Shown here one piece after another: positions 1 through 64,000 of a DNA stretch of 64,000 nucleotides; within the stretch, counting starts at the first letter, position 1, and the number at the start of each line of letters is the position of its first letter. The position numbers were made by a program, and so were the translations under genes. The stretch lies in NCBI GenBank assembly GCA_945876035.1, contig CAMCMU010000004.1, positions 1 to 64,000 on the forward strand, written 5' to 3'. Origin of the DNA: Schlesneria paludicola DSM 18645 (GTDB taxonomy: Bacteria > Planctomycetota > Planctomycetia > Planctomycetales > Planctomycetaceae). Under the pieces are notes generated by a model, which had not been told where the DNA came from, ran no database searches, and worked only from the letters and a program-made list of their open reading frames with translations.

Positions 1-2
1 GC

Positions 3-617
3 TACGTGCTCCCGCGGCACAAGGCGGCCAACTGGGTCGGGCGGGGTCGTGGGCGGAAGTCCACGCGGCCGGGAGCCAATGGCGTCGTCGAGCTCACGCC
101 GTTTGAGTTTTTGGACAGGCTCGCCGATCTCGTCCCGCCACCGCGAAAACACTGGCATCGCTACCACGGGGTGTTTGCCCCGAATCACAAGCTCAGGCCC
201 GCCGTCACGGCGCTGGCGATCGGGAATGTCGGCAAGCAACGCGAGGCCGTGACCGGCGGGCATGGGGCTGGCGAGCATGCCGCGGGAGGCTGCTGCGACG
301 CGCATCACAAGCCCCGTTCTCACGACACCTCACGGATTGCCTGGGCCAAGCTGATGGCGAGGGTGGGGGAGGAGTTTCCACTTGCGTGCCCCACCTGCGG
401 CGGCGACATCCGGCTCATCGCATTCATCACCGATCCGGGGCCAATCCGTAAGATTCTCACGCATCTTGGCGAGCCGCTCGAACCTCCACCGCTTTCTCCC
501 GCTCGCGGCTCGCTGGTTCTCGGCAATGAGCGGCGCATTGGGGTCGGGCTTCCGCCCGCGCCGCTTGGGTATGAGGCCGGCGAGTGCCGCGTCGTCAAGC
601 CGGTTGCGTCACACTGA
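3..617 (+). CDS. IS91-family transposase, C-terminal part (cut by window edge)
   Basis: The frame is open from base 3, so the gene begins upstream of the window and only about 204 C-terminal residues are visible. Stretches such as VELTPFEFLDRLADLVPPPR, YHGVFAPNHKLRP and IRKILTHLGEPLEPPP, with the zinc-type pair CPTCGGD, are what I know from the C-terminal half of IS91-type (Y2) transposases that are common in planctomycetes. After SPARG the sequence stops resembling the family, and the stop codon overlaps remnants of another element on the other strand, so the 3' end is probably rearranged. The catalytic tyrosine region would lie upstream and cannot be judged. Likely an inactive or truncated element. 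Confidence 0.75.
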   Translation, partial: YVLPRHKAANWVGRGRGRKSTRPGANGVVELTPFEFLDRLADLVPPPRKHWHRYHGVFAPNHKLRPAVTALAIGNVGKQREAVTGGHGAGEHAAGGCCDAHHKPRSHDTSRIAWAKLMARVGEEFPLACPTCGGDIRLIAFITDPGPIRKILTHLGEPLEPPPLSPARGSLVLGNERRIGVGLPPAPLGYEAGECRVVKPVASH

Positions 618-836
618 CAGATGCGACGAGTCGAGGCCCTCATGACGAAGCAGGGCGCCGAGTTATTCCGGCTGTGTGAGCTGATCTGCCTCGCGCAGGA
701 TGCGGGCCTTGTACTCGGCGTCGAATCGCCGCCGTACGGGCTTCTCCGGCACGGCCGGATTCGGCCGCTGTTGACCGTTGCCTGCTCCCGGCCCGCCACT
801 GCCTCTTGGGGACTCAAAATCTTCTGGTTCTCAGTC
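609..836 (-). pseudogene. Decayed IS3-type transposase orfA N-terminal fragment
   Basis: Read on the minus strand from about 824, one frame gives FESPRGSGGPGAGNG, then KPVRRRFDAEYKARILREAD, then LGALLRHEGLDSSHL. This matches the helix-turn-helix N-terminus of IS3-family OrfA proteins that I know from planctomycetes and other bacteria. It is broken three ways: no start codon remains in frame (a TGA lies just upstream of GAACCAGAAGATTTT), a TAA interrupts it at 663-665 where the family continues with Glu-Leu/Ile, and homology ends after SSHL at about 612. It is too damaged to appear in the ORF track. It abuts the end of the IS91-type transposase in opposite orientation, so one element probably interrupted or replaced the other. 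Confidence 0.6.
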
Positions 837-1077
837 TCCTGCCCTCCTGGCCCTCTACTCTAATCGGGGAAGGCAGGTGTCTCACCGGTCATTGGTTGGC
901 ACAGAGGGTCTTCGACAAACTCGATGGCATCGTGGCACGAAGGCAGTAACGCAAAAATAAGTGAGCCAGCCGAATCACTGACTGCGGCATCTGACCCCCT
1001 ATGCGAATAGAATGGCGATGTTCGCCCGAGTGCCGAACGGGGTTGGAGCGGAGACAGGTGTTCGCTTCGAATCGTGA

Positions 1078-2073
1078 TCAAGAACGAGTTCGAGCAGAGT
1101 TCAAAAGACGATCGACCGACTGGATCGTTGACTCATTCGAATCGATTTCGATCGGAATGCACTCCTCCAAGTTGCGAAACCAAGTCAACTGTCGCTTGGC
1201 AAATTGTCTTGTGTGCGTCTGTATCAGGGCGACCAATTCGTGGGGTGGAGACGCCTCGAGATCGGGCCGGCCATTGCATCCCACAGGTTCGGCATCCATC
1301 CAATCGAGGACATCTCTGTATCCCAAAGCCTGACGTGCAGTCCGGCTGAGTGGTTGTGGCAAGTCTCGCAACAGCCGGACCTCGGCCAGAAATCCCTGCT
1401 GAAACATCTGCTCGACCCGCGCATCGATTCTGGAATTCAACCAGTCTCGATTGGGTGACAACCAATAGACGTGGGGTGTTCGTTCAGAAAGTGGCCGAGG
1501 GCCTTGTTCTTGCTGTTCCGACAATGTTCGGCCGGTCAAAAGCTGGACCTCGATGGCTCGAACCACGCGACGCAGATCGTTCGGATGCAGGCGTGAGGCG
1601 GTCACGGGATCGATCCGAGATAACTCGCGATGTAGGGATTCACGCCCCTCGGCAATCGCGCGCTGTTCCAGTTCTCGACGTAACTCCCAGTCGGCTTTTG
1701 GTCCCTCAAACACTCCGCGGAGCAGGCTTCTCAGGTACAATCCAGTCCCACCGACGAAGAGAGGTGTGCGACCGCGACTGAGAATCTCGAGGCAGCACGT
1801 CGCGGATGCTTCGAGATAGTCCGTTAGGCTAAATTCTTCGTGAGGTGCAAGAATGTCGATCAAATGATGCGGGACGCGATCACGCTCAAATCGAGTGGCC
1901 TTGGCCGTACCAACATCCATTCCCCGGTAAACGGTCATGGAATCCAGAGCAATGATTTCGGCATTCAATTGATTGGCCAGCGTCAACGACAATGCGGTCT
2001 TGCCACAGGCGGTCGGCCCACTCAAGAACCAGCATTGTCGCAGAATTTCGTTAAGGAATATCACAGGTCGCAT
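1078..2073 (-). CDS. miaA: tRNA dimethylallyltransferase
   Basis: Transfers the dimethylallyl group of DMAPP to N6 of A37 in tRNAs that read UNN codons; cytoplasmic. The N-terminus has the P-loop GPTACGKTALS, followed by the family signatures DSMTVYRGMDVGTAK, VPHHLIDI and FVGGTGLYLRSLL. Length of about 331 residues is normal. The ORF track begins at a TTG at 2118; I prefer the ATG at 2073 (MRPVIF), because it places the P-loop about 18 residues from the start as is usual. Neither start has a strong ribosome binding site. The gene stands alone, divergent from nothing and downstream of IS remnants. Confidence 0.93.
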   Translation of the reverse strand: MRPVIFLNEILRQCWFLSGPTACGKTALSLTLANQLNAEIIALDSMTVYRGMDVGTAKATRFERDRVPHHLIDILAPHEEFSLTDYLEASATCCLEILSRGRTPLFVGGTGLYLRSLLRGVFEGPKADWELRRELEQRAIAEGRESLHRELSRIDPVTASRLHPNDLRRVVRAIEVQLLTGRTLSEQQEQGPRPLSERTPHVYWLSPNRDWLNSRIDARVEQMFQQGFLAEVRLLRDLPQPLSRTARQALGYRDVLDWMDAEPVGCNGRPDLEASPPHELVALIQTHTRQFAKRQLTWFRNLEECIPIEIDSNESTIQSVDRLLNSARTRS

Positions 2074-2317
2074 TTGGCACACTCTGCCGCGGACAATCAC
2101 GGAGGCTCCGAGCTTCAAAAACGAATTTTGAGGCGGCGGCTCGATGCCTCACCCGGACTCGCGGTCAGAATTTTTTGGCGAATCGGCCTGCCAACAAAAA
2201 GTAGGGCCTGTGTTGCCACGGCCCGCAATCCGTCGGTCCTGAACACACGCAGAAACATCGGTCCAAATTCGGAGTTGGGCAGGATCAGCGGATGAGGCGT
2301 CCCTTACTTGCCGTCGG

Positions 2318-2616
2318 TCACTCGGCGGCTGTGGAGACCATAAATTCCCGACGTGAACGGGGGGCGTGATCCGGAAGGTCTCGCCATGCAATGTCCTCCA
2401 CAGAGGAGGATTCCAAGTCTTCCACGGAGATCTTCGGAGGCGAGCCCTTCCGTGACTTTGCCGAGTCGCACCAAAACAGCCTGTGGATCCGGCCGAACAC
2501 AGAGTGGCCCCCCCTGTTTCCGTTGGTTTGGATATCAGGGAAACCACCCGGTCCGAGTCCTTCAAGCACTCGACAATAGCAACCTGTTCAGGGCGCAATC
2601 GATCGATCAGTCCCAT
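2318..2616 (-). pseudogene. Possible small protein with a frameshift in a G7 tract
   Basis: A minus-strand frame starts well at 2616 (MGLIDRLRPEQVAIVECLKD, then SDRVVSLISKPTETGG) and then turns shadow-like. At that point lies a run of seven G on the minus strand (2508-2514). One extra G would continue into the frame 2318-2569 ending SRREFMVSTAAE, which has the higher third-position GC; one G fewer would continue into another frame containing QAVLVRLGKVTEGLASEDL. I recognise no family. It may be a real gene with a sequencing error or a slippage site, a pseudogene, or chance. Confidence 0.3.
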
Positions 2617-3000
2617 GATTTTGTACTTTAACAAAGCCGCTGACGATAGAAAAATTTGACGTCACCCCCCCCTTCGGGATTCTATCGTTGGCGCGAGAAT
2701 CGCCACAAGTAAGTTTTCGACGCGTGTACAATTTGTAAATAAATTGCACGCGGTGACGAAGGTTGCACTTAAATGAGTCTTGCTGTTTGCAGGAATTTGG
2801 CGAATTTTGTGAATGATCCCGTAAAATTTGTTGCCTTTTTAACGAATCAGAGTACTCCCAACCGATCGAATTTGACGCACGGATTTTAGTCAATTAGACT
2901 AGTGATGTAGAACCGTTTTTTTGCCTTGGTTGATGGAGCGGAGTTGATACTGTTTCGTCAGGATTTCGAGCGGTTCTTGGCGGACCCGGAGCGATCAAAA
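2617..3000. other. AT-rich spacer between divergent small ORF and FHA gene
   Basis: This spacer is clearly poorer in GC than its surroundings and has no convincing ORF in either direction. It presumably holds the divergent promoters. A small inverted repeat, TAGTC-aatta-GACTA, lies at 2887-2901. No operator of a known type is visible. Confidence 0.4.
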
Positions 3001-3507
3001 ATGTTAGGCCAGCTAATCCCGCTGGGTGGTGGAGATCCCATTCCGTTGTGGAAGCCGAAGCTCCTCGTCGGCCGCCGTCCTCGTTGTGATATTCGGCTAA
3101 ATTTTGCCAATATTTCCTCAGAGCACTGCCTTTTGGAGATGGTCAGCGGCTATTGGCAGGCGAGTGATCTTCACAGCAGTAACGGCACGAAAGTCAATGG
3201 GGAGCGTGTGCACCACGGAATCCTTCAGCCAGGCGATACCATTGCGTTTGCGAAGTGTCGCTTCGAGATCGACTATACTCCGGATCGGAACGTCGTCTCC
3301 GACGTCGAAATCGATCCTTTTTCAATCGGATTACTCGAGAAAGCGGGACTGCAGCGGGATGATGAAAGTCAACGCGTTGGTCGTGGAGCCAGTTCCGGGC
3401 CAAAAAGAGGACATTCTCAAGATCGAGCACCGTCAAGCATCCGAAATCGTGCCACTCCGAAAAAAAATGAAAAATCAGACGGGGACAACTCGATCGAAGA
3501 TGCTTAG
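3001..3507 (+). CDS. FHA domain protein
   Basis: About 168 residues with one forkhead-associated domain at roughly residues 10-95: VGRRPRCDI, then SSEHCLL, then SSNGTKVNG, the residues that read phosphothreonine peptides. FHA proteins of this size act as adaptors for Ser/Thr kinase signalling, which planctomycetes use heavily; no kinase is encoded nearby. The C-terminal 60 residues are charged, low in complexity and probably disordered. The ORF track begins at a TTG at 2926, but the ATG at 3001 gives MLGQLIPLGGGDPIPL, the usual N-terminus of planctomycete FHA proteins, with GGAG about 13 bases upstream. Confidence 0.85.
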   Translation: MLGQLIPLGGGDPIPLWKPKLLVGRRPRCDIRLNFANISSEHCLLEMVSGYWQASDLHSSNGTKVNGERVHHGILQPGDTIAFAKCRFEIDYTPDRNVVSDVEIDPFSIGLLEKAGLQRDDESQRVGRGASSGPKRGHSQDRAPSSIRNRATPKKNEKSDGDNSIEDA

Positions 3508-3544
3508 GGAAACTCGCAACGTCGGTTCGGGGTCATCGCAGATC

Positions 3545-4453
3545 TCAATCGGGCAATAACAATCCCAGTTCAATCAGTTTTTCACGGCATTCGTCCCGTT
3601 CACGGCTGCGGGTCAGTTCGATCCAGGTCGGATCCTGAACTTCGATGAAATCGGTGTTGGAATACGGGGGAGCCTTGCCAGATGCGGCTCCGTGTTGCGC
3701 GAGGCGGCGGATGACACTCTGTTCGAGACGGCTGAGAGTTCCGCCTCCAAGACGATAATCCTCAAACGCTTCCCACACGACGGGAAATAGTGGGCGAACA
3801 ATTTCTTGCCCGATCGTTGTGGCATAAAGCCGAATTTCCTCCTGCGCATGGGGATCCATCCGCAGTGAGAGGAAGTGTAACAGATTATGGAGATCAATCT
3901 TCCAGTAGGCTTCGGTATACGTGGCGAGCGGAAGATCTTTGCGGGCTTGCTCACGCGCCACGCCTGAGGCCAAGCGGCCATCGTAGATGCGTCGAGTTTC
4001 CTCGTGCAACTGTCGTTCTTCCTGGGATAGCTTTTCACCGATCGCGTTGGGAAGTGCTTGGCCGCTTCCCTGGCGGTTTTGGTCGGCTTGGGATCGCCAC
4101 GCGTCGACGGGAGTCGACTGAGCGGAATCAATCGCCATGGAATAACGCGTACTGTATTCGTTCACACTCGCCATTCGATGCCGGATCCACTGACGCCAGC
4201 AGTCCATGGGGACGCGAACGAGGATCTTGATCTCCGCCATTTCCAGTGGAGTTGTATGTCTGTGACGCATCAAGTAGCGAATCAGGGTTCGGTCGTCGGA
4301 GACCTTCTTCGTGCCGACACCATAGCTGACTCTCGCTGCTTGAACGACCGCCGAGTCGTCTCCCATGACATCAACGAGACAGACAAAGCCGTCGTCCAAA
4401 ACAGGTATTTTCTTCCAGCGAAGCTGTTCGACAATCTCAGAATTTGCAGGCAT
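3545..4453 (-). CDS. thyX: Flavin-dependent thymidylate synthase
   Basis: Makes dTMP from dUMP using methylene-tetrahydrofolate and FAD/NADPH, replacing ThyA. The ThyX signature RHRxxSxxxxSxR is present as RHRMASVNEYSTRY near residue 95, preceded by RHRHTTPLEMAEIKILVRVP. Length of 302 residues is within the long-form range of the family. It is convergent with the FHA gene (37 bases between stops). Together with nrdJ at 18-21 kb it points to oxygen-independent DNA precursor synthesis. The start is ATG at 4453. Confidence 0.95.
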   Translation of the reverse strand: MPANSEIVEQLRWKKIPVLDDGFVCLVDVMGDDSAVVQAARVSYGVGTKKVSDDRTLIRYLMRHRHTTPLEMAEIKILVRVPMDCWRQWIRHRMASVNEYSTRYSMAIDSAQSTPVDAWRSQADQNRQGSGQALPNAIGEKLSQEERQLHEETRRIYDGRLASGVAREQARKDLPLATYTEAYWKIDLHNLLHFLSLRMDPHAQEEIRLYATTIGQEIVRPLFPVVWEAFEDYRLGGGTLSRLEQSVIRRLAQHGAASGKAPPYSNTDFIEVQDPTWIELTRSRERDECREKLIELGLLLPD

Positions 4454-4843
4454 TACCGAAGGTTCCTAGGATAAAATAACCGGTCACGGCAAAACACGAG
4501 AATCCGCACAAGAATTGGAAAATCGGAACCACAATGGATCGCATCTGACTCAGCACCGAACGTGGCGTTCAGGGTGATTCGCTGTTTCATTTCAGAATCG
4601 ATATCGAAGATAAAGTCACTCGCAATTTCGATGTTTGACGCTCGTGAAGGGAATCGTTTGCAGTCTGCTCGGTTCATTCCCAAAAGCGGGCCTGACGCAT
4701 TCTATATCAGCGGGAAGGCCCCTTGAAAATGCCGCCGACGATGTTGTCGTGAGTGTACGGGTTGCGAACTTGTCGGAATCAGAGTCAAATTCAAACCGAG
4801 TATCAATTGATGATTTCTTTTTCAGACCTTGGGGAAACTGGGG
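4454..4843. other. Divergent spacer thyX / thioredoxin-like gene
   Basis: About 390 bases between divergent genes. I see no ORF with coding character and no recognisable operator or riboswitch; it presumably contains the two promoters. Confidence 0.4.
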
Positions 4844-5404
4844 ATGGATGTACTTTCACGTTGGACTGCCGGATTGAATTACGACAGGTTTCTCGACAAA
4901 TATGCGACGCCTGAACAGCGGCGTCGATGGGACGCATTTCACTCCAAGGTCGGGTTGACGCCCTCTCAGCAGGCGACCCTACGGGATTTTCGCCGCGAAA
5001 TGCTCGTCATCGTCGTGGCCGGTGCATGGTGCGGCGACTGTATTCAGCAGGTTCCGATTTTCGACCATTTTTCGAAGCAGGCCCCCTGTCTTCAATTCCG
5101 TTATTTTGATCGAGAGGATCACGGAGATCTGGCCGACGAGTTGTCAATTTGTGGCGGGCGGAGAGTCCCGTCGGTGTTGTTTTTATCGGAGGACGGAGCT
5201 CCCTGTGGTCGCGCCGGTGATCGAACATTGTCCAAGTACCGCGACATGGTTGCGACTCTCGATGGCGCCTCCTGTCCGACCGGAATTGTAGCTCCGGTAC
5301 AAGCATTGCTAAGCGACGTCACGCAGGATTGGCTTAATGAATTCGAGCGAGTTCAACTCATGCTGCGACTCTCGCCGCGACTGCGTCAGAAGCATGGCGA
5401 TTGA
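4844..5404 (+). CDS. Thioredoxin-family protein
   Basis: About 186 residues. A thioredoxin-like core is seen at roughly residues 48-120: VIVVAGAWCGDCIQQVPIF with the redox pair WCGDC near residue 60, and the cis-proline region RRVPSVLFLSEDG. It lacks a signal peptide, so it is probably cytoplasmic. The WCGDC motif is found in thioredoxin-like proteins of uncertain substrate rather than in classical thioredoxin (WCGPC). I chose ATG 4844 (MDVLSRW) over the upstream TTG at 4829 because GGGGA-type sequence precedes it at good spacing. The N-terminal 45 residues (NYDRFLDKYATPEQRRRWD) are family-specific. Confidence 0.8.
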   Translation: MDVLSRWTAGLNYDRFLDKYATPEQRRRWDAFHSKVGLTPSQQATLRDFRREMLVIVVAGAWCGDCIQQVPIFDHFSKQAPCLQFRYFDREDHGDLADELSICGGRRVPSVLFLSEDGAPCGRAGDRTLSKYRDMVATLDGASCPTGIVAPVQALLSDVTQDWLNEFERVQLMLRLSPRLRQKHGD

Positions 5405-5558
5405 TTTCGGGAGTTCGACAGATTCTACTTGAGCCTCGTAGAAGCTTCCCGAAAGACAGATGATGTCATATCCAATGACAGTGTCGTGACGGGGTCAGTG
5501 CCTTCAAACCGACAGTGGCTGCCGAAGCGGTGGCCTGACTGACCTGCTCGCCCTCTAA

Positions 5559-6413
5559 ATGGTCGCCGATGCCGACCTGAAAGTTGCCATGAAAGGAAAT
5601 ATCAATCACTCCGTTGTCTTTTGGTGCTTCAATATTGCCGGAGACAAGTGGAGCATCGACACGACCTGTTCCGTCGCGAAAAGTGTCGGCTGCTCGTCGG
5701 TTGAAATCTGTGGCCCGGCCGAGTTTGATACGATCAAGAAGCATGGGTTGACGTGCGCTCTTGCGGCGAACGGGATGTCTGGTGCACCGTTTATGAGGGG
5801 GCTGAATAATCCGTCCTATCAGTCGGAGGTTATTGCCGTCACGTCAAAGACGATCGAGGACTGTGCTGCCGCCAACGTCCCCAGCGTGATCGCCTTCACG
5901 GGGTACAAGTGGAAGAATGCAGACGATCCGAATAGCGGCGAAATCTCGCTTCAGGAGGGAGCGGACAATTGTGTCGCGGGTCTGAAAGCCTTGGCTGCTC
6001 TCGCCGAAAAGAAGGGGATTAACATCTGCCTCGAACAACTGAACACGCGAGACGGTTCACATCCCATGAAGGGACATCCCGGCTATCAGGGAGACGATAT
6101 CGATTACGTGGCCAATATCGTCCGTCGAGTCGGCTCGCCACGCGTGCAACTGTTGTTCGATATTTATCACGTCCAGGTCATGAATGGTGACGTGATCCGC
6201 CGCATCGAAGAATGCCGGGATGTGATCGGCCATATTCATACAGCGGGTAATCCTGGCCGGGCGGAACTCGACGAACAGCAGGAGATCAACTATCCGCCCA
6301 TCATGAGGAAGTTGGTTGAGATTGGATACAAGGGCTATGTCGGTCACGAATTCATTCCCACCCGCGATCCAATCGCCGGACTTCGAGAAGCGGTCGAGAT
6401 CTGCGACGTCTGA
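5559..6413 (+). CDS. Hydroxypyruvate isomerase-like TIM-barrel protein
   Basis: About 284 residues with the AP-endonuclease-2/xylose-isomerase-like TIM barrel: KGNINHSVVFWCFN at the N-terminus, ICLEQLN at about 160, LLFDIYHVQVMNGD at about 200 and GHEFIPT near the C-terminus, which carry the metal-binding acidic residues of Hyi-type isomerases. Likely acts on small hydroxy-keto acids or sugars; the true substrate is unknown. A TAA directly precedes ATG 5559. A second in-frame ATG at 5589 (MKGNINHS) is also possible. A strong stem-loop follows the stop. Confidence 0.8.
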   Translation: MVADADLKVAMKGNINHSVVFWCFNIAGDKWSIDTTCSVAKSVGCSSVEICGPAEFDTIKKHGLTCALAANGMSGAPFMRGLNNPSYQSEVIAVTSKTIEDCAAANVPSVIAFTGYKWKNADDPNSGEISLQEGADNCVAGLKALAALAEKKGINICLEQLNTRDGSHPMKGHPGYQGDDIDYVANIVRRVGSPRVQLLFDIYHVQVMNGDVIRRIEECRDVIGHIHTAGNPGRAELDEQQEINYPPIMRKLVEIGYKGYVGHEFIPTRDPIAGLREAVEICDV

Positions 6414-6419
6414 TCGACG

Positions 6420-6457
6420 CAAACCGTATCGTTCGCGTTCAGTGTCGATACGGTTTG
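6420..6457 (+). terminator. Stem-loop after the isomerase-like gene
   Basis: A perfect 12-bp inverted repeat, CAAACCGTATCG at 6420-6431 and CGATACGGTTTG at 6446-6457, with a 14-base loop, lies 7 bases after the stop at 6413. The T-rich tail is short (TTTGTC), so it is a probable but not ideal intrinsic terminator. Confidence 0.65.
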
Positions 6458-8753
<2,296 letters not shown>

Positions 8754-8920
8754 TTGGCTGTTTCGCCGTTGATCGTTGTGGCGTTCCATCCCTTTCCCAG
8801 TTTGATTGGGTGGCCGCAGATTGGCTGGATAGTGTCTATAAAAAACCATGTAGGCGGTCGGTTGTTCAGGTCGGCCGCACGACAGGAATTGTTAACAGTT
8901 AATTTAAAGGACTTAATTTA

Positions 8921-9211
8921 ATGAACTTGAAGCCTCTCGATGACCGTGTTGTGGTTGAGCCTCTGACTGCAGAAGAAAAGACGGCTGGAGGAATCGTTCT
9001 TCCGGATGCTGCCAAAGAAAAACCTCAACGCGGCAAAGTCTTGGCGGTCGGGCCCGGACGTTTGCTGGACAGCGGCGAACGGTGTCCAGTGGCGGTCAAG
9101 GTTGGCGACGAGGTTTTGTTTGCTAAATATGGTGGCACCGAGATCGAAGTCCAGAAGAAAGACGTGAAGATCCTGCGGGAATCTGACATTCTGGCTAAAG
9201 TGACTGGTTGA
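8921..9211 (+). CDS. groES: Co-chaperonin GroES
   Basis: The 10-kDa lid of the chaperonin, 96 residues. [13 protein letters not shown] at the start, the mobile loop [22 protein letters not shown] and [15 protein letters not shown] are classical GroES features. It lies 167 bases after groEL-1 and 114 bases before groEL-2, so it may serve both. ATG 8921 is preceded by AAAGGA. The order groEL-groES is the reverse of the usual groES-groEL for the first paralogue and normal for the second. Confidence 0.97.
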
Positions 9212-9325
9212 TTTGATGGACTCGCTGGACGTCAATTATCGTCTAACAAATACATCGGCTTCGCTGTGCTGAGGCCGTATGCTGTATAGCAGTTTTTTCC
9301 TTGAAAATTCCCACAGGAGCCTGTC

Positions 9326-10942
9326 GTGGCTAAGCAACTTTTGTTCGATGATCGTGCACGCCTGAAATTGCAGCGTGGAGTGGAAACGCTGGCCAAGGCT
9401 GTCGCCGTAACGATGGGCCCCACGGGTCGAAATGTCATCATTGACAAATCGTTCGGTAACCCGATCGTCACCAAAGACGGCGTGACGGTTTCCAAAGAAG
9501 TCGAATTGGAAGACCCGTATGAACACATGGGTGCAAAACTTGTCAATGAAGTCGCCTCTAAAACAAGTGACATCGCTGGAGATGGAACCACAACCGCTAC
9601 GGTTTTGGCTCGAGCAATTTATAGCGAGGGGCTCAGAAGTTTGACGCTGGGTGCTAATCCCACCATCGTTCGCAAGGGGATTGAAAAGGCTGTCGACGCA
9701 GCAATCGCCTTCGTAGAGAAGATGGCGAAGCCGGTTTCTTCCAAGGAAGAGATCGCACAAGTCGGTTCAATTTCGGCCAACAATGATCGTGTTATCGGCG
9801 ACTTGATTGCGGACGCCATGGAAAAGGTTGGTCGTGATGGCGTGATCACCGTTGAAGAGGGAAAAGGCAATTCCACGACATTGCAGACGGCCGAAGGGAT
9901 GCAGTTTGACAAAGGCTATGTTTCGCCCTACTTGGTGACTCATCCTGAGGATATGAAATGTATTCTTGAAGACTGTTATATCCTGTTGTTCGAAAAGAAG
10001 ATTTCTAGCCTACGCGAATTCGTACCCATTTTGGAAAAAGTGGCCCAACGCAGTAAGCCGCTGTTGGTCGTTGCTGAGGATGTCGACGGAGAGGCGTTGA
10101 CAGCTCTGGTTGTCAACAAATTGCGTGGAGTCCTGCAGATCTGTGCCGTCAAGGCTCCTGGTTTCGGTGATCGTCGTAAGGCAATGATGGGCGATATGGC
10201 GACGTTGACGGGTGGAACGTTGATTTCTGAAGATCTCGGAATCACCCTCGAGTCAGTGGAGTTGAGCCATCTCGGCCGCGCGAAGAAGGTCGAAGTCACT
10301 AAGGACACCTGCACATTGATTGAGGGTGCGGGCGATACGGCCCAGATTCAGGCTCGCGTTGAGCAGATTCGGCGACAGATTGAAGCCACCGAAAGTGAGT
10401 ATGATCGGGAAAAATTCCAAGAGCGACTGGCCAAAATTTCGGGTGGAGTCGCGATCATCTCCGTCGGTGCGGCCACCGAAGCGGAAATGAAACAGACAAA
10501 GGCTCGAATGGAGGATGCGCTCCATGCAACGCGTGCAGCCGTTGAGGAGGGTATTCTTCCCGGCGGTGGTGTCGCATTGTTGCGAGCCATCGCGGCCGTC
10601 AGTGAAGTCAAGGCCAAGGGCGACGAAAAGATTGGCGTACACATTGTCATCAAGGCGCTGGAAGCTCCGATTCGTCAAATCGTGAACAACAGTGGCATTG
10701 ATGGGAGTGTCGTGGCTGATGAAGTCCGCAGCATGCCGACCAACACCGGATTCGATGCGAACACAAATAAGTACGTGGATATGTACAAGATGGGAATCAT
10801 CGACCCCGCCAAGGTGGTCAAGAGCGCTCTCCGCAATGCGGCTTCCATCGCTGGATTGATGTTAACCACGTCAGTGTTGGTAACACGTGGTGAAGACAGT
10901 GATGGTAAAGCGTCAGGCAAGGTCGAGGGCGCTGTGCGATAA
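9326..10942 (+). CDS. groEL: Chaperonin GroEL, paralogue 2 (no GGM tail)
   Basis: Second 60-kDa chaperonin subunit, 538 residues. It keeps [42 protein letters not shown] and [15 protein letters not shown], so ATP hydrolysis should be intact. Unlike paralogue 1, it has no Gly-Met tail: the C-terminus reads [19 protein letters not shown], polar and charged. Tails line the chamber floor, so the two paralogues probably differ in client range. Start is GTG 9326 with an AGGAG site (CACAGGAGCC). It follows groES directly and is closed by a strong terminator. Confidence 0.96.
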
Positions 10943-10996
10943 CCAGCTCGTAAGCCCGTCGCTGGCCGATGAAAACGACCTGATTGACAACAGCCG

Positions 10997-11023
10997 AACC
11001 GCCGGGAGTCTCCCGGCGGTTTG
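10997..11023 (+). terminator. Intrinsic terminator after groEL-2
   Basis: AACCGCCGGGA (10997-11007), a 3-base loop, TCCCGGCGGTT (11011-11021), then TTGTTGTTT. GC-rich 11-bp stem followed by a T-rich stretch, 54 bases after the groEL-2 stop: a classic rho-independent terminator. Confidence 0.88.
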
Positions 11024-11323
11024 TTGTTTAAATTGTCAAAATGGTTTACGGGTGAAAAAATAGAAAAATGGTCGCGAACCAAGTGCGACGCTATGGTGGC
11101 CCTTGCCAACGGCTAATGAGGTCAGTCGAGATCCGTTTTGGACCTTGGGATTGTGCTGCTGGATGGCCTAGGCGATGATCACCTTGCAATTTAGGGGCGG
11201 TGAACCGTTGGTCACAGGCTTGGGGAGCCGAGGGCGACATCGCGATCAGGCTGTGGTACCACAAAAGTTTTCTATGCGGTGGAGTTGGAGTGTCGTTCTA
11301 GGAGATTTCGGAGTGGAGCCGTG
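11024..11323. other. Spacer before dnaJ
   Basis: About 300 bases between the groEL-2 terminator and dnaJ. No gene seen. It should hold the promoter for dnaJ-grpE, since the terminator separates these from groEL-2, but I cannot identify a heat-shock sigma or CIRCE site. Confidence 0.4.
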
Positions 11324-12466
11324 ATGGTGACGAAGCGGTGTTACTACGAGGCGTTGACAGTCAGTAAGACTTCGTCTGACGACGAAATTAAAAAAGCCTA
11401 TCGCAAACTCGCGGCCAAACATCATCCGGATCGCAATCCTGGGGATGAATCGGCAATCGCAGCATTCAAAGAGGCTGCTGAGGCATTTGATGTTCTGAGC
11501 AATTCCGAGAAGCGTGCTCGTTACGATCGTTTTGGTCATGCGGGCGTCCAAGGAGCCAGCGGTGGAGCCGGAGGTTTTGGAGATGTCAACGACATTTTCG
11601 AGGCATTCGGGGACATGTTTGGGGACATGTTCGGCGGTGGCGGTGGACGACGAGGCGGGACACGCGGACGTCGAGGCAGCGGTCTTCAGACGTCACTCAC
11701 GATTGCGCTGCTCGACGCTGCCGTAGGCTGCGTACGGGAAATTCAAATTGAGAAGAATGTTTCCTGTATCACCTGCCAGGCGACAGGAGCGAAACCCGGC
11801 ACAAAGCCACAGAAGTGTGATTATTGCGCTGGTCGAGGTCAGGTGATTCAGTCCCAAGGTTTCTTTCGCGTGCAGACGACATGCCCCGCCTGTCGCGGCC
11901 AAGGCGATGTGGTCCGTGAAAAGTGTCCGGATTGTCGGGGAAGTCGATTCGTTTCTCGATCATCCCAATTAGAGGTGAAAGTTCCTGCGGGTATCGACAA
12001 TGGAATGCAACTGTGTTTGCGTGGTGAGGGAGAACCGGGTGAAGGGGGCGGACCAGCCGGTGATTTATATGTCGATATTCATGTGAAATCTCATCCGCTG
12101 TTTGTACGAGACGGGAAAAATCTGACGTGCGGCGTGCCTTTAACGTTTGCGCAAGCCGCGCTGGGTACAGAACTCGACATCCCGATTTTGACTGGAAAGT
12201 ATCGATTGACGGTCGTTGCGGGCACTCAACCCGGTGAGATTCATCGCTTGAAGGGCCAAGGAATGCCCGATGTTCAGGGGGGAACTCGTGGCGATCTGCA
12301 TGTCCAATTTCAGGTGGAAGTTCCCAAGAAGCTATCGAAAAAACAGGAGGAGCTTCTCAGGCAACTGGCGGAACTGGATGACAAGCAGGTGAGTGCCCAT
12401 CGCAAATCTTTTTTTGAGTCAGTCAAGGAATTCTTTACTGCCTCGGAGTCGGAGCAGACGGAATAA
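11324..12466 (+). CDS. dnaJ: Chaperone DnaJ
   Basis: Type I J-protein that delivers clients to DnaK and stimulates its ATPase. J domain at residues 3-70 with [10 protein letters not shown] (the HPD motif), then a Gly/Phe-rich linker ([28 protein letters not shown]), a zinc region with four repeats ([32 protein letters not shown]) and the C-terminal substrate domains. The first and last zinc repeats deviate from CxxCxGxG by losing glycines, but all eight cysteines remain. I use ATG 11324 ([11 protein letters not shown]); the track's upstream start adds a random-looking extension. grpE follows 72 bases downstream; no dnaK is in the window. Confidence 0.95.
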
Positions 12467-12538
12467 ACGCGGCTGATACTGTGATTACAACGGCGTGTTG
12501 TCAGCGAAATAATTGCCGAATGGTTCTGAGGTTTAAAA

Positions 12539-13072
12539 ATGAGTGACGAAGTGAATACGATGAACGACGCAGAGAAGAGCGTTGACCCCGGACCCTCTCT
12601 CTCGGAACAGCTGCAAGCCGCTCTGTTGGAGCGAGATCAATTCAAAGACAAGTGGACTCGTGCCTTGGCGGATCACGATAATTATCGTCGTCGGGTCATG
12701 CGAGAAATGGATGAAGATCGCAAATATGCCGCATTACCATTGCTGAAGACACTCTTGCCAGCGTTTGACGGGCTTGATCGGGCAGTGCTTGCTGCGGCCC
12801 AGACAAACAACGCTGACGAATTGATCGGCGGCGTGCAATTGACGATCAAACAACTCGAAGCCAGCTTGAATGGATTTGGTGCCAAGAGCATCGTCGCCCT
12901 TGGTCAACCCTTCGATCCCAACCTACATGAAGCTATTTCCCAGGCAGAGTCGGCTGACGATCCACCGATGACGGTCTTGCACGATGTCGAACGCGGCTAC
13001 ATGCTGCACGATCGAGTGGTCCGGCCAAGCAAGGTAGTGGTCTCGACAAAAATGCCACAGGGCGAACAATAG
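12539..13072 (+). CDS. grpE: Nucleotide exchange factor GrpE
   Basis: Exchanges ADP for ATP on DnaK. 177 residues: an acidic N-terminal tail, then a long coiled-coil helix (QLQAALLERDQFKDKWTRAL, DHDNYRRRVMREMDED) and the beta-wing region with GAKSIVALGQPFDPNLHEAI and GYMLHDRVVRPSKVVV, all characteristic of GrpE. Probably co-transcribed with dnaJ. Confidence 0.94.
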   Translation: MSDEVNTMNDAEKSVDPGPSLSEQLQAALLERDQFKDKWTRALADHDNYRRRVMREMDEDRKYAALPLLKTLLPAFDGLDRAVLAAAQTNNADELIGGVQLTIKQLEASLNGFGAKSIVALGQPFDPNLHEAISQAESADDPPMTVLHDVERGYMLHDRVVRPSKVVVSTKMPQGEQ

Positions 13073-13143
13073 TCCTCAGCGGTTTTTGAGGTTTCGCCGG
13101 TTTCTTATTTCTAACACGGCTCAGCGTTCTCTTGGAGGCCTTC

Positions 13144-13440
13144 ATGCCAACCTACGACTACAAATGTGACGGATGCGAACATACGTGGGAAGAGTTCCAC
13201 TCGATGACAGCAGAACCCACAAAAAAGTGCCCGACATGTGGGAAAAAGAAAGCCAAGCGATTGATCGGCGCTGGCGGAGGGTTGATTTTTAAGGGGACGG
13301 GTTTCTACCAAACGGACTATCGGAGTGATTCGTACAAAAAGTCTGCCGATGCGGACAAGGCTCCTTCCGCGAATACAGACCCAAAAGCATCGACCGACTC
13401 GAGTAAGAAGAGCGAGTCGAAAACCAATTCCTCCGAATGA
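13144..13440 (+). CDS. FmdB-type zinc-ribbon protein
   Basis: 98 residues. The N-terminal 50 form an FmdB-like zinc ribbon: MPTYDYKCDGCEHTWEEF with CDGC and CPTCGK pairs, followed by LIGAGGGLIFKGTGFYQTDY, which is standard for this regulatory-protein-like family. The C-terminal 40 residues are Ser/Lys/Asp-rich and disordered. The molecular role of bacterial FmdB proteins is not established. ATG 13144 has GGAGG eight bases upstream. Lies between grpE and yacG on the same strand. Confidence 0.88.
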   Translation: MPTYDYKCDGCEHTWEEFHSMTAEPTKKCPTCGKKKAKRLIGAGGGLIFKGTGFYQTDYRSDSYKKSADADKAPSANTDPKASTDSSKKSESKTNSSE

Positions 13441-13490
13441 CAGCATGATGCGTTGCTGTGTGGTCGAGGGTTTCCCCTGAGGCATGTCGC

Positions 13491-13685
13491 ATGATCCGTT
13501 TGCAAACCTGTCCCATCTGTGAAAAAAGCGTTCCTCCCGCGTCTGACCCTTCCGGAGGAATGTCCCCGTTCTGCAGTCTGCGTTGCAAACAAGTCGATTT
13601 TTTTCGATGGGCGGACGGCCGTTATGCCATCATTGATCCCTGCCGTTCGACAGAGTTCGATGCGGAGTCTGCACCACAGGATTGA
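13491..13685 (+). CDS. yacG: DNA gyrase inhibitor YacG-like zinc protein
   Basis: 64 residues with four zinc cysteines in the YacG pattern: CPICEKSVPP near the N-terminus and PFCSLRCKQVDFFRWADGRY, the most conserved part of the family. E. coli YacG binds GyrB and inhibits gyrase; whether this holds here is inferred. I use ATG 13491 (MIRLQTCPIC) rather than the longer track ORF. Located 50 bases after the FmdB-type gene. Confidence 0.88.
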   Translation: MIRLQTCPICEKSVPPASDPSGGMSPFCSLRCKQVDFFRWADGRYAIIDPCRSTEFDAESAPQD

Positions 13686-13810
13686 GGAATGCGTTTTTTG
13701 CTCTTCGGCGTTTTCCAAGTGAGAGAGAATTTACGGTCGTCTGTTGCATTCAGGGCAATTGCCGCAACAGTATTTCAAATACTGCGATGACGTGTGGAGC
13801 ACTATCGACG

Positions 13811-14833
13811 ATGCCAATTGTCAGCCAACCGTTGTTGTTTGACACGTACTTACGTCCGCAAATTTGGGGTGGTGTGGCGTTGGCTCGCTCCTTGGGAAAG
13901 GGGAGCGACGAGACTGCCAAGATCGGTGAAGCATGGGAGTTGAGCACGCTCCAAGAGCATTTGAGTCGTGTCACAATCGGGCCCTGCAGCGGCGAGTCGC
14001 TTGTCGACTTATGGGCTCGTTCCAGAGTGGAAATTTCTGGAACGAAGTCCACAGGAGATCCGTTTCCATGGTTGGTGAAATGGCTCGATTGTACGCTCGA
14101 TCTTTCCCTGCAGGTTCATCCGAGTGATGATCAGGCACAGTCGGAGTCCGGACTCCCCAACGGCAAGTCCGAAGTTTGGATTGTGGTGCACGCAAGTCCT
14201 GATGCACGAATTGTGTCCGGCATTCGTGAGGGCGTCTCAGTGGCCGAGGTCAAATCTCGATTACACGATCAAACCATCGAACAATGCTTAAACTCCTATC
14301 AACCGCAGGCCGGTGACTGCATATCCCTTCCTGCCGGAACCATTCACACCGCCCGAGGTGTGGTCCTTGCGGAAGTTCAGCAGCCAAGCGATGCCACCTT
14401 TCGACTTTTCGATTGGAATCGGCGGGATGCCTCGGGTCAGACTCGGACATTGCATCTGGAATCGGGTTTAAGGGCCATCAATTGGAGTTTGGGAACGATT
14501 CAGCCGGTCACTCCCATCCTGCTTGATTCGATTGACAATGCTGCCGCCGGTGAATTGTTGCTGCAAACGTCCTGGGTCCGGTTAGAGCGTCATGTGGTCA
14601 AGCAATCTTGGCCGGTTCCGTACCCAGACGAAATGACCGTCTGGATGGTGTTAGAGGGGAACGCGATGTTATTTGATCAGGCTCATGACTTCCGATATCA
14701 ACTCCAAAGAGGGACGACCGTACTCATTCCTGCCGCCGCGAAAGAGATTCATTGGTCTCCGCGGATGACCGATTCGTCATGCACACTAGCCTGCATCCGA
14801 CGACCACAGTCTAAGATCGCCATGGCTTTTTGA
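13811..14833 (+). CDS. manA: Class I mannose-6-phosphate isomerase
   Basis: Interconverts mannose-6-phosphate and fructose-6-phosphate. About 340 residues, the short bacterial form: PLLFDTYLRPQIWGG at the start, AWELSTL, LQVHPSDDQA, NGKSEVWIVV and ISLPAGTIHTARGVVLAEVQ, which contain the zinc-binding Gln/His/Glu/His set. A C-terminal cupin-like half follows (TVWMVLEGNA, GTTVLIPAAA). The track start at 13682 overlaps yacG and adds noise, so I use ATG 13811. Supplies mannose precursors for glycans. Confidence 0.9.
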   Translation: MPIVSQPLLFDTYLRPQIWGGVALARSLGKGSDETAKIGEAWELSTLQEHLSRVTIGPCSGESLVDLWARSRVEISGTKSTGDPFPWLVKWLDCTLDLSLQVHPSDDQAQSESGLPNGKSEVWIVVHASPDARIVSGIREGVSVAEVKSRLHDQTIEQCLNSYQPQAGDCISLPAGTIHTARGVVLAEVQQPSDATFRLFDWNRRDASGQTRTLHLESGLRAINWSLGTIQPVTPILLDSIDNAAAGELLLQTSWVRLERHVVKQSWPVPYPDEMTVWMVLEGNAMLFDQAHDFRYQLQRGTTVLIPAAAKEIHWSPRMTDSSCTLACIRRPQSKIAMAF

Positions 14834-15176
14834 CGTTCGCCGAGAGTAGAAAATATCAGTCAATTAAGGAGAGTTGTTGCGGTCATCGTTTGCCGACTGT
14901 TCCCTAAAACCGAAAGCGGCGATTGCCTCAGAAGCGTGTATCAAGATTCGCCGCCGACGGGAGCATCTGTCGGTGCTTCGGATCGGGATGTTTGTGGAAC
15001 AGCTCTCAGGTGTTCCGGAGTCCGCCGTGGAGTGCGGTCTTTGTCAATATCAATGTCCTGCTTTCCTAAACTATCGTCGGCGGATTGACCGATTCCAATT
15101 GAGGAAGACATACTACCTCTGCGGTCGTTGCCGCAAGGATCGACCTTTTTACCTGAGACATACGGAGCGTATTTGG
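14834..15176 (+). other. Spacer with an open frame fused to serC
   Basis: The serC frame stays open upstream to a TTG at 14874, giving 101 extra residues. They include CGLCQYQCP and [11 protein letters not shown], a cysteine spacing that could bind metal, but the composition is random-looking and SerC proteins never carry such a domain to my knowledge. I treat it as a leader region holding the serC promoter. Confidence 0.3.
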
Positions 15177-16268
15177 ATGGTCCAACGGATCTGGAATTTC
15201 TCGTCTGGCCCGGCAGTGCTTCCCGAGTCTGTGCTGGAAGAAGCTGGAAAGAACCTGCTTTCCCTCGGGAATTCGGGAATCGGAATTCTCGAACACTCGC
15301 ATCGTGGCAAGGCATTCCTTGCGGTGTATCACGAGACAGAAGCCTTGTTGCGTGAAGTTGGTGGAATCCCGTCAAACTATCGGGTGTTGTTTTTGCAGGG
15401 GGGGGCATCGAGTCAATTCTTCCAGATTCCCATGAATTTTCTCGGTCCGAATCGGACGGCCGACTACCTCATCACCGGAGCGTGGTCCGAAAAGGCGATC
15501 GAAGAAGCCGCTCCTTTTGGGGGAACACACATTGCCTGTTCCAGCGGGGATCGAAATTTTTCGTATATTCCCCACGAGTGTGTGTGGAGCTCGAATCCGA
15601 TTTATGCACATTACACGTCAAATAATACGATTTTCGGAACGCAGTGGGCCTGCTTGCCACCTGTGCCCGATGCCGTTGATCTCATCTGTGATGCCAGCAG
15701 CGACATTTTCTCCCGCCCCGTGGACGTCTCTCGGCATGCCATGATCTATGCCGGCGCACAAAAGAATTTGGGGCCGGCGGGCGTCACCCTAGTGATCATC
15801 CGCGAGGACCTCGTCGAATGTGGATCCACAACGCTACCGACGATGCTGCAGTACCGAACACACGTTAAAAATGAGTCGATGTACAATACGCCTCCGACAT
15901 TTGCGATCTACTTGATGGGATTGGTTCTCAAGTGGATCAAGTCGTCCGGTGGATTGGCCGCGATCGGGGAGACGAACCGCCGCAAGGCGCAAAAATTGTA
16001 CACGTTCCTCGATCAGAGTCTGCTCTTTCATCCAACAGCGGTTGCCGATAGTCGATCATTGATGAACGTGACCTTTGTCACGGGAGATGCCGAACTTGAT
16101 GCCAAGTTTTGTTCCGCGGCTTCGGCATCTGGATTTGACGGTCTGAAAGGGCATCGCAGCGTCGGGGGAATGCGAGCCAGTCTCTACAACGCATTTCCTG
16201 AGGCTGGTGTGGACGCGCTCCTCGAATTTTTGCGGAATTTCGAACGAGAGAATGCCCGATCGCAGTAG
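15177..16268 (+). CDS. serC: Phosphoserine aminotransferase
   Basis: PLP enzyme of serine (and pyridoxal 5'-phosphate) synthesis that converts 3-phosphohydroxypyruvate to phosphoserine. 363 residues: [18 protein letters not shown] at the N-terminus, [35 protein letters not shown] with the PLP lysine, and [17 protein letters not shown] at the C-terminus are diagnostic. I use ATG 15177, which gives the normal length. pdxA, at 50 kb, uses the same enzyme's other product line in PLP synthesis. Confidence 0.95.
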
Positions 16269-16311
16269 GGCGGGACGGCCCGACACGGACGCACCAACAA
16301 GAAGAGCCCGC

Positions 16312-17079
16312 ATGAGTCATTCCGATGTTCCATCCACCAATTTTTCTCGAGCAGACATTGGATTGGTGTGTGCCCTGCCCCTCGAATTGGCCGAGTTTTT
16401 AGGTCGTTGTCAGCGAGTCAAAGTCTATTCCGGCGGCAGTTTTAAGTTTCGTGGCGGCATTTATGACGGAATCCGGATCGCTGTTGTCGAGTCCGGCGTG
16501 GGGCCATGGCGTGCAACACGCGCGACTCAGGCTCTGATCGACGCACATCAACCCCGGTGGATTGTTTCGACGGGGTTGGCCGGTGCGCTTTCCGATGACG
16601 TGAAAATCGGACATCTCGTTGTCGCGGATCGACTCAGGAATGCCGCGGGTGATGAGTTATCGATTGACATCGGAATGACGTCGGATTCTGCTCGAGGATT
16701 GCACGTGGGTCGGCTGTTGACGGTCGATCATATGGTACGGACAGTTGTTGAGAAACGCTCACTAGCTGCCGAAACAGGGGCTCTGGCGGTCGATATGGAG
16801 AGCTTCTCTGTGGCGACCGTTTCTCGCTTATCGAAAACCCGTTTTATGGCGGTTCGGGCGATCAGCGACGATCTTTCTGAGGATCTACCACCGGAGGTCC
16901 TGAGTCTAGTGGGCGAAACCGGCGCAGTCCGTCTCGGTGCTGTCTTGGGTTCACTTCTCAAACGGCCATCGAGTCTACAGGACATGTGGAGGCTGCGAGA
17001 GCGAGCCACCACCGCCGCCACACGCTTGGCTGATTTTCTCCATGGAATTGTCGTGCAACTCCATCAATTCGATTCATGA
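16312..17079 (+). CDS. MTA/SAH nucleosidase-like phosphorylase-superfamily protein
   Basis: About 255 residues of the PNP/UDP phosphorylase fold. LVCALPLELAEFLG at the N-terminus, GVGPWRATRATQALI, IVSTGLAGALSDDVKIGHLVV, and VDMESFSVATVS followed by VRAISDD supply the Glu and Asp used by methylthioadenosine/S-adenosylhomocysteine nucleosidases. Likely removes adenine from MTA or SAH or recycles a related nucleoside. The C-terminal 45 residues are an extension. ATG 16312 lies 43 bases after serC, so the two may be co-transcribed. Confidence 0.8.
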   Translation: MSHSDVPSTNFSRADIGLVCALPLELAEFLGRCQRVKVYSGGSFKFRGGIYDGIRIAVVESGVGPWRATRATQALIDAHQPRWIVSTGLAGALSDDVKIGHLVVADRLRNAAGDELSIDIGMTSDSARGLHVGRLLTVDHMVRTVVEKRSLAAETGALAVDMESFSVATVSRLSKTRFMAVRAISDDLSEDLPPEVLSLVGETGAVRLGAVLGSLLKRPSSLQDMWRLRERATTAATRLADFLHGIVVQLHQFDS

Positions 17080-17836
17080 TCCGGAACAGCTACTGATGCC
17101 GATGTTGCACGATCCGCCTCGGCAGTCGTTGGGTGCTTCTATTCCGCTCTCCGTAATCGGCAGGCGGTCCCTTCCACGGTTGTCTGAGTCGTCTCCAGTC
17201 GCCGGAAATCTCAGGCTCTCCGCGAATTCGTCTTGAGCGATGTACGTTCGCGTTCTCATGGCGACGATCGAGAACGTTGGTGATGCCCCTTTTGTCTCGA
17301 CGGGGTTCCCTCGATGATGTGTCTGGTGTTGATAGCGATTGTCACAGCATTTCGATCTCCCGAGGGGAAGCAATCCCCACCCAACGCTGGCCGGAATGCG
17401 CTGTTGAAAGCAGTCGTAATCCGTATTTCATGGATGGGGATCGTACACGACTGATCCCAAGAATTTTCCCCGTTGAATCCGAGTCGATCCGAGTCACAAT
17501 CACTGGCACACGGCCGTTTCGATCAGACGCAGCGTGAACTTGTGGACGGGACACATTCACGAAACTCTCGGCATGGGTTGGCCTGACTAGTCCCCGTTCT
17601 GTCCGGCTCGCATCAGGCCTCCGAGAGAACGGTTTGCATCATTTTCTCGCCCCGCGTTGGACCACGAGTGATTCGTCCATTCCGCAGTTTGGTATCGTTG
17701 TTCCGGAGTCATTGGCGGCGGAACGAATACCGCAAACGGGTGATGCCCTCTGCCTGGTTTTTTGACCACGTGTAAGGATTGCAGTCAGCGGCAGGCAGGC
17801 GACTTTTCAGAATTCGACCGCGCCAATTTACAGGGA
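17080..17836. other. Long convergent spacer between nucleosidase gene and nrdJ
   Basis: About 750 bases between convergent genes. Two overlapping ORFs are possible but weak: 17342-17560 on minus (72 residues, MNVSRPQVHAASDRNGRVP...) and 17277-17537 on plus. Neither has codon bias or a recognisable family. Otherwise nothing seen. Confidence 0.3.
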
Positions 17837-17880
17837 TGAAAACACCCCGAACCATTTTGCAATGTTCCAGGGTGTTTCCG
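17837..17880 (-). terminator. Terminator after nrdJ
   Basis: On the minus strand AAACACCC ... GGGTGTTTTC form an 8-bp stem, extended inside by GAAC/GTTC pairing, ending in a short T-run, 30 bases after the nrdJ stop. Plausible rho-independent terminator. Confidence 0.6.
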
Positions 17881-17910
17881 AGATCGGAAGCGTCGGTGCT
17901 TTTTCGCTGT

Positions 17911-20900
17911 TCAACTACAGCCGTGACTCGTCCCGCAATTGTGACAAAGGTAACAATTGCCGTTGCGAACGGTAATTGCTCCACAGGCACAGCAGGCGGG
18001 CGCGTCTGACTGGAATTTCGCGAATTGTTGATTGCGATTCGCTGTTGCAGCAACGGCATGCCCGGAGACAAGTTGCGTGGCGATTTGGGGGCTGATGAAG
18101 GCAACAGTCGCTGCCGTGCGTTGAACGATTGCCGACGGCAGCTTGTCGCTGGTGTGCGAAGCGTATCCGTTGGCCGAACCGTTTGTCTTGGAGCTGCGGT
18201 CAAGACCGTTGCCGTTGGTCTGCAGGGTCGAAGTCGCTGGCGGGGATTTCTGAGCGACGACTTCGACCGTGTGATGTGTTTCCGAGGGGTCTTCACTGTC
18301 ATCCGCAGCGATCTCTCGACGCGGCGTGTTTGCCTCTCGGAATCCCGGCAGGAACTGAATACCGAGCCAGCGGAAAATATAATCCACCAAACTTTTTGCA
18401 ATCGGGATATCGGGGTTTGGAGTCCAACCACTTGGTTCGAAGCGTGTGTGAGAGAACTTCTCGACGAGGACTTCCAGTGGCACCCCGTATTGCAGTCCCA
18501 TCGACGTTTCGGTGCCGATAACGTCCATCAGGCCACCGATTGTACTTCCCTCTTTTGCCATGCTGATGAAGAGTTCGCCGGGGGTGTTGTCTTCGAACAG
18601 GCCAACGGTGATATAGCCTTCGTGGCCACCCACCGAAAACTTGTGGGTCAACGAATTCCGTGTGGCAGGCAAACGACGTCGTGCTGGCCGGCCATCCGCT
18701 CCTTTTTTACGGTCTCCCTCCTTCGTCGTCGACAAGGGCTGGCTTTGTTTTGAGCCATCGCGATAAATCGCCAGAGCCTTCAATCCCAGTCGCCAACCTT
18801 CGAAGTAAGCCTTTTCAATGTCATCGATTGTCGACTCCTTCGGCATGTTGACTGTTTTGGAAATGGCGCCGGACAAGAATGGCTGGGCGGCTGCCATCAT
18901 CTTGACATGCCCTTTCCAATGAATGGTCCTCGTCCCGTTGGCCGCCTTGAAGGCACAGTCGAAAATCCCCACATGTTCCGGTTTGAGATCCGCCGCTCCC
19001 TCAATGGTTTCGGTCTCCTCAACGTTTTTCACGATTCGTTCGATTTCTTGCGAATCGTATCCCAAGGTCTTAAGAGCAAGTGGAACCGTCCGGTTGATGA
19101 TCTTCATCATCCCTCCTCCGGCCAGTTGCTTGTATTTGACCAAGGCAATATCGGGCTCGATGCCGGTTGTGTCACAATCCATCATGAATGCGATTGTCCC
19201 CGTAGGAGCCAACACAGTTGCCTGAGCATTCCGGTAACCAAACTGACGCCCTGAATCAACACACTCGTCCCAGACCTTTCCGGCCGCCGCTCGCAAATAG
19301 TCTGGGCAGGTGGAGTCGATTCGATCGACGCCATCACGATGCATACGCATGACTCGCAGCATCGGCTCCGCATTGTTTTGGTAGCCGGCGAAAGATCCAA
19401 GATAACTGGCCATGCGACTCGATGTGAGATACGCCTGCCCAGTAAGTATGGCTGTCAATGAACCGGCGATTCCTCGGCCCGTATTACTATCGTAAGGAAT
19501 GCCCATCGACATCAGCAGGCTGCCAAGATTAGCATAGCCCAGTCCGAGTGGACGATAAAGGTGGCTGTTCTTGGCGATGTCAGGTGTTGGATAGCTTGCG
19601 TTATCGACCAGTATTTCCTGTGCGGTGATGAATATCGAGGCCGCAGCGCGGAACCGATCAACATCGAAAGATCCTTCGGGCTGTTGAAACTTGCGCAGGT
19701 TGAGACTGGACAGGTTGCATGCCGTGTCGTCGAGGAACATGTACTCAGAGCATGGGTTCGAAGCATTGATCCGCCCCGAATTCGGACAGGTATGCCACTT
19801 ATTAATCGTCGTATCGTACTGCACGCCAGGGTCACCGCAGTCCCACGCACCCTCGGCCATCTGACGTAATACGTATTTAGCATCATACTCCGGGCCGAAC
19901 TTCGCAGGGTCAGTGACCCAGCGAGTCTTCCATTTTTTCCCCTCCTCCACAGACCGCATGAACTCATCGCTCAGACGGACTGAGAGATTCGCATTCTGGA
20001 ACATCACGGAGGAATAGGCTTCTCCGTTAAAGTTGGCATCATACTCACCGCTATCGATCAGTGTCCGCGCCTTCTTTTCCTCTTTGTTTTTGCACTGGAT
20101 GAATTCCAAAATGTCTGGATGCCAATCCTTGAGAGACTGCATTTTTGCGGCACGACGGGTCTTACCACCGGATTTCACCACAGCCGCAATTTGGTCGTAC
20201 ACACGCATGAAGGAAAGTGGGCCGGAGGGTGTTCCACCACCCGACAATTTTTCCTTGGAGCCGCGAATCGTTGACAGATCGGTGCCCGTCCCGGAACCGA
20301 ATTTAAACAACATCGCTTCGCTTGTCGCGAGACGCATGATGTCTTCCATGTTGTCATCGACGGCCTGAATGAAGCAGGCGGAGGCTTGAGGCAACTGATA
20401 AGACGTGGCCGGTCGTTCGATCTCTTGGGTGGCTGGGTTGAAGTGATAGTTCCCTTTGGGGCCCTTCACCTGATATTGATGGAACAGCCCGACGTTGAAC
20501 CAGACGGGTGAGTTAAAGGAACCGAACTGGTGCAGACACATCCAAGCCAGGTCGCGGTAAAAATTTTCTCCGTCTTCGCGGCTGGCGAAGTACCCCCCGG
20601 CAATGCCCCAATCGGCAATGGTCCGGGCGACTCTGTGGATCACCTGCTTGACACTGGTCTCGCGTTCGACGGTATTCGGTTCACCATAAAAATATTTGGA
20701 AACAACAACATTCGTTGCCAAGGCGCTCCACGAGGAAGGTATCTCACAATTGGTTTGCTCGAAAAGAACTTTGCCGTTCTCGTCTTTGATCGCGGCTGTG
20801 CGATAGTCCCACTCCACAGTGCTGAACGGATCCGTGTCAGCGGGACAAAATCTCGGTGGGACACTCATCGGACGCATTTCAGGCATTTTGCGGGTGGTGA

Positions 20901-20973
20901 CACCAACACTCAGGGGGGCCGCCGCGACGGAAGAACCTGCGGAGATCGACATTCCTTTTGGCTCGTGCATCAT
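17911..20973 (-). CDS. nrdJ: Adenosylcobalamin-dependent (class II) ribonucleotide reductase
   Basis: Reduces ribonucleotides to deoxyribonucleotides using a cobalamin-derived radical, independent of oxygen. About 1020 residues, long planctomycete/actinobacterial type. RNR barrel motifs are seen: FNSPVWFNVG, FKFGSGTGTDLSTIRG, SNPCSEYMFLDDTACNLSSLNL, ATVLAPTGTIAFMMDCDTTGIEPD. A TSCPD-like region (SLTHKFSVGGHEGYITVGL) and a final zinc-binding tail with C-C-x2-C and CYLCHNCGTSHGC follow; the tail cysteines probably re-reduce the active site. ATG at 20973 or 20970 follows a strong GGAGGAG site. Preceded by tandem NrdR boxes and a promoter. No B12 riboswitch was recognised. Confidence 0.95.
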   Translation of the reverse strand: MMHEPKGMSISAGSSVAAAPLSVGVTTRKMPEMRPMSVPPRFCPADTDPFSTVEWDYRTAAIKDENGKVLFEQTNCEIPSSWSALATNVVVSKYFYGEPNTVERETSVKQVIHRVARTIADWGIAGGYFASREDGENFYRDLAWMCLHQFGSFNSPVWFNVGLFHQYQVKGPKGNYHFNPATQEIERPATSYQLPQASACFIQAVDDNMEDIMRLATSEAMLFKFGSGTGTDLSTIRGSKEKLSGGGTPSGPLSFMRVYDQIAAVVKSGGKTRRAAKMQSLKDWHPDILEFIQCKNKEEKKARTLIDSGEYDANFNGEAYSSVMFQNANLSVRLSDEFMRSVEEGKKWKTRWVTDPAKFGPEYDAKYVLRQMAEGAWDCGDPGVQYDTTINKWHTCPNSGRINASNPCSEYMFLDDTACNLSSLNLRKFQQPEGSFDVDRFRAAASIFITAQEILVDNASYPTPDIAKNSHLYRPLGLGYANLGSLLMSMGIPYDSNTGRGIAGSLTAILTGQAYLTSSRMASYLGSFAGYQNNAEPMLRVMRMHRDGVDRIDSTCPDYLRAAAGKVWDECVDSGRQFGYRNAQATVLAPTGTIAFMMDCDTTGIEPDIALVKYKQLAGGGMMKIINRTVPLALKTLGYDSQEIERIVKNVEETETIEGAADLKPEHVGIFDCAFKAANGTRTIHWKGHVKMMAAAQPFLSGAISKTVNMPKESTIDDIEKAYFEGWRLGLKALAIYRDGSKQSQPLSTTKEGDRKKGADGRPARRRLPATRNSLTHKFSVGGHEGYITVGLFEDNTPGELFISMAKEGSTIGGLMDVIGTETSMGLQYGVPLEVLVEKFSHTRFEPSGWTPNPDIPIAKSLVDYIFRWLGIQFLPGFREANTPRREIAADDSEDPSETHHTVEVVAQKSPPATSTLQTNGNGLDRSSKTNGSANGYASHTSDKLPSAIVQRTAATVAFISPQIATQLVSGHAVAATANRNQQFAKFQSDAPACCACGAITVRNGNCYLCHNCGTSHGCS

Positions 20974-21115
20974 GCACTCCTCCATATCCAAGACTCGGGA
21001 ACCAACACATATTCTCGCAACGAAAAAAGACCTCAGCGAATGGCTAGCCCACGGGAATTCCAAGGGTCAAGATGTTTTGAAGTCAGAAGAATCTGAAGAA
21101 AATGAATCGATAAAA

Positions 21116-21131
21116 GCACTATATATAGTGC
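21116..21131 (-). promoter_or_regulatory. NrdR box 1 upstream of nrdJ
   Basis: GCACTATATATAGTGC is a perfect 16-base palindrome that matches the NrdR box consensus (ACAC-WATATWTW-GTGT) except at the outer base pair. It lies about 145 bases upstream of the nrdJ start. NrdR represses ribonucleotide reductase genes when dATP is abundant. Confidence 0.85.
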
Positions 21132-21147
21132 CTAGCGGATATTTCAA
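21120..21147 (-). promoter_or_regulatory. Sigma-70-type promoter of nrdJ
   Basis: On the minus strand, TTGAAA (21147-21142), a 16-base spacer, then TATATA (21125-21120). The -10 lies within NrdR box 1 and the -35 touches box 2, so repressor binding would block polymerase. The 5' UTR would be about 140 bases. Confidence 0.6.
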
Positions 21148-21162
21148 TCCCATATTTAGTGC
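21147..21162 (-). promoter_or_regulatory. NrdR box 2 upstream of nrdJ
   Basis: ATCCCATATTTAGTGC matches the NrdR consensus at 12 of 16 positions, with one half-site clean. It is exactly 31 bases from box 1, the three-helical-turn spacing known for paired NrdR boxes. Confidence 0.75.
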
Positions 21163-21303
21163 CGTTGTCTGAATCAATCTAAATTGGCCGATACCAGATG
21201 TCAACACTCTTTTTTCACGGCCTGACCGCCAAGACTGATACATTCGGCACAACGGGCGATCTGTTATTGGGTTAACGAAATCCCAAAAAAAATGGCGATC
21301 GAT

Positions 21304-21344
21304 CTACGGGTCTGTCAATCAGTTCAAGGTTGACAGACCCGTAG
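21304..21344. terminator. 15-bp perfect stem-loop
   Basis: CTACGGGTCTGTCAA (21304-21318) and its exact complement TTGACAGACCCGTAG (21330-21344) flank an 11-base loop. No T-tract on either strand. It sits between nrdJ's promoter and cysC; it could insulate nrdJ from cysC read-through or be an inserted palindrome. Confidence 0.5.
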
Positions 21345-21621
21345 GCATCGGGCCTCATTTGGCGGAGGGCACAGGTCGCGCGTCGATTCCCAGAGCGGCC
21401 GTGGCCAGTCTCTGCGGCACACTCATTCCAGCTCGGAAACTACCAAGAGACGCTGACAATTCCGTTTCTGATAATTTCAAATGTCTTCATGACATTGGCT
21501 TGGTACAGGCATTCGAAATTGAAAGAATCGCCATTAATCACGGCGTTTTTTCAGTTGGTTGATCGCGTTTGTCGAGTATTGCTTTCAAGTCCCGGCCGAC
21601 CGCTGGGGATCGGCACCGTTT

Positions 21622-21648
21622 ACGGCAGTCCAGTCACGGCAGTCCAGT
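21622..21648. repeat. 14-bp tandem duplication
   Basis: ACGGCAGTCCAGT occurs at 21622-21634 and again at 21636-21648, period 14, in non-coding DNA. Confidence 0.7.
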
Positions 21649-22023
21649 GAAAAGGTCATGCAGGAGGATTATTACACTCATTGTATTCAGCATTTTTGCG
21701 GCGTTTTTTCTCGATACCAAGCTTCACTGAAATCACGTGATTGCGTTCTTACGGATCGCGGGGGCTGTGTTCTTCGTCAGGAATGACTCAAGAGCGGAGA
21801 TGCCGGCCATTTCTCAGGAGCGAATGAAGGAAAGCCTCCCCTCCCTCCCTGAAAAATTGGGGGGAGTGAGCCGAATCCCAACGCCGATCCGGCTCACCGC
21901 TCCTGAAAAAACCATGTCCGTTGGAGGTCAGCGTACACAAGCCCAGCAGGACGGCCTTCCAACACCCGCGGATACGGCAGGCCTCCACGGGGCCACATGG
22001 GGAGTCTGATTCCCCTGTCGATT

Positions 22024-22635
22024 TTAGGCTGTGAAGTATCCGTGGTTCTGGAGATAAGAGATCACTTCACCGGCCAGTTCCTCAATTCCCTTTCGGTTCG
22101 AGTCGAGAACAAGTTCTGGCTTTTCGGGAGCCTCGTAGGGATCACTAATTCCGGTAAAATTCTTAATTTCACCGGCGCGGGCTTTCTTGTAAAGCCCCTT
22201 AGGATCGCGTTGCTCACATGTTTCGACCGAAGCATCGACGTGGATTTCGATGAACTCCCCCTGCCCCATAATCTCTCTCACTTTGTCGCGATCCGCTCGA
22301 TAGGGAGAAATGAATGCGGTTAAAGTCAAGCTGGCGTTTTGTGAGAACAACTTTGCGACCTCTCCAATCCGACGGATATTTTCCGCCCGGTCTTCAGCCG
22401 AGAACCCGAGGTTTTTATTCAGCCCCATCCGAATGTTGTCCCCGTCCAAGACAACGCTGTGTTTACCTGCCAGATACAGCTTGTGATCGACGGCATTGGC
22501 GATCGTGCTTTTGCCGCAAGCGGACAAGCCCGTGAACCACAGGATGGCCCCCTTATGCCCATTGAGTTTGGCTCGTTCTTCCTTCGACACATTGTGCTCG
22601 TGTCGGGTGATATTGGTGGCTTTTTGCTCGGTCAT
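22024..22635 (-). CDS. cysC: Adenylylsulfate kinase
   Basis: Phosphorylates APS to PAPS in sulfate assimilation or sulfation. 203 residues. P-loop GLSACGKSTIANAVD, then LDGDNIRMGLNKNLGFSAEDRAENIRRIGEVAKLF, AFISPYRADRD and DPKGLYKKARAGEIKNFTGI are diagnostic of APS kinases. ATG 22635. No sulfate adenylyltransferase genes are adjacent, so the enzyme is encoded apart from its partner. PAPS could serve the sulfated-glycan metabolism typical of planctomycetes, an inference only. Confidence 0.95.
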   Translation of the reverse strand: MTEQKATNITRHEHNVSKEERAKLNGHKGAILWFTGLSACGKSTIANAVDHKLYLAGKHSVVLDGDNIRMGLNKNLGFSAEDRAENIRRIGEVAKLFSQNASLTLTAFISPYRADRDKVREIMGQGEFIEIHVDASVETCEQRDPKGLYKKARAGEIKNFTGISDPYEAPEKPELVLDSNRKGIEELAGEVISYLQNHGYFTA

Positions 22636-23340
22636 GTTACGGAAAACTCCTGCTGAAATTTTGAATCGGACTCAGGGCCGAAGACACCGACAGTGGGTGC
22701 CACCGAAGAGTTACCGAGTTTAGGAGAAGGCCTCATTCGTTGGAAGCCATCGCGCACGCATCCTCGGGTGCTCGATCCCTCCGCAGTTGAGTGGTTCTGA
22801 TAACTGGCTAACGAGGGCGCATCGTTCTCTCAGGCCGCGTGTCGCCTTAAAAAGTGAGGCGTTATTCGAATCTCTCGCCAGTCCCGTGTTACCAGCGAGA
22901 CACTGAAATTTGTGAGGCGGCATCGGTAAAACGTGCAGTCTGTCTGTTTGCGGGATAGAGCACCCCCTTCCCGAGTGGATCGATCAATTCTGGACGATGT
23001 CGGAGTTCGTTCCCCGGAATTAAGAATCGAGTGGCAACCTCAAGTAAGGCCGCCTCTGCAGTTCCTGAGGGCCGCCGAGATTGGTGCGAATTGAGCGGTG
23101 ATGTCCACCGCTCAGGACCTGTCGAAAGACGGTTGGCGAGGCTCCTGCCGAGCCGTAGGCGTGTCGAGAGCGTTTGTTGCTCGCGGCTCAGCCAGAGTTT
23201 CGCCCTGCCTCCAGACTTTGTTCAACAGGCTGCGAGGGGGCAACAGTTGCCCCGGTATTGACCGGAGTGTTCTGCGGCAGCAACATGGGCCACTGATACC
23301 CTTTGATTTTGAATTTCTATCTCCCAGAGGTTTCCGTGAC
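22636..23340. other. Divergent spacer cysC / lpxK
   Basis: About 700 bases with no convincing gene. The lpxK frame is open back to 23098, but the extension reads as noise. One small hairpin (GGCTC-ctgcc-GAGCC near 23140) is visible. Promoters for both genes must lie here. Confidence 0.35.
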
Positions 23341-24498
23341 ATGGACGGGTCTGCGCTGCATGATCTGCTTTCGGGCCGTCGTCGCGATTTGTTCTCATCC
23401 GTGTTGCGAAGCGGTCTGTGGTGCCTCTCCGGGGGCTACTTTCTGGCGATGATTCTTCGAAATGCGGCCTACAACAGGAACTGGCTGCGCATCCATCGAG
23501 TCACAGTCCCCGTGATCAGTCTGGGCAACATCACGACAGGTGGTACCGGCAAGACGCCAATGGCGGCATGGATCTCACATCGGCTGCAGGCGACTCGACA
23601 TTCGCCTGGACTCCTGAGCCGAGGCTACCGATCTTTCCGAACGAAGGTGGCTGAGGGGTGTCCAGAGATCCCGTCGGGGAACGACGAAAAACTTGTTCTC
23701 GACCGTCTCTGTCCCGGGGTGCCGCATCTGCAGCAGCGGGATCGAGTCTCCGCGGCCAAGCGGTTGGTGGACGAGCATGGTTGTGATCGGCTGGTTCTCG
23801 ATGACGGTTTTCAGCATCGTCAGTTGCATCGCGACCTCGACATCGTTCTGGTCGATGCGTTGCAGCCATGGGGCTTTGGAAGTCTCTTGCCGTGTGGGTT
23901 GTTGCGGGAGCCTCTTGCCGCGTTGAGGCGCGCGGATGTGATTGTCCTGACGCGAGCCGATCAGATCACATCGAATCAGCGTGGCGCATTCTTGCAACAA
24001 CTCGCGAAGGTTCGAGGGACGGATGAGTGTGTGGAAGTCGCCTTCACCGCCCGATCTCTGATTGGATTATCGGGTGACACGTTGCCGCTGTCTGCCATCC
24101 GGGGACGACGAGTGTTCGCTTTCTGTGGCGTTGGTAACCCTCAGGGATTTATCGGGACTGTCTCCGCCTTGTCAGAGGCGTCTGATCTCCTCAGTCGATC
24201 ATCGAGCCCCGAGGACCCTGCTGAGGAGCGTCCTCGGAACAGGCCCGACCAAGAATCGCCAGTGAACCTGACGTTGGAGCTATTTCCCGATCATCACCAC
24301 TATGATCTGCGGGATATCCAACGGCTGTCAGAGTCGGCTAACGCCGCCCGATCGGAAATAGTTCTCACGACGTTGAAAGATTTTGTAAAACTGCAGTCGA
24401 ATGCTTGGAACGGTCCTCCGTTGTACGCAGTGGATGTTGCGGTCGAGTTTTTATCGGGCCGCGAATTGTTGGAAATACGCCTTCAGGAATTGACATAA
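23341..24498 (+). CDS. lpxK: Tetraacyldisaccharide 4'-kinase
   Basis: Membrane-associated kinase that adds the 4'-phosphate in lipid A synthesis. About 385 residues: a hydrophobic N-terminal segment (SGGYFLAMILRNAAYNRNW), the P-loop ISLGNITTGGTGKTPMAAW, LSRGYRS, LVLDDGFQHRQLHRDLDIVLVDA and VIVLTRADQ, followed by AFCGVGNPQGF and LELFPDHHHYD. These are specific for LpxK. About 20 Pro/Arg/Glu-rich residues (SSSPEDPAEERPRNRPDQ) are inserted before the FPDHHHYD motif. ATG 23341 removes an 81-residue non-homologous extension. Supports a Gram-negative-type outer membrane. Confidence 0.9.
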   Translation: MDGSALHDLLSGRRRDLFSSVLRSGLWCLSGGYFLAMILRNAAYNRNWLRIHRVTVPVISLGNITTGGTGKTPMAAWISHRLQATRHSPGLLSRGYRSFRTKVAEGCPEIPSGNDEKLVLDRLCPGVPHLQQRDRVSAAKRLVDEHGCDRLVLDDGFQHRQLHRDLDIVLVDALQPWGFGSLLPCGLLREPLAALRRADVIVLTRADQITSNQRGAFLQQLAKVRGTDECVEVAFTARSLIGLSGDTLPLSAIRGRRVFAFCGVGNPQGFIGTVSALSEASDLLSRSSSPEDPAEERPRNRPDQESPVNLTLELFPDHHHYDLRDIQRLSESANAARSEIVLTTLKDFVKLQSNAWNGPPLYAVDVAVEFLSGRELLEIRLQELT

Positions 24499-24876
24499 TT
24501 CTGCGATCAGGCAGCGGTCTCGGATCCGATCGTTTCTTTCGGGCGGGGTGTGGTCGAATTGTCAGACGATACGACTGAATTGACGAAAGCCAACGCCCGT
24601 CGGTATAGATCTATGGATTCTACGGTGTCGAAAAAATTTCAACGACGGCAATTTTTGTACATAGAGCAACGTCCACGGCGGGTTATCCGTTATCCTTCAT
24701 TACCATTTTGGTATCGCTCACCACGAAATCTACGCGGTTGTGTGATGTCAATTTCCTGCTGCTTCGGCTTCACGCGGAGAGTGTTACTCTGGAGCCCAAC
24801 ATTAATGCCCGCCCGTTGACTGACTCCGCGAGTCGTCTCGAGCACAGTTGCCTTCGCTGGAAAAATAAGTGTCATT
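24499..24876. other. Spacer before the S1-domain gene
   Basis: About 380 bases; no credible gene, operator or terminator seen. Confidence 0.35.
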
Positions 24877-26631
24877 ATGCAGATCATTGGTTTTCGGTCG
24901 GAGCCTGCCGGGCTGTTTCTCGATGTCGAACAATTGGTGGGAGCATTCTCCCTGAGTCGAGAAACGGGTGAAGTCACCCTGCGACCGGAAGTCGCAAACC
25001 GTCCGCAGGGAGGTTCCGTACCGGAAACGATCCCCGTCGAGCGGGTCGTTGAAATCGAGGTCGCTTCCGGTGAAAATGGTCAACTGGAACTGAAATGTTC
25101 TTCTCGCGATGAGGATGGCTCGGTCAGATCGATTTCGCTGGGAATGACGGATCAAGCTCAGGTGGCTCGAGCGTGGGTTGAAGATGTGAAAACAATCGTG
25201 TCGTTGCGTTCGCGGCGGGCACGTTTGAACCCAACCGTCGATCTCAAGTCCGTGCGCGCGGTTCCGAGTCTCACGCCGACGCCTCTGCCGGACGATGGAA
25301 CGACGGCGACGAGGGATGGGGATCTGGCCTCCCCGCCGTCGCCCCCCTCCGACCCGGTGTTGTTGCCGCCAGAGAGGTTGGCAATCGATGCGGACCTCGA
25401 AAAAGAGATCGAAGCTGCAATGGCCGGCCAAATGTCTGATCCGGTCGGCCCTCCCTCGGGAGCCGTTTCTGCACCGTCGGCCGTTTCCGACCTTCCCACT
25501 TCTGAGGAGCAACTCGAAGCGGGGATGAAACTCAAAGCCAAAGTCCAAAGCGTCACTGCGGATGATGTGTTTTGTGAAATCGGATATCGTTCTCCCGGAA
25601 TTCTGCCCACGCGACAATTTCCTCAGGGAAAACAACCGCATGTTGGTGAAGAGTTTTTGGTCGTCGTCGAAAAGTATGATGCCGAGAACAGTGTTGTCTT
25701 GGTTAATCTTCCCAGAGCGATTCGTAAATCTAAAGGAAACTGGGAAGAACTCTCGGTCGGTCAGGTGATCGAATGTGTTGTCAGTAAGACAAACAAAGGA
25801 GGCCTCGAAGTGACGCTCGGTGCTCTGCGAGCTTTTTTACCGGCCAGCCAGATTGAACTTGGCTTCGCACCGGAGCTCGAGACATTTGTCGGCCGGAAGC
25901 TGACTGTTCAGGTCACAGAGGTGAATCCGGCGAAACGCAATCTGGTTGTCAGCCGGAAAGCCATCTTAATTCAAGAACGCAAGGAATTGGCTGCCGCTTT
26001 TTGGCCCACGGTTGATGTGGGTCAGCAATTCACGGGGACTGTCAAAACAATCAAGGATTATGGAGCGTTCGTTGATTTGGGCGGAGCGGACGGATTTCTG
26101 CACATTGGTGAAATGAGTTGGACCCGCGTCAAACACCCCTCCGAAGTGTTGCAGGAAGGGATTCAGGTCGATGTCGTGGTGCTTTCGTTGGATCGCGACA
26201 AGCAAAAAATTGGCCTAGGGATGAGGCAGCTTGCTCGGAATCCGTGGTCCGACGTGCAAGATCGATATTCGGTCGGAAAATCGGTGGCCGGTAAGGTGAC
26301 GCGCGTCGCCGATTTCGGCGCATTTATTGAACTTGAACAGGGCGTCGAAGGCTTGGTTCATATCAGTGAATTAGATCACCAGCGGGTCCGGCGGGTGCAG
26401 GATATTCTGGCTGTCGGCCAAGAGGTCCAGGTCCAGGTACTCGAAGTCGATGCAGATCGTCAAAGGATCAGCCTGTCCCTGAAAGCTCTCAAAGAGAAAC
26501 CGGAACTTCCCAAGTTCGTCGAACCGGAACCCGTTCCCGCTCCAGTTCGCAAACGCAAAGAACCTCTGCGCGGTGGCAAGACAGCCGAAACCGGTGGCGA
26601 TTTGTTCGGTAATCCGAAGGATTACAAGTAG
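24877..26631 (+). CDS. S1 RNA-binding protein with four S1 domains and a novel N-terminus
   Basis: 584 residues. Four S1-type OB folds begin near residues 210, 292, 381 and 465; the last two are canonical (GTVKTIKDYGAFVDLGGADGFLHI, split by GEMSW; VTRVADFGAFIELEQGVEGLVHI). This arrangement resembles ribosomal protein S1 but is shorter at the start and has a 115-residue N-terminal domain (MQIIGFRSEPAGLFLDVEQL) plus a Pro/Ser/Thr-rich linker (residues 125-205) that I do not recognise. Likely binds mRNA during translation or turnover. The C-terminus is basic. The next gene begins 6 bases after its stop. Confidence 0.82.
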   Translation: MQIIGFRSEPAGLFLDVEQLVGAFSLSRETGEVTLRPEVANRPQGGSVPETIPVERVVEIEVASGENGQLELKCSSRDEDGSVRSISLGMTDQAQVARAWVEDVKTIVSLRSRRARLNPTVDLKSVRAVPSLTPTPLPDDGTTATRDGDLASPPSPPSDPVLLPPERLAIDADLEKEIEAAMAGQMSDPVGPPSGAVSAPSAVSDLPTSEEQLEAGMKLKAKVQSVTADDVFCEIGYRSPGILPTRQFPQGKQPHVGEEFLVVVEKYDAENSVVLVNLPRAIRKSKGNWEELSVGQVIECVVSKTNKGGLEVTLGALRAFLPASQIELGFAPELETFVGRKLTVQVTEVNPAKRNLVVSRKAILIQERKELAAAFWPTVDVGQQFTGTVKTIKDYGAFVDLGGADGFLHIGEMSWTRVKHPSEVLQEGIQVDVVVLSLDRDKQKIGLGMRQLARNPWSDVQDRYSVGKSVAGKVTRVADFGAFIELEQGVEGLVHISELDHQRVRRVQDILAVGQEVQVQVLEVDADRQRISLSLKALKEKPELPKFVEPEPVPAPVRKRKEPLRGGKTAETGGDLFGNPKDYK

Positions 26632-26637
26632 CTCTCC

Positions 26638-28158
26638 ATGAGTCATTTCCTGCCAGCAATCGTCGTGGTCGGCTTTTTCAGCGTGACAGTTTTTGGCTGC
26701 TCCAGATCAAATATCGGTACTGGAGCGGCCGTCAAGATCTTGACGGCCGCTAGCGATGAGCTGGCCCCCGCCACTTCCGGGGAAATCGAGAAGCTGGATT
26801 TGCGTCACGGGGATGATTGGCCAGTCTTTCTCGGTCCGCATGGTACCGGGGTCTCGGATGAAAAAGGCTTGCTGGATGAATGGCCTCTGACAGGTCCCGA
26901 GGTAATCTGGGAGCAGCATGTCGGCAAGGGGTATAGTTCACCGTCGATCCGTGGTCATCGACTCGTGATTCATCACCGGCAAAAAAACAACGATGTCGTA
27001 GAATGTATTCGGGCCGACGACGGACAGTCGATTTGGAAACGCGAGCATGACACACACTTCTCGGACCCCTACGGATACAGCAACGGCCCGCGGTGTTCAC
27101 CTCTGCTCACCGAAAATCGCTGTTACACCTACGGTGCCCAAGGTCTGTTGGTGTGTCTCGATCTGGCAACTGGTCGAGTCCTTTGGCAGCGTGACACGGC
27201 CAAAGAGTGGACGATTCCCGATCATTTCTTCGGGGCTGGATGCTCGCCCCTCTTGGAGGGGGGGCTGCTGATTGTGTTGGTTGGTGGCCAGCCCAATTCT
27301 GGCGTCGTCGCATTCGATCCTGAAACCGGTGCAACACAATGGGAAAGTGTTGGAAAAGAGACGTGGGATGGTGCACAAACCGATGGACCGGGGCAACCGC
27401 CACTCAAATGGGGAAGCGATGAGATGGTTGTTTCGTATTCATCGCCCATCGCCGCCACCATTCACGGTCATCGCCATTTACTCTGCCTCGTCCGCCAAGG
27501 CTTGGTGTCCCTTGATCCCTCGAACGGTCGAGTTCGTTTTCATTACTGGTTCCGATCAAGAACTCACGAGTCAGTCAATGCCGCGAGGCCGGTTGTTGTT
27601 GATGATCAAATTCTTCTCTCTGCCGCTTATGATACCGGTGCCGCATTGCTCAAAGTCCACTTGGACGGTGAAGGATATGATGTTGTCTGGAGGAACAAGC
27701 GAGGGATGTCAACTCACTGGTCGACCCCGATTCATCAGGAGGGTTGCTTCTATGGATTCAGCGGGCGTCACGAGAACGAAGCGCAGTTGCAATGTGTGGA
27801 CCTGCTCAGCGGAACGCTCATCTGGCAAACGAACGGTTTCGAAGGTCATGTCGATGAGCTCGTTCAGGATCAGGAAACGGGAAACATCAAGAATACAACG
27901 ACAGGCGAAGTCATTCCTTGGCCGTTCTATGGCCGTGGGTCAAAAACGTACGCCGACGGTAAGTACTTTGTCCTTGGCGAACGTGGCACATTGGCCCTGA
28001 CCAAGCTCAGCCGTGATGGCTGGAAGGAAATCAGTCGAACAACCTTCAAAAATCTCAAGTATCCGATGTGGGCGTCACCGGTACTGTCTCGCGGTCGGCT
28101 CTATATCAGAAGCGAAGACTGGCTGATCTGTCTCAACGTCGCCAAGCCCTCAACGTGA
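26638..28158 (+). CDS. PQQ-type beta-propeller lipoprotein
   Basis: 506 residues. The N-terminus MSHFLPAIVVVGFFSVTVFGCSRSN is a signal peptide with a lipobox (VFGC). The mature part repeats PQQ/pyrrolo-quinoline-like propeller blades: VECIRADDGQSIWKREHD, LVCLDLATGRVLWQRDTA, VVAFDPETGATQWES, LQCVDLLSGTLIWQT. WPVFLGPHGTGVSDEKGLLDEWP is the typical opening of planctomycete outer-membrane propeller proteins. Probably periplasmic or surface-attached; substrate unknown. It is coupled to the S1-domain gene (6-base gap), an odd functional pairing. Confidence 0.85.
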   Translation: MSHFLPAIVVVGFFSVTVFGCSRSNIGTGAAVKILTAASDELAPATSGEIEKLDLRHGDDWPVFLGPHGTGVSDEKGLLDEWPLTGPEVIWEQHVGKGYSSPSIRGHRLVIHHRQKNNDVVECIRADDGQSIWKREHDTHFSDPYGYSNGPRCSPLLTENRCYTYGAQGLLVCLDLATGRVLWQRDTAKEWTIPDHFFGAGCSPLLEGGLLIVLVGGQPNSGVVAFDPETGATQWESVGKETWDGAQTDGPGQPPLKWGSDEMVVSYSSPIAATIHGHRHLLCLVRQGLVSLDPSNGRVRFHYWFRSRTHESVNAARPVVVDDQILLSAAYDTGAALLKVHLDGEGYDVVWRNKRGMSTHWSTPIHQEGCFYGFSGRHENEAQLQCVDLLSGTLIWQTNGFEGHVDELVQDQETGNIKNTTTGEVIPWPFYGRGSKTYADGKYFVLGERGTLALTKLSRDGWKEISRTTFKNLKYPMWASPVLSRGRLYIRSEDWLICLNVAKPST

Positions 28159-28413
28159 CTGCTAGACGAATCGCAAATCGGCATGTCTGGAGCTCGACGG
28201 TATTTGTCGTTGCAAGATTTCTTGCCACAGCACGACGCGCAACAACACACCCGGCCAGATGAAATCAGCACGAGTTCGCTGTTATGCAGAATCTCGACGG
28301 ACTGCTATCGCAAATGTGGGATCACTAGCTAAAGCAATCAGCGAACCATAAAACAACGCGGTGCTTGCTCAGTGGCTCGGACGTGATCGCTTCGCAGGTT
28401 CGCAACGACGACC

Positions 28414-28716
28414 TTAGGGAGCGTCGGCTGTTTTTACATCGGCGATTTTGTTGATCAACTTGGTCAATCGAGACTTATCACGTGCGGCCTTATTCCGATG
28501 AATCAGGTGCTTCGCGGCGGATTGATCGATTTTCTTAATCGCCAATTGGAGGGCGGATTGCGCCTCCGCGACGGTCTTCACGCCTGTCGGCACGGCGATG
28601 GCAGCCGCTCGTACTTTTTTAACGGTCGTTCGCAACGCAGATCGCTGCTGTTTATTGCGGACGCGGCGACGTTCATCTTTTCGTAGAGCACGACGGGCAC
28701 TGTCAGTATTCGGCAT
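28414..28716 (-). CDS. rpsT: 30S ribosomal protein S20
   Basis: 100 residues, highly basic: MPNTDSARRALRKDERRRVRN, QQRSALRTTVKKVRAA, and the C-terminal AAKHLIHRNKAARDKSRLTKLI, the conserved S20 helix. ATG 28716 replaces the track's upstream start. Single gene on minus. Confidence 0.93.
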   Translation of the reverse strand: MPNTDSARRALRKDERRRVRNKQQRSALRTTVKKVRAAAIAVPTGVKTVAEAQSALQLAIKKIDQSAAKHLIHRNKAARDKSRLTKLINKIADVKTADAP

Positions 28717-28867
28717 AAGTAGGCGACCAGAACGCAAATCTGTGAAAGAGACTGGCGGAACAACAGAGGCCCTGACCAGCCGCTATCTCGGACAGGGGCG
28801 GGCAGTATAGCCAGAGGCAGTAAACATCGCCAGTCAGGTAACGTCCGGTTGAGAATTTCCTGAAATT

Positions 28868-30325
28868 TTATTCGGGAGTGTCTCCCAAATCACGATTTGC
28901 GACATTGCCGATTTGTCGTTGAAGTTTTTCGAGCCGGGCGGCGACGTCACGATAGGCATAATCGAGCCCCAATATTTCTAGATAGTGCGTCTCCGCTTCT
29001 GCAAGATCTCCGGCCTCTTCGGCCAACCGGCCCAACCAATAATGGCAGTCCTTGAATGGCTGCGGTTGATTGGTGGAGTTCAGTTTCTCAATAGCCTTCT
29101 GGAATTGCCGTGTGGCCAATGGATTCTGCTGCTGTTTCAGGAAGCAAATGCCGAGATCGACGAGGACTTGTGCTTCGAGGCGAACGTCCTTCGAGGCTTG
29201 TTGCAACAGCGGTATCGCCAGAGCATGCTTGTTGGCCTGCATGAATCGCTGGGCAAGTTCATGTTTCAGCTTCATGTCGTTCGGGTGGTGGCCTGTTCGG
29301 CGGCTATAGATTTCGATTTCTTGATCGAGCACTTCTTTGGCAAGATCAATCCGATTCTGCCTAGCCACGGGATCATTTGGTGCTGCCGTGGATGCCTCCT
29401 TCGCGAACAGAAGGTTCTTGCGAACCATCGCCAATTCGACATCTTCCATTTGTTCGCGAACACTGATGTCGCCACTGACGTGAAGCGCCTGCTGCAGCGT
29501 CAGTGCGGCCTTTTCCAAATTTCCGTCACGTTTGTAGTGGTCCGCCAGCTTCAGGTGGTTTGCGACATTGGCCGGATCCTTTTGGACGGCTCGCAGTAGA
29601 TCATTCTCAGCCGATTCACCGGGGGCCAAGACCTGATTGTTTCTCTTGGCATCGCCCATAACAGAGTCTTCATAACCCTGCTTGACGGGGGGTTTCACTT
29701 CCTGCGTGTTCTTCGCCGTACCGTAGCCTCCTCGATCAATGACCTCTGATGCGCCTAAAGCGGCGATTTTCGAGCGGATCGTGCCATTGAGTGGTTCCAG
29801 TTTCATGACCTTTTCGAGGGTCTTGACGGCGTTTGTGTAATCCCGCCGTCGCTCGTAGAGGGCGGCGAGAGCGATCAAAAAAACCTTGTTTTCTGGTCCA
29901 TATTCGACGGCCAACTCAAGGGCGAAAGTGGCGATCTCATCGAATCCCCGTTCTGCGGTCGCCTGACCAAGATCGGCATGAAACTGCGCGTCCCAAGGAT
30001 TGATCGCCAATCCCTCCTCCGCCGCCTCGTCCATTTCGGACCAGTTTTTGGCGTTTTTGGCCTTCTTGACCTTGGCGCGGATACTTCGGACGGACAGAAA
30101 GGCCATGCTTTTGCCCGTCTTGTTGTCGTTGTACTTCCTGCGTTCGAGACCACGAAGCGACTGTCGATACATGAGGTTGTCGGGAACCATCTTGATCGCA
30201 ATCGAGAACATTTCGACGGCATAGTCCCAATTTTGTCTGGCCATTGCCTCCGTGGCTTTCTTAAAGCAATCGGAGGCAAATTTTCGCTTTCGCTGTTCTT
30301 CCGGCGCGTAGCTTTCCATCGACAT
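28868..30325 (-). CDS. TPR protein of unknown role
   Basis: 485 residues rich in tetratricopeptide helices: KFASDCFKKATEAMARQNWDYAVEMF near the start, then pairs around 120, 155, 250, 355-400 and 420-450 (HYWLGRLAEEAGDLAEAETHYLE). A polar, possibly disordered segment (about 205-230) separates two TPR blocks. No signal peptide or transmembrane helix, so a cytoplasmic scaffold is likely. Neighbour of rpsT on the same strand, 151 bases upstream of it. Function unknown. Confidence 0.8.
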   Translation of the reverse strand: MSMESYAPEEQRKRKFASDCFKKATEAMARQNWDYAVEMFSIAIKMVPDNLMYRQSLRGLERRKYNDNKTGKSMAFLSVRSIRAKVKKAKNAKNWSEMDEAAEEGLAINPWDAQFHADLGQATAERGFDEIATFALELAVEYGPENKVFLIALAALYERRRDYTNAVKTLEKVMKLEPLNGTIRSKIAALGASEVIDRGGYGTAKNTQEVKPPVKQGYEDSVMGDAKRNNQVLAPGESAENDLLRAVQKDPANVANHLKLADHYKRDGNLEKAALTLQQALHVSGDISVREQMEDVELAMVRKNLLFAKEASTAAPNDPVARQNRIDLAKEVLDQEIEIYSRRTGHHPNDMKLKHELAQRFMQANKHALAIPLLQQASKDVRLEAQVLVDLGICFLKQQQNPLATRQFQKAIEKLNSTNQPQPFKDCHYWLGRLAEEAGDLAEAETHYLEILGLDYAYRDVAARLEKLQRQIGNVANRDLGDTPE

Positions 30326-30994
30326 GGTTAAAGTCTCGTGCGACGTTTGTGATTTTCAGAAAACAACCAGCAAACCTCCGGTCGCGGAGACGCTGTGACA
30401 CCGTCTGAGCTTATCACATCAATCGGACTCACGACACCGGGACGAGGACAATGAATCAAATCTCCGTGTCGATCCGTTGTGAAGGAGCTCGTTCCCCGTG
30501 TGCGAGGTGTTCGTGGGATCGTGGGGCATGCCATTTGTCGAAAGATCCGCAGCGGTATCCGCCAGCATACCCCACGGGAGTTGGCCACGCCTGCCGGGAA
30601 GACCATGAGGCGTCGCGCCGCATGGCACCACCACAGATTCTGATGAAGCAAAAACGTGGCATCAACGAGTTGCCGTCAATCGGATCCACATCAACGCTCG
30701 CACGCTCACAAATCGGGTTTCAATGAGGTGCTCAGTGATTGATTTCCCCGCCTCCGCCGCGGTGTGTGCCATCTCCTTATTTCGTTAACACGTGGTCCTT
30801 CGGAATATCGTGAAATGGAAGAGCGGTGGGGGGCTCGCTTCAGAGCACTCTGGAGTGGGGTCTCCATCCGCAACCAGAGAATGTCACGCCATCAACCGGA
30901 GCAGCATCGCGGGAGGATTTCACATCCGTCTTTAGAACAAAGGTCTCCCCAGAGGCTCGGTTGTCTTTGTCGGGAGGTAATGCCTGCGGCGATC
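30326..30994. other. Spacer between TPR gene and DUF1501 gene
   Basis: About 670 bases with only shadow-like ORFs. No repeat or regulatory motif recognised. Confidence 0.35.
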
Positions 30995-32401
30995 TTATGC
31001 GAACAACCCGGGCACCACCCGTCCTTCCGACAGAAGATGCGGACGTCCCCGAGAGTCGGAAATGGATTGGGAGGGATCGATTCCGAAGGCGTCATAGATC
31101 GTGGCCATCAGGTCCGCGATATGCAGCGGTTTTTCGCGAGGATACCAGCCCAAGCGATCACTGGCTCCATAGTATTGGCCACCTGAGAGACCACCACCGG
31201 CCATCAGGATCGTATAGCAACCAGGCCAATGATCGCGGCCGGTGGCATTGTTGGTGTTGTTGGAACGTCGGGCTCCGATTAGTGGAGTCCGGCCGAACTC
31301 ACCGGCCCAGATCACCAGAGTGTCGTCCAACAGACCTCGGTCACGCATGTCGTCCAAAAGAGTGGGAAGGGCGAGATCGACCGGGGGTAGCAATTCCTGT
31401 TTTAGCCGAGGAAAGTTATTCAAATGCGTATCCCAACTGGGTGAATTGATCTCGGACACCGGTGAATAGACGGTCACGAAGGGGACTCCGGCTTCAATCA
31501 GCCGGCGGCCGAGCAATGTCGATTGTCCGACCATGTTTCGACCGTATCGGTCGCGGAGCTGTTCGGGTTCCTGAGACAGGTCGAATGCAGAACGCGTGGC
31601 ATTCGAATCCAACAGGTCGCCGGCTCGGCGATAGTGTTCTCGATAAGCCTGCACGGAGGCGGTTTCCTCGACTCGACGAATCCCCTCATCGAAGCGCTGC
31701 AGCAAACGTGTGCGTCCCGCCGCACGCGCCGGATTGATGTTCGTCGGCAACTCGAGTTCGTCCATTTTAAACTCGCGGGCATTCGGATCACGCAGCACAA
31801 GATACGGATCATAGGCCGCCCCCATAAACCCGGCGTTTTGTCCGGGACTGGTCGCGGAGGCATTCCGCAAGACAAACGGTAACGACACGGAAGAGGGCAG
31901 CATCAGCGGTTGTGTGGTCAAACGCCCCACGACCGCTCCGACATGAGGGTAGTCTTCGCGGCTAGCAACCGTCTTGCTCGAGATCGCCAAGGACTCGCCC
32001 ACTTCGCGTCCGGAAAGTGCCGCGTAGATGGCGGGATTGTGACACAACATGCGATGGTACACCGATCGCACGACACAGACTTGGTCCATGTGCTGAGACA
32101 TTCGGGGCAAATGTTCACACACGGACATGCCGGGGACGTTGGTATCGATGGGACGAAATTCCCCGCGAATCGTTTCGTCGGCTTCGGGCTTCATGTCGAA
32201 GGTATCGATCTGACTGACGCCCCCCACTTGAAATAACATCAGGCAAGACTTGATGCGTCCTTTCCGCGTCGCGTCCCGAGCGGACAGCCGATTCAGTAAC
32301 CCTGCGGACAGGAGTGCGACTCCACCCGTTTGCAGCAAACCCCGTCGCCCGATCAAGCGTTCTGCGGCGTTTCGGTATTCCATGGGCGAGTCGCTGTTCA
32401 T
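30995..32401 (-). CDS. DUF1501 exported protein
   Basis: About 468 residues. The N-terminus has a Tat motif (GRRGLLQTGGVALLSAGLL). CLMLFQVGGVSQIDTFDMKPEA, SVYHRMLCHNPAIYAAL, WDTHLNNFPRLKQELLPP, VIWAGEFGRTPLI and GRDHWPGCYTILMAGGGLSGG are standard DUF1501 (sulfatase-like, alkaline-phosphatase-superfamily-related) landmarks. In planctomycetes this family usually pairs with DUF1549/DUF1553 cytochrome-like genes; none is adjacent here. Starts at ATG 32401 (or ATG 32431); the track's extra 87 residues are noise. Function unproven. Confidence 0.88.
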   Translation of the reverse strand: MNSDSPMEYRNAAERLIGRRGLLQTGGVALLSAGLLNRLSARDATRKGRIKSCLMLFQVGGVSQIDTFDMKPEADETIRGEFRPIDTNVPGMSVCEHLPRMSQHMDQVCVVRSVYHRMLCHNPAIYAALSGREVGESLAISSKTVASREDYPHVGAVVGRLTTQPLMLPSSVSLPFVLRNASATSPGQNAGFMGAAYDPYLVLRDPNAREFKMDELELPTNINPARAAGRTRLLQRFDEGIRRVEETASVQAYREHYRRAGDLLDSNATRSAFDLSQEPEQLRDRYGRNMVGQSTLLGRRLIEAGVPFVTVYSPVSEINSPSWDTHLNNFPRLKQELLPPVDLALPTLLDDMRDRGLLDDTLVIWAGEFGRTPLIGARRSNNTNNATGRDHWPGCYTILMAGGGLSGGQYYGASDRLGWYPREKPLHIADLMATIYDAFGIDPSQSISDSRGRPHLLSEGRVVPGLFA

Positions 32402-32862
32402 AAGAGTTTTTTGCTGTTGAGCAACACCCATGGTCGGATCTACCGGACTGTATCTATCGGTGATGCTGGCCAAACAGGACGGCGAAAGAGCAAATCCTAG
32501 GTGCCGCGTTGGGTCCGCCGAGATGGTTAAGACGCTTTCGTGGAGAAGATTAAGGAACCGGACATCACCGGCGTCCCGAGTGGATCGTTCGGAAGGGACC
32601 GCGCTGACGCCACGAGGTGGCTGAAGATTTGTCTCACGCTCCTCGCCGATCACGCCACCCATACCAGCGAGACGCCCATTCCTCCAATCCCGTTACCACG
32701 GCTTGACGGCTCGAAAAATTCAGGAAATCCCTCACGCAGGGCGATGCCCGAGACAGGCGGCAGATGACGGTGCCTGTTTTTTTGTGCGAGCCCGTGGCCC
32801 CGTCATCGGAGGGCCTTACTTTTGGTATTCGCCTCGTTGGTTGTGAATCCCCCCCCCACCCT
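32402..32862. other. Spacer between DUF1501 gene and Gfo/Idh/MocA gene
   Basis: About 460 bases on the same-strand pair; nothing recognised. A promoter for the DUF1501 gene would be expected. Confidence 0.3.
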
Positions 32863-34176
32863 TCAGACTCCCTGAGGCTTGGCCCAGTGGTCCCGATACT
32901 CTCGGCTCACGAACGCATCGGCCTCGTCATCACCGATAATCCGCTCCTGAACGGGATCGAAGGTGAGTGATCGGCCCAGTCGCGTGGCAATGTTTCCGAG
33001 ATGGCAGAGCGACGTTGAGACATGCCCGGTGAGGGCATCGGCGTTGAGTTTTGCATTTCCCCGAATAGCATCACAGAGATTTTGCACGTGCGCGGTATCA
33101 TTCTGCCCTTCAAGCGGGATGTCGATAGCGACCGGCTGATTACGTTCGGAGAGGACTTCGAGTTTTCCACGCCGGCTCAAGAACATCTGCCCGGCGGTGC
33201 CGTAGAACTCGGCACCACTATCCGTATTGTGAGGGTAGTTACTGGACCACAAACGCTGTTCGTAAATCAGCAGTTTTCGATTTCCCGGTTTCCCGTCTCC
33301 AAGATATTCGAACGTGACTTGTTGCGTATCCGGAAACTCCTGATCGTCGTCGAATTGGTATTTTCCGCCGAGAGCCACGACTTTCGAAGGATGAGTCTCA
33401 ACGCCCAGTCCCCATCGCGCATAGTCAATGTCGTGAACTCCGTCGTTTCCCATATCGCCTGTCCCGAAGTGATACCACCACGTCCAACGATTGTGGACTC
33501 GATTGGTGCGGTAGGGGATCATTGTGGCCGGCCCGACCCACGTTTCGTAATCCAGGCCGGCAGGAGGATTCGTGTCCTGACCCCTTCCGATTGTGCCGCG
33601 TCGCTGAATATTCCAGCATTTGGCTGTCATGACATTCCCGATGATGCCTTCGCGCAGAAGCTGGATCGCTTGAATCATCATCGACGTACTGCGGCTTTGA
33701 GTTCCATGCTGGACATGTCGCTTATTTCGAATCGCAGCGTCAACGAGCAGTCGGCCCTCTCGAATATTATGTGAGATCGGCTTCTCGACATAAACGTGCT
33801 TGCCCGCATCGCACGCTAGGATCGCCGCAATCGAATGCCAATGATCAGGTGTTCCGATAATGACGGCATCCACGGACTTATCGTCAAGGATCCGACGCAG
33901 GTCGTGAACGGCCTTGGACGATTGAACGTTCAGCTTTTTGGCCGCCGCGTCTCGGCGACCTTCGTCCACATCACTCACATAGGCCACTTCGACATTCGGT
34001 GTTTTTCGGAAAAGGCCCGCATCGTGGGTGCCACGTGCTCCACACCCAATCAAACCGACAACGATCTTTTCATGGGGACTGCTTGCCGCCGCCTGTGACG
34101 CAGGCCCACCCGCCGCGGCGAGGATTCCTGCGGACGTCAATTCCAAAAAATCGCGCCGATTTGGCAGGGAATGCAT
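32863..34176 (-). CDS. Gfo/Idh/MocA family oxidoreductase, Tat-exported
   Basis: 437 residues. Tat signal NRRDFLELTSAGILAAAGGPA, then the Rossmann site IVVGLIGCGARGTHD, AVIIGTPDHWHSIAAILACDAGKHVYVEKPISH, the family EKP motif, and the substrate domain with GTGDMGNDGVHDIDYARWGL. NAD(P)-dependent, acting on a sugar or cyclitol; substrate unknown. ATG 34176 (MHSLPNRRDFL) is chosen because it begins the Tat signal. The same frame stays open for 71 more residues, containing an 18-bp tandem repeat, but this is probably leader. Confidence 0.9.
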   Translation of the reverse strand: MHSLPNRRDFLELTSAGILAAAGGPASQAAASSPHEKIVVGLIGCGARGTHDAGLFRKTPNVEVAYVSDVDEGRRDAAAKKLNVQSSKAVHDLRRILDDKSVDAVIIGTPDHWHSIAAILACDAGKHVYVEKPISHNIREGRLLVDAAIRNKRHVQHGTQSRSTSMMIQAIQLLREGIIGNVMTAKCWNIQRRGTIGRGQDTNPPAGLDYETWVGPATMIPYRTNRVHNRWTWWYHFGTGDMGNDGVHDIDYARWGLGVETHPSKVVALGGKYQFDDDQEFPDTQQVTFEYLGDGKPGNRKLLIYEQRLWSSNYPHNTDSGAEFYGTAGQMFLSRRGKLEVLSERNQPVAIDIPLEGQNDTAHVQNLCDAIRGNAKLNADALTGHVSTSLCHLGNIATRLGRSLTFDPVQERIIGDDEADAFVSREYRDHWAKPQGV

Positions 34177-34813
34177 GGGATGCCTCTGAGTTTGTTTGGT
34201 GGTGATGATGATCCGCGTGTGACCACAGGTGTCATCCTCGAAAATCGGGCCATTTCCCTTACGCGTTACTTTATCACTCGTGGTCAAGTATTTTCTAGTC
34301 GCGGGCTTGGATCCGCCCGATTTTTGATCCTTTGGACCTGGTTTTGAACTTGGACCAGGTTTTGAACATCGTGTCTTTCTGGCGGCCACGTCCGTCCGCT
34401 AGGAATAGTCCCTCCCGTTGACAGCCGTGACCGTCCTCTTGATGTCCTGCTCAGGATCTGGCGATTGATCTGTTCGAAAAAGGAGCTAAAGGCAGCACGA
34501 ATGACGGGCGGAGGCGGTGTCTGCCGGCAAAATCGTCGCCAGGCGTGGGACAGACAATCGGCCGACAGCAGCCTCTCCGCCCACATCCCCCTTTTTGACT
34601 GGTGGGATCGATGACAGAGCCTGTGGAAAAACGCGTTTTGTGCGATCCTCTTTATGTACGGATTGAGGTACATTGATGCCGCCATCGATTCGTTTCGAGC
34701 GCAGGTGAGTTGGAGATAGCGATGTGATGCGCTGTCGTTCAGGAATGTGTCGATGACCATGCGCCGACGGAATTCCGGGTTACCACACATCATCGTCGGA
34801 GCGATTCAACGAG
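34177..34813. other. Spacer with an 18-bp tandem repeat
   Basis: About 640 bases. Minus-strand ORF 34284-34793 contains FRRRMVIDTFLNDSASHRYL but matches nothing I know and overlaps the repeat. No regulatory motif identified. Confidence 0.3.
34332..34367. repeat. 18-bp tandem duplication
   Basis: TTGGACCTGGTTTTGAAC followed directly by TTGGACCAGGTTTTGAAC (one mismatch). Confidence 0.75.
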
Positions 34814-35329
34814 GTGCTGTGGGAGGTACGTTCGACCACTATCGTCGTTCCTGACGGGCTGGTATGCTTTTGCATCCTTTCCGATAATCCTGTGGCCGTT
34901 TTCGTCAAATTCGGACACCCGCCCCCATTCAAGAATGAGACGTTGATTTTGTCCGAAAGAATTCTTGCCCGTATTGAAGAGTTGATTCTTGAGGCCGAGC
35001 GAAAGACGAAGCCGCTGGAGCTGGATCCCTATCGCAGTCAATTGTTTGAGTTGTTCGTGGCTGCCGTGAGCGTCAGAAATACAGCAGAAGGCTCGGATTC
35101 AGATCTTTCAGCAGACGGTTTGTGTCGCTACTTGGGAACCCGTTGGGGCATTGCTTCCGCGGCTCGTGAAGCGATATCTCAGCAGTCTCGGATTCCGCAA
35201 GAACATCTCGCAAAAATGCGACTCATGTGGTCCGCCATGCGCATGTGGATGGAATGGAACTATGCGTGGGAGAGGTGGCCCGAGTTTCACGGCCAATCCT
35301 TGGAGCGGGTTCAAAGTTCACCCAATTGA
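34814..35329 (+). CDS. Hypothetical protein, unknown family
   Basis: Up to 171 residues; not recognised. The part from about residue 44 reads as protein: an amphipathic helix ILARIEELILEAERKTKPLE, then LDPYRSQLFELFVAAV, and a helical, Met/Trp-rich C-terminus (MRLMWSAMRMWMEWNYAW). The first 43 residues are less convincing, so a TTG start at 34943 is an alternative. The GTG at 34814 is the track's start. No signal peptide. Function cannot be proposed. Confidence 0.5.
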   Translation: MLWEVRSTTIVVPDGLVCFCILSDNPVAVFVKFGHPPPFKNETLILSERILARIEELILEAERKTKPLELDPYRSQLFELFVAAVSVRNTAEGSDSDLSADGLCRYLGTRWGIASAAREAISQQSRIPQEHLAKMRLMWSAMRMWMEWNYAWERWPEFHGQSLERVQSSPN

Positions 35330-35405
35330 TCAAGACTCAAGAAAAGGGATTGCAGAGAGACGGGATGTTCAATGGTAACCGGCTTGAACTTTTCTCGGTC
35401 ATGAT

Positions 35406-35436
35406 TATTCTTCACCCTAAATATTCTTCACCCTAA
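35406..35436. repeat. 15-bp direct repeat, period 16
   Basis: TATTCTTCACCCTAA at 35406-35420 and 35422-35436, between the hypothetical gene and the dehydratase gene, about 80 bases upstream of the latter. Confidence 0.75.
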
Positions 35437-35513
35437 TGCTGATGAAGCTCGCTGAGCGATGATCGCAATTCCCACGTCACACATGATTCTGGCCGACACG
35501 AGAGGTATTCACG

Positions 35514-36020
35514 ATGCCCCCTCAGACACTATATGAATTCGGCACGTTCGATGAGAGTCGACCGATATTTACCTTGAATGAAATTCGCAAGACAAATCCA
35601 CAGCGGTTCGAAATGGAGCAATTGACGGCCATAGTGTACGTCGATCGCGTTGAACACGGTATCATCGGTTACAAGGACATCACCGCAAATGAGTTCTGGG
35701 TCCGCGGCCACATGCCCGAATATCCCCTCATGCCGGGAGTGATCCTTTGTGAGTGTGCCGCTCAATTGGCCGGTTTCTACGCCCGCAAGTATGAGTTGTT
35801 GGCCGGCGACTTTCTCGGCTTCGGCGGCATGGAAGATGTCCGGTTTCGAGGCCCGGTCTACATCGGTGATCGATTGATCATCATGGCGAAACTCCATCGG
35901 CTCCGAGCCAATCAGCGTGCAGAATTCAACTTTCAGGGATTTGTGAAAGACAAAATGGTATTCAGTGGACGCCAAATCGGAGTCCCGATTCATACGGACA
36001 AGGTGGAAACAGTCGATTGA
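35514..36020 (+). CDS. FabZ-type 3-hydroxyacyl-ACP dehydratase-like protein
   Basis: 168 residues with the hot-dog fold. FWVRGHMPEYPLMPGVILCECAAQLAGFY carries the catalytic His and the Glu of FabZ/FabA-like dehydratases, and VRFRGPVYIGDRLIIMAKLH follows. The N-terminus (35 residues) is longer than in E. coli FabZ. May act in fatty acid synthesis or dehydrate another acyl thioester. The family is divergent, so the symbol is withheld. Confidence 0.8.
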   Translation: MPPQTLYEFGTFDESRPIFTLNEIRKTNPQRFEMEQLTAIVYVDRVEHGIIGYKDITANEFWVRGHMPEYPLMPGVILCECAAQLAGFYARKYELLAGDFLGFGGMEDVRFRGPVYIGDRLIIMAKLHRLRANQRAEFNFQGFVKDKMVFSGRQIGVPIHTDKVETVD

Positions 36021-36257
36021 CTGCGGTTTCCCCGTTCTGCCGTAATCAGCAACCTCGGGAGCCTGTCGGATATTCGGCCTGCGGGAATGAAAAGAAGCCG
36101 ATTCCCAGCAGTGACATTTGCTGAGGCTTGCTCGTAGGAGCGAGTTTTTGAACCTGCCCGGAGCCGACTCGCTGCGCCATGCTCGAACTCGAGGACCATC
36201 ACCGACCACGATCCGAAACGAATCGTTCTTCGCCTCCAAATTTTACGAAGTGTTTTT

Positions 36258-36878
36258 ATGCCTCTTCCGATTGTCGATCTTCGTCCGTATTTTACGCCAC
36301 TGCGGGAGTTTGAGGGTGTCTTGGATTGGGAACAAATATTTGGCAATGACGGCCCTGTGGAACTCGATATTGGCTGCGGACGTGGAAAGTTTTTGTTCGA
36401 TTCGACGGTGGCTCATCCGGCAACAAATTGGGTGGGAGTCGAATTAGATTTCACCGAAGGCCGACGGGGTGCGAGGCGACTTGCAAAACGAGTGTCTACG
36501 AATGGCAGAGTCATCGGCGGCGACGCACATGAACTGCTGATGCGGCGCGTCAAGCGGCATTCCGTTGCGGCAGCACACGTCTATTTTCCCGACCCTTGGT
36601 GGAAACGTAAGCATCACAAACGTCGCCTATTCACCGACGAATTCGCCGATTTGCTAGCTTCCACAGTCATGCAGGGGGGCTTCGTCCACTCGTGGACGGA
36701 TGTCGAAGACTACTACCATGTGATCCGTGCGTTGATGAATCATCATCCCGAATTTACACCGCTCCCGCCGCCGCCGGAACCGGCCGGACTAAGCGACGGC
36801 GATTACTTAACCAGTTTTCATCGCCGCCGAAAACTCGCGGGAAGCACGATCTGGCGCGGTCTCTGGCAGCGACGGTGA
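36258..36878 (+). CDS. trmB: tRNA (guanine-N7)-methyltransferase
   Basis: Methylates G46 of tRNA with SAM. 206 residues: VELDIGCGRGKFLFD is the SAM site, GVELDFTEGRRGARRL, and YFPDPWWKRKHHKRRLFTDEF is the TrmB signature. Convergent with the secreted-protein gene (29-base gap). Confidence 0.94.
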   Translation: MPLPIVDLRPYFTPLREFEGVLDWEQIFGNDGPVELDIGCGRGKFLFDSTVAHPATNWVGVELDFTEGRRGARRLAKRVSTNGRVIGGDAHELLMRRVKRHSVAAAHVYFPDPWWKRKHHKRRLFTDEFADLLASTVMQGGFVHSWTDVEDYYHVIRALMNHHPEFTPLPPPPEPAGLSDGDYLTSFHRRRKLAGSTIWRGLWQRR

Positions 36879-36907
36879 CGACGGACCTAGACCCCGTGTG
36901 CTGTCCA

Positions 36908-37771
36908 TCAGGGAGAGGGTCGTGGTGGAGGCGGTACCATAAGAGACGGCACGTCGGGTGCCGGCGAATTTCCGGCATCCGGTTGCTGCAAATTCCATCC
37001 TTGCGCATCCGCAACAAAGAAATACACCCCCGAACGGAGCTGGTACGAGACCGTCTCGGAAGATTCGTTTCCTCGTTGAAACGCAATCATCCATAACCGG
37101 TCATTGGAAAAGGTTTGGGAATAACCCGGATAGATCGTGTAGACGAGTCCATTCAGAGAATAGTTCAAAGGTCCGGAAGCAGCTTTCGGACACCTCAACT
37201 TGATCTCTTGACCCGGAAGCGGTGGTGAGGGAGTCAACCGAGGCGAGGTCCTGGAATTCGACCGTGGAAAATTCGAGAGTGGGGATTCGAGGGCCAGTGG
37301 CTGGGGGCCGTCCAAGACCGAGGTTCTTCCCAGACCCTCCGTCGTCGGTTGCGGTCTGACGTTGGGGTACGAGCCGCCAGGGACGTAGATGCCGCTATTT
37401 CCGTTGTGGGTATATGCAACCATCCCTGCGGTCGGATCGTTCCGTCGGATTGTCGAGGATGACGCCGATGAGGGAACGGGAGTCCTATAAGCGGGGACTC
37501 TGCCCTCGAAATCGTACATTGGGCCATACCTGTAAGGCCTCCGGCGTTTGCGGTAACTCGGAGCGTCATCCCGTGGAAAAAGAGCAGGATCAGCGGAGGC
37601 ATCGCTGTCGATTCTCGCGGTGTTCCAAAACACGGGGTCGCCATAGGCATCATATTCCATAGCGCAGTGTGAAGGATAACCGCCGTAATACTGGGCCTCG
37701 AGTTGTCCAGAAAAAAAAACGTCAACAAGAAGACTCAGGGTCATCGCCAGAACCAAGTGTTGATTCCTCAT
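36908..37771 (-). CDS. Secreted protein with a planctomycete-type C-terminal domain
   Basis: About 287 residues. MRNQHLVLAMTLSLLVDVFFSGQLEAQ is a cleavable Sec signal peptide; ATG 37771 is chosen to begin it. The next 150 residues are Tyr/Pro/Ser-rich and low in complexity. A compact C-terminal domain (about 195-265) reads IKLRCPKAASGPLNYSLNGL, YTIYPGYSQTFSNDRLWMIAF and VSYQLRSGVYFF; I recall similar domains in many planctomycete secreted hypotheticals, function unknown. Ends in a Pro-rich tail. Confidence 0.75.
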   Translation of the reverse strand: MRNQHLVLAMTLSLLVDVFFSGQLEAQYYGGYPSHCAMEYDAYGDPVFWNTARIDSDASADPALFPRDDAPSYRKRRRPYRYGPMYDFEGRVPAYRTPVPSSASSSTIRRNDPTAGMVAYTHNGNSGIYVPGGSYPNVRPQPTTEGLGRTSVLDGPQPLALESPLSNFPRSNSRTSPRLTPSPPLPGQEIKLRCPKAASGPLNYSLNGLVYTIYPGYSQTFSNDRLWMIAFQRGNESSETVSYQLRSGVYFFVADAQGWNLQQPDAGNSPAPDVPSLMVPPPPRPSP

Positions 37772-38036
37772 CCGTTGTCGTCCTTCACTGAAATGGCGCA
37801 TTGTGTCTCGCACGTTGGCATTGTCAGGGTAGACCACAGGCCCTGTCAAATCGTCACGCAGGATTCAGACCACTTCGCAGAATTCGAGACTGCCAAGCCG
37901 CTGCCTGAATCGCGGTCACTCGAATTTTATTCGGAGGCGTGAGACGACGAGGGACGTGACCCCAGCCGATTGCCCGATCTCGGAGAAACGATGACATTGA
38001 ATTCGGGCGTGATTCGGCTACGATCCGACAGACTGA

Positions 38037-39167
38037 GTGCAGCAACCGCCCGTGACTAAGGAATGGAACGAATTGATCCAACTTGAAGAACATGTCGCCA
38101 AGGCCAGATCCGCTTTGGACTCCCACACCGTGGAAATGGTCCAGTGGCACTTTCACCCTTCCACCGGATGTCCCTTCTGGCTGGAAAAAGCCAAGACCTA
38201 CAAATTTGATCCGCTCCAAGACATCCGATGCTTTGACGACCTCAAGAAGTTTCCCCATTTTGAGGACGAGGAATTTCGTGGCGGGCCGATCAATCGCTGG
38301 ATCCCCAAGGGCTTGGCGGGTAAGCCGGTCTATGTGTTTGAAACAGGCGGAACAACGGGAATTCCGAAAAGTCGGATGGTGATTGAGGACCATTGGATCG
38401 ACTACGAAAACTTCAGCAACACGCTCCCCGACGAACATTTTCCGCGCGGATCAAACTGGTTGATGCTTGGCCCTTCGGGGCCGAGGCGTCTGCGTCTCGC
38501 GGTGGAGCATCTCGCACAATATCGGGGGGGAATTTGTTTTTGCGTGGATTTGGATCCCCGCTGGGTCGTCAAGCTCATCAAGAAAGGAAAAATTAAAGAG
38601 GCCGAAGATTACAAAAACCACATCATCGATCAGGCGATCACCATTCTGTCCGCAAATCACAATGTCCAGTGTGCATTCATGACGCCGAAATTGCTGGAAG
38701 CATTGGCGATGCGGTTGCTCGATGAGGGATCGAGCATCGCGGAAGCGGGCATCAAGGGAATTTTCGCGGGGGGGACAGAGTTCACTCCGCAATGGTATCG
38801 GACCTGCCGTGAAGAGTTGTTGGGGCCGGATGTCTACATCACCCCGACCTACGGCAACACCCTGATGGGCCTCGCTTGTGGCAAGCCGTTCGATCCCGCT
38901 GACAATTATAAGATTACGTATTTTGCACCGCAGCCACGTGCGGTCATCGAAACCGTGGAGTTTCAGGACTACAACCAACTCGTGGGCTACGGTCAGACCG
39001 GACGAGTCAAGCTGTATACCATGACCAAGGAATTGTTCATTCCCGGCTTCATGGAGCGGGACGAGGGCGAACGAGAGAAACCACATGAAAAGTACCCCTG
39101 GGATGGGATCAGCGGAACTCGTCCGTTTCATGAATTTGCCGAGACCACGACTGTCGGAGTCTACTGA
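38037..39167 (+). CDS. PaaK-like adenylate-forming ligase
   Basis: 376 residues related to phenylacetate-CoA ligase. VYVFETGGTTGIPKSRMVIED is the ATP/AMP loop of adenylate-forming enzymes, IKGIFAGGTEFTPQWYRTC and YGNTLMGLACGKPF the core, GQTGRVKLYTMTKELFIPGF the hinge region. Activates a carboxylic acid; substrate unknown. GTG 38037 is the track's start and a GTG six residues later is possible. It precedes prpC and prpD on the same strand (470-base gap), so it may activate a short acyl acid, which is inference. Confidence 0.75.
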   Translation: MQQPPVTKEWNELIQLEEHVAKARSALDSHTVEMVQWHFHPSTGCPFWLEKAKTYKFDPLQDIRCFDDLKKFPHFEDEEFRGGPINRWIPKGLAGKPVYVFETGGTTGIPKSRMVIEDHWIDYENFSNTLPDEHFPRGSNWLMLGPSGPRRLRLAVEHLAQYRGGICFCVDLDPRWVVKLIKKGKIKEAEDYKNHIIDQAITILSANHNVQCAFMTPKLLEALAMRLLDEGSSIAEAGIKGIFAGGTEFTPQWYRTCREELLGPDVYITPTYGNTLMGLACGKPFDPADNYKITYFAPQPRAVIETVEFQDYNQLVGYGQTGRVKLYTMTKELFIPGFMERDEGEREKPHEKYPWDGISGTRPFHEFAETTTVGVY

Positions 39168-39638
39168 CAGTGGCTCGCCAAAAACGTGCACGGTCCCCCG
39201 GTGGCTGTCGGGACCGCCACCGGGACAGTCAACAGGCCGTCTGCTGCTGCGTCGCACACGTCCAAGTTTTTTTGCTCATCGATCAAGGTGAACAGCCTCG
39301 GTGTTAGCACCCGATTCTCGAACTCGCCATCGACCCCAGTCCACACCGGCTTTCCGACAGGCAAATCCAACGAGGTCTATGCCGACCCCCGAGTTCCTCA
39401 CGGACTTCCCGAAAGCATCGGTTGAGCCTCAATCAGCAACTGTTCGTTGGGACTGAAACGAATCATGAAACAGGGATCCGACGATTTTCCAAGCGGATTG
39501 GCAGACCGACAGTCCGCGATGTGATTCTCGATCTCAACCGATCATGGTAGAGAGGGCTTGCGGAAAGCCTTGCAGGGCGTTAACCATGCCGTTTTTTACA
39601 GAACCCCCCCCCAATTACTTTGAGAGGAAGACCAAGTC
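39168..39638. other. Spacer between ligase gene and prpC
   Basis: About 470 bases, no gene. A 9-bp hairpin CCCGGTGGC/GCCACCGGG at 39197-39224, 30 bases after the ligase stop, may terminate that gene but has no T-tract. Confidence 0.4.
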
Positions 39639-40769
39639 ATGGCCGCCGGTAAAAAATTGGAAGGGGCAGGTCTCAGGGGACAAATCGCCGGTCAAACATC
39701 GTTGTGTACGGTCGGTACAAGCGCCGCGGGTTTGACTTATCGCGGTTTCGACATCAATACCCTGGCGGACAATGCCCAGTTTGAAGAAGTCGCCTACCTT
39801 CTTCTTTATGGAAAGCTCCCCAACCGAACGGAGTTGGAGGCATGCATCCGTCGCTTAAAAGCCATGCGATCGCTTCCGCCGGGATTAAAAACGGTATTGG
39901 AACAATTGCCAGCCAATTCGCATCCGATGGATGTCCTGCGTACCGGCGTTTCCGTGTTGGGCAACTTAGAGACAGAGAAGAGCTTTCACGAACAGCACCA
40001 GCGTATTGAACGTCTGATTGCTGTGATGCCATCCATTCTTCTCTATTGGTACAGGTTTTCGCGCGAGGGTTTGCGGATTGAAACTGAAACGGACGATGAT
40101 TCCGTGGGGGGGCATTTTCTCCGGTTGCTGCACGGCAGGGATCCGAGTGAACTCCATGTCCAAGTCATGAATGTTTCGCTGATTCTCTATGCAGAACATG
40201 AATTCAACGCATCGACGTTCACGGCTCGAGTCTGCGCATCGACCCTTTCCGACATTCATTCTTGCATTACGGCGGCGATTGGTTCGTTGCGCGGTCCATT
40301 GCATGGCGGTGCCAATGAGGCCGCGATGGAGATGATTGAAAAATGGAATAGCCCAGACGAAGCCGAGCAAGGCGTGTTATCGGCTCTGGCGCGTAAGGAC
40401 AAAATCATGGGATTTGGTCATGCGATCTACAGCACTTCCGATCCCCGTAATACAATCATCAAGCGTTGGGCAGAACGTTTGGCGGCAGACGTTGGTGATA
40501 AAACGTTGTACCCCGTCTCAGTCAGAGTGGATGAGGTCCTGTGGCGTGAAAAAAAACTCTTTCCGAATGCGGACTTCTACCATGCCTCTGCTTATCACTT
40601 CATGGGGATTCCCACGAAATTATTTACACCGATTTTTGTGTGCTCACGAGTCACGGGTTGGGCGGCTCACGTGATGGAACAGCGGGCCAACAACCGCATC
40701 ATTCGTCCGAGTGCCGAATATATCGGCCCAGAATCGTCCGAGTGGATTCCACTGGCGGACCGACCGTAG
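39639..40769 (+). CDS. prpC: 2-methylcitrate synthase (citrate synthase family)
   Basis: 376 residues of the citrate synthase fold. LYGKLPNRTELEACIRRLK, SLRGPLHGGANEAAM, GFGHAIYSTSDPRN and NADFYHASAYHFMGIPTKL contain the two catalytic histidines and the aspartate. FTPIFVCSRVTGWAAHVMEQ plus RANNRIIRPSAEYIGP is the PrpC-type C-terminus. Condenses propionyl-CoA with oxaloacetate. prpD starts 31 bases downstream, which supports PrpC rather than GltA. Confidence 0.86.
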   Translation: MAAGKKLEGAGLRGQIAGQTSLCTVGTSAAGLTYRGFDINTLADNAQFEEVAYLLLYGKLPNRTELEACIRRLKAMRSLPPGLKTVLEQLPANSHPMDVLRTGVSVLGNLETEKSFHEQHQRIERLIAVMPSILLYWYRFSREGLRIETETDDDSVGGHFLRLLHGRDPSELHVQVMNVSLILYAEHEFNASTFTARVCASTLSDIHSCITAAIGSLRGPLHGGANEAAMEMIEKWNSPDEAEQGVLSALARKDKIMGFGHAIYSTSDPRNTIIKRWAERLAADVGDKTLYPVSVRVDEVLWREKKLFPNADFYHASAYHFMGIPTKLFTPIFVCSRVTGWAAHVMEQRANNRIIRPSAEYIGPESSEWIPLADRP

Positions 40770-40799
40770 CACGTTTCGAAATTGGAGTGGAGAAGTTGT

Positions 40800-42251
40800 A
40801 TGAGCCCGAATGTGGATATCGCGAACCGTCCTGAGCCAGACCTGCTTTTGCGTCACATTGCCGACTACGTTTGCCACTATGAAATTCAGAGTGTCGACGC
40901 CTTTCACACGGCTCGTCATTGCCTGATGGATACGTTGGGATGTGGACTGCTGGCCTTGCGGTTTCCCGAATGTACCAAGCATCTCGGCCCGCTGGTTTCC
41001 GGCACGACGGTGCCACATGGAGCAAGAGTTCCTGGAACGTCACACGAGTTGGATCCGGTGAAAGCGGCTTGGGATATCGGTTGTCTGATTCGTTGGCTGG
41101 ATTACAACGATACTTGGTTAGCCGCGGAATGGGGTCATCCCTCAGACAACCTCGGTGGAATCCTTGCAACGGCGGATTATCTGAGCCGTATTGCGGTGTC
41201 CCTCGGACGACCGCCGCTGGCGATGCGCGCTGTTCTCGTGGCGATGATCAAAGCGCACGAGATTCAGGGGGTCATCGCGCTCCAGAACAGCTTTAATCGC
41301 GTCGGTCTCGATCATGTCTTGTTGGTGCGTGTGGCCAGTGCCGCTGTTGTCACCAAGATGCTCGGCGGCAGTCGGGATCAGATCGTCGACGCCTTGTCGC
41401 ACGCTTGGATCGATGGCTGTTCGCTGCGGACTTATCGTCATGCCCCGAATGCGGGTTCGCGCAAGTCTTGGGCTGCTGGCGATGCAACGTCTCGAGCTGT
41501 TCGACTGGCCATGATCACGATGAAAGGTGAGATGGGGCTCCCGTCGGCACTCACCGCACCGAAATGGGGATTCTATGACGTCCTGTTCCAGGGGAATCCC
41601 TTCCAATTCACGCAAGTATTTGCCACATACGTCATGGAGAATGTGCTTTTCAAAATCTCCTTTCCGGCGGAATTCCATGCGCAGACGGCTGTCGAAGCGG
41701 CCGTCAGGCTGCATCCCGTTGTGAAAGACCACATCGAAAAGATCAGGCGGATCAAAGTCACCACCCATGAATCCGCGATTCGCATTATTTCAAAAGTGGG
41801 ACCGCTGGCCAATTTCGCCGATCGAGACCACTGCCTGCAATACATGATTGCGATCCCCTTACTCTATGGAAATCTCACGGCAGAACACTACGAGGACGGT
41901 TTTCATCAGAGCGATCCGCGAATCGATTCCTTGCGGGACAAGATGGAAATTCAAGAAGACCTGCGGTATTCGACCGATTATCACGATGCCGACAAGCGAT
42001 CGATCGCAAATGCAATTCAGATTTTTTATGACGATGGGACAAGCACGGATAAGATTGAGATTGAATATCCTGTGGGACACCGTCGCCGTCGCGAGGAAGC
42101 AATTCCACTCTTGGTCAAAAAGTTCATGAGCAATCTTCAAACGCGGTTTCCAGAAAAGAGGAGTCGAGAAATTTTGACTTTATGCCTCGATCAACAGACG
42201 CTGGAAAACACACCCGTTCACGAATTCATGGATCTGTTCGTGATCAATTGA
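40800..42251 (+). CDS. prpD: 2-methylcitrate dehydratase
   Basis: 483 residues, MmgE/PrpD family. [84 protein letters not shown] and [13 protein letters not shown] are diagnostic. Converts 2-methylcitrate to 2-methyl-cis-aconitate. ATG 40800 has a GGAG site. Neither prpB nor acnD is seen in the window, so the pathway's lyase must be elsewhere. Confidence 0.9.
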
Positions 42252-42348
42252 GTCTTGGCTGAAAAGTGGTGAGCCGAATCGGTATGACGCCAGAAGGGAA
42301 TGAACCCGCGTTTGTTGGCAAGTCACCCATTCGAAGAATTCGTGCCGC

Positions 42349-43545
42349 TCAGCCCTTCAATCGCCATCGAGTCTGGCGAAGCTGGGCCAGAGGCGAGTCC
42401 TTCAATCGCTCGTACCACACGGTGACCAGTGTGCCATCCTCGCATTCCACGCTGGAGGGGTATCCCATGTCGCCGGAGTAAGCGTCGGTGGTCAGTAGAA
42501 TCGGCTCGCTCCAAGTCTGGCCGGCATCGGAGCTGACTCGCACCTGATTGCCTCGGGGAGGTCGACGGTGGCCGTAGCTCATCAGCAGGCGGCCGTCTCG
42601 CAAACAGAGCAGATGCGACGGCAGGCCCCACACGCCGATACTGTGCGGCGTCGTCCACGTCTTCCCGCCGTCAGTCGACTCGGTTTGCAGCGTCTCCTGC
42701 GCGTTCACGGGGTTGTGGTTGCGGATGTGAGCAACCAGTTTTCCGGAGGCGGTTTCGACGGCGTGCAGTTCGTGGTACTCCGTCGAATCGTCACCAGGGC
42801 GAATGGGCATGGTCGCGAGCCAGTCCCATGTCAGGCCGTCATCCGTGGACTGACAGACGCCGACGCGATGCTCCGGCTTCCACAGTTCGACTCCGCAGTA
42901 CAGTAATCGGCCATCAGCTAGCTGGATTGGCCCGTGAGGACTGTTGACGGGAGTGGCATAACGCGCGGACCATGTCACGCCACCATCGGTCGAGCGGGTC
43001 ATCCACGTTCCGAGTTCCGCCTGCCGCTGTTCGGCACTGATCCGACGCTGGACCGCCTGCCACTCACGCAGCCTGAGGGGCTCCCACGCACCCGGCTGGC
43101 CGGGCTCAATTTTTTCGGCCTGTTCCAACATCGGTTGATAATCCAAGGACGTGAACGTTGTCACCAGAATCGATCCGTCGGCCGTTTCGACAACACCCGC
43201 ATCGCGATCGTCGATCGGTCCGTCGAGGAGCACCTGAGGCCAACTCCACGTGCGGCCATCGTCTGGAGAGATCATGAATTCGACACGCCCAAAGGGACAG
43301 ACATGCGACTCGCGCCCGCCCGACCAGACGAGCAGTAGTTCGCCGTTCTTCCGCCTCGCCAGCGTGGGCCAGCCGTGATACAGCGGCGGCTTCCAACTGA
43401 TGACCTGCGGCGGATCGACAATCTCGAAACCAGGGCCTTCCGTCGCCTGAGCCGGTCCTCCCGTCAACAGACCGGCAGCACAGGCTGCGGCAACGCACAA
43501 CACATCGCGGCGGGTGAATTCGCAAGGGCTCACGAAGGGATTCAT
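42349..43545 (-). CDS. Exported sialidase-like BNR/Asp-box protein
   Basis: 398 residues. Tat signal FTRRDVLCVAAACAAGLLTGGPAQA. Five Asp boxes (SxDxGxTW) appear as SPDDGRTW, STDGGVTW, STDDGLTW, STDGGKTW and SSDAGQTW, marking a six-bladed propeller of exo-alpha-sialidase type. WPTLARRKNGELLLVWSGGRESH starts the catalytic-like domain. May act on sialic acids or another sugar; substrate unknown. Divergent neighbour region leads to the GH51-like gene on the same strand. Confidence 0.86.
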   Translation of the reverse strand: MNPFVSPCEFTRRDVLCVAAACAAGLLTGGPAQATEGPGFEIVDPPQVISWKPPLYHGWPTLARRKNGELLLVWSGGRESHVCPFGRVEFMISPDDGRTWSWPQVLLDGPIDDRDAGVVETADGSILVTTFTSLDYQPMLEQAEKIEPGQPGAWEPLRLREWQAVQRRISAEQRQAELGTWMTRSTDGGVTWSARYATPVNSPHGPIQLADGRLLYCGVELWKPEHRVGVCQSTDDGLTWDWLATMPIRPGDDSTEYHELHAVETASGKLVAHIRNHNPVNAQETLQTESTDGGKTWTTPHSIGVWGLPSHLLCLRDGRLLMSYGHRRPPRGNQVRVSSDAGQTWSEPILLTTDAYSGDMGYPSSVECEDGTLVTVWYERLKDSPLAQLRQTRWRLKG

Positions 43546-43967
43546 GATTTCTCTTTCCTGTTGAAGGAGTTTCTGGAGCGGCCGGCCTGGCTCTCCAAGC
43601 TGTGATCGTCCGCAGAGTTCTGTTTGGCCGGCGATGACGACGGCCCACCCTTCCTAGTCAGATTCTTCAATGCCGAATTCTTCCTCATCTTCTTCTGCAA
43701 ATCGGGCCGTGTCGAGGCAGGCCTCCGAGCCCCATGCGTCTGGGAACGGCTCATGCGGAAATATCCTTGACAATAGAGGGATTGTGTTCAGGATAATTTG
43801 CCCGTCGGGCAGTGACTTCTGTGATCGCGGAGACAGCTTCGCTGAGCAGCGAAATCAGAGGGACCTGAGCGACTCCATTGACGCCCGTTCCGCCGGCCTC
43901 TGAGGCGGACCTGTTGCTGGTGATTTCGAGCGACTTCCGTTTTGGAATCCGCCTTGTGCGTCGGGTC
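43546..43967. other. Spacer between two exported glycoside-active genes
   Basis: About 420 bases, Ser/Lys-rich ORFs on either strand look random. TTGACA at 43768 is a -35-like motif with no plausible partner gene. Nothing else seen. Confidence 0.3.
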
Positions 43968-45983
43968 TTAACGATAGGTCAATACGCTGAAGGAATAGGG
44001 TGGAAACGAATGATGTGTTTGACCGATGGCGTTATCATGGAGACAAGTCGACTTGCGCGGAGTCATGTTCGTCGGATTTTCTGCAGTATTCACAGCTTCG
44101 AGGGGACCTGCCAGTTGTTCCACGTGAACGACGGATTGTGAAGGAGCATAACCGTGCATGTGAATCGTCGCAGACTGCTCTCGTACGCTCGAATTCACCA
44201 CCTGCAACACCAATTGCTGCCCATCTTCGCTCCGCTTGGCAACGACATCGAGGCCGCTTTCGGTCCCTTCTACGGTACTTGTTACCAGTAACGGAAGGTG
44301 GCTCTGCGAGATCATTTGCGTCACATAACCTGGCGGTTGAAGCCAGACAGATGTCGGATTCAGAAATAACAGGCCCTGATTCCAAGCATTGTCATTCTCT
44401 CCATCTGGTTGAAGGCAATTTGCCGAGGTCACCATTGGAATCCGTCCATCTCTTTGAACCGCATGGATCGCCAACGCATTGGCCAACGCTCTCTGCTGCG
44501 AGTGGTTGTTGGCATTCAGTTCAAAAATAACAACTCGGTGTTTGGCACCCTCGGCGATTCGTTCTAAGGCATTGAGATACGACATCGTCCCTCCCCAGTC
44601 GGGTTGGGGGCCATCCGTTCGAATGTGAACATCGAACCAGACTTCTCGACCGAGGCCGTTGGCCAGTTGAAGAATCTTTTGGTGAGCAGCGAGACTGGTG
44701 ATGCCTGACAAGGCTCCGGACACGTGAAACGGATCTGGAATCGGCTGACTGTAAGCAAAGTCCCCAACGATGAGGATGATTTCTGCATCTTTGGCCCAAA
44801 TTTCGTTCGCGATTGGTTCGAACTTACGCCAATAGTTCTCATCGACATCCTCTTCATTACCGAGTTGAAGATATTTCAAACGATAGGGAGTGGGATGTCC
44901 GTCAGCAACCCGTTTTCGACCCCATGTGCTATCCGCTGGCCCGTTGCAGTACTCAACAAAATCGGCCATGTCCGGCGGCGTTTCCCCCATGTTGATGGCG
45001 GGAATTCCCAAAAAACCAGCCGCCTCACACAAATTCAGAAAATCAAAAATTCCCCAACCATTGGAAGAATAGGGATACCACGCTCCCGTATATGGCGGGC
45101 GTCCGGCACGCGGTCCAATCATTTTTTTCCACCGGTACTCTCCCACATTCACCATGGAACCACCTTGACGCAAGACGGTGATCCCCTGCGCCACGAGCGC
45201 TTCCGCCACATCTCGACGAGTAGGCAAGTCGCGAAAACGCCGCCATGAACCGGGTTGCAAAAACGCATACCCAATCGCCACCGTTCCCGGTTGCTTGAGT
45301 TTGACGGCAAACTGTCCGGAAGTGGTGCTGCCGTTGGGCGTGAGGTCAAATTTCAACTGTTGCCACTCCGATTTCGAGACCGTCAGAATCTGTTCTGCAT
45401 ACACCAGATCGCGATCACGGTCCTCCAGTGTGATCGACAACGAAATCGCTGTGTCTGAGCGGGCATAGATATATCCCTCGTAAGGTTTGCCTTCGACGAA
45501 GTGCATTCCCCAGTCGTTCAGACTTGCATTGGTCATCCCGATTTCGCCCTCCCCTGCAGCAAAGGTCAGACTTTGACTTTGAGTTCCAGAAAACGGATCC
45601 TGTTTGTGGAGGGAGTATTTTCCGATCGCGTTTCCACGGCGCAGAGCCCGCCATGGGCCACTGATTTCGTCGTCGTCGGTCAATCGATCGCCGTCGCGAA
45701 AGGTATTCTTCCGCTTCGATTTTCGCGGTTGAGCCGGTTCGGCGAAACTTTCGCCAAAAATCATTTGACTATCGATGCCCCCGTAAACCTCATGGTTTAC
45801 GTCCTCAATGCACGCTCCTGTCAAATATCGCGAAATCGGGAGAGCTCGTTGATCAAACTGAATTTGGATCGTGCATTCTTGGGCCGTGGAGACATTGCAG
45901 AGAACCAGCCAGAGGAATGCCCGGCCAGCCCGTGTTGAAAATCGACTGACTTGAATTGCCACCCTCGGCGAGTTCGTTGGCAT
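43968..45983 (-). CDS. Alpha-L-arabinofuranosidase-like (GH51-type) exported protein
   Basis: 671 residues. The N-terminus (FSTRAGRAFLWLVLCNVSTAQE) is signal-peptide-like. RYLTGACIEDVNHEVYGGIDSQMIFGESF opens the family; a carbohydrate-binding-like insert follows (GYIYARSDTAISLSITLED). YLQLGNEEDVDENYW holds the likely acid/base Glu, and VIFELNANNHSQQRALANALA the likely nucleophile. A C-terminal beta domain follows (GLDVVAKRSEDGQQLVLQVVN). Likely cleaves arabinose or another furanoside from polysaccharide. ATG 45983. Confidence 0.8.
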   Translation of the reverse strand: MPTNSPRVAIQVSRFSTRAGRAFLWLVLCNVSTAQECTIQIQFDQRALPISRYLTGACIEDVNHEVYGGIDSQMIFGESFAEPAQPRKSKRKNTFRDGDRLTDDDEISGPWRALRRGNAIGKYSLHKQDPFSGTQSQSLTFAAGEGEIGMTNASLNDWGMHFVEGKPYEGYIYARSDTAISLSITLEDRDRDLVYAEQILTVSKSEWQQLKFDLTPNGSTTSGQFAVKLKQPGTVAIGYAFLQPGSWRRFRDLPTRRDVAEALVAQGITVLRQGGSMVNVGEYRWKKMIGPRAGRPPYTGAWYPYSSNGWGIFDFLNLCEAAGFLGIPAINMGETPPDMADFVEYCNGPADSTWGRKRVADGHPTPYRLKYLQLGNEEDVDENYWRKFEPIANEIWAKDAEIILIVGDFAYSQPIPDPFHVSGALSGITSLAAHQKILQLANGLGREVWFDVHIRTDGPQPDWGGTMSYLNALERIAEGAKHRVVIFELNANNHSQQRALANALAIHAVQRDGRIPMVTSANCLQPDGENDNAWNQGLLFLNPTSVWLQPPGYVTQMISQSHLPLLVTSTVEGTESGLDVVAKRSEDGQQLVLQVVNSSVREQSATIHMHGYAPSQSVVHVEQLAGPLEAVNTAENPTNMTPRKSTCLHDNAIGQTHHSFPPYSFSVLTYR

Positions 45984-46581
45984 TCATCGCCCCCTGCTCT
46001 TGAATTGTCGTTGTTCGCTCTCGATTGCTTGCGCAGCTAGGATTCATGGCCAGCCTTTGACCCGTGAATCGTCGGGATCCATCGGTTCTGTTGCTGTCAT
46101 GATAGAGAGGCAGGAGGCGGATTTGAAGCCAATCTCAGTGATCTCTTAGAGGCCGTTCGATAGCCGTCGCAGACAAAATGGCGACACACGCCCTCCCTCT
46201 TCCCAAGGGCTGTTCGGCAAGCATTCCGTCCGGCCGCTGCGGGATCGGATACCGCAGCGGCCGGTTGACCCTCTGGCAAAAGATGGATTAATTTTTCAGG
46301 CACGAGTTGAGTCCGTTGATCCTTTTGACGTTTTGCAAAAAATGCCTTTTCTGTCGTCTTGGGGGGGCTCTTGATCGAGACCGTTTGGTTTGTCAGAATC
46401 TGTCGGGTTAACCAAAAACGCTCCGATCCTCAGTTCATGAGTCTGCTGCTGGTCTGCGTTCTGTGATATCCCTCGGCCTGTCCGATTACCGCTGGTTCGC
46501 CTCGTTTTGAACGGCTCACGTGCGTATGATTGACGCGGATGCGTTCGCGGTGGTAGTCAGGCTTTCATTTAAGGACTTGGA
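45984..46581. other. Divergent spacer with a strong hairpin
   Basis: About 600 bases between the GH51-like gene and the ZIP gene. Holds a 13-bp perfect hairpin at 46230-46264 and otherwise nothing recognisable. Confidence 0.45.
46230..46264. repeat. 13-bp perfect inverted repeat
   Basis: CCGGCCGCTGCGG (46230-46242), 9-base loop, CCGCAGCGGCCGG (46252-46264). No T-tract follows on either strand and no gene ends here, so a terminator role is doubtful; a REP-like palindrome or operator is possible. Confidence 0.65.
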
Positions 46582-47526
46582 ATGACTTGGTCGTCGACGT
46601 CACTGCTGGTCGTTTATTGTGTGTTGATCGCCATTTCGTCGTTGATGGGTGGCTATTTGCCGTCACTCGTCAAATTGACGCATGCCCGGATGCAGATTTT
46701 GGTGAGTATGATTGGCGGATTGATGTTGGGGGTTGCCATTTTCCATCAACTTCCGCACGCCGTCGGAGCCCTGTCGGGCCACGATCACGTCTTCGCGCTC
46801 GATTGGTGCGTTGGCTGGTTGATGGCAGGGCTGTTAACGACGTTTTTCATGCTACGATTGTTTCACTTTCACAACCACGAACCGGTCGCGACAGACGATG
46901 ACAGAGATCATCTCTGTGCACACGATCACGATGCGGGATCGGAATTGAATCACAGTCATCATCCGACTCAGGGAGCGAGTTGGATCGGCATATTTTTGGG
47001 ATTGTCAATCCATACATTGATCGACGGAGCGGCATTAGCAGCCAATGTTCAGGCGGACGCACTTCACGATTCCACCCCTCTCAAAGCCACCACGTGGCTT
47101 TTGGGTCTGGGGACATTTTTGGGAGTCGTATTGCACAAGCCCTTGGATTCCTTGTCGATCACGACCTTGATGACCGCAGGGGGATGGTCTTGGGGCTGGA
47201 GAAATCTGGTCAACATCGGCTATAGCCTGATGTGCCCACTGGGAGCTGCCGGGTTCATTCTGGGTCTTCAACAATTTAATTTGTTACACGATGTGATTTT
47301 GGCGGCGGCGCTCGCCTTCTCAGCCGGAGTCTTTCTGTGTATTTCGCTCAGCGACTTGTTGCCCGAGGTGCAATTTCACTCCCATGATCGTTTGAAGCTT
47401 TCCTGTGGACTTTTGATCGGGGTGTTCTTGGCATATGGAATTGGTTTTTTGGAACCGGCGCATACACACGGTCATCAGGGTGGAATATCGGAACCATCGC
47501 ACTCGGAGTCGCATCACCACCATTAA
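46582..47526 (+). CDS. ZIP-family metal transporter
   Basis: 314 residues with about eight transmembrane segments. LVSMIGGLMLGVAIFHQLPHAVG, GIFLGLSIHTLIDGAALAA and GVVLHKPLDSLSITTLM contain the polar helices IV/V (His, Asp, Lys) of ZIP transporters; LSDLLPEV is another family element. The cytoplasmic loop (HNHEPVATDDDRDHLCAHDHD) and C-terminus (HTHGHQGG, SHHHH) are His-rich and likely sense or carry Zn2+ or a similar divalent cation. Confidence 0.88.
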   Translation: MTWSSTSLLVVYCVLIAISSLMGGYLPSLVKLTHARMQILVSMIGGLMLGVAIFHQLPHAVGALSGHDHVFALDWCVGWLMAGLLTTFFMLRLFHFHNHEPVATDDDRDHLCAHDHDAGSELNHSHHPTQGASWIGIFLGLSIHTLIDGAALAANVQADALHDSTPLKATTWLLGLGTFLGVVLHKPLDSLSITTLMTAGGWSWGWRNLVNIGYSLMCPLGAAGFILGLQQFNLLHDVILAAALAFSAGVFLCISLSDLLPEVQFHSHDRLKLSCGLLIGVFLAYGIGFLEPAHTHGHQGGISEPSHSESHHHH

Positions 47527-47853
47527 GATTTTTTGTCGGATATTGGCCGGTGACCGATCTTCTGCAGGCGTCATCTCATTGGCGGTACCACGGCACACCC
47601 CTGCGGAATCACGGCAACAAGCAGAGAGATGTCACGCCGATTATGGGCGATGACAACAAGGTAGGGTACGGGCGATGAGACTCTGTGAACACACGGAGTG
47701 CGAGGGATGACTGTGAGGGCGCGTTGCCGTGTCCAATTCTGCGAGATATTCTTCTGCAGTCCGGTCTGCAAACACAGAGCCTGTGCTCTGCATCGATACA
47801 CGTGCCGATATCGTTCTCCAATCACGCTCTTTTTGACAGATGGTTAAGAGTCA
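47527..47853. other. Spacer before the esterase gene
   Basis: About 330 bases; nothing recognised. Confidence 0.3.
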
Positions 47854-48729
47854 ATGAAACCCCTTTTGTTTTTACCGATCGCCATGTTGGCGATCGTGTT
47901 TGTAGACCAATTGGCGTCTGCCGGAGAGGTGCAAGTCGATCGCGCGGTCGCTTATCTTCCCCAAGATCGTCCTGAAAAATCGGATCTGTACATTCCTCTG
48001 GACTCCGGTCCGCCGCGACCTGCCATTGTCATCATGCATGGTGGAGGCTGGATCGGAGGTGAACGCAATGCCCATCGCGAAGTCAACCTCGGCATGTCCC
48101 TTGGGGGGCACGGCTATGTGTGCCTGAGTATTGACTATTGGTGTCCGGATCCCACGAAGACCATGGTGTGTTGCTGGCCCCAAAACATTTATGACTGTAA
48201 GAACGCGGTCCGCTGGTTACGTGCCAACGCTAAAAAATACAATATCGATGCCGATCATATCGGAGCCATTGGCGGATCTGCTGGCGGGCATTTGGCGGCC
48301 ATGCTGGCGGTCACTGGCCCGGAGTGCGGTCTCGATCCTCTGACCCCTGCATCCGAGTTTTCCTGTCAAGTCCAATGTGCGGTCGATATGTATGGGCCTG
48401 TCGATACCGAAAACTGGATAGACATTAAAGGGTTAATGAAAACGCGAGCAGACGCACCCGAATTGTATCAAGCATTCTCCGTGCTTTCGTACGTCAGTCG
48501 CGAAGATCCCCCGTTACTGATTCTGCAGGGGACCAATGATCCCGTCGTCGCGGTCTCCCAATCCGAAGCCTTGGCCCGTGTCTTGAAGAAACACGGAGTC
48601 ACGCATCATTTGGAGATCATTGAGAACGCGCCGCATTCGTTCGATCTGCAGCCGGAACAACGCGACCTGCGTCCGCAAGTGTTTGAATTTTTTGACCATT
48701 GGTTGCAGAATCCCCAGAGAGTGCGTTAG
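47854..48729 (+). CDS. Exported alpha/beta-hydrolase (esterase/lipase type)
   Basis: 291 residues. Signal peptide MKPLLFLPIAMLAIVFVDQLASAG. AIVIMHGGGWIGGERNAHREV is the HGGGW oxyanion region, IGGSAGGHLAAMLA the nucleophile elbow, ILQGTNDPVV the acid and NAPHSFDL the His. Fits the BD-FAE/carbohydrate-esterase-like branch; an acyl ester of a glycan is a plausible substrate. Confidence 0.85.
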   Translation: MKPLLFLPIAMLAIVFVDQLASAGEVQVDRAVAYLPQDRPEKSDLYIPLDSGPPRPAIVIMHGGGWIGGERNAHREVNLGMSLGGHGYVCLSIDYWCPDPTKTMVCCWPQNIYDCKNAVRWLRANAKKYNIDADHIGAIGGSAGGHLAAMLAVTGPECGLDPLTPASEFSCQVQCAVDMYGPVDTENWIDIKGLMKTRADAPELYQAFSVLSYVSREDPPLLILQGTNDPVVAVSQSEALARVLKKHGVTHHLEIIENAPHSFDLQPEQRDLRPQVFEFFDHWLQNPQRVR

Positions 48730-48876
48730 CGTAATCCGCGGTTCGTCGTAGAATTGTTGTTGTCTGCGCGGTTCTCGATCGACGGCAGAAGACGAAAAGG
48801 TCTTCGCCCCCCAACGCATCGTCGATCCGGCCCATTTGAAGGGTTTCCCGCAGTGGTCTCATAAAAAGGTCGATCC

Positions 48877-49605
48877 ATGAAAATGTCGTTGTCAGCCATT
48901 CCTTTGTTTCCACGGATGCGACAAGAAAAATTTTGTCGTTTGATCGCAAAACTGCTGATCATTTTCACCGTCATTATCGGAGAGGAGCAGCGAATCATGG
49001 CCCAGTCACCGCAGGAATCTGGAACAGAGGCTACAGGCCGTGATAGGAATCCTCAGCAAGACCCTGAGGACGTGGAGAAAGCAACGTTTGGTTCAGGTTG
49101 CTTTTGGTGTACGGAGGCCGTATTTCAGCAACTGAAAGGGGTCCAGTCCGTGGTTTCCGGTTACAGTGGTGGAAAAACGAAGAACCCGACCTATCAGGAT
49201 ATCTCCACCGGAACGACGGGACATGCGGAAGTCATTCAGGTCACATACGACCCGAGACTGGTGTCCTACCCGGAACTGCTAGAAGTCTTTTGGAAAACTC
49301 ACGATCCAACCACGCTCAACCGACAAGGGGCGGACGAGGGAACTCAGTATCGTTCCGTCATTTTTTATCATAATCCCACGCAACAAAAATTGGCGCAAGA
49401 GTACTTCCAAAAGCTGGATGCCTCCGGAGCCTACAAATCGCCACTGGTCACGGAAATCGCATCATTCCAAGAGTTCTATCCCGGTGAAGCCTATCACCAA
49501 AACTATTTTCGCAACAATCCAAGAAACCCCTACTGTAGTACGGTCATCAAGCACAAAGTGGCAAAGTTCAAAGCGGTTTTTAAAGACAAGCTGAAAGACC
49601 AATAG
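48877..49605 (+). CDS. msrA: Peptide methionine sulfoxide reductase A
   Basis: Reduces methionine-S-sulfoxide. 242 residues. ATFGSGCFWCTEAVFQQLKGV is the catalytic GCFWC loop; GYSGGKTKNPTYQDISTGTTGHAEVIQVTYDP and EFYPGEAYHQNYFRNNPRNPYCSTVI, with the resolving-type Cys, are diagnostic. The 60-residue N-terminus has a hydrophobic stretch (LLIIFTVIIG), so the enzyme is probably anchored or exported. Follows the esterase gene by 147 bases. Confidence 0.93.
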   Translation: MKMSLSAIPLFPRMRQEKFCRLIAKLLIIFTVIIGEEQRIMAQSPQESGTEATGRDRNPQQDPEDVEKATFGSGCFWCTEAVFQQLKGVQSVVSGYSGGKTKNPTYQDISTGTTGHAEVIQVTYDPRLVSYPELLEVFWKTHDPTTLNRQGADEGTQYRSVIFYHNPTQQKLAQEYFQKLDASGAYKSPLVTEIASFQEFYPGEAYHQNYFRNNPRNPYCSTVIKHKVAKFKAVFKDKLKDQ

Positions 49606-49750
49606 TCACCCAATTCCACGAGCGTCACAACAACGCGCCATTTAGCGACGGCCTGCAACACCCTCGATGTCCGCTTCATCAGCCACACCGCCGATCAGTT
49701 TTCACACAAAAACCAATCGGGTCTAGCGTGAGTCCAACAACAAAAGAGGA

Positions 49751-50773
49751 TTAGCTGTGAACCAGCAGGGCGGCGGTGCGGACCGCTGCAATGAATCCGT
49801 CAGCGCGTGCCAACCCTTTCCAGGCGATATCGAAGGCCGTGCCGTGACTGGGGCTGGTTCGAATCATGGGCAGGCCGAGCGTGACATTCACGGCGTGTTC
49901 GAAGCCGATCAGTTTGAGGGCGATATGACCTTGATCGTGATACATGGCTGCAACCCCATCGAACTCACCGTGAATCGCGCGGCGGAGCAATGCGTCCGCT
50001 GGAAGAGGCCCGCTGGCAAGAATTCCGCGTTTTTGAGCCGCCTCCACGGCAGGTGAGATCAAGGTCGACTCCTCATCGCCGAATAAGCCCTCTTCTCCCG
50101 CATGTGGATTGAGGGCACAGACACCGATTCGCGGGGTCTTGCAGCCGATTCGCTTAAGAAAGTGATCGATCAGTTCAACGGTTTCGCGAATTCGCGAAAC
50201 CGTCAGCAAGGCGGGCACATGGCGAATCGCTGTGTGCAGTGTCACGTGAGCGACGCCCAAACCGGAGATACCTTGAATCCATTCACCCGGCGGTAAATAC
50301 AGCATCATGGCGAATTCCGTGACGCCGCACTCTGCGGCCAAGATCTCGGTGTGTCCCGGAAAATGGAGGCCGGCGGCATGCAGAGCGGCTTTGTTTAACG
50401 GTGCCGTCGTGAGCGCATCCATGTCGCCTTGAAGTACGGCATGAGTTGCGGCGACAAGGCAATCGTAAGCGGCGCGGCCCGCACGCGGGTCCGTCACTCC
50501 CGCCGGAATCAAGGTCAGTTCGACAGTCGACGGATTCCAACACGCGATGCGCGAGGAATCCCAGTCAATATCGGCAGGCGATGAGACCACCGTCAACGTG
50601 GCCTCAAGACCCGTTAATGCCATCGCACGCTGAAGAATTTCCGGATGCCCCACGACAACCGGGCGGCAACACTCCTGCAGGCGACGATCGTTCAGGGCAC
50701 GCGCCACAACTTCGGGACCAATTCCCGTGACATCACCCATTGTTAACGCAATTTTGGGGAGCGATCGGGTCAC
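49751..50773 (-). CDS. pdxA: 4-hydroxythreonine-4-phosphate dehydrogenase
   Basis: Vitamin B6 synthesis. 340 residues: IALTMGDVTGIGPEVVARAL, HFPGHTEILAAECG, THAVLQGDMDALTTAPLNKAAL, CALNPHAGEEGLFGDEE and FDGVAAMYHDQGHIALKL supply the metal-binding histidines. Start ATG 50773 overlaps the rfbC stop by 4 bases (ATGA), so the two are translationally coupled. Confidence 0.95.
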   Translation of the reverse strand: MTRSLPKIALTMGDVTGIGPEVVARALNDRRLQECCRPVVVGHPEILQRAMALTGLEATLTVVSSPADIDWDSSRIACWNPSTVELTLIPAGVTDPRAGRAAYDCLVAATHAVLQGDMDALTTAPLNKAALHAAGLHFPGHTEILAAECGVTEFAMMLYLPPGEWIQGISGLGVAHVTLHTAIRHVPALLTVSRIRETVELIDHFLKRIGCKTPRIGVCALNPHAGEEGLFGDEESTLISPAVEAAQKRGILASGPLPADALLRRAIHGEFDGVAAMYHDQGHIALKLIGFEHAVNVTLGLPMIRTSPSHGTAFDIAWKGLARADGFIAAVRTAALLVHS

Positions 50774-51312
50774 GAATAGACCTCGGCATCACGCAGAAGG
50801 ATTCCGCGTCGGTCTTTCTCGGAGAGAATTTCTGGCTCGATCTCTGGCCATTCCAGTTTCAGTTCGGGATCGTTCCACAACAGTGTTCGTTCATCTTCGG
50901 GATGATAATAGTCCGTGCACTTGTAGCAGAAATCTGCTGAATCGCTGGTCACGCAAAACCCATGGGCGAATCCCGCAGGAATGTACATCTGTCGGTGATT
51001 TGCTTCGCTGAGCAGAATGGCAATAGAGCGACCAAATGACGGTGAGGATCGTCGCAGATCAACCGCCACATCCATCACCTCACCCTGTGTCACGAAAACT
51101 AATTTTCCTTGAGGTTTCGTGAGTTGATAGTGCAGGCCGCGGAGGGTTCCGCGACACGAGCGAGAACAGTTATCCTGCACGAAATCCGCATTGATTCCCG
51201 CATCACGATATCGGTCTTGCCGATAACTTTCAAAAAAGAAACCACGGGAATCACCGAACGTTTTGGGTTCAATAATCAGGACACCGGAAAGATCTGTCGT
51301 GAGAACATTCAT
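50770..51312 (-). CDS. rfbC: dTDP-4-dehydrorhamnose 3,5-epimerase
   Basis: 180 residues. IIEPKTFGDSRGFFFESYRQDRY, NADFVQDNCSRSCRGTLRGLHYQ and GEVMDVAVDLRRSSPSFG, IPAGFAHGFCV are RmlC hallmarks with the catalytic His. Makes dTDP-4-keto-rhamnose for dTDP-rhamnose. The other rml genes are not adjacent, and instead it is coupled to pdxA. Confidence 0.94.
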   Translation of the reverse strand: MNVLTTDLSGVLIIEPKTFGDSRGFFFESYRQDRYRDAGINADFVQDNCSRSCRGTLRGLHYQLTKPQGKLVFVTQGEVMDVAVDLRRSSPSFGRSIAILLSEANHRQMYIPAGFAHGFCVTSDSADFCYKCTDYYHPEDERTLLWNDPELKLEWPEIEPEILSEKDRRGILLRDAEVYS

Positions 51313-51483
51313 GCAGAGATCTCGCTTGAACGGGGCTATGATGCTGACGGAAAGACCGACCGAGACGGCGACTCACAGCGTTTTTTAAGCGTCGATCGCT
51401 GTCACGCAAGGGGGTGGGATTGGTCTTTCTTCGTTAAGGACGTCGACTGCCTGACGGTTCCCACGGCAACTGAGACCGTTGGA

Positions 51484-53553
51484 TTAGGCCTCGGTATTGG
51501 GAGGCGCCACATCATATCGGAGCGGTTCCATGGTAAATGTCGCCCGCCCCTGCGACAAACTTCGGACGTCGGTCGAGTATCCAAACATGCGAGACAGAGG
51601 CGCTTCGGCGATCATGACCACGAGGTGGCCTCGTAATTCGGTATTCACGATCATGGCTCGTCGGGAGTTCAAGTCGGCTGAGATATTTCCCACGAAGTCA
51701 CTCGGTGTCACGACTTCGAGCTTCATGATCGGTTCCAGTAACACGGTCCCCACTTTCTGAAGTGCCTGACGAACAGCATCGGCAACCGCGGCACGAATGG
51801 CCGTTTCTGTTGTTTCTCCTTCGTGATACTCGGCATCCAAGGCCACCGCCTTGGTGTTGATCAATTGGTATCCCACCAGTCCGCCCCCTTTCAATTCATC
51901 TCGTAATGCCTGCTCAAAAATGAGGGCGAGTTCCGGGGGAAGGACATTCGGTTTCATTTTGTAGAGGATCGATATTCCAGGCTCTTCAGGAACTGGTTCG
52001 AGAGAAATACGGACCGAAGCGAATTGTCGAACTCCGGCATTCTGGCGGTCGAATCGCCCTTCCAGTTCCACTTTGGAGGCAATCGTTTCTCGATAAGTGA
52101 CACGTGGCTTGTGGCTGCGCATCTTGATGTGGAAGTCCCGTTCCATACGCTTGCTAATAATCTCGAGGTGCAACTCACCCATTCCACTGACGATCGTCTG
52201 CCCTGTTTCTTCGCTGATCTTGGCGGAGAACGTGGGATCCTGTTTTGACATGACCTTGAGTGTTTCTTCCAACTTTTTGCGATCGGCGCTGCTGTCTGGC
52301 TCGATGGCCATCGAAATGACCGTCTCGGGAAAACGGATGGACTCCAGTAAAATGCCGTGGAGCGCATCGCACAGAGTGTCTCCCGTGACAGCGTCTTTCG
52401 GGCCAATCACCCCGACAATGTCACCCGCCGTGGCCTCTTCCAACTTTTCTCGCGAATCGGCCTGCATGCGCCACAGTTGGCTGATGAGTTCTTTACTCCC
52501 CGTTCGCGGATTGAGGACGCGTGAGCGGTTTTTCAGCACGCCCGAGTAAATTCGGACGAAATAGAGTTCGGAATGTTCGTCGACATGAATTTTGAACACG
52601 AGCCCGCAAAAGGGCTCTTTTTCTGAAGGTGTGCGAGATTCGGATTTTTCCGCTTTTTTCGGATTCGGATTACGACCTTCAACCGGAGGAATGTCGAGCG
52701 GACTCGGGAGATAGCGAACGACCGCATCGAGAATTGGCTGAACCCCGATATAGTCCAGCGAGGAACCGCAGAGCACAGGTTGAAGTTGATTCGAAATAAC
52801 CGCCTTTCGCAGGACTCGAATAATTTGCTCCGCCGGCAGATCCCCGGTCGAATCATAGATTGAAAATGCCTCATCATCGAGCAGGGCAATGGCATCGATC
52901 AACCGGCGATGCCATTCCTCAGCCCGCATGAGCTCCTCTTCGGGGATTGACTGAACGTCAATCGTCGTTCCCTGCGGCGCGCTGTTGAAATAGAGTGCCT
53001 TCATCTGAATTAAATCGAGGATCCCGCGAAATCCCTGCGGATTTGTTACGGGTCCTTCACCGAGGGGAATCGAGACCGCGACGGGATTCGCGTGCAAACG
53101 ATCCGACAATTGAGAAAAAACGCGTTCAAATCCGGCGCCGATTCGATCCATCTTGTTGATGAAACAAATCCGCGGCACATGGTATTTGTCCGCCTGACGC
53201 CAGACCGTTTCGCTCTGGGCCTCGACCCCTTCGACGGCACTGAAGACCACAACTCCACCATCGAGCACGCGCAGACTCCGCTCGACCTCGGCAGTAAAAT
53301 CGACATGGCCCGGTGTGTCGATGATGTTGATCGTATGGTCCTGCCATTTGCAGGAGATCGCGGCGGAATAAATCGTGATTCCACGTTTGGCTTCCTCGGG
53401 ATCAAAGTCGGTGACAGTCGTCCCGTCATCGACGTTCCCCATCCGGTGTGTCTCACCGGCATAGAACAGAATCCGTTCCGTCGTCGTCGTTTTACCGGCA
53501 TCAATGTGAGCAATAATGCCAATGTTGCGAATGCGTTCGATGGCTGTAGTCAT
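51484..53553 (-). CDS. fusA: Elongation factor G paralogue
   Basis: Translocation GTPase or a ribosome-recycling variant. 689 residues. GTP site: GIIAHIDAGKTTTTERIL, KRGITIYSAA, DTPGHVDFTAEVERSLR, FINKMDRIGAGFERVF. Domain II-V: GDIVGVIGPKDAVTGDTLCD, SGMGELHLEI, and a C-terminal RMFGYSTDVRSLSQGRATFTMEP. A short polar insertion follows IPPVEGR (NPNPKKAEKSES). It is not in a str operon (rpsL/rpsG/tuf absent), so it is likely a secondary EF-G rather than the main one. Confidence 0.88.
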   Translation of the reverse strand: MTTAIERIRNIGIIAHIDAGKTTTTERILFYAGETHRMGNVDDGTTVTDFDPEEAKRGITIYSAAISCKWQDHTINIIDTPGHVDFTAEVERSLRVLDGGVVVFSAVEGVEAQSETVWRQADKYHVPRICFINKMDRIGAGFERVFSQLSDRLHANPVAVSIPLGEGPVTNPQGFRGILDLIQMKALYFNSAPQGTTIDVQSIPEEELMRAEEWHRRLIDAIALLDDEAFSIYDSTGDLPAEQIIRVLRKAVISNQLQPVLCGSSLDYIGVQPILDAVVRYLPSPLDIPPVEGRNPNPKKAEKSESRTPSEKEPFCGLVFKIHVDEHSELYFVRIYSGVLKNRSRVLNPRTGSKELISQLWRMQADSREKLEEATAGDIVGVIGPKDAVTGDTLCDALHGILLESIRFPETVISMAIEPDSSADRKKLEETLKVMSKQDPTFSAKISEETGQTIVSGMGELHLEIISKRMERDFHIKMRSHKPRVTYRETIASKVELEGRFDRQNAGVRQFASVRISLEPVPEEPGISILYKMKPNVLPPELALIFEQALRDELKGGGLVGYQLINTKAVALDAEYHEGETTETAIRAAVADAVRQALQKVGTVLLEPIMKLEVVTPSDFVGNISADLNSRRAMIVNTELRGHLVVMIAEAPLSRMFGYSTDVRSLSQGRATFTMEPLRYDVAPPNTEA

Positions 53554-53791
53554 GAGCGGACTTGGGTCTGGAGGATGGGGTACGGCATCTCAGGTCACGG
53601 AGATTCGCGACTAAGAACGCGAAGAAAAGAGGACGCGTGGCGCGTTCCAGGGCGTGAATGGTGTTGTGTAAAGACCACGTCTCAACGTGTGAACTCCTCT
53701 GAAGTCGATGGGCTGGGCAAGATCTGGATGGTCCTCGTGGTTCGACGGGAACGGCGTCGGAATCGATCGTCATTCCCCCTCGACTCGGCCT

Positions 53792-54967
53792 TCATGTTCC
53801 GACGTTTTGCGGACGCGCTGCGATCACCTTGTCCAGTTCTTCTTTGAGTCGCGGCAAGATCTGGTCATAAGGGAATGCCCCCAGTTCTAGTGGTCCTTTT
53901 TTGAGGTTGACAAAGTTCGGACCACACCACAGCCCGAGATCGGCATCGTCGGTTTCACCTGGCCCATTGACGCGACACCCCATCACGGCGATTGTCACCG
54001 CATGATCTTTGGCATAGGTGGTCATGTCTTTGACCTGTTGGGCCAGATCGATAAAGGCCTCGTTCTCGACGCGAGAACAGCTCGGACAACTGATAATATT
54101 GAGCGTTTGCAGTCGATAATCGACAAATGACCGCACGCGGCCAGCCGAAATGTCTGCCAAGATCTGCCGTCCGGCGACGATCTCCTCGGACTTACGCGCA
54201 TTGGGGACCGTCAGTGAGACCCGAATGGTGTCGCCAATTCCTTGGCTAATGAGCTGCTCAAACGCCATCCGCGTTTTGATGATTCCTTCAGGAGGCATCC
54301 CGGCCTCGGTGACGCCGAGATGCAATGGGACATCCGGTCGCTTCTCCGCGAAACGCTTGTTCCCCTCGATCACTTTTCGGGGGTCCGAGTCCTTCAGAGA
54401 GACGCAGTACCTGGTGAATCCGAGAGAGTCGAGGAAATCACAGTGCTCCCAAGCACTTTCCAGCATCGGTGTGATGGAGTCGGAGGGGTCATACATTTCT
54501 TTTTTGGCGGGATCGACTGAGCCGCAGTTGACTCCGACACGCATCGCGCAATCGTGTTCCCTCGCGATATCCGCCAAGTAACGCACTTTTTCCTGCCATG
54601 GCCTGTCACGCTCGTGGTGATAAAGATGCCCAGGGTTGTAGCGGATTTTATCGACGTGAGGTGCGACGGCTTCGGCGAGTCGATAGTTTTCCTGAAGGTC
54701 GACGGCCAAATTGGCCTGAGACTGCCGACGGATCTCCGCTAATGCCGTCGCGTCTCGAAGACTGTCGACGGCCACTCGGATGATGTCGGCGCCGGACTCG
54801 TACAGTGCCTGAATCTGACCGACCGTGGCATCAATGTCTTGGGTATGCGTGGCCGTCATACTTTGTACGGCAATCGAATGCCCTGCCCCGATTGTTGCCG
54901 AACCGATTTTGATTGATCGAGTCGGATTGCGTCTAAGTTCCACCGTTGTCCCCCCGTCAATAACCAC
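53792..54967 (-). CDS. ispG: (E)-4-hydroxy-3-methylbut-2-enyl-diphosphate synthase
   Basis: Sixth step of the MEP isoprenoid pathway; 4Fe-4S protein. 391 residues. [49 protein letters not shown]-type region ([20 protein letters not shown]) and the cluster cysteines IISCPSCSR and [20 protein letters not shown] are diagnostic. Start GTG 54967. DMAPP from this pathway is the donor for MiaA, encoded at 1-2 kb. Confidence 0.95.
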
Positions 54968-55681
54968 TTCTGTCTTGGTCTGCCAATGGACCGACTACAA
55001 GCCGACACTCCGAGGCGGCCACATTGTCTTGGCATCAAACCGCCGCGCCACACTCGCCAAATCCCTGAAAATTCGCATCTGCCATGATTGGCCTGCATTG
55101 TCGAGAGGAATGCTTCGTTTGGCAAGCCGCCCGCCATTGCCCAGCCGAGAGTGGGTCAACCATCAAAGATCGCGGATCCCTCCTATTTTTTCAGATTTCA
55201 TCGACACTATCGAGAGAGTCCTGAAACGAATCCCGATTGCTCCCCGTGATCCTGCGCCCAAAACATCATGGTCTTCAAGCCGCCTGCGGAAAAAGAGATC
55301 TGGTTCTCTGACGTTGCTATGTAGCAACGCTTGGCAGGCCACCGACCGTGTCATGCCGTGATGCTTGCGATGCACCCCACGCGATTGATCATCGCGCTAG
55401 CCAGTCTCCCGCCGCGTTGCGAGTCACTTGTTGATCGCGTCTCAGCGGGAACTGCGTTCTCCCACAAAACAGTATTCAACAGGTTGATAACACGGCACAG
55501 ACGGAACCACTCGCCACAATGCCAGCATTTCGCTTCCACAGAGCAATGTGGGTCGGGAGGAGCATTCCACCGGTCGTGTTCCAAGGTGATTGGCGGGCAT
55601 AGGGGAGTGATTGATGGTCCGTTCGAAGCTTCTCGCCGGATTGTTGGAGGGGAATCGCCGCCGCGGCCTCTGCGGGTGATT
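54968..55681. other. Spacer upstream of ispG
   Basis: About 710 bases with no credible gene. A perfect hairpin CGTTGCTA-TG-TAGCAACG lies at 55312-55329. Otherwise nothing recognised. Confidence 0.4.
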
Positions 55682-56287
55682 TCACACCTCCGGAGAACAA
55701 ATTTCCAGTAAATCGATGGCGGGTTGTCGATTGCAGAAGATCGTCGCCATCCTGCCGTAGGTCACGCCCGCCCGTGGCCTGCCGAAGAGACTCACAAGCC
55801 GTGGCCCAAGGGCAATCTCGAGGATCGCTTCCAGATCGATATGTCTCAGAACGTTGTGATTGATCAAGATTCTGCCCAAGGGTGTCTGCGCGGCGATCAC
55901 CTCGTCCCGAACGGCTTCCGTGACATATCCCAAATCAAATCGCACGATTCCATACTGAACCACGCGATCCGTTCCGTGGCGGAGCAGCAGGATTTCTCGG
56001 GTGTAGATCAGGCCCTGCTGATTCTGCCGCAGTACGCGGACATCGACGGAGCATCGATGATGCATCTCCATCGCCACAGTCATATGTTGACGGTGAACCA
56101 GCAGCGTCTTAAACGGCTCCGGGGTCAGTGCCGAGGGAATGTGCTCGGCTGTTGCGAATAAGGGCTCCTCTGCGGGAAATAAATCGGTCAAGGAGCGCAG
56201 TTGGTCGATCGGATTCATGGGATCTTTTTGATGGCGAGCCGTTTGAAAAGTGACAATCAGCCCAGACGTCCGTTGAGAGAAAATCAC
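55682..56287 (-). CDS. Chorismate-lyase-like protein
   Basis: 201 residues (or about 178 from ATG 56218, MNPIDQL). [46 protein letters not shown] and [22 protein letters not shown] have the order and spacing of chorismate-lyase/DUF98-type proteins, as far as I recall them: an Arg/Glu beta barrel that binds an aromatic product. Could release 4-hydroxybenzoate from chorismate or bind a related ligand; not proven. The GTG at 56287 overlaps the upstream radical-SAM gene's TGA (GTGA), which suggests translational coupling. Confidence 0.6.
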
Positions 56288-57594
56288 GTATATCGCACGG
56301 CGCGATGTTGTTCCTCAAAGTACTCGGGCAACAATGTGTCGGCTTGCAACAGGCCCTTCCGCGTCAGGGTGACGTCCTCCCCGCAAAGGGTCAAATAGCC
56401 TTTGGACATTTGAGCGGACAGAGGTTTGGCGAACTCTTCCAGAATGTTTACACCAAACTTGCGGCGGAACGATGCGGCCGAGACATGGCCTTCCTTGATT
56501 TGCAAAACGAATTCTCGAATCAGTCGCTGGCGATCGGTAGGCCGGAGTGCACGATTGATCGGCAGTACCCCGGTTTCCAGTGTGCTGAGGTAGTCCTGCA
56601 GTTGATCGACGTTCTGATAGTGAACTCCTTGGAAATGGCCAAATGATGAAACACCGGCAGCAATCAAATCGCAACCGCGCCAAACGTTGTCTCGATACAC
56701 GAAGCGATCGGTGTCGGGATTCTTCACCAGTTCGTTGCCACTCGAGACGTGATACCCATCGGCAGCCAGTCTGTTCATCGCCTCATCGACCCAGCGGCGT
56801 TTGGTGTCCCAATTTGCGACCGGTGAAATAATACCCAGCTCCCGAATTTCATGGGACAGGAGTGTATTGAAGGGGAGTTCCATCTGATAGATCGTGATAT
56901 TGTCGGGTTGCATCCGCCGTGCTTGCTCGATGCAGTTCGTCCAGTTTTCGTCAGTCTCTCCAACCATGCCGGCAATCAGGTCGATATTGATTTGTGAGAA
57001 TCCGGTCTGCTGAATCCAGTCGTAGGCTTTGTAAATTTCCGGCGAATGGTGGGCACGCCCATTTTCTTCGAGGATGGCATCATTGAAGTTCTCAACCCCG
57101 AGGGAAATTCGCGTCACGCCGATTTCTTTCAGCATCTGTACCTTTTCTAAGCTGAGTGTTCCCGGTTCACACTCAAACGTCACCTCCGCGGCCTGGTCCC
57201 ACGAGAGGGATTCAGAAATCTCGTCCCTCAAGAAGCGCAGTTGCTTGGCACTGAGATACGACGGCGTTCCCCCTCCAAAATAGACGAACTTTAGTTCCCG
57301 GCCTTCTATTCCTCGCTCTCGGCTGACGAGTTTGACCTCGTTCGCCAACGCCTGCGTGTACTGCGCGATGGCATTCGCATTTTGGTTGGTATAGACGCGA
57401 AAGTAACAAAACTTGCATCGCTTCCGGCAGAACGGAATGTGCAGATACAAGCCCATCGGTACGGAGCGATCCGCCGCGGCCGCCAACGCCGCAAGAATCT
57501 CAGGGACGTTCTCACGTTTCCATTGAGAAAACGGCGGATAGTTGGAGATGAAGTAGCTCCCCACTTCCGTGGTCACAGCGGTTTCGAGGGTCAT
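56284..57594 (-). CDS. HemN/HemW-like radical SAM protein
   Basis: About 436 residues. [20 protein letters not shown] has the radical-SAM CxxxCxxC cluster motif; it is followed by Tyr-Phe as in HemW-like proteins, not by the extra Cys of true Hem[45 protein letters not shown] and [18 protein letters not shown] are family elements, and there is a C-terminal HemN-type winged domain ([22 protein letters not shown]). N-terminal [18 protein letters not shown] is a distinctive subgroup trait. Probably not coproporphyrinogen oxidase. ATG 57594 preferred to GTG 57639. Coupled to the chorismate-lyase-like gene. Confidence 0.8.
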
Positions 57595-57681
57595 CGAGTC
57601 GGTTCCAAAAAAGTGAGCCACGAAATACGGAAACGCCACACAACCCCACAGGGTGAACGAGGTGTCGTGGCGATGACCTTG

Positions 57682-58875
57682 TCATTTTTTCCCAAAACAA
57701 AACACTTTACCGTCACGACTTTCGCATCCGATCACGAGAACGCCCTCACCGACGGCCGGAGCCGCGGAAATCGGTTTTCCGGCATTGTGCTTCCAACGTT
57801 CCCGACCATCTAACAAGCTCAATTCGTAGAGGTGACCATCATTGGACCCGATGAAGACTCGGTCTCCGACGATGACAGGCGAACTATCGATGCGCGACCG
57901 CGTGGCGAAAGTCCACACTTGGAGTCCAGTCAAACGGTCAATGGCGTGGACGAATTTGTCTCGACCTCCGACGACAACCAGTGTGTCGGTCACCGCCGCG
58001 GAGGCGTGAAACGGATGCTCGTTTTCGCCGGCCTTATAACGCCACAGAACAACCTTCGTCCTCCAATCGACGGCGAGCACTTCACTGCCATAGGTGCCCA
58101 CGTAAAGCACGTCGCCTCGGATTGCCGGTGATGCAATCAGATATGTTTGCAGTGGCAGTTCGATGGTTTGCAGACCGCTCTGCACGTCGATGCCACGTAG
58201 ATGCTCGTCGCAGCCGGCGATGAAGGCCATCCCCCCGGCAACGGCCGGAGAGCAGTGGACATATCCCTGCGTCTCAAACTTCCAAATGCGGGTGCCATCA
58301 TTTTCATTGAGACAATACAGACTGTTGTCATACGAGCCGAAAAGGACTTTGCCCTCGAGTACCGCTGCCGAACTGTAGATTTCGCCGCCAGTTTCAACCT
58401 TCCAAATCCCGTTTCCCGTCAGACGATCAATGGCATGAAAAACGCCTTCCTCATCCCCCAGAAAAATGGAATGGGCTGTGACTGTCGGCGACGATTTGAA
58501 TCCCGGTGCGAATGAATTCTGTTTCACCTTCTCCGCCGAAGTGTAACTCCAGACTTTCGAACCCGTTTGGCGATTGAGGCAAACCAATTCGCCGGAAAGA
58601 CAGGGGACGTAGACGTGATCACCAACGATGGCTGCCGTCGCAATCACCTGTTCACCGAGTGGCACCTCCCACAGGAGTTCCAGCGTCTCGGGCAGAGTTG
58701 ACGTGGCGATCCCTGACTGAGACAGATCATGCCGGAACGAGACCCAACTCGCTGGGCCGGGAGTGGTGACCTCAACGGCAGAGGCCTCGTACGTGACCGA
58801 GATCACCACGCTCCACATCGTCAAAATAAAAATTTGCGGGAAACGTGGATTGCGGTGCGAAGTTGTGGTCGGCAT
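57682..58875 (-). CDS. Exported PQQ-type beta-propeller protein
   Basis: 397 residues. N-terminal hydrophobic segment (IFILTMWSVVISVTYEASA) is a signal peptide. Seven or eight blades repeat the pattern LVCLNRQTGSKVWSYTS, FHAIDRLTGNGIWKVETG, LYCLNENDGTRIWKFETQG, FVHAIDRLTGLQVWTFATRS, each with a turn and Trp docking. Likely periplasmic; resembles BamB-type/PQQ propellers. It lies between the radical-SAM gene and the alcohol dehydrogenase gene on the same strand. Substrate unknown. Confidence 0.85.
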   Translation of the reverse strand: MPTTTSHRNPRFPQIFILTMWSVVISVTYEASAVEVTTPGPASWVSFRHDLSQSGIATSTLPETLELLWEVPLGEQVIATAAIVGDHVYVPCLSGELVCLNRQTGSKVWSYTSAEKVKQNSFAPGFKSSPTVTAHSIFLGDEEGVFHAIDRLTGNGIWKVETGGEIYSSAAVLEGKVLFGSYDNSLYCLNENDGTRIWKFETQGYVHCSPAVAGGMAFIAGCDEHLRGIDVQSGLQTIELPLQTYLIASPAIRGDVLYVGTYGSEVLAVDWRTKVVLWRYKAGENEHPFHASAAVTDTLVVVGGRDKFVHAIDRLTGLQVWTFATRSRIDSSPVIVGDRVFIGSNDGHLYELSLLDGRERWKHNAGKPISAAPAVGEGVLVIGCESRDGKVFCFGKK

Positions 58876-58930
58876 GCAGCGATTCCTCTTTCATCGGTCG
58901 ATGACTGGAGCGATCAAATTCGGAGTCAAA

Positions 58931-58967
58931 TTCAGGGTCAGGCCCATGACTTCAGGGTCAGGCCCAT
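58931..58967. repeat. 17-bp direct repeat, period 20 (REP-like)
   Basis: TTCAGGGTCAGGCCCAT at 58931-58947 and 58951-58967, directly after the alcohol dehydrogenase stop. Adjacent CAAATTCGGAGT/CAAATTCAGGGT is a weaker repeat. Confidence 0.75.
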
Positions 58968-58969
58968 TC

Positions 58970-60223
58970 TTAATGATTGAAAGCGGCCTTGTACAACTCC
59001 AACAGATTCGACGGATCCACGGGCCGTGGGTTAAATTCACCGGTCCACTGTTTCGCCGCTTCCGCGGCCAACTGCGGCAACAGTGTTTCGTCGAGGCCCA
59101 CATCGGAAAGGCAGGTCGGAGAACCGGACGTCTTGACGAGCAACGTGACGTGCTGCGCTAACGCCTCTCCGGCCTGCGGATCATCAGCCGCACACAGCCC
59201 GATATCCTCGCTGAGTCTGCCGTATAACGAACCGACGTGACGTGCATTAAATCGTAAAACATGCGGCAACATTAAGCCAATTGCCAACCCGTGCGTCAGG
59301 CCAATACACGCGGTTAAGGGATTGGCCAACGCGTGGGCGGCACCCAACATCGAATTCTCGATTGCAGCGCCCGCTAGATGTGCACCCAAGAGCATCGCCC
59401 CGCGGGCCCCCTGTGTTTGTGAATCGAGTCGGTCTTGATCCGACTGCGTCTGGCAAGCGGCACTCGATTGATTCACCGAGGATCGGGCGGCCATCGGTGT
59501 TTCCTGACGAGGAGCAAGCGTCCCCCGGACCACATCCAAGAAACCGTTTGCCAGTAACTTCCAAGCTCGTCGGCCAAACAATTGTGAGACCGGGTTGCGT
59601 TTTGTCGTCACGTAGCTTTCGAGCGCGTGACTGATGGCATCAATCCCCGTCGCGGCAGTCACACTTGCAGGCATGCTCAATGTCAGGTGGGGATCGAGTA
59701 TTGCGACGCGACACGCCGCTTTCTTGTCGCCGCAGGCCATCTTCAGGTGAGTTTTTGCATCCGCGATTAAGGCAAACGATTGCGCCTCACTGCCGGTCCC
59801 TGCGGTTGTCGGAATTGCAATCGAGGGCAGCATCGGCCGTGTCGCCTTATTCATCCCCCAGTAGTCCTTCATTTGCCCACCATTTGTCAGCAGGAAGTTG
59901 ATCCCTTTTGCACAATCCATGCTGCTGCCTCCACCGACAGCCACGAGGAAATCAACATGATTTGCTTTGGCGGCGGCGACGCCGCGATCCACATCGTCGG
60001 TTGTCGGATTGGATTGCACCTCGTTGAAAACAGCGACGTCCATCCCCGATTGTCGCAACGCCGATACGGACTTCTCGGCATGTCCCGCGTGTTCAACGCC
60101 ACGGTCCGTCACCACCAGAACGCGGGTGCCGCCGAGTTCGCGAGTCAACCGGCCCAGTTGATTGATCGTCCCCGCGCCGTAGACGACTCGTGTCCGAGGA
60201 TCAAAGTCGAAAAATGCCAGCAT
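58970..60223 (-). CDS. Iron-type (class III) alcohol dehydrogenase
   Basis: About 417 residues. [40 protein letters not shown] (NAD site), [37 protein letters not shown] and [26 protein letters not shown] supply the metal-binding Asp and His residues. A 30-residue Ser/Gln-rich insertion ([17 protein letters not shown]) makes it longer than usual. Oxidises an alcohol or reduces an aldehyde. ATG 60223 (MLAFFDF) is preferred; ATG 60274 is possible. The track's longer ORF overlaps the RND gene end and is rejected. Confidence 0.86.
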
Positions 60224-60527
60224 TTCAGTGTCAAAGTCATCAATGCGGCGATGTTTGCTTAGTGAGGCGGGCATCAGGGAGGGACTTTCAGCGGACTGGA
60301 CGGGTCTCTGTGGGCACAATGACAGAGAGTATCGACCGTGATCATGGGCCTCAATGTTCAACCCGCCGGAGTTCCTAATTTTGGTGCTGAGTGCCGAACG
60401 GCATTTTTTGGGCGGAGTGAACTGAAGCCGGATTTGGCGGCGGTCGGAAACAATGTCGGAAAGCCATGGGGCGTGTTGAATCCGAGCGTTCCACCGTCGT
60501 TCCGAGGAGGCGTCCGTTCGTCCCCAA

Positions 60528-63500
60528 TCAGAAACCTTCTTTTTTTTGGGAAAGTCGTTTCGCCGAGTTCCCGCTGAACCGCCAGAAGAGGCCGGGGTGG
60601 ACGACGTATTCACAGACGGTGGACGTGACGAGGCCGCCGAGAATCACCGTGGCCACCGGGTACAGGATTTCTTTGCCTGGCTGTTGTCCGCCGAGGACGA
60701 GGGGGACGAGGCCGATGCCCGCGGTGAGAGCCGTCATCAGGACCGGGGCGAGGCGTTCGAGGCTGCCTCGCAGAATCATGGCTTCGGTGAACTCTTCTCC
60801 CTCCTCCTGCAGCAGATGCAGGTAGTGCGCCACGAGCAGGATGCCGTTTCTCGCCGCAATCCCTCCCAGCGAAATAAATCCAACCATGCTGGCCACCGTC
60901 AGAGTTTGGCCGGTCAGCCACAGAGCGACCGTCCCGCCGACGAAAGCCGTTGGAAGAGCGAACATGATTTGCAGCACGATTCTTGCGGCTGGGAATTGAG
61001 TGAACAGGACAAGGAACACGCCGGCCAGCGATACCAAGCTGAGCAGGGAGATCAGCCGGGTCGCCTCTTGCTGCGCCTCAAATTGGCCGCCGTACTCGAT
61101 GAAGTAGCCAGCAGGAAGTTCGACATTTTTCTTTACCGCCGCTTGTATCGCAGCGACGACACTGCCCAAATCGCGGTCGGTCGTGTTGCCGCGAATCGTG
61201 ATCCGGCGTTGGGTTCGCTCATGGCTGATCGTGTTTGGGCCGGCACCGTCATAGACCCGGGCCACCGCCTCGAGTGGAATCTGACCACCGCTGGGCAGGT
61301 CGATTGCCAGCCGGCGGATGGCTGCCACGTCGGTGCGATATTCGTCGTCCATTCTGACCACGAGATCGAACGTCCGTGACCCCTCGAGGATGGTGGAGAC
61401 CGTGCGCCCGTTGAGCGCCGTCTCAATCAGACGATTCACATGGCCAGGGGTCAGTCCGTGCAGGCCGAGTTGTTCCCGATTCAACTCGATCCGTAACTGC
61501 GGAATCATCGTCTGGGCTTCGACGACGGGCGGAGCCAAGCCCGGAATGCCGGTGATCGCCGCTTTGATCTCATTGGCCGTCTTCCGGAGTCTATCGAGGT
61601 CATCGCCAAAGACCTTAATCGCGATCTGAGCGGAGACACCCGAGAGCATGTGGCTGATGAGATGCGCCAGCGGCTGTTCGACTTCGTACTCGATGCCGGG
61701 GATCGCTTCGAGGTCCCTTCTCAACAGGGCCAACGCCGCCTGACGCGGGACGCCGCTGCGGGGATTCATCGACACAATGTATTCGGTGACGTTGACCCCT
61801 TCGGCGTGCTCGTCCATTTCCGCCCGGCCACTGCGTCGAACGAACGCCTTGATCAGTGATTTGTCGTCCGTCTCTTGGTCCCTGTCTGAGGCGGAGCGAG
61901 CGGGGATGCGAAGCGGCGGCAGATTCGTGGCAACGTTCGATTGCAGGGTTTTCGCACGGGGCTGATCTTGATCGGCAGACCTGTGATCAACCGGTGCGGC
62001 GGGATCAGGAGACTCGCGCCGCAGGGGGGCCATGTGTTTGCGAAAGGCCGTATCTACCATGCGGCAGACACGGTTTGAAGTCTCCAGCGACGAGCCGGGT
62101 GGCAGGACGATGTTGACCTGTGCAGCACCTTCATCGAACGGCGGCAGGAAGTCGGTACCCAGGCTGAGAACGAGAACACCGCTGCCGATGATGGCCGCGA
62201 ACACAGTTAGCAGGATCAGCTTGAGGCCGAGCGGATTCATGCTGAGATGAATCACGGGCGTGATCACGCGTTTTAAGGCTCGCAAAAGAAAACTGTCGGT
62301 TCCGTGTGCCTCAGCACCGAGGATCGTGGATGTGCCACCGGACGTGGCCTTTTCCAACGCACGCTTCCCCTCTCGTTCGATCTGTCTGGCTAACAGTAAA
62401 CTGCCGAGAACCGGCGTCACGGTCAGAGACACCAGCAGCGACGCTAGGATCGACACGATGTAGGCGACCCCCAGCGGCGCGAACAGGCGACCTTCGACTC
62501 CCGACAAAGCAAACAGCGGTAGAAAGACGAGGATCACCAGCATGGTTCCGAAGACGATGCAGCCGCGCACCTCAATGCTGGCGTGATAGATTACATCCAG
62601 CGACGGTTTGGGTTGAGCCAGCCGGGCGTTTTGGTGCAGGCGGCGGAAGACGTTCTCAATATCAACAATGGCATCATCGACCAGCTCGCCCATGGCCACG
62701 GCGAGTCCGCCCAGCGTCATGACGTTGATCGACTGACCGAAGACGTGAAATACCAGCCCCGTGATGACGATCGACAAGGGAATGGCCGTGAGTGTGATGA
62801 ACGTTGTACGAACATTCAGCAGAAACAGAAGCAGGACGATGAGGACCAACACGGCCCCGTCGCGCAAGGCTTCCACAACGTTGTGGATGCCAAGGTCGAT
62901 GAACTTCCGCTGCTGGAAAATCGACGAGTCGATCTCGATGTCGTCGGGGAGTGTCGACTGGAGCTCTCGTAAAGCCTGCTCGATCTGGTCAGTCAGCGCA
63001 AGCGTGTCGGCGGTTGGCTGCTTGGCGATAGTCAGCACGACGGCGGCATGCCCATTGACGGATGCGTCACCTCGTTTGCCTTGTGGTCCCTCGACGACAC
63101 GCGCGACGTCGCGCAGCAGCACGGAACGTTCACCGTGTGGTTTGACGACGGTTTGCTCCAGATCCGCGATGGACTGCACCCGACCGATGCCACGCACCAA
63201 GTATTCCAGCGAACCTCGATCGAGAAAGCCGCCCGTCACGTTTTGGTTGCTCTCGATCAACGCTTGTTCGACCTGCTCGAGAGTCACCTCGAACGCCTGT
63301 AATTGCGTGGCATCGACCTTGACCTGATACTGCTTGCGTCCCCCGCCCATTGTGATCACCTGTGCCACGCCGGGAATGGTCAGCAGACGCGGCCGCACGG
63401 ACCAATCGGCCAACGTGCGAACGTCCATGGGAGGCGTGGAACCGTTTCTACTGTACATCCCGACCATGACAATCTGACCGATGATCGAGGAGATCGGAGC

Positions 63501-63884
63501 CAGTTCGGGCTTGACTGTTTCCGGCAGACGGTCGCGCACGAGGGCGATGCGTTCGTTGACGATCTGCCGTGCGATGTAGATGTCAGTGCGCCAGCCAAAT
63601 TCAACATAAATCACCGACAACCCAATGCCCGATGAGCTGCGTACCGCTTCCACCCCGGTGGCCCCGTTGAAGGCGACCTCCAGCGGCAGTGTAACCAGCG
63701 TTTCGACTTCCTCCGGAGATAGGCCGGGACACTCCGTCATCACGGACACGCGTGGGCGAGTCAACGGTGGAAAGATGTCGATCGGCAGCGTGGCCATGGT
63801 CATCGAACCCGCCACCAGCGTGATGAGTGCTAGGCAGACGATGAGCATCCGATTGCGTAGAGAAAAATGAAGGAGAGCGTTCAT
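60528..63884 (-). CDS. RND heavy-metal/multidrug efflux transporter (CusA/CzcA type)
   Basis: 1118 residues, inner-membrane proton-driven pump working with a membrane fusion protein and outer-membrane channel. Twelve transmembrane segments; [21 protein letters not shown] at the start, [54 protein letters not shown] (charged TM4 of HME-RND) and [24 protein letters not shown] polar insertion of about 55 residues ([18 protein letters not shown]... [16 protein letters not shown]) follows the [11 protein letters not shown] region and is unusual. Partner genes would lie upstream, off the window. ATG 63884. Confidence 0.93.
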
Positions 63885-63911
63885 GGTGGTGTGTGTAGTT
63901 CTGGCGGTTAA

Positions 63912-63938
63912 AGAAGCATCCGGCCTCGGCCGGATGCT
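63912..63938 (-). terminator. Terminator upstream of the RND gene
   Basis: AGCATCCGGCC-tc-GGCCGGATGCT (63915-63938), 11-bp stem. On the minus strand the hairpin is followed by TTCTTTAACC. It probably ends the gene upstream of the RND pump (off the window). Confidence 0.6.
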
Positions 63939-64000
63939 CGCAACGATGTGACCACCGTTCTCAGGAATTCGTCACTTTGCGTTTCAGTGATCGTGACCGT

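Follow-up and report, generated by a model that had tools for sequence, protein, structure and literature searches.

What controls the expression of nrdJ, the gene encoding an adenosylcobalamin-dependent class II ribonucleotide reductase (RNR), in the planctomycete Schlesneria paludicola? We addressed this question on a 64,000-nucleotide stretch of the genome (hereafter, the window), in which nrdJ occupies positions 17911..20973 of the minus strand and encodes a 1020 amino acid protein matching NF005122 (1399 bits) and TIGR02504 (588 bits). The protein comprises the PF02867, PF08471 and TSCPD domains, and a domain scan detected no ATP-cone domain in it. Its RNR barrel domain is the sole PF02867 match in the genome (assembly completeness 96.85%), and no RNR large-subunit gene other than nrdJ was found there. 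The coding sequence opens with tandem ATG ATG start codons at 20973/20970, and a Shine-Dalgarno-like GGAGGAG lies just ahead of them (20974..20983, minus strand), with the sequence GTGCATGATGCAC around the start being conserved in the genus.

The region upstream of nrdJ contains two 16-bp boxes resembling the binding sites of the repressor NrdR. The nrdJ-proximal box, at 21116..21131 on the minus strand, is the perfect 16-bp palindrome of the original prediction (GCACTATATATAGTGC), and the predicted ribosome binding site and start indeed follow, 142 bp downstream, which places the boxes in the promoter region of an RNR gene. The nrdJ-distal box (21147..21162, minus strand) is degenerate, reading ATCCCATATTTAGTGC on the plus strand and GCACTAAATATGGGAT on the nrdJ strand, and aligns with TCACCACATGTAGCGT and TCCCCAAGTCTTGGGC in congeners. 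The 12-of-16 match previously assigned to this box holds against the degenerate NrdR consensus (A/G)CAC(T/A)(A/T)TATA(A/T)(T/A)GTG(C/T), which the proximal box matches at 16 of 16 positions, but not against the proximal box itself, with which the distal box shares 11 of 16 positions. Only three of its eight dyad pairs are palindromic, making it a weak box. Both boxes nevertheless retain the conserved G-C pairs at positions 4 and 13 (C4 and G13), the inversion of which strongly lowers binding by Streptomyces NrdR (PMC9110341). The distance between box starts is exactly 31 bp, as had been claimed, and the resulting 15-bp spacer, corresponding to about three helical turns, falls within the 15-16 bp reported in the literature for NrdR boxes. 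A pattern search identified a single copy of the exact proximal palindrome in the 4.7-Mb genome, the next-best sites carrying 3 mismatches, and the chance expectation for this palindrome with at most 3 mismatches is 0.01 in the window. The genome contains 12 other CACWANNNNTWGTG palindromes, none of them convincingly paired with a second box at 30-32 bp, so that no further member of the regulon was found. For comparison, genome size is 6.3 to 9.0 Mb in the sampled congeners.

A genome-wide check located a full-length nrdR gene on a separate contig (C48). Its 153 amino acid product contains a Zn-ribbon (PF22811) and an ATP-cone (PF03477), both above cut-off, and its closest solved structures are those of NrdR (E 8e-37). 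The protein keeps the residues matching D15 and R17 of Streptomyces coelicolor NrdR (VVDSR), which lie at DNA bases (PMC9110341), together with an RRRR run. The gene was also detected in 140 of 150 genomes sampled from this order, all of which are classified in a single family. A ChIP-Seq study of Waddlia chondrophila (PMC4989314) reports conservation of NrdR throughout the PVC superphylum, with the Planctomycetes among its members, and its consulted portion describes no planctomycete operator or nrdJ promoter.

Conservation of the box pair was assessed on nrdJ upstream regions taken from complete genome sets of related members of the group and from genome contigs, using tblastn to anchor the nrdJ loci. 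A pair was called when C4 and G13 were present, the summed score was at least 20 of 32 and the spacing was 31 or 32 bp. Pairs with this spacing were detected in 100 of 129 distinct nrdJ upstream regions, where the other spacing pairs within the 19-60 bp range gave 6 to 26, and in 35 of 40 genera of the same family, the genus count being the safer figure because some of the 129 loci come from closely related strains and are not all independent. At the threshold used, the remaining five genera presented no box pair. At scores of at least 24, 28 of the 129 regions contained a pair at 31/32 bp, against 0 or 1 at other spacings, and when the best pair per locus was considered, 57 of 129 reached a score of at least 22 at 31/32 bp, as opposed to 5 of 1290 shuffled sequences. 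In the genus alignment the sequence linking the two boxes shows no conservation, and their spacing is mostly 32 bp in congeners and 31 bp in the window genome. With nrdR in the genome and the pair conserved in register upstream of orthologous nrdJ genes, the assignment of these boxes to NrdR, first made from the window, is borne out, and the comparative evidence indicates that the pair is very probably a conserved binding site for this repressor.

The position of the operator relative to the promoter differs from the original prediction, which had a TTGAAA/TATATA promoter overlapping both boxes. The two hexamers do exist, yet the promoter conserved among relatives lies further upstream and consists of a -35 element, TTGACA (21199..21204, minus strand), followed after 17 bp by a -10 element, TAGATT (21176..21181, minus strand). 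In the genus alignment TTGAC is invariant and precedes the distal box by about 42-45 bp. A -10-like element follows it after 16-17 bp and reads TATTGT, TATTTT or TATAGT at the orthologous position in relatives. TTGAC falls within 48-30 bp upstream of the distal box (at offsets of about 35-47 bp) in 96 of the 100 box-pair loci, compared with 0 to 6 loci in each of six other stretches of equal width. The position of these elements points to a transcription start site at about 21169. With a start near this position, the boxes would span about +8 to +54, just downstream of the -10 element, over the start site and the early transcribed region.

We conclude, with a probability of roughly 0.93, that the two boxes are an NrdR operator through which NrdR loaded with dATP and ATP would repress nrdJ, the main promoter being the TTGACA/TAGATT element just upstream. 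In established NrdR biochemistry, a dATP/ATP-loaded tetramer occupies a pair of boxes separated by three helical turns, introduces a bend in the DNA and obstructs RNA polymerase. By analogy, we infer NrdR binding, dATP dependence and repression at nrdJ: when dATP is high, a tetramer carrying dATP and ATP would bind the two boxes from the same side of the helix, and the bound protein would bend the DNA and block RNA polymerase, switching off nrdJ transcription. Since the start site and the early transcribed region would both be covered by the predicted operator, repression could operate, by block or by DNA bend, at initiation or at promoter escape. NrdR would be the obvious and main dATP sensor for this RNR, given that NrdJ itself has no ATP-cone.

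An alternative that retains the NrdR operator is that, in the window species, the upstream TTGACA/TAGATT promoter has weakened and transcription depends mainly on the TTGAAA/TATATA promoter inside the pair, in which case repression would be a matter of simple promoter occlusion. The -35 hexamer of this putative promoter (21142..21147, minus strand) overlaps the distal box by one base, and the -10 hexamer (21120..21125, minus strand) falls inside the proximal box after a 16-bp spacer. Its hexamer-match score equals that of the upstream promoter, the -10 of which, TAGATT, scores only 4 of 6 in the window species. It also has a parallel in relatives lacking this nrdJ, where a box pair spaced at 31 bp precedes 10 of 12 NrdA-type RNR genes (loci L173-L184), the -35 TTGAC beginning at base 16 of the distal box, its final position; the TTGAAA of the window stands in the same register. 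Against the internal element being the main promoter, however, it is absent from nrdJ in all congeners compared in the genus alignment, while the TTGACA at 21204 is kept in the window and TTGAC is nearly universal at the loci with a box pair. The alignment and the TTGAC offset counts led us to reject TTGAAA/TATATA as the conserved promoter, and its role as main promoter in this species is unlikely. Its hexamers and register suggest instead that it may be a real second promoter of the window species, following the NrdA-type layout. More tentatively, and with somewhat less than even confidence, we propose that two NrdR operator layouts occur in one family, with the pair downstream of the -10 element and over the start site at nrdJ, and with the promoter inside the pair at NrdA-type genes of relatives, and that both are present at the window nrdJ, as if in transition. 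The NrdA-type RNR of the relatives carries ATP-cones (PF00317 and PF03477 in the one locus scanned).

The remaining explanations dispense with NrdR altogether. The palindrome is, after all, merely 16 bp long and its distal partner is degenerate, as might be expected of an operator for another repressor or of an A+T-rich palindrome arising by coincidence within a promoter. Against either origin stand a spacing peak at exactly 31/32 bp over 129 loci, the retention of C4/G13, the presence of nrdR and the recurrence of box pairs at a different RNR class, and we regard this explanation as very improbable. A cobalamin riboswitch in the nrdJ leader, controlling the gene in place of NrdR, would suit an adenosylcobalamin-dependent enzyme and a long leader, of about 195 nt from the predicted start site. 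Searches with Rfam families at gathering thresholds, however, returned no match near nrdJ in the window or at 20 related loci, in line with the earlier remark that no such element was visible, and the RF00174 aptamer was not found in the nrdJ leader. The sole cobalamin riboswitch of the genome maps to another contig (C13, 21454-21645, minus strand, 123.6 bits). A riboswitch at nrdJ was accordingly rejected, and we consider it the least credible of the explanations weighed here.

The NrdR operator proposed for nrdJ has close counterparts in characterized systems. S. coelicolor already provides an established case of a class II RNR promoter bound by NrdR, which acts there on nrdRJ, encoding the class II RNR, and on nrdAB through paired boxes 31 bp apart in register (PMC9110341). 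In both S. coelicolor and the window, the target is a class II RNR, the boxes are close to the start site, and the C4/G13 base pairs and the D15/R17 residues are present. The two systems differ in that the window nrdR and nrdJ do not share an operon, that the window genome yielded no second RNR large-subunit gene and that the conserved -10 element of the window lies entirely upstream of the boxes. In Escherichia coli, NrdR boxes at nrdAB, nrdHIEF and nrdDG are likewise separated by 15-16 bp, and the working pair at nrdAB (boxes 1 and 2) also occupies the downstream portion of the promoter region (PMC12176259); there, by contrast, the targets are class I and III enzymes, encoded in several RNR operons as opposed to one in the window genome.

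NrdR control of the window nrdJ is what known biology leads one to expect and is ordinary for bacteria, the modest new point being the layout of the promoter. The 2022 Streptomyces study searched GTDB genomes for NrdR boxes, and planctomycete sites may therefore already be contained in its data. The comparative evidence presented here extends the NrdR regulon to a planctomycete class II reductase and provides a testable rule for the placement of promoter and operator in the family.

Additional sequence elements were observed around nrdJ and elsewhere in the genome. Between the nrdJ promoter and an apsK-like gene (22024-22635), the window contains a perfect 15-bp inverted repeat, CTACGGGTCTGTCAA, with an 11-nt loop (21304-21344), which is possibly a terminator. 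Several Schlesneria relatives (L013, L015, L017, L018, L020) present CTGCCAGGCTGTGGCAG, a possible hairpin, in the nrdJ leader a short distance ahead of the start of the gene, and the window lacks this sequence. The cobalamin riboswitch on contig C13 precedes a gene for a DUF1559 (SBP_bac_10) prepilin-like protein and, further on, one for a DUF6580 membrane protein, an arrangement that hints at a possible role of these planctomycete families in the uptake of cobalamin.
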